The notes under the pieces: model-generated
What the model was told of the DNA's origin: nothing
Databases searched by the model: none
The model's input: the letters and a program-made list of their open reading frames with translations, nothing else
Shown here: positions 1 to 18,739 of the stretch, piece by piece
Layout of the letters: each line of letters starts with the position of its first letter
Position numbering within the stretch: position 1 is the first letter of the stretch
Program-made: the position numbers and the translations under genes
NCBI GenBank assembly: GCA_017999135.1
Contig: JAGOBT010000010.1
Location: 1 to 18,739, forward strand
DNA from: Burkholderiaceae bacterium
GTDB taxonomy: Bacteria > Pseudomonadota > Gammaproteobacteria > Burkholderiales > Burkholderiaceae_C
Direction: 5' to 3'
Length of the DNA: 18,739 nt

Positions 1-2
1 CG

Positions 3-269
3 GTGGAAGCGCTGCTGAAGGCGGTGGAGCGCACCCGCAACGCCAAGCTGCTGGAACTGGCCCAGGCCGCGCTGGAGCGGCACCGCGCCCACATCGCCGA
101 AGCCGAGGCCCTGGCCGAGCGTTGCGGCCTGCTGCAGCGGCTGTGCAGCACCGTGGGCCGCAGCCACCTGCTGGCCCAGGACACCGGCCGGCCGCCGGGC
201 GGGCTGGATCTGCCGCCGCCCCGCGGCAGACCCGGGCGGCGGGCCGTGCCGGCGCAGGCGCCGGCCTGA
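3..269 (+). CDS. 3' end of an unrecognised gene (5' truncated by window edge)
   Basis: The reading frame is open from the first complete codon (a GTG that need not be the start) to a TGA at 267-269, so this is probably the C-terminal 88 residues of a longer protein. The first 45 or so residues are rich in Ala, Leu, Glu and Arg and look like amphipathic helix or coiled coil. The last 30 are a Pro/Gly/Arg-rich, probably disordered tail. I do not recognise the family. It converges on the gamma-glutamyltransferase-family gene, whose stop lies 30 bases further on. The frame is supported mainly by its helix-like composition; a chance open frame in this GC-rich DNA is possible. Confidence 0.45.
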   Translation: MEALLKAVERTRNAKLLELAQAALERHRAHIAEAEALAERCGLLQRLCSTVGRSHLLAQDTGRPPGGLDLPPPRGRPGRRAVPAQAPA

Positions 270-299
270 CCCGGCGGCGCGGGCGCCCGCCCCGGGGCG

Positions 300-1919
300 T
301 CAGTACCCCGCCGCCTGCCCGTCGCGGCGCGAATCGCTGGCGGCCACGTAGCCGTCTTCCAGGTCGTCGCTCAGCTTCCAGATGAACTGGCCGCTGCCGT
401 AGTCCATGTACGGGTCGTTGCTGGCCTCGAACTGGTGGCCCAGCGCCTTCAGCCCGGCCTGCAGCGCCGGTGCCATGGTGTGCTCCAGGTCGATCTTGAG
501 ACCGGTGGCCACCTTCCAGCGCGGGGCGTCGCAGGCCGCCTGCGGCTGCTGGTGGTGCACCAGCATGCGCACCATGGTCTGCAGGTGGCCCTGCGGCTGC
601 ATGTTGCCGCCCATCACGCCGAAGGGCATCTGCGGCTTGCCGTCCTTCGTGAGGAAGCCGGGGATGATGGTGTGGAACGGCCGCTTGCCGCCGGCCACCA
701 CGTTGGGGTGGCTTTCATCCAGCGTGAAGCCATGGCCGCGGTTCTGCAGGCTGACGCCGGTGCCGGGCACCACCACGCCGCTGCCGAAGCCCATGTAGTT
801 GCTCTGGATGAAGCTGATCATCATGCCGCTTTCATCTGCCGCACACATGTAGATGGTGCCGCCGGCCGGTGGCGTGCCGTGCTGGAAATCCTGCGCGCGC
901 TTGGGGTCGATCAGCTTCGCGCGGTCGGCCAGGTAGCCGTCGCTCAGCAGGTCGGCCGGTGTCACCTGGGTCATGGCCGATGCGTCGGCCACCCAGCGGT
1001 AGGTGTCGGCGAAGGCCAGCTTCATGGCCTCGATCTGCAGGTGCTGGCCTTCCAGGCTGTCGACCGGGTAGCGGCCGATGTCCAGGTGGTTCAGCATGCC
1101 CAGCGCCATCAGCGCGGCGATGCCCTGGCCGTTGGGCGGGATCTCGTGCACCGTGTGGCCGGCAAAGTCCTTCTGGATGGGCGTGACCCATTCGGGCTGG
1201 AAGTTGGCCAGGTCGGCCAGGGTCATCGCGCCGCCATGGGCCTTGGCATGCGCCACCAGGGCCTCGGCGATCTCGCCGCGGTAGTAGGCCTCGCCCTGGG
1301 AGGCGGCGATCTTGCGCAGCGTGGCGCCGGCTTCCTGGAACACGAAGCGCTCGCCCGGCTCGGGCGCGCGGCCGCGCGGCATGAAGGCCTGGGCGAAGCC
1401 GGGCAGGTCTTTCAGCAGCGGCACCTGCAGGCCCCACTTGTGGGCGGTGATGCGGCCCACGCCGTGGCCGCGCTCGGCCAGCTCGATGGCGGGCTGCATC
1501 AGGTCGCCGAACGGCAGCTTGCCAAAACGCCTGGACAGCGCCGCCCAGCCGGCCACGGCGCCGGGGGTGGTGACGGTGTCCCAGCCGCGCAGCGGCAGCT
1601 TGTGGCCGTTGGCGTCGCCGTACTTCTGGCGGAAGTAGCCGGGGTTCCAGGCGGCCGGTGCCACGCCGGACGAATTCAGGCCATGCATGGCCTTGCCGTC
1701 CCACAGGATGGCGAAGCAGTCGCTGCCCAGGCCGTTGGAGATGGGCTCGACGATGGTGAGCGCCGCGGCGGCCGCGATGGCGGCGTCGATGGCATTGCCG
1801 CCTTGCTGCAGCATGCGCAGGCCGGCCTGCGAGGCCAGGGGGTGCGAGGTGGCGACGACGTTGCGCGCCATCACCGGGCTGCGCACCGTGGGGTAGGGGT
1901 TGGTCCAGTCGAAGTTCAT
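300..1919 (-). CDS. Gamma-glutamyltransferase-family protein (YwrD-like Ntn hydrolase)
   Basis: 539 residues, about the usual length for the family. These proteins are made as a precursor that cuts itself in front of a Thr, which then acts as nucleophile on gamma-glutamyl or related amide bonds. The N-terminal half has the family blocks MARNVVATSHPLAS (residues 17-30), GGNAIDAAIAA (40-50) and NGLGSDCFA (62-70). The predicted processing site is GGTIY with Thr355 as nucleophile, and a GGNMQPQGH block follows at 437-445. The Arg-containing block that binds the glutamate carboxylate in classical GGT is not seen; GLNSSGVAPAAW (80-91) stands in its place. True gamma-glutamyl activity is therefore uncertain and another amidase or acylase role is possible. 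I chose the ATG at 1919-1917 because homology starts just after it; the frame stays open upstream but with non-family sequence. No clear signal peptide is seen. It lies 58 bases downstream of suhB on the same strand and may be cotranscribed. Confidence 0.9.
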   Translation of the reverse strand: MNFDWTNPYPTVRSPVMARNVVATSHPLASQAGLRMLQQGGNAIDAAIAAAAALTIVEPISNGLGSDCFAILWDGKAMHGLNSSGVAPAAWNPGYFRQKYGDANGHKLPLRGWDTVTTPGAVAGWAALSRRFGKLPFGDLMQPAIELAERGHGVGRITAHKWGLQVPLLKDLPGFAQAFMPRGRAPEPGERFVFQEAGATLRKIAASQGEAYYRGEIAEALVAHAKAHGGAMTLADLANFQPEWVTPIQKDFAGHTVHEIPPNGQGIAALMALGMLNHLDIGRYPVDSLEGQHLQIEAMKLAFADTYRWVADASAMTQVTPADLLSDGYLADRAKLIDPKRAQDFQHGTPPAGGTIYMCAADESGMMISFIQSNYMGFGSGVVVPGTGVSLQNRGHGFTLDESHPNVVAGGKRPFHTIIPGFLTKDGKPQMPFGVMGGNMQPQGHLQTMVRMLVHHQQPQAACDAPRWKVATGLKIDLEHTMAPALQAGLKALGHQFEASNDPYMDYGSGQFIWKLSDDLEDGYVAASDSRRDGQAAGY

Positions 1920-1937
1920 GCCCGCATTGTGGCGGGC
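1920..1937 (-). promoter_or_regulatory. Hairpin abutting the start codon of the GGT-family gene
   Basis: On the minus strand GCCCGC, loop CACAAT, GCGGGC forms a perfect 6-bp GC stem that ends directly against the ATG. No Shine-Dalgarno sequence is visible in the position where it would be expected. The loop CACAAT resembles a weak -10 box, which would give an almost leaderless transcript. Either reading is inference. Confidence 0.35.
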
Positions 1938-1977
1938 TGGCCCGGCCGGGTGTGTCGCCCAGGCTGCAAGACGCCGG

Positions 1978-3099
1978 TCAGTCGTCGCGGCGCTTGGGCA
2001 GCGGCCGGCCGGGCGCCGGCTGGCCGGTGTGGCGCGGGCGGTCGTTGAAATCGGCGCGGGGCGCGCGCGGTGCACGTGCCGGGGCGCTGCTGTCTGCGGC
2101 CGGTGGTGCGTCCACCTTGCGGATGCGCACCGGCTTGCGTTCACGTTCGGCCGAAGGCGCCGGCTCGGTGACAGCGGTGGCGCTGGCCGTTGCATCCGCC
2201 GTCAGCGCGGTGCCGGCCAGGGCATCGGCAGCTGCGGCCAGCGCGCCGGTGTTGGTGTTGGCCGGTGCGGCGTCGGCCGGCTCGTCGGCGCGGATGGCCT
2301 TGCTGTAGGGCGCCAGCAGCGCCACCAGCTGGCCGTAGACCTTCGGGTTGCCGGCCACCACCTCGCGCTGGTACAGAAAGTCGGCGTCGCCGGTGAAGTT
2401 GCCCACCAGGCCGCCGGCCTCGGTGATGATCAGCGAGCCGGCGGCGATGTCCCAGGGGTTCAGGCCGGTCTCGAAGAAGCCGTCGTACCAGCCGGCGGCC
2501 ACGTAGCACAGGTCCAGCGCGGCGGCGCCCGGGCGGCGCACGCCGGCGCAGGCGGCCATGATGGTCTCCAGCATCTTCAGATAGCGCTGGAAGTTGTCGC
2601 CCTTGCGGAACGGGAAGCCGGTGCCGATGAGCGAATCGGCCAGCCGGGTGCGCTTGCTCACGCGCAGGCGTTTGTCGTTGAGGAAGGCGCCGCGCCCGCG
2701 CGAGGCGTAGAACAAGTCGTTGCGGGTGGGGTCGTAGACCACGGCCTGCTCCACCTTGCCGCGGAAGGCCAGCGCGATGCTGACGCAGTACACCGGAAAG
2801 CCATGCAGGAAGTTGGTGGTGCCGTCCAGCGGATCGATGATCCAGGTGAACTCGCTGTGCTTGGCGCCATGCTCGCGGCCGGATTCTTCGGCCAGGATGC
2901 CGTGGCCGGGGTAGGCGGTGAGCAGCGTCTCGATGATGGCCTGCTCGGCCATCTGGTCGATCTCGCTGACGAAATCGTTCGGGCCCTTGCTGCTGATCTT
3001 CAGGATGTCCAGGTCCTGCGAGCCCCGGTTGATGATCGCCCCTGCAGCGCGCGCGGCCTTGATGGCGATGTTGAGCATGGGGTGCAGGGATTGCGACAT
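1978..3099 (-). CDS. suhB: Inositol monophosphatase family protein SuhB
   Basis: 373 residues. The first 270 form a complete Mg2+-dependent inositol-1-phosphatase domain: GILAEESG (67-74) and [15 protein letters not shown] (88-102) supply the metal ligands (Glu71, Asp89, Asp92), and [17 protein letters not shown] (214-230) carries the C-terminal Asp217. In E. coli SuhB (267 residues) also works as an RNA polymerase/Nus accessory factor in rRNA transcription and folding. Residues about 271-373 are an extra low-complexity tail, first Ala/Thr-rich, then Arg/Pro-rich and basic, ending PLPKRRDD. The ATG at 3099-3097 has an AGGA at 3106-3109 six bases upstream and starts the conserved domain directly. 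It diverges from trmJ, the same pairing as in E. coli, and precedes the GGT-family gene by 58 bases. Confidence 0.95.
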
Positions 3100-3166
3100 G
3101 GGGTGTCCTGGAAAGGCGTGGAGCAGGGCGGCAGAAAGAAAGAGCGGTGGCGCGGCGGTGGACGGC

Positions 3167-3970
3167 ATGGCCGCACCGGACAATCACGCAAGCACCCCTG
3201 GAGTTTACCCGCACGTGACCGCCAACACGCCGCTCGCCGCCCACGATGCCACCCGCTTCGTGCTGTTGAACACCAGCCATGCCGGCAACGTGGGCGCGGC
3301 CGCCCGGGCGATGAAGGTGATGGGCTTTTCCGACCTGGTGCTGGTGGCGCCGCGCTTTGCCGACGTGGCCAGCCACGAGGACGCGGTGGCCATGGCCAGC
3401 GGCGCGGCCGACATCCTGGTGCGCGCCCGGGTGGTGCCCACGCTGGCCGACGCGCTGGACGGCATCAGCTTTGCCTGCGCCACCGCGATGACGCCACGCG
3501 ACTTCGGCCCGCCCACCTGTGCCCCGCGTGAGCGGCTGCCGGCCCTGGCCGCCGAAGTGGCCGCCGGCACGCAGACCGTGGCCTTCGTCTTCGGCAGCGA
3601 GCGTTTCGGCATGGCCAACGCCGACGTGTGGCGCTGCCATGTGTGCCTCAGCATCCCCAGCGCGCCTGACTACGGGTCACTCAACCTGGCGCAGGCGCTG
3701 CAGTGCATCGCCTACGACTGGCGCTGCGCGCTGGGGGCCTGGCCGGTGCAGGCCCGCACCGCGGCCACCGTGCCGGCCGACGGCGCGGCCGTTGCCGGTG
3801 CGCTGGACCACTGGCAGCAGGTGCTGGAGCAGATCGGCTTTCTCGACCCCGCGGCGCCCAAGCGGCTGATGCCGCGGCTGCAGCAGTTGATCCAGCGCGC
3901 CCAGCCCACGGCCGAGGAACTGCACATCCTGCGCGGCATCGCCCGCGCCGTCGGCAAGGCCGGCGGTTGA
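3167..3970 (+). CDS. trmJ: tRNA (cytidine/uridine-2'-O-)-methyltransferase TrmJ
   Basis: 267 residues; E. coli TrmJ has 246. TrmJ methylates the 2'-OH of tRNA position 32 using S-adenosylmethionine. The SPOUT fold motifs are all present: [16 protein letters not shown] (35-50), VFGSERFGM (141-149), and [18 protein letters not shown] (162-179), which forms the knot that binds the cofactor. A helical C-terminal extension (about 190-267), typical of TrmJ, follows. I used the ATG at 3167, preceded by GGTGGA; a GTG at 3215 behind a GGAG would give a protein 16 residues shorter and is also possible, because the conserved part starts at residue 29. The gene diverges from suhB with 67 bases between starts and converges on the SDR gene. 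Confidence 0.93.
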
Positions 3971-3997
3971 TCAACCAGGCCGGCGGCTGATCGACCA
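3958..3997 (+). repeat. 20-bp tandem direct repeat across the trmJ stop codon
   Basis: Two adjacent 20-base units, 3958-3977 and 3978-3997, differ at two positions (TTGATCAA against CTGATCGA in the core). A third partial unit follows at 3998-4009. The first unit contains the trmJ stop TGA (3968-3970) and the second repeats a TGA in the same frame at 3988-3990. Confidence 0.8.
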
Positions 3998-4003
3998 GGC
4001 CAG

Positions 4004-4735
4004 CTACCAGGGCAGGCGCTGGCCGTCGTAGGCGACGAAGGCTCCGCTGTCGGCGGGCGTCAAGCCATCCAGCGTGGCCAGCATCTGGGCGGTGGCCAGG
4101 TCGGCCGGGCGGCCGATCTCGCCACCGCGGAACGGTGCCGACAGCCCGGTGCTGACCGTGCCCGGGTGCAGCGCCACCACCACGGTGTGCGGCTGGCTGC
4201 GGCGCAGCTCGATGGCGGCGGTGGCCAGCAGCATGTTCAGCGCCGCCTTGCTGGCGCGGTAGCTGTACCAGCCGCCCAGTCGGTTGTCGCCGATGCTGCC
4301 CACCTTGGCCGACAGCATCGCCAGCAGCGCGCGCTGCCGGTCCAGCAGCGGGCTGAAGTGGCGCAGCAGCAGGGCCGGGCCGATGGCATTGGCGGTGAAG
4401 GTGGCCAGCAGCTGGGCCTGGTGCAGGTCACCCAGCTTCTTCTCGGGCTGGAAGCCCGGGCCGTGCAGCAGGCCGGCGGCGTTGACCAGCAGGTGGAAGC
4501 GCCCGGCCGGCGCCAGGGCCGCGGCGGCGGCGGCCACGCTGGCCTCGTCGGCCAGGTCCAGCGCCGGGCTGGACCCGCGGTGCAGCCCCACCACCGCAGC
4601 GCAGCGCGGATCGGCCTGCAGCGCCTGCACGAAGGCCGCGCCGATGCCGCCGCGCGCGCCCACCACCAGCGCCCGGTAGCCGACGGGCAGCGAGGCCAGC
4701 GACACCGGCCCCGCCTGGGTCGTGCCGCCGCTCAT
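4004..4735 (-). CDS. Short-chain dehydrogenase/reductase (C-factor-like SDR)
   Basis: 243 residues, the normal size for a classical NAD(P)-dependent SDR. The Rossmann glycine motif is VVGARGGIGAAF (24-35 region). An NAAG motif (VNAAGLL) follows, then the catalytic Ser in MLSAKVGSI and the catalytic YxxxK in YSYRASKAAL. HPGTVSTGLSAPF follows where SDRs carry the PG motif. The overall pattern is that of the C-factor/CsgA-like branch, for which the substrate is generally unknown. The ATG (4735-4733) overlaps the TGA of the upstream FHA gene as ATGA, so translation is probably coupled. It is the last gene of the protease-FHA-SDR cluster and converges with trmJ. Confidence 0.9.
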   Translation of the reverse strand: MSGGTTQAGPVSLASLPVGYRALVVGARGGIGAAFVQALQADPRCAAVVGLHRGSSPALDLADEASVAAAAAALAPAGRFHLLVNAAGLLHGPGFQPEKKLGDLHQAQLLATFTANAIGPALLLRHFSPLLDRQRALLAMLSAKVGSIGDNRLGGWYSYRASKAALNMLLATAAIELRRSQPHTVVVALHPGTVSTGLSAPFRGGEIGRPADLATAQMLATLDGLTPADSGAFVAYDGQRLPW

Positions 4736-5781
4736 GGCCCGGTGTCGCCGCTGTCGGCGTCTTCTGCTGCCGCTGCGCGGGCCTGCTGCTGCAGCGCGTC
4801 GCGCAGCGGCACCATGGCATCGCCCACCGCCGGCAGCGGCGTGGTGACGCCCCAGCGCAAGGCCGGCATCGGCAGCGTCGGCATGTAGGGGGCACTGAAC
4901 ACCCGACCCAGTTGGCGCTGGTTGATCACCCCGGTCACCACCACGCCGGCCAGCAGCACCGTGGCCAGCGCGGCGTTGATGGCCCATGCGCGCTGCGGCA
5001 GCAACTGGCGCAGGTGGCTGCGCACCACCAGCATGCCCAGGAGCGGCAGCCCCCATTGGTTGTAGACCTGCCACAGCCAGGGCCAGCCGAAGGCGGCAGC
5101 CGTGGTGGGCACCAGCAGGTCCACCACCTCGTAGACCAGCAGCCAGGCCAGGGCGATCGCAGCATGGCTGCTGAACTCGAAGCCGTGGCGGAACAGCTTG
5201 GAGCCCAGCGCCCACAGGCCGCACCACACGGCCAGCCCAGTGGGCAGGCCCAGCAGCCAGGGCAGCCATTCGACCAGGTCGGCGCCGGGGTCCAGCTGCA
5301 CCCAGCGGTGCAGCACCTGCGCCGCCACCCAGGCAGCCAGCAGGACCCACAGCGCCGCGCCGGCCACGCTGGGCTGGGCCAGCGGCCATTCAGGCGCCAC
5401 CGGCGCGCCGGCCAGCCGCAGCCGCAGGCGCTGCCCGCCGATGGCCAGCACCCCGCCGGCGGCCGGCAGCGGCATCTGTTCACCGGCACGCAGGCGGCGC
5501 CGGCCGATCTGCAGGCCGTTGCGGCTGTCGCCCACCTGCACCTGCGGCAGGCCGTCGGCACCCAGGGTCAGCGTGGCGTGGTGGGGCGCCACATGCGGGT
5601 CGTCCAGCACCCAGGTGTTGTCGAGCGCGCGGCCCAGTGTCACCGGCCAGGCGTGCACGTCCAGCGTGCGGCGCGCGCGGCCGTCGCGGTCGAGCAGCTC
5701 GATCAGCGCGAGGCGGGCTTCGGGGCGGCGGCCGGGGCGGTCTTCGGGCGGGTCTGCGGGGATGGCGGCGTGGTCGTCCAA
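4732..5781 (-). CDS. FHA-domain integral membrane protein
   Basis: 349 residues from the proposed TTG start. A forkhead-associated domain, normally a phosphothreonine-binding module, spans about residues 45-122: WPVTLGR (Gly50-Arg51), DDPHVAPHHATLTL with His68, and DSRNGL with Asn88-Gly89. After it come about five hydrophobic segments (near 139-157, 168-197, 207-226, 243-255, 266-286), and then a polar Ala/Asp-rich tail. The N-terminal FHA domain is therefore probably cytoplasmic, tethered to the inner membrane. No kinase or phosphatase domain is present. No ATG is available near the domain; the TTG at 5781 has GGAGG seven bases upstream. A CTG at 5706, overlapping the protease stop as CTGA, is the alternative. 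The gene overlaps the protease gene by 79 bases in another frame. Confidence 0.82.
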   Translation of the reverse strand: MDDHAAIPADPPEDRPGRRPEARLALIELLDRDGRARRTLDVHAWPVTLGRALDNTWVLDDPHVAPHHATLTLGADGLPQVQVGDSRNGLQIGRRRLRAGEQMPLPAAGGVLAIGGQRLRLRLAGAPVAPEWPLAQPSVAGAALWVLLAAWVAAQVLHRWVQLDPGADLVEWLPWLLGLPTGLAVWCGLWALGSKLFRHGFEFSSHAAIALAWLLVYEVVDLLVPTTAAAFGWPWLWQVYNQWGLPLLGMLVVRSHLRQLLPQRAWAINAALATVLLAGVVVTGVINQRQLGRVFSAPYMPTLPMPALRWGVTTPLPAVGDAMVPLRDALQQQARAAAAEDADSGDTGP

Positions 5782-7178
5782 CCGAAGCCCTCCAGGTAGT
5801 GGCGCGCCAGGCGCTGCGCGTTGTCGAAGCTCAGGGCCTGGGCGTCCAGCCGGCCCTGCACGCCAGCGTGGCTGCTGTCCAGCGACGCGGTGAGCACGCT
5901 CAGGTCGAACAGCTGCGGCAGCTTCTTGTAGGCCTGCAGGCACACCACCGCGCGCAGCGGCAGCCCGCCGCCGGCCGCCACGGTGCGCTCGGTGCACTGG
6001 GCGGCCACGCGGTGGGCGTCGCGCCGGCCCACCACCTCGTTGTGGAAGCTGTCGTTGTAGCGCTGCTGGAAGCGCAGTGCGCCCAGGTTGCTGCCGTCGT
6101 AGGTTTCATGGCGCACGCTGATGGTGCCGGTGCGCAGGCGCTCGTCGACGAACACGGCGCTGTCCATCGTGCAGTCGCTGCGCTCGAACACCAGGCCGCG
6201 GGTGGCCGTGTTGGTGCCGCTGCCCCAGCAGCGCGAGAAGGCCTCCATCGGCACCGGGATGCGGTAGCGCGGGTGGCTGGCGGCGCGCCAGGGCTGCTGG
6301 ATGAAGGCATCGACCAGGCCGGCCTGGTGCGCCAGCAGCTGGCGCTCGATCTCGGCATGCACCGGCTGGGTGATGGGCGTGGCGTTGCGCCCGCGCGCCA
6401 GCAGCGCCTGGGCCAGCGCCGCCGGCACCAGGAAGCTGACCTGTTCACCGTCTCGCCGGGCCGCCACGTTCACGCCCACCAGCCGGCCCTGCGCGTCCAG
6501 CGCCGGGCCGCCGCTCATGCCGCCGCTGAGCGACCCGCCGAAGAACAGCGTGGGCAGGTAGTGGCGCTCGGCCAGGCCGTTGTAGGCGCCTTCGGTGACG
6601 GCGAAGCCCACGTCCAGCGGGTTGCCCAGCGAGTAGATGCGCGCGCCGCGCTCGGGCTCGCTGCCCGGCCCGTCCGATGCGCGGAACGGCACGGCGCCGC
6701 GTCCGCGCAGCGGCGCCGGATCGGCCGGCTTCAGCAGCGCCAGGTCATGCAGCACGTCGAAGGCCAGCAACTGCAGCGCACCCTGCTGGCCGTCGACCGT
6801 GGCGTAGACCAGCCGGTGGCGCTGCGGTGCCAGCGCGTAGCTGCTGACCACGTGGTAATTGGTGATCAGGTGCCCCTCGGCCGTGACCAGGAAGGCCGAG
6901 CCCACCGACGACTGGCTGTCCTGCGTCTTCAGCAGGGTGCGCACCTGCAGCAGGCGGGGCTGCATCTCGGCGTAGATGCGCTGGCCGGTGCCCGACACCG
7001 CCCCGGCCGCTGATGCCGCCGGCGCGGCTGGTGCTGCAACGGCCGCCGGCGGCTCGGCCGCTGGCAGGGCCAGGCTGGCGGTGCCCAGGGCCAGCGCCAG
7101 GGTGGTGCGCAGCCCGGCCACCCGCCCGGCCCGGGCGGGCGGGCAGCGGCGGGCAGGCGGGCGCAGAGGGGCTGACAC
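5703..7178 (-). CDS. Secreted trypsin-like serine protease with extra C-terminal domain
   Basis: 491 residues from GTG 7178. An N-terminal export signal runs to about residue 42 (hydrophobic [16 protein letters not shown]), followed by an Ala/Pro linker. The S1-type protease domain, about 65-265, has the triad His109 (TNYHVV), Asp145 (HDLALLK) and Ser222 (GGMSGGPAL), with GSAFLV and YSLGNP blocks as in HtrA-like proteases. No PDZ domain follows. Instead there are about 220 residues I do not recognise, with four Cys (RCWG, DCTM, QCTE, VCLQ) that could form two disulfides, and a Pro/Ala/Lys tail. This suits a periplasmic or surface location. The start is uncertain: a GTG at 7121 (residue 20) would give a shorter and more standard signal peptide. 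It is first in a cluster with the FHA and SDR genes and diverges from cysE. Confidence 0.87.
5789..5793 (-). promoter_or_regulatory. Ribosome binding site supporting a TTG start of the FHA gene
   Basis: GGAGG on the minus strand lies seven bases before TTG (5781-5779), inside the end of the protease gene. It is the only good Shine-Dalgarno sequence near the start of this reading frame and decides the start choice. Confidence 0.55.
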
Positions 7179-7184
7179 GCAGGC

Positions 7185-7190
7185 AGTGTA
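7185..7190 (-). promoter_or_regulatory. Possible -10 box for the protease gene (TACACT)
   Basis: TACACT on the minus strand ends six bases before the GTG at 7178, which would give a leaderless transcript, or a leader of about 57 bases if the GTG at 7121 is used. No good -35 box is visible. Confidence 0.3.
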
Positions 7191-7238
7191 GGCGTCGTGG
7201 CCTGCCGGCGCGCCCCTGCACGCTGCGCAGGCCCGCAC

Positions 7239-7244
7239 TACACT
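7239..7244 (+). promoter_or_regulatory. Possible -10 box for cysE (TACACT)
   Basis: TACACT stands 27 bases before the cysE ATG. It mirrors the minus-strand TACACT of the divergent protease gene. A convincing -35 box is not seen. Confidence 0.35.
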
Positions 7245-7271
7245 GGCCAGCCGTTTGTTGCGAGCACTGCC

Positions 7272-8051
7272 ATGTTCAGCCGCCTCCGTGAAGACATCGC
7301 CTGCATTCGCGAGCGCGACCCCGCCGCGCGCTCGGCCTGGGAGGTGCTGACCTGTTACCCGGGCCTGCATGCGGTGATCTGGCACCGCTGGGCCCACCTG
7401 GCCTGGACGCACGGCTTCAAGTGGCTGGGGCGCTTCCTGTCGCACATCGGCCGCTTTCTCACCGGCATCGAGATCCACCCCGGCGCCACGGTGGGTCGGC
7501 GGGTGTTCATCGACCACGGCATGGGCGTGGTGGTGGGCGAGACGGCCGAGATCGGCGACGACTGCACCATCTACCAGGGTGTGACGCTGGGCGGCACCAG
7601 CCTGGGCCGCGGCACCAAGCGCCACCCCACCTTGGGCAAGGGCGTGATCGTCGGCGCCAATGCGCAGGTGCTGGGTGGCTTCACCGTGGGCGACGGCGCC
7701 CGCGTGGGGTCCAGCGCGGTGGTGATGAAGCCGGTGCCCCCGGGCGCCACGGCGGTCGGCAACCCGGCACGCATCATCCAGGCTGACGCCGAGGCCCAGC
7801 GTGAACAGGCCGCCGCCAAGATGGGCTTCTCGGCCTACGGCGTGACCAGCGGCGACGACCCGGTGTCGCAGGCCATGAAGGGCCTGATCGACAACGCCAG
7901 CAGCCAGGAGCACCAGATCACGCTGCTGTGGCAGGCGATCGAGAAGCTCTCGTCCGGCGCGCGTGAACTGCCCGGCACCGACTGCGTGCCGCAGGACGCC
8001 CAGACCAGCGAAGTCTTCGACGCCGCCCGGCTGAGCCGGCTGGTGAAGTAG
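7272..8051 (+). CDS. cysE: Serine O-acetyltransferase CysE
   Basis: 259 residues. The enzyme acetylates L-serine with acetyl-CoA, the first step of cysteine synthesis. A short helical N-terminal domain precedes a left-handed beta-helix built from hexapeptide repeats (about 66-170). The catalytic block is [17 protein letters not shown] with Asp81-His82, and the acetyl-CoA loop region [20 protein letters not shown] follows (103-122). This is the compact plant/NifP-like form, with a shorter N-terminal helix bundle than E. coli CysE (273 residues). The C-terminal stretch of about 90 residues is longer than usual and mostly helical and polar. The ATG is the natural start because the conserved region begins at residue 3. 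It diverges from the protease gene and converges on mogA with only 19 bases between. Confidence 0.95.
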
Positions 8052-8070
8052 CCGCAGCGGCCCGGGCGAT

Positions 8071-8688
8071 TCAGCCGCGGGGCGGCCGGACCGCGCTCTT
8101 GGGCCTGAACGCTTTGCACACCGTGTCGTCGGTGTCCAGATACGGCCCGCCGATCAGGTCGATGCAATAGGGCACCGCCGCAAAGATGCCGTGCACCGGC
8201 GGCGTGGCCTCGGGCAGGCCCTGCAGCGTCTCGGCAATGCTCTTGGGCTGGCCCGGCAGGTTGATGACCAGCGCCTGCTTGCGGATGACTGCCACCTGGC
8301 GGCTGAGGATGGCCGTGGGCACGAAGCGCAGGCTGATCTGGCGCATCTGCTCGCCGAAGCCGGGCATCTCCTTGTCGGCCACCGCCAGCGTGGCCTCGGG
8401 CGTCACGTCGCGCAGCGCCGGGCCGGTGCCGCCGGTGGTCAGCACCAGGTGGCAGCCTTGCACGTCGACCAGGTCGCGCAGCGTGGCGCTGATGCCGTCC
8501 TGCTCGTCGGGAATCAGCCGCGTCACCCAGGTGATCGGGTTGCGCAGCGCGCGGCCCAGCCAGTCCTGCAGCGCCGGGATGCCCTTGTCCTCATAGATGC
8601 CGGCCGAGGCGCGGTCGCTGACCGACACCAGGCCGATGGTGACCGGGTCGTGGGCGGTGTCGGTGGTGTTGTGGGGGGCGTCAGTCAT
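8071..8688 (-). CDS. mogA: Molybdopterin adenylyltransferase MogA
   Basis: 205 residues; E. coli MogA has 195. The enzyme adenylates molybdopterin before molybdate insertion in molybdenum cofactor synthesis. Landmarks are GLVSVSDRASAGIYEDKG (19-36), the nucleotide-binding TTGGTGPALRDVTPEAT (84-100) and LPGQPKSI (144-151). The N-terminal 14 residues are polar and variable. The ATG at 8688-8686 overlaps the end of darP by eight bases (darP stops at 8681), and the bases in front of it are a GAC-rich repeat with no Shine-Dalgarno sequence, so translation probably depends on coupling to darP. In-frame ATGs further upstream (8745, 8724) also lack ribosome binding sites and would add only Thr/Pro-rich sequence. 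It converges with cysE. Confidence 0.93.
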   Translation of the reverse strand: MTDAPHNTTDTAHDPVTIGLVSVSDRASAGIYEDKGIPALQDWLGRALRNPITWVTRLIPDEQDGISATLRDLVDVQGCHLVLTTGGTGPALRDVTPEATLAVADKEMPGFGEQMRQISLRFVPTAILSRQVAVIRKQALVINLPGQPKSIAETLQGLPEATPPVHGIFAAVPYCIDLIGGPYLDTDDTVCKAFRPKSAVRPPRG

Positions 8689-9268
8689 CGTCGTCGTCGG
8701 TGTCGTCGTCGGTGTCGTCGGCATGGGCCGGCTGGCCGGCCGCATCGGCCAGCCACGGCTTGACGAACTGGAACAGCTCGCGGTAGCCGCGGCCGTTGCG
8801 CTGCTCAGGCGCGGCGGCGGCGTCCTTGCGGGCGGCGCGCACCAGGCTGCGCAGGCGCTGCAGGTCGCTGCCGGGGAATTCGGCCGCCCAGCGCGTCAGG
8901 GCGTCGTCGTTGGCCACCAGCTCATCGCGCCAGCGCTCGGCCTCGTGCAGGGCCAGGGTGTCCTTGGCCGAGCCGAGCTTGAAGGCGTCGACCGCCGCCT
9001 GCAACGGCGCGGCATCGGCAAAGCGCATCTGCTTGCCGATGAACTGCAGCTGGCGCCGCTGGCCCTCGAAGCTCTTGGTCTTGCGGTACTGGTCGATGGC
9101 GTCGCGCAGGCCGTCGGGCATGGGCACGTCCTTGAGCCGGCTGCGGGGCAGGGCCACCAGTTCGGCACCCAGGGCCTGCAGATCGTGGGCCTGCTGCTTC
9201 AGCTTGGTCTTGCTGGGCTTCTCGAAGACGTAGGCGTCTGCGGGTTCGGTTTCGGGGCGTTGGCGCAT
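8681..9268 (-). CDS. darP: Ribosome-associated protein DarP/YjgA (DUF615)
   Basis: 195 residues, close to the family length of about 180. DarP (YjgA) associates with late 50S ribosomal subunit precursors and helps their maturation. The family pattern is clear: SKTKLKQQAHDLQALGAELV (19-38), DGLRDAIDQYRK, and SFEGQRRQLQFIGKQMR (66-82), followed by a helical C-terminal part with RGYRELFQFVKPWL. The last 12 residues form an Asp/Thr tail, TDDDTDDDDD, encoded by a 12-base tandem repeat. It diverges from pmbA, as in E. coli where yjgA and pmbA are also divergent neighbours, and it overlaps mogA by eight bases downstream. Confidence 0.93.
   Translation of the reverse strand: MRQRPETEPADAYVFEKPSKTKLKQQAHDLQALGAELVALPRSRLKDVPMPDGLRDAIDQYRKTKSFEGQRRQLQFIGKQMRFADAAPLQAAVDAFKLGSAKDTLALHEAERWRDELVANDDALTRWAAEFPGSDLQRLRSLVRAARKDAAAAPEQRNGRGYRELFQFVKPWLADAAGQPAHADDTDDDTDDDDD
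8687..8720 (-). repeat. 12-bp tandem repeat coding the Asp tail of DarP
   Basis: On the plus strand TCGTCGTCGGTG occurs twice perfectly (8691-8702 and 8703-8714), followed by a partial TCGTCGGC; the proximal part towards 8687 is a degenerate unit. Gain or loss of a unit would keep the darP frame and only change the number of Asp/Thr residues. Confidence 0.8.
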
Positions 9269-9319
9269 GGGCCTGTGGGGCTGGGTCGGGCGTTGAGAAG
9301 GCGTGCAGGGGGCGGTGGC

Positions 9320-9325
9320 TATGAT
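9320..9325 (+). promoter_or_regulatory. Possible -10 box for pmbA (TATGAT)
   Basis: TATGAT differs from consensus at one base and lies 33 bases before the pmbA ATG in the 90-base darP-pmbA divergent region. The nearest -35-like hexamer, TTGAGA at 9293-9298, is 21 bases away, longer than normal, so the pairing is doubtful. Confidence 0.35.
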
Positions 9326-9358
9326 TGTCGCCCACCTCGCTCCCAGGCCTTGCCTTCC

Positions 9359-10732
9359 ATGTCCGGTTCCACCACCTCCCAGGGGTTCGCCTTCAACCGC
9401 GGCCAGTTCCAGCAGATCATCGACGACACGCTGGCCATCGCGAAGAGCCTGGGTGCCAGCGATGCAGCAGCCGAGGTCAGCGAAGGTGCCGGCCTGTCGG
9501 TGTCGGTGCGGCTGGGCGCCATCGAGAACGTCGAGCGCAACCGTGACAAGAGCCTGGGCGTGACGGTCTACCTGGGCCAGCGCCGCGGCAATGCCAGCAC
9601 CAGTGATTTCTCAGCCGCCGCGCTGCAGCAGACGGTGCGCGCCGCCTACGACATCGCCCGCTTCACCGCGGAAGATCCGGCCGCCGGCCTGCCCGATGCC
9701 GAAGACCTGGCCACGCCCGATGTCGCCGGCATCGACCTCGACCTGTTCCACCCCTGGGGGGTGGATGCCGACGGCGCCGCCGCGCTGGCCCGCCGCTGCG
9801 AAGACGCGGCCTTTGCCACCAGCCCCAAGATCAGCAACAGCGAAGGCGCGGGCGTGTCGGCGCAGCAATCGCACTTCTGGGCGGGCAACAGCCGGGGTTT
9901 CCGCGGCGGTTATGCCAGCTCGCGCCATTCGCTGTCGGTGGCGCCGATCGCGGGCAAGGGCGCGGCCATGCAGCGTGACGCCTGGTACAGCAGCCAGCGC
10001 AATGCGATGGACCTGGCGTCGCCGGAGGCCGTGGGCCGCTATGCCGCCGAGCGGGCCCTGTCGCGGCTGAAGGGCCGCAAGGTGCCCACCTGCGAAGTGC
10101 CGGTGCTGTTCGAGAACACGCTGGCCGCCGGCCTGCTGGGCAGCATGGTGGGTGCACTCAGCGGCGGGTCGCTCTACCGCCGCGCCAGCTTTCTGATGGA
10201 CAGCGTGGGCACGGCCGTGATGGCCGAGCACCTGGACGTGGACGAAGACCCGCTGGTGCCCGGCGGCAAGGCCAGCGCCGCGTTCGACGACGAGGGCGTG
10301 CGCACGCGCAAGCGCCGGGTGGTCGAGGCCGGCGTGGTGCAGGGCTATTTCCTGTCCAGCTACTCGGCCCGCAAGCTGGGGCTGAAGACCACGGGCCATG
10401 CCGGCGGATCGCAGAACCTGGTGCTGCGCAGCCGACTGACCCGCCCGGGCGACCATCTGGACGAGATGCTGCGCAAGCTGCACCGCGGGCTGTTCGTCAC
10501 CGAGCTGATGGGCCAGGGCGTCAATGGCGTCACCGGCGACTATTCGCGTGGCGCGGCCGGCTACTGGGTGGAGGGCGGCCGCATCGTGCACCCGGTGCAT
10601 GAGGTGACCATCGCCGGCAACCTGAAGGACATGCTGCGCCACATCGTGGCGGTGGGTGCCGACAGCTATGTGTCGGGCGGCCGCACCGTGGGGTCGGTGC
10701 TGCTGGCGCGCATGAAAGTGGCGGGCAGCTGA
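9359..10732 (+). CDS. pmbA: Metalloprotease TldD/E family subunit PmbA (TldE)
   Basis: 457 residues; E. coli PmbA (TldE) has 450. TldE pairs with TldD in a cytoplasmic protease that degrades unfolded peptides and matures microcin B17 and CcdA. TldE lacks the HExxH zinc motif of TldD, and none is seen here. Recognisable features are the N-terminal AAEVSEGAGLSVSVRLGAIE region, ISNSEGAGVSAQQSHFWAGN in the middle, and the C-terminal domain with GYFLSSYSARKLGLKTTGHA and MGQGVNGVTGDYSRGAAGYW. The ATG at 9359 fits the homology; the frame continues upstream only with non-family sequence. No tldD is in the window. A hairpin terminator follows at 10782. Confidence 0.95.
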   Translation: MSGSTTSQGFAFNRGQFQQIIDDTLAIAKSLGASDAAAEVSEGAGLSVSVRLGAIENVERNRDKSLGVTVYLGQRRGNASTSDFSAAALQQTVRAAYDIARFTAEDPAAGLPDAEDLATPDVAGIDLDLFHPWGVDADGAAALARRCEDAAFATSPKISNSEGAGVSAQQSHFWAGNSRGFRGGYASSRHSLSVAPIAGKGAAMQRDAWYSSQRNAMDLASPEAVGRYAAERALSRLKGRKVPTCEVPVLFENTLAAGLLGSMVGALSGGSLYRRASFLMDSVGTAVMAEHLDVDEDPLVPGGKASAAFDDEGVRTRKRRVVEAGVVQGYFLSSYSARKLGLKTTGHAGGSQNLVLRSRLTRPGDHLDEMLRKLHRGLFVTELMGQGVNGVTGDYSRGAAGYWVEGGRIVHPVHEVTIAGNLKDMLRHIVAVGADSYVSGGRTVGSVLLARMKVAGS

Positions 10733-10781
10733 CCACGCATCGCCGGCGCGTGGCCACCCATTGCAGGGTTGTCCGGGTTTC

Positions 10782-10810
10782 ACCGCCCATGCCGGGGCGG
10801 TTGGCCTTTT
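10782..10810 (+). terminator. Rho-independent terminator after pmbA
   Basis: ACCGCCC (10782-10788), loop ATGCCG, GGGCGGT (10795-10801) form a perfect 7-bp GC-rich stem followed by TGGCCTTTT, an interrupted T run ending at 10810. It lies 50 bases after the pmbA stop and immediately before the -10 box of the next gene. Confidence 0.6.
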
Positions 10811-10815
10811 AGAAT
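10810..10815 (+). promoter_or_regulatory. Likely -10 box of dctP (TAGAAT)
   Basis: TAGAAT differs from TATAAT at one base and would start transcription about 30 bases before the dctP ATG. Its first T is the last T of the pmbA terminator. No clear -35 box is found at 16-18 bases, so an activator may be needed. Confidence 0.4.
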
Positions 10816-10842
10816 CCGGCCGGTTTGATTGCAAACTTGCCT

Positions 10843-10848
10843 AGGAGA
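10843..10848 (+). promoter_or_regulatory. Ribosome binding site of dctP (AGGAGA)
   Basis: AGGAGA five bases before the ATG at 10854 is one of the strongest Shine-Dalgarno matches in the window and fixes the dctP start. Confidence 0.75.
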
Positions 10849-10853
10849 TCTGC

Positions 10854-11936
10854 ATGGAACGTCGATTGTTTGTCCGCGGTGCCGGCTTGGCCGGTGTGTT
10901 GGCCGCGGGCACTGCGCCTGCCATCGTGCACGCGCAAGCCAACCTGCGTTGGCGCCTCACCTCGAGCTTTCCGAAAGCGCTCGACACGCTGTTCGGGGTC
11001 AACGACATCTTCGCCGCCAAGGTGAAGGAGCTGACCGGTGGCAAGTTCGTCATCACCACCCATGCGCCGGGTGAACTGGTGCCCGCCTTCGGCGTGGTCG
11101 ACGCCATCCAGGCCGGCACCGTGGAAATGGCCAACACCGCGCCGTACTACTTCTTCGGCAAGGACGAGACCTTCGCGCTGGGCTGCGCCATCCCCTTCGG
11201 TCTGAACAGCCGGCAGATGACGGCCTGGGCCTATGAAGGCAACGGCCTGAAGCTGATGCGCGATTTCTATCGCCAGTACAACATCATCAACTTCCCGATG
11301 GGCAACACCGGGGCGCAGATGGGCGGCTGGTTCCGCAAGCCCATCGGCTCGCTGGCCGACATGAAGGGCCTGAAGTTCCGCGTGGGCGGCTTCGCCGGCA
11401 AGGTGGTCGAGCGCATCGGCGGCGTGCCGCAGAACATCCCCGGCGGCGAGATCTACCAGGCGCTGGAAAAGGGCACGATCGACGCGGCCGAGTGGGTGGG
11501 CCCGTACGACGACCAGAAGCTGGGCTTCTACAAGGTGGCCCAGAACTACGCCTACCCGGGCTGGTGGGAAGGCGGCCCGCAGCTGGACCTGTACGTCAAC
11601 ACCAAGGCCTACGATGGCCTCAGCGCCGAGTACAAGGCCGTGATCGAGTGCGCCGCGGCCTACGCCCACACCGACATGCAGGCCAAGTACGACGGCAAGA
11701 ACGCCGCCGCGCTGAAGACCCTGGTGGCTGGCGGTGCCAAGCTGTTCCCGTTCCCGAAGGACCTGATGGACGCGGCCTTCAAGGAATCGATGGCGCTGTA
11801 CAGCGAGATCGCTGCCAAGAACCCGAACTGGAAGAAGGTCTACGACGACTATTCGAAGTTCCGCGCCGAGCAGAACCTGTGGTTCCGCTTCACCGAGGCC
11901 ACCTTCGACGACTTCATGCAGCGCCAGAAGCTGTGA
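10854..11936 (+). CDS. dctP: TRAP transporter periplasmic substrate-binding protein (DctP/TakP type)
   Basis: 360 residues. This is the extracytoplasmic receptor of a tripartite ATP-independent periplasmic transporter; it captures an organic acid and hands it to DctQM for Na+-driven uptake. The N-terminus ERRLFVRG followed by a hydrophobic Gly/Ala stretch and IVHAQA looks like a Tat signal peptide cut near residue 27. Gln155, Arg176 (LKFRVGGF), Glu213-Trp214 and the block WVGPYDDQKLGF (214-225), then YPGWWEGG, match the TakP branch, whose members bind 2-oxo or related monocarboxylates with a metal ion (family knowledge; substrate here is inferred only). It faces dctQ-dctM-rdhA across tandem terminators, so it is in a separate transcript from its presumed membrane partners. 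Confidence 0.94.
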   Translation: MERRLFVRGAGLAGVLAAGTAPAIVHAQANLRWRLTSSFPKALDTLFGVNDIFAAKVKELTGGKFVITTHAPGELVPAFGVVDAIQAGTVEMANTAPYYFFGKDETFALGCAIPFGLNSRQMTAWAYEGNGLKLMRDFYRQYNIINFPMGNTGAQMGGWFRKPIGSLADMKGLKFRVGGFAGKVVERIGGVPQNIPGGEIYQALEKGTIDAAEWVGPYDDQKLGFYKVAQNYAYPGWWEGGPQLDLYVNTKAYDGLSAEYKAVIECAAAYAHTDMQAKYDGKNAAALKTLVAGGAKLFPFPKDLMDAAFKESMALYSEIAAKNPNWKKVYDDYSKFRAEQNLWFRFTEATFDDFMQRQKL

Positions 11937-11942
11937 GGCCGT

Positions 11943-11960
11943 GGCGGCCTGGTGGCCGCC
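11943..11960. other. GC hairpin after dctP
   Basis: GGCGGCC, loop TGGT, GGCCGCC form a perfect 7-bp stem a few bases after the dctP stop. No T run follows, so it is probably an mRNA 3'-end structure and not a terminator by itself. Confidence 0.5.
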
Positions 11961-11972
11961 GGCTGTTGCCAC

Positions 11973-11999
11973 CAGGCCCTGCATCGCAGGGCCTGTTTT
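11973..11999 (+). terminator. Rho-independent terminator 1 of dctP
   Basis: CAGGCCCTGC (11973-11982), loop ATC, GCAGGGCCTG (11986-11995) make a perfect 10-bp stem followed by TTTT. The T run is on the plus strand, so it mainly stops dctP transcripts. Confidence 0.85.
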
Positions 12000-12005
12000 G
12001 CCCGG

Positions 12006-12027
12006 GCCCCGCATTGCGGGGCTTTTT
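12006..12027 (+). terminator. Rho-independent terminator 2 of dctP
   Basis: GCCCCGC, loop ATT, GCGGGGC make a perfect 7-bp stem followed by TTTTT (12023-12027). The last T is part of the opposing gene's stop codon. Read on the minus strand the stem lacks a following T run, so it gives weak if any termination for that gene. Confidence 0.85.
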
Positions 12028-14156
12028 CATGGGCCAGGCGGCTTGCCGCGGCGGCGCCGGCGGGCGGCTGCCGGTGTCTCGGCCGCAGCGGCGGCGGCCA
12101 GGCCGGCAGCGCGGTCCAGCGGTACGGTGGTGGCCAGCGTGGTGCCACCGGCCGGCTGCAGTGCCGGCGGAAAGAACGCCAGCTTCTGCGCCGCGGCCAG
12201 CTTGGCATCGCGGCCGGGTGACAGGTCACGCGCATGGGTGCCGGCCGCTGGCACCTGCACCACGCCGTCGATGATTTCCAGGTCGAACCACCAGCGCTTG
12301 ACCGGGTTGCGCACGCCGCCGCCGCTGGCGTCGTCATGGTCGATCAGCTGGCGGCGGCTGGCTGGCACCTCGATCGACAGCCACAGCAGCCGGTCGGCTT
12401 CGACCAGGTCCTCGCGGTTGTAGGGGCAGGTCTTCATGCAGCGGCCGCAGGCCGAACCCTTCATGTTGGTCAGGCGGTACTTGCCGCACTTCTCGACATC
12501 GGGCTTCCAGAGTTCGTAGCCGTTGAACATCACCTTCGGACCGAAGGGGATGGCGTTGCACGGGCATTCGCGTGCGCACTTGCGGCACAGGTTGCACACC
12601 GCCTGCAGGCCGAAGTCGATCGGCTTGTCCGGCACCAGTGGCAGGCTGGTGGTGATGACCACCGACTTCGAGCGCGGGCCGATGAACGGGTTGAGGATCA
12701 GTTCGCCGATGCGTGACAACTCGCCCAGGCCGGCCATCAGCACCGCCGGAATGTGCAGCAGCTCGGAATGCGCGTTCGAGTGCACCCGCGACGAATGGCC
12801 CAGCCGCCGCAGATGGGCGGCCAGCACGCCGGCCAGCAGTGCGCCACGCAGGTAGGCGCGCATTGACTGCGCGCCAGAGATCCAGTCATCTCCCGAGGCG
12901 CCTTCCATGGTCTCGAAGCCCTGGTCGATCAGCAGCACGATGGCGAACGGGTGGTAGGCGTCGATCGGCCGGCCCTCGGTCTCGTCGTGCGAGTAGTACA
13001 TCCAGGGCTCGGCCGCGCAGATGCCGACCAGCTCGGCGCCCAGGAAGTGCGCCAGCGCCTTCACTGCCAGCGTGTTGTGCGCCGCATCCTGCAGCGGTGG
13101 GCCGATGTGGGTGGGCGGCAGGGGCTCGCGGGTGCCTTGCAGCGGCACCAGGCCGCGGATCAGCGGCGTCATCGCCCAGGCCAGCGGATGCTTAACGGCG
13201 AAGCGGCTGCGCTCCTGCCGGGGCTTGTCGCCCAGGTCGCCGGCCAGTGCGCGGGTGAACAGGTCGGCACGCTTGGGCACACGCTGGATCTCGTCGCGCA
13301 GCACCAGGGTGGTGGGTTCGTCCACCCGCGGAATGCGCTCCATCGGGTGGCGGCCCTGGTGCAGCGGGCGGTGCGCCTGCTCGGCGGCGTCGAAGCCGGG
13401 GCGGGTGCCGCCCACGCCCATGTAGGCATCACTGTCGGGCCAGCACAGCGGTGTGCCTGGGGCGATGGGCAGGTCGGTGGCCATGGCATAGGAGGTGGTC
13501 ACCACGCCCACGCGGAAGCCGTTGCCGGTGAAGGGCATGGCCAGCACACCGTTCACTGCCACGGCAACGCCGGCGCGCTGCGCCAGCAGGCACAGGTCGA
13601 CCTGGGGTGGGTCCAGGTCATGGCCCTGCACATGACCCTGCACATGGCCCTGCGCAGCCCAGCCCAGGGTGCGGATGTAGCCGGCCACCACCGCCGCCAC
13701 TTCGGCACAGCGCAGGTCGGTGCGGGCGGCGTTGCTGCCGGCTGTCCAGGCCGCGCCGGGCTCGTCGGCATGGGCCTCGCGGCTGAACTCCACCAGGAAG
13801 ACCAGCGCGTGGGTGTGGCCGGCGCAAGCGCCGTCGGCCAGGTCGCCGGACCGCAGCGCGCACACGCCGGCCAGCGTGGCGTCCAGGAAGATGGCCGTGG
13901 CCTTCAGGTTGTCGGCGCGGGCCTGCAGATCGTCGGGCACTGGCGCCTGGGCGGCGGCCACGGCGCCCGCCAGGTGGCCTGCGCACAGCGCCAGGTAGTC
14001 GGGCACCACCGCGGCCACGGCCTGGGTGGTGGCCGCGGTGCTGTCGCCGGGCTGGCGTGCCGGCCACTCCGGGGCGCCAGCCTGCCGTGGCAGCCGCTCG
14101 GCAGGCAACGGCCCCAGGTGCACCGGGCGATCACGATGAGAGTGCAGCCGCGCCAT
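12027..14156 (-). CDS. Reductive dehalogenase family protein, soluble NpRdhA-like type
   Basis: 709 residues. The family uses cobalamin and two 4Fe-4S clusters to remove halogen from organic compounds. First cluster motif: Cys521, 524, 527, 531 (CNLCRKCARECP). Second: Cys557, 570, 573, 577 (CX12CX2CX3CP). Tyr435 (SMRAYLR), Lys497 (GPRSK) and Arg561 (KYRLTN) have spacings of 62 and 64 residues, the same as Tyr426/Lys488/Arg552 of NpRdhA as I recall them. There is no Tat signal, no membrane segment and no fused flavin/2Fe-2S reductase, so it is probably a cytoplasmic, catabolic-type enzyme needing an external electron donor. Residues about 12-235 look like a degenerate copy of 265-515. The Ala/Arg-rich end is likely disordered. 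The gene lies 37 bases after dctM on the same strand and is probably cotranscribed. QueG was considered and rejected on size and spacing. Family call is strong; actual dehalogenation is inferred. Confidence 0.88.
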   Translation of the reverse strand: MARLHSHRDRPVHLGPLPAERLPRQAGAPEWPARQPGDSTAATTQAVAAVVPDYLALCAGHLAGAVAAAQAPVPDDLQARADNLKATAIFLDATLAGVCALRSGDLADGACAGHTHALVFLVEFSREAHADEPGAAWTAGSNAARTDLRCAEVAAVVAGYIRTLGWAAQGHVQGHVQGHDLDPPQVDLCLLAQRAGVAVAVNGVLAMPFTGNGFRVGVVTTSYAMATDLPIAPGTPLCWPDSDAYMGVGGTRPGFDAAEQAHRPLHQGRHPMERIPRVDEPTTLVLRDEIQRVPKRADLFTRALAGDLGDKPRQERSRFAVKHPLAWAMTPLIRGLVPLQGTREPLPPTHIGPPLQDAAHNTLAVKALAHFLGAELVGICAAEPWMYYSHDETEGRPIDAYHPFAIVLLIDQGFETMEGASGDDWISGAQSMRAYLRGALLAGVLAAHLRRLGHSSRVHSNAHSELLHIPAVLMAGLGELSRIGELILNPFIGPRSKSVVITTSLPLVPDKPIDFGLQAVCNLCRKCARECPCNAIPFGPKVMFNGYELWKPDVEKCGKYRLTNMKGSACGRCMKTCPYNREDLVEADRLLWLSIEVPASRRQLIDHDDASGGGVRNPVKRWWFDLEIIDGVVQVPAAGTHARDLSPGRDAKLAAAQKLAFFPPALQPAGGTTLATTVPLDRAAGLAAAAAAETPAAARRRRRGKPPGP
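13619..13654 (-). repeat. Three 12-bp tandem repeats inside the dehalogenase gene
   Basis: Units 13619-13630, 13631-13642 and 13643-13654 read CATGGCCCTGCA on the plus strand with one or no mismatch each. They encode the peptide GHVQGHVQGHD (170-180) in the degenerate N-terminal domain. Confidence 0.8.
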
Positions 14157-14193
14157 GGTCGGTGCCTGGTTGCGGGCGGCTGGCCGAGCCGGG

Positions 14194-16011
14194 CTACTTC
14201 TTGGTCGCGTCCTTGTTCACCGATTCCAGCAGCGCCTTCATCGGGTCTTCGTTGTTCTCGGTCGCCGACGGTGCGGCGGCGCCCGGGGCGCTGGCGCCGG
14301 CATCCATGCCAGGCATCGGCGCCGGCGCCTCCCGCGCGGGCATGCCCATGCTCTCCAGCGCCTTGTCGGCGTCGATCTGCACCGCGTTGCCGATGCCGTC
14401 TGTCACCATGCCCGGAAAGGCGATGACTGCCGCCACCATGATCACCTGCAGGCAGATGAAGGCGATCGAGCCCTTGTAGATCTGGGCCGTGGTCACGGCG
14501 GGGATGTTCTCGCCGGTGATGCGGTCCTTGTAGTCGGCCTTGGCCGCCACGCTGCGCAGGTAGAACAGCGCAAAGCCGAACGGCGGCGTCAGGAAGGACG
14601 TCTGCAGGTTCATCGCCAGCACCACACCGAACCAGACCATGATCGCGTCGACCGGCGTGCCGGGCGGGAACATGCCCGGCAGGATCTTCTCGGCCACCGG
14701 CATCAGGATCGGAATCACGATGAAGGCGATCTCGAAGAAGTCGATGAAGCAGCCCAGGATGAACACCAGGACGTTCACCACGATCAGGAAGCCCAGCGCG
14801 CCGCCGGGCAGCTTGTCGAACAGGTGCTCCACCCAGATGTGGCCGTCGGCCGCGTTGAAGGTGAAGCTGAACACCGTGCTGCCGATCAGGATGAACAGCA
14901 CGAAGGTGGCCAGCTTGGCGGTGCTGTCCAGCGCCTGGTGCATCAGCGCGCCGCTGAGCTTGCGGCGGCCCATCGCCATCAGCAGCGCGCCCAGCGCGCC
15001 CATGGCGCCGCCTTCGGTGGGTGTGGCCACGCCCAGGAAGATGGTGCCCAGCACCAGGAAGATCAGCACCAGCGGCGGGATCAGCACATAGGTGAAGCGC
15101 TCGGCCAGCTTCGACAGCAGGCCCATGCGCGTCACGCTGTTGACGATGGCCAGCCCCAGCGCCAGGAACGATGCCACGGTCAGCGACATGATCAGCACTT
15201 CATCACCCGGCGACGGGTTGGTGCGGCCCAGCCAGGCCTTGAACAGGCTGTCATGCACCTGCGACCAGGCGTACGCGGCGCCGCCGCACACGGCCAGCAG
15301 CACCAGCAGCGACACATGGCCCGAGGCGCCGTTGGCTTCGCGGTAGATGCGAGCCTCCTGCGGCAGGGCAGGCACCCACTTGGGCTTGACGAAGGCCACC
15401 ACCGCGACGAAGGCGATGTACAGCGCCACCAGCAGCAGGCCCGGCACCATGGCGCCGGCGTACATGTCGCCCACGCTGCGGCCCATCTGGTCGGCCAGCA
15501 CGATCAGCACCAGGCTGGGCGGGATGGCCTGCGCCAGCGTGCCGCTGGCGGTGATGGTGCCGGTGGCGATGGTGCGGTTGTAGCCGTAGCGCAGCATGAT
15601 GGGCAGCGAGATCAGGCCCATGCTGATCACCGCCGCGGCCACGACGCCGGTGGTGGCGGCCAGCAGCGCGCCCACCAGGATGACAGCTACCGCCAGACCG
15701 CCGCGCAGCGGGCCGAACACCTGGCCCACCGTCTCGAGCAGGTCTTCGGCCATGCCCGACCGCTCGAGGATGATGCCCATGAAGGTGAAGAACGGGATCG
15801 CCAGCAGGGTGTCGTTCTGCATGATGCCGAACACCCGCTGCGGCAGCGCCTGGAACAGGCTGGTGGGGAACAGCCCCACCTCCATGCCGATGAAGCCGAA
15901 CAGCAGGCCGGTGGCTGCCAGGCCGAAGGCCACCGGGATGCCGGTGAGCAGGAACACGAACAGGCCGCCGAACAGCAGCGGCACGAAGTTCTGGGTGATG
16001 AATTCGGTCAT
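14194..16011 (-). CDS. dctM: TRAP transporter large permease DctM
   Basis: 605 residues. DctM is the multi-helix membrane subunit that moves the substrate with Na+; the standard form has about 430 residues and 12 helices. Typical blocks are IPVAFGLAATGLLFGFIG near the N-terminus, NDTLLAIPFFTFMGIILERS (66-85), SGTLAQAIPPSLVLIVLADQ, ATPTEGGAMGALGALL and LTPPFGFALFYLRSVA. The extra length comes from a central insertion around the hydrophobic SLLVLLAVCGGAAYAW segment and from a Pro/Ala/Met-rich tail of about 65 residues after the last helix. This longer form is known from TakM-type systems. The ATG at 16011 is two bases after the dctQ stop (TGACATG), so the two are translationally coupled. The dehalogenase gene follows after 37 bases. 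Confidence 0.95.
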   Translation of the reverse strand: MTEFITQNFVPLLFGGLFVFLLTGIPVAFGLAATGLLFGFIGMEVGLFPTSLFQALPQRVFGIMQNDTLLAIPFFTFMGIILERSGMAEDLLETVGQVFGPLRGGLAVAVILVGALLAATTGVVAAAVISMGLISLPIMLRYGYNRTIATGTITASGTLAQAIPPSLVLIVLADQMGRSVGDMYAGAMVPGLLLVALYIAFVAVVAFVKPKWVPALPQEARIYREANGASGHVSLLVLLAVCGGAAYAWSQVHDSLFKAWLGRTNPSPGDEVLIMSLTVASFLALGLAIVNSVTRMGLLSKLAERFTYVLIPPLVLIFLVLGTIFLGVATPTEGGAMGALGALLMAMGRRKLSGALMHQALDSTAKLATFVLFILIGSTVFSFTFNAADGHIWVEHLFDKLPGGALGFLIVVNVLVFILGCFIDFFEIAFIVIPILMPVAEKILPGMFPPGTPVDAIMVWFGVVLAMNLQTSFLTPPFGFALFYLRSVAAKADYKDRITGENIPAVTTAQIYKGSIAFICLQVIMVAAVIAFPGMVTDGIGNAVQIDADKALESMGMPAREAPAPMPGMDAGASAPGAAAPSATENNEDPMKALLESVNKDATKK

Positions 16012-16012
16012 G

Positions 16013-16630
16013 TCAGTTCAACTTGGCGGCGGCCAGCTTGGCTTCACGTTGAGCGGCTTCTTCGGCCAGGGCCTGGGCGAATTTTTCTTCCTCGAGCTTG
16101 TCGTCGAACTCGGTGAAGGGCTCGGCCAGATGGCCGCCCAGGAAGGCGAAGCGCTTGATCAGTTCACTCACCGCCTGCAGCAGCAGGATGGCGAAGCCCA
16201 GCGGCACCAGCAGCATCACCGGCCAGCGGATCAGGCCGCCGGCGTTCTGGCTCATCTCGCCGCTCTCCCAGGCGCGCATGAACAGCGGCCAGCCCAGGTC
16301 GATCATGATGACCGACAGCGGGATGGTGAAGATGATGATGCCGATGGCGTCGATCCAGGCGTTGGTGCGCTTGCTCAGCTTGTTGCTGATGAAGTCGATG
16401 CGCACATGGGCGTTCTTCAGCATCACGTAGCCCACGCCGAGCATGAACACGGCGGCGAACAGGTACCACTGGATTTCCAGGAACGCGTTCGAGCCGATGT
16501 TGAAGGCCTTGCGCACGATGGCGTTGGTGGCGCTGATCAGCACGGCGGCCAGCACCAGCCACATGGTGAGCTTGCCGATCAGCGTGTTCATCGCATCGAT
16601 GGCACGCGACAGTTTCAGGAACGGTTGCAC
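16013..16630 (-). CDS. dctQ: TRAP transporter small permease DctQ
   Basis: 205 residues, in the normal range for DctQ. It is the four-helix membrane subunit that partners DctM and docks DctP. Hydrophobic segments lie near 22-39, 53-72, 92-111 and 134-156; LEIQWYLFAAVFMLGVGYVM and NAHVRIDFISNKLS are the family signature. The last 40 residues are a charged helix (DKLEEEKFAQALAEEAAQRE), probably cytoplasmic. I chose the GTG at 16630, which has AGGAG five bases upstream (16636-16640); the frame remains open further upstream but with non-family sequence and no better ribosome binding site. It is the first gene of the dctQ-dctM-dehalogenase operon. A 193-base non-coding stretch separates it from guaC; I see no firm promoter in it. 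Confidence 0.93.
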   Translation of the reverse strand: MQPFLKLSRAIDAMNTLIGKLTMWLVLAAVLISATNAIVRKAFNIGSNAFLEIQWYLFAAVFMLGVGYVMLKNAHVRIDFISNKLSKRTNAWIDAIGIIIFTIPLSVIMIDLGWPLFMRAWESGEMSQNAGGLIRWPVMLLVPLGFAILLLQAVSELIKRFAFLGGHLAEPFTEFDDKLEEEKFAQALAEEAAQREAKLAAAKLN

Positions 16631-16635
16631 GGAGA

Positions 16636-16640
16636 CTCCT
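16636..16640 (-). promoter_or_regulatory. Ribosome binding site supporting a GTG start of dctQ
   Basis: AGGAG on the minus strand stands five bases before GTG (16630-16628). It outweighs the upstream ATG of the same open frame, which would add 43 residues unlike any DctQ. Confidence 0.65.
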
Positions 16641-16823
16641 GCACGACGGTGTGGCGGGTGGACGGCGCGCCCGGGCGGGCCGGCATCCACGCAAATCTGC
16701 GCAGGCCCATGGCGAACCTGCAACGGAAGGTGCGACTGTACGCAAGCCTGAGGCCACACTGGCCGGAAAACCCCCGAACCCAGGGTAATCCCAGGCTGGG
16801 CTGCCCCTGGCCCGCGGGGCGGG

Positions 16824-17801
16824 CTACATGAACAGGTGCTCGCCGGCGTTCTCGCCGCCCAGGATCACGTAGTTCACCTTCTTGAGATCGGTCAAGACGC
16901 GGCCGCCGGCGTAGCTGATGCTGCTCTGCAGGTCTTCATGCATCTCGCGCAGGGTGTCGGCCAGCTTGCCCTTGACCGGCTCGAGGATGCGCTTGCCCTC
17001 GACGTGCTTGTATTCGCCCTTGTTGAAGTCGCTGGCCGAGCCGTAGTACTCCTTGTACAGCTTGCCATCCACTTCCACCGTGGCGCCGGGTGATTCTTCA
17101 TGGCCAGCGAACAGCGAGCCCACCATCACCATCGCCGCGCCGAAGCGCACGCTCTTGGCGATGTCACCGTGGTGGCGGATGCCGCCGTCGGCCACGATGG
17201 GCTTGCTGGCCACGCGGGCGCACCACTTCAGCGCGCTGAGCTGCCAGCCGCCGGTGCCGAAGCCGGTCTTCAGCCGGGTGATGCACACCTTGCCCGGGCC
17301 GATGCCGACCTTGGTGGCGTCGGCGCCCCAGTTCTCCAGGTCGATCACGCCCTCGGGCGTGCCCACGTTGCCGGCGATGACGAAGGCGTCGGGCAGCCGC
17401 TGCTTGATGTGGCCGATCATGCGGCGCACGCTCTCGGCATGGCCGTGGGCGATGTCGATGGTGACGTAGTCGGCGCCGATGCCGGTGGCCGCCAGCTGGT
17501 CGATCACTGCGGCGTCGGCCGGCTTCACGCCGGCGCTGATCGACACGAACAGGCCCTTGTCGCGCATGCGGCGGGCATAGGCCACGCTGTCGAGGTCGAA
17601 GCGGTGCATCACGTAGAAGTGGCCGCTGGCGGCCAGCTGCTCGGTGATGGCTTCGTCGACCACCGTCTTCATGTTGGCCGGCACCACCGGCAGCTTGAAG
17701 CGACGCGGGCCGAACTGCACCGAGGTGTCGCACTCGGCGCGGCTGTCCACCCGGCACTGGCGCGGCAGCAGCAGGATGTTGTCGTAGTCGAAGATGTCCA
17801 T
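16824..17801 (-). CDS. guaC: GMP reductase GuaC
   Basis: 325 residues, the size of the short GuaC type. GMP reductase converts GMP to IMP and ammonia with NADPH in purine salvage. It has the IMPDH/GMPR TIM barrel without the CBS insertion of IMP dehydrogenase. The active-site loop is [20 protein letters not shown] with Cys173 (166-185); the KVCITR form and the following TGFG separate it from GuaB, which has SICTTR. Also visible are [12 protein letters not shown] (39-50), [10 protein letters not shown] (115-124) and [15 protein letters not shown]. The ATG at 17801 begins the family's [13 protein letters not shown]. Upstream lie 179 non-coding bases with two hairpins. It is transcribed towards dctQ, and its stop is 193 bases from the dctQ start on the same strand. 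Confidence 0.95.
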
Positions 17802-17897
17802 GGCAGGGGTTCTCGTCGCGGTTGAGCCGGGGCGTTGTGCAGTGCCACGGCAAAGGCTGCGAGCGCTTGACCTGGGGGGACCGGCCGGCTTGCGATG

Positions 17898-17930
17898 CCG
17901 CCCGGCAGGGGGCGGTGCAAGCAATGCACC
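17898..17930 (-). promoter_or_regulatory. Two adjacent hairpins in the guaC leader
   Basis: Stem 1 is CCGCCC (17898-17903), loop of six, GGGCGG (17910-17915). Stem 2 is GGTGCA (17914-17919), loop AGCAA, TGCACC (17925-17930). They overlap by two bases and so could be alternative structures, or stem 2 could be a palindromic operator. No known purine riboswitch core is recognised. Confidence 0.35.
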
Positions 17931-17958
17931 GGACGCCAGAATGTGGGCCCGGTGGCCG

Positions 17959-17964
17959 ATTCTA
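17959..17964 (-). promoter_or_regulatory. Possible -10 box for guaC (TAGAAT)
   Basis: TAGAAT on the minus strand, followed by C-GGCC like the box before dctP, lies between the stop of the secreted-protein gene and guaC. It would give a leader of about 150 bases. No -35 box is recognised. Confidence 0.3.
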
Positions 17965-17980
17965 CGCAGGGCCTGGCGGC

Positions 17981-18646
17981 TCAGCGGCAGCCATCGGCCG
18001 CCATCGCGATGATGCGGCCGTCGGGCGCCTCCAGCCAGGCGCGGGCTTGCAGCCGCTCGGGTTGGGCGGTCTCGGGCCAACGCAGTGCACGCAGGTGCGT
18101 CAGGCGCTGGCCCGGGTTGGCGCCGTCCAGTGGCAACGGGCCGGCCACGCTGCGCACCAGGGCGCGCGCTTGTGCATTGCCCTCGCTGCCGGCCGGCAGC
18201 TGTTCCACCAGCGCCATCCAGGCCGTGGTGCCTGCGGGCCAGGCCGGGCGCATGGGTGGCAGCAGGCTGAGCTGCACGCCGAAGTAGCCGCGCCATGCCG
18301 GCCCGGCGCCCACCCGCAACGACAAGCCGGGCCGCGCCGGCACGCCGGCACGCCGCAGCTGCTGCGGCGCCGTGGACGTGGGCGCGGCCGCGCCGGTGCG
18401 CTGCAGGCGGTCGCGTGCATCGTCCAGTGCAGCGGCGGCCAGCGGCGCGTCGGCGCCGGTCGGGGTGATCCAGTCGAGCCGCCAGCCGGGCTGGGCGGGC
18501 GCTTGGGTACCGGCCCAGCAGCCGGGGCAATCGGCAGCGATGAAGGTTTCCGCCAGCGGCGCGCCCGGCCCCGGACAGGCCGACCTGGCCGCCGTGCTGC
18601 AGGCCAGCGCAGCCAGCAGGCCGGCTCCTATAATCAATGGATGCAT
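17981..18646 (-). CDS. Hypothetical secreted protein with CxxC motif
   Basis: 221 residues, family not recognised. Residues 1-23 look like a signal peptide (hydrophobic [13 protein letters not shown], then STAARSA as a possible cleavage site); ALAC is a poor lipobox. The mature start has [14 protein letters not shown] with Cys40 and Cys43, a CPGC pair reminiscent of thioredoxin-like or metal-binding sites, followed by [11 protein letters not shown]. The rest is Ala/Arg/Pro-rich with scattered Trp, and [11 protein letters not shown] and [13 protein letters not shown] near the end. Codon use is like the neighbours. The ATG at 18646 has no clear ribosome binding site. It is divergent from the helicase gene at the window end, with the -10 box of that gene inside its first codons. 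Confidence 0.7.
18629..18634 (+). promoter_or_regulatory. Perfect -10 box (TATAAT) facing the window end
   Basis: TATAAT on the plus strand in otherwise GC-rich DNA would start transcription near 18641, about 30 bases before the proposed helicase start. A recognisable -35 hexamer is absent at 16-18 bases upstream. Confidence 0.45.
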
Positions 18647-18670
18647 GCATAGTATTCTGAGGCCCCAGGC

Positions 18671-18739
18671 CTGGTCGGCACCGGCTCGCTGCTGAAGGGC
18701 CTTAACCCCGAACAGCACGCGGCCGTCACCCTGCCCAGC
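18671..18739 (+). CDS. 5' end of a UvrD/Rep-type DNA helicase (truncated by window edge)
   Basis: The last codons read [17 protein letters not shown]. LNPEQxxAV followed by P is the Q-motif region that opens superfamily 1 helicases such as UvrD, PcrA and Rep, just before the Walker A site, which would lie beyond the window. The frame is closed by TAG at 18650-18652 and contains no ATG, GTG or TTG after it. I therefore propose CTG at 18671, which has GAGG (18659-18662) eight bases upstream; CTG 18686 is a second candidate, and a base error in the 5' region is a third explanation. It is divergent from the secreted-protein gene. Confidence 0.55.

Follow-up and report, generated by a model that had tools for sequence, protein, structure and literature searches.

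The 18,739-nucleotide stretch of Burkholderiaceae DNA analysed here (the window) carries, within the genes of a TRAP transporter, an open reading frame which a first-pass annotation had described as a soluble reductive dehalogenase-like protein in a transporter operon. The locus raises the question of whether the frame, called rdhA, encodes such an enzyme, and whether enzyme and transporter belong together. The observation as a whole was confirmed. Enzyme family, catalytic trio and Burkholderiales-type host of the earlier interpretation stood; the transporter operon, and the rarity ascribed to such enzymes, did not. The reading preferred here, with a probability of about 0.75, is that of a cytoplasmic reductive dehalogenase with cobalamin and two 4Fe-4S clusters, belonging to the catabolic clade of NpRdhA, whose gene has been added to a TRAP locus. 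Features are listed in Table 1. The names rdhA, dctP, dctQ, dctM and that of an FHA protein are supported by profiles; the names of other window genes (ggt, trmJ, cysE, mogA, yjgA, pmbA, guaC and others) come from reading translations.

Table 1. Features of the rdhA locus, in window coordinates
Feature	Position	Strand	Basis
dctP (solute-binding protein of the TRAP transporter), running toward rdhA	10854..11936	+	
Hairpin, G+C-rich, directly 3' of the rdhA stop codon; a T run only toward dctP	12006..12022	.	folding
rdhA, probable NpRdhA-type reductive dehalogenase, 709 aa	12027..14156	-	open ORF, alignment, predicted fold
Second 4Fe-4S motif, Cys557/570/573/577	12426..12488	-	alignment
Arg561 codon (NpRdhA Arg552)	12474..12476	-	alignment
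First 4Fe-4S motif, Cys521/524/527/531	12564..12596	-	alignment
Lys497 codon (NpRdhA Lys488)	12666..12668	-	alignment
Tyr435 codon (NpRdhA Tyr426, proton donor in NpRdhA)	12852..12854	-	alignment
Gly428 codon (NpRdhA Ala419, second-bromine pocket)	12873..12875	-	alignment
Ala320 codon (NpRdhA Pro311)	13197..13199	-	alignment
Arg316 codon (NpRdhA Lys307, entrance salt bridge to substrate carboxylate)	13209..13211	-	alignment
Leu299 codon (NpRdhA Phe290)	13260..13262	-	alignment
Spacer, dctM stop to rdhA start, 37 bases	14157..14193	-	sequence
dctM, TRAP large permease; occurs without rdhA in relatives	14194..16011	-	
dctQ, TRAP small permease	16013..16759	-	

The rdhA frame starts with ATG and is open throughout. 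The closest known system is NpRdhA of Nitratireductor pacificus pht-3B (PDB 4ras, 6zxu, 6zxx, 6zy0, 6zy1). Identity to NpRdhA is 61% over 684 residues (E about 1e-283 for 4ras/6zxu), and the predicted structure, which includes a duplicated cobalamin-binding domain, matches it with a TM score of 0.94. The N-terminus, MARLHSHRDRPVHLGPLP, features no Tat-type signal when read by eye, and the C-terminal end is like that of NpRdhA, with no C-terminal reductase. The hallmarks of respiratory RdhA proteins (Tat signal, adjacent RdhB anchor) are absent, the neighbours being DctM and DctP; PceA-type respiratory enzymes (4uqu, 8q4h) share the fold of the C-terminal half, the clusters and, by alignment, the Tyr/Lys/Arg residues. 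The dN/dS ratio against the copy of Pseudaquabacterium pictum is 0.19. Taken together, sequence and model indicate that the frame probably encodes a soluble, NpRdhA-like reductive dehalogenase of the catabolic type, with predicted activity and a presumed catabolic role. The score against the NCBIfam reductive dehalogenase profile TIGR02486 (156.4 bits) lies below the curated cut-off of 160.35, although NpRdhA (171.8), the P. pictum orthologue (166.7) and BhbA (203.3) pass it.

Epoxyqueuosine reductase (QueG) has the class III cobalamin fold in common with the window protein, and some databases name relatives of the latter QueG or ferredoxin. An enzyme of this kind, or another cobalamin/Fe-S enzyme devoid of dehalogenase activity, is nonetheless hardly credible. 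The QueG profile TIGR00276 is remote (10.9 bits, E 0.16; the cut-off of 200 is not reached), as is the structure (TM about 0.2). Identity as QueG or as a plain ferredoxin was ruled out by profile scores, alignment and fold comparison. Close relatives are variously called ferredoxin, QueG, Fe-S protein or reductive dehalogenase in the sources, so that annotation may readily overlook the family; at NCBI some are already labelled reductive dehalogenase domain proteins.

The eight cysteines of the two 4Fe-4S motifs are found where the first-pass annotation had placed them, and fall on the cluster cysteines of NpRdhA. Tyr435, Lys497 and Arg561 align with NpRdhA Tyr426, Lys488 and Arg552 (offset +9) with no misalignment, which bears out the trio spacing of 62 and 64 residues that the first-pass annotation had given for NpRdhA. 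The whole polar and catalytic set (Ser431, Met432, Tyr435, Asn461, Lys497, Arg561) is the same in the two proteins, Ser431, Met432 and Asn461 corresponding to NpRdhA Ser422, Met423 and Asn452. Conservation was analyzed in 256 aligned sequences, made up of the homologues nearest to the window protein and to NpRdhA, together with the loci, a set which is not random and includes some near-copies; L023, L024, L030 and L042 are not part of it, nor is L031, too short for extraction. Ser422, Met423, Tyr426, Lys488 and Arg552 (NpRdhA numbers) are kept in 256/256 sequences, the eight cysteines in 255/256. Judged on these sequences, conservation of trio and cysteines is beyond chance. Catalytic and cluster residues are shared also with BhbA, encoded by plasmid pBHB of Comamonas sp. 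7D-2. BhbA and JtRdhA, the latter outside the alignment, resemble the window protein in being catabolic and free of a Tat signal; unlike it, both carry a C-terminal reductase. BhbA is 41% identical to the window protein and reads FFDSVS at the pocket positions, and its gene sits among ring-cleavage genes.

Differences from NpRdhA concern the substrate wall. Contacts in the NpRdhA complex with 3,5-dibromo-4-hydroxybenzoate, as given in PMC7565698, were used as reference. According to that source, Lys307 sits at the entrance and forms a salt bridge to a benzoate group, and the second bromine occupies a pocket lined by Ala419. Four wall residues differ in the window protein (F290L, K307R, P311A, A419G). 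As Lys307 is replaced by Arg and the other three positions by smaller residues, the charge at the entrance is kept and the side chains of the wall are smaller. The pLDDT of the model is under 50 at residues 418-422 and 534-536, which adjoin the active site, and the shape of the pocket is therefore not set by the model.

Pocket patterns in the 256 sequences are LFRFAG (129), the type of the window protein, FFRFPA (71), FFKFPA (11), featured by NpRdhA, MFRFAG (6), FFRFAG (4) and others (35, including 12 fused enzymes). The homologues are the best 120 of 4770 and the best 120 of 4663, so these frequencies hold for the nearest relatives only. A tree was built from 88 of the 256 rows, and in it the fused enzymes (12 rows) separate with support 100. 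The 76 non-fused rows include a PA/AA group of 31 with NpRdhA (support 89) and a main AG group, to which the window protein belongs, of 43 (support 86), with L020 and L025 alongside; support for all 45 AG rows as a single group is as low as 46. Neither a characterised LFRFAG-type enzyme nor a study of the LFRFAG sub-clade in Burkholderiales was found among the open-licence PMC papers listed. LFRFAG is a conserved pocket variant for which no characterised member was found.

By analogy with NpRdhA, the protein would most likely act in the cytoplasm on a 4-hydroxyaryl acid, removing its ortho halogens with electrons that an unlinked ferredoxin supplies. Electrons would pass from reduced ferredoxin through the two 4Fe-4S clusters to base-off cob(I)alamin, and Co(I) would attack the ring halogen. 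The phenolic hydroxyl would be held by Lys497, Arg561 and Ser431, the acid group would meet Arg316 at the entrance, and Tyr435, tuned by Lys497, would supply the proton. The product, for example 4-hydroxybenzoate, may feed the aromatic catabolism of the host. A 4-hydroxybenzoate 3-monooxygenase is over cut-off in genome G011, two partial matches lie on short contigs in G000, and LigB-type dioxygenases are found in both; to judge from these matches, the host side could use 4-hydroxybenzoate. A search for the cobalamin gene cobS gave no match in G000 (71% complete) and one barely above cut-off in G011.

A true dehalogenase may act on something other than a 4-hydroxyaryl acid, such as halophenols in free form or a halogenated natural product of greater bulk. 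By sequence, three positions of the wall leave more room than their counterparts in NpRdhA, and rdhA, TctC and sulfatase genes are found together in three PA-type loci. Moreover, the fused relative JtRdhA is reported to accept many bromophenols, and a marine relative 2,6-dibromophenol (PMC10463259, PMC13101508). Against this, the positive charge that in NpRdhA contacts the carboxylate is provided by Arg in 120/120 of the best 120 homologues listed, whereas fused enzymes have N, G or D at this position. Such a substrate is possible, though on balance unlikely.

No linked ferredoxin or reductase gene was found in the window. NpRdhA differs in having, according to PMC10463259, a linked ferredoxin reductase and two ferredoxins, which failed in vitro. 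A tblastn search with the BhbA reductase in the window and 33 loci (a few counted twice) matched only the fused enzymes L027 and L028; 2Fe-2S motif matches elsewhere look like chance frames. A ferredoxin-type ORF lies directly 3' of rdhA in Noviherbaspirillum (L022:9917-10261), an arrangement resembling the linkage reported for NpRdhA and the only such case among the scanned loci. With no linked donor in the window and this one ORF among the loci, we infer a generic electron supply for the enzyme.

The organization of the locus would seem to favour a dedicated unit, in which a halogenated acid is taken up by the transporter and dehalogenated. dctQ, dctM and rdhA reside on one strand, separated by 1 and 37 bases, with dctP oriented toward them; the BhbA gene follows a TctC-type binding protein, and on the Aminobacter plasmid pANY103b (L092:2543-9222) a reductase-fused rdhA relative has TRAP genes and a MarR regulator in its vicinity. 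Comparison with relatives argues against such a unit. dctM has a match in 16 genomes, own genome included. Flanks were read beside the window in nine same-genus relatives (G410, G400, G403, G406, G401, G356, G409, G404, G011); G143, G402, G405, G407, G413 and G411 lie outside the flank comparison. The TRAP locus is devoid of rdhA in seven of the nine (G410, G400, G403, G406, G401, G356, G404), holds rdhA at the same place as the window in G011, and contains a decayed remnant in G409. In the seven empty sites dctM adjoins dctP, the coding ends being separated by 76-185 bases with no rdhA match between; pmbA and yjgA follow dctP in six, and in the seventh (L065, from G406) the contig begins inside dctP. 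In G401 rdhA is on another contig, and this copy groups with Hydrogenophaga copies in the tree. dctP is 92% identical in two relatives lacking rdhA, and neighbours are others at most other rdhA loci. The closest solved chain to DctP is 2hzk, and the ketoacid-binding 7ug8 matches too. The former we take to be TakP, a 2-oxo-acid binder; the structure search itself labels 2hzk a sorbitol/mannitol protein. A dedicated transporter-dehalogenase operon was judged unlikely after the empty-site comparison, and we give it very little probability. The functional tie to the transporter drawn by the first-pass annotation is thus not upheld, and the operon context of rdhA looks incidental.

G+C-rich hairpins bearing A and T runs were recognized by eye between dctM and dctP in five of the seven empty sites (L062, L063, L066, L067, L069), and are less clear in L064 and L065; those of L062, L063 and L066 were folded. 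The simplest reading of these sequences is that rdhA was inserted between the dctM stop and the intergenic hairpin. In the preferred reading the gene travels without partner genes and, added to a pre-existing TRAP locus, would probably ride on the TRAP transcript. A consensus scan did not flag the window hairpin as a terminator and found no promoter-like site; its only terminator-like sites, fewer than in shuffled sequences, are two in the dctM-rdhA spacer. The G+C content of rdhA (0.716, against 0.63-0.71 for dctM, dctQ, dctP, yjgA, mogA and cysE) gives no clear signal of foreign composition. Virus carriage found no support, with no match in phage records and no relative in viral contigs.

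Alternatively, the genus ancestor may already have carried rdhA in its TRAP locus, with several later losses instead of a gain in one branch. Loss does occur, as shown by the G409 remnant between dctM and dctP (L068:6500-7200). There the start of rdhA, right 3' of dctM, joins a part around codon 533, in the last quarter, and the sequence contains a premature stop and a broken frame; G409 being a draft genome of 320 contigs, an assembly error is possible. Repeated loss is unlikely in view of the seven loci which have no rdhA match in their short dctM-dctP intervals, of the G401 copy residing elsewhere with Hydrogenophaga affinity, and of the varying place of rdhA across hosts. Gain of rdhA by a resident TRAP locus is thus retained, as part of the preferred reading. 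Counted against that reading are the TIGR02486 score, the lack of LFRFAG-type activity in the literature found, the absence of a linked donor, the cobS result, the weak model near the active site, and the silence of the scan on hairpin and promoter.

Enzymes of this type had been considered rare outside anaerobic dehalorespirers. This is contradicted by the 4770 clustered homologues found at E <= 1e-40 among 7995 scored candidates, fused relatives possibly included. In genomes of the family, rdhA matches occur in 11/399: four are standalone (62-100% identity) and seven are 43-46% identical, six of these in open frames of 1073-1270 aa and one in a 640-aa frame at a contig end. Within the genus 5/21 genomes match, three with standalone genes and two with long frames. 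The gene is numerous as database sequences and patchy in genomes. Its neighbours, clustered from our own ORFs, form 22 different pairs in 24 loci (L001, L007, L023, L024, L027, L028, L030 and L031 not counted); ORFs were called by a G+C-frame heuristic, with no gene caller, which chose the wrong strand over rdhA in L007. In Limnohabitans, the gene found second behind rdhA in strain Rim11 is present in 17/60 genomes, and rdhA is at that place only in G443. In fifteen of the 17 the conserved genes have no rdhA match next to them, and the G428 contig stops short of the site; one of the fifteen, G327, carries on another contig an rdhA 90% identical to the Rim11 copy. A second insertion test, in G133, gave nothing, this being the single genome in its genus.

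Only a small number of catabolic reductive dehalogenases that tolerate oxygen have been investigated so far and, within the literature covered, structural and mutant work on the non-fused kind concerns NpRdhA. The window, from an ordinary heterotroph, provides a natural pocket variant at a position (A419) that has been engineered in NpRdhA. The effect of the pocket change on substrate choice, and the electron donor used where no ferredoxin gene is linked, are now testable. The locus also clearly exemplifies how an accessory gene can sit in a resident locus, where reasoning from gene neighbours misleads, as the transporter was probably there first. More speculatively, and with considerable doubt, the orphan catabolic dehalogenases of the LFRFAG sub-clade may form a class of Burkholderiales enzymes that is numerous and distinct in function, their pocket being widened at the second ortho substituent and adapted to halogenated phenolic acids which occur naturally in soils and fresh waters. 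The sub-clade would spread by settling as a lone gene in resident transcription units with no visible mobile element, and generic ferredoxins would serve as donors.

Some loci deserve separate mention. rdhA, a TctC-type binding protein gene and a sulfatase-sized gene occur together in three hosts, at L017:5157-10676, L019:1962-7423 and L026:7034-12618, with a sulfatase profile match in L017 and L026; a halogenated aryl sulfate is conceivable as substrate source there. TctC-type cluster c2 is found in 10/32 neighbour entries (the window and L001 being one genome). As TctC-type genes are very numerous in the order Burkholderiales, no claim is made from this neighbourhood. In G133 (L093, L094) the gene upstream of rdhA, possibly a sensor kinase to judge from its first residues, occurs a second time at another place in the genome, with 94% identity between the copies. 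The rdhA matches of L024:9001-11059 are split over two frames that overlap (query 1-145 and 143-698), denoting either a frame break or an assembly error.
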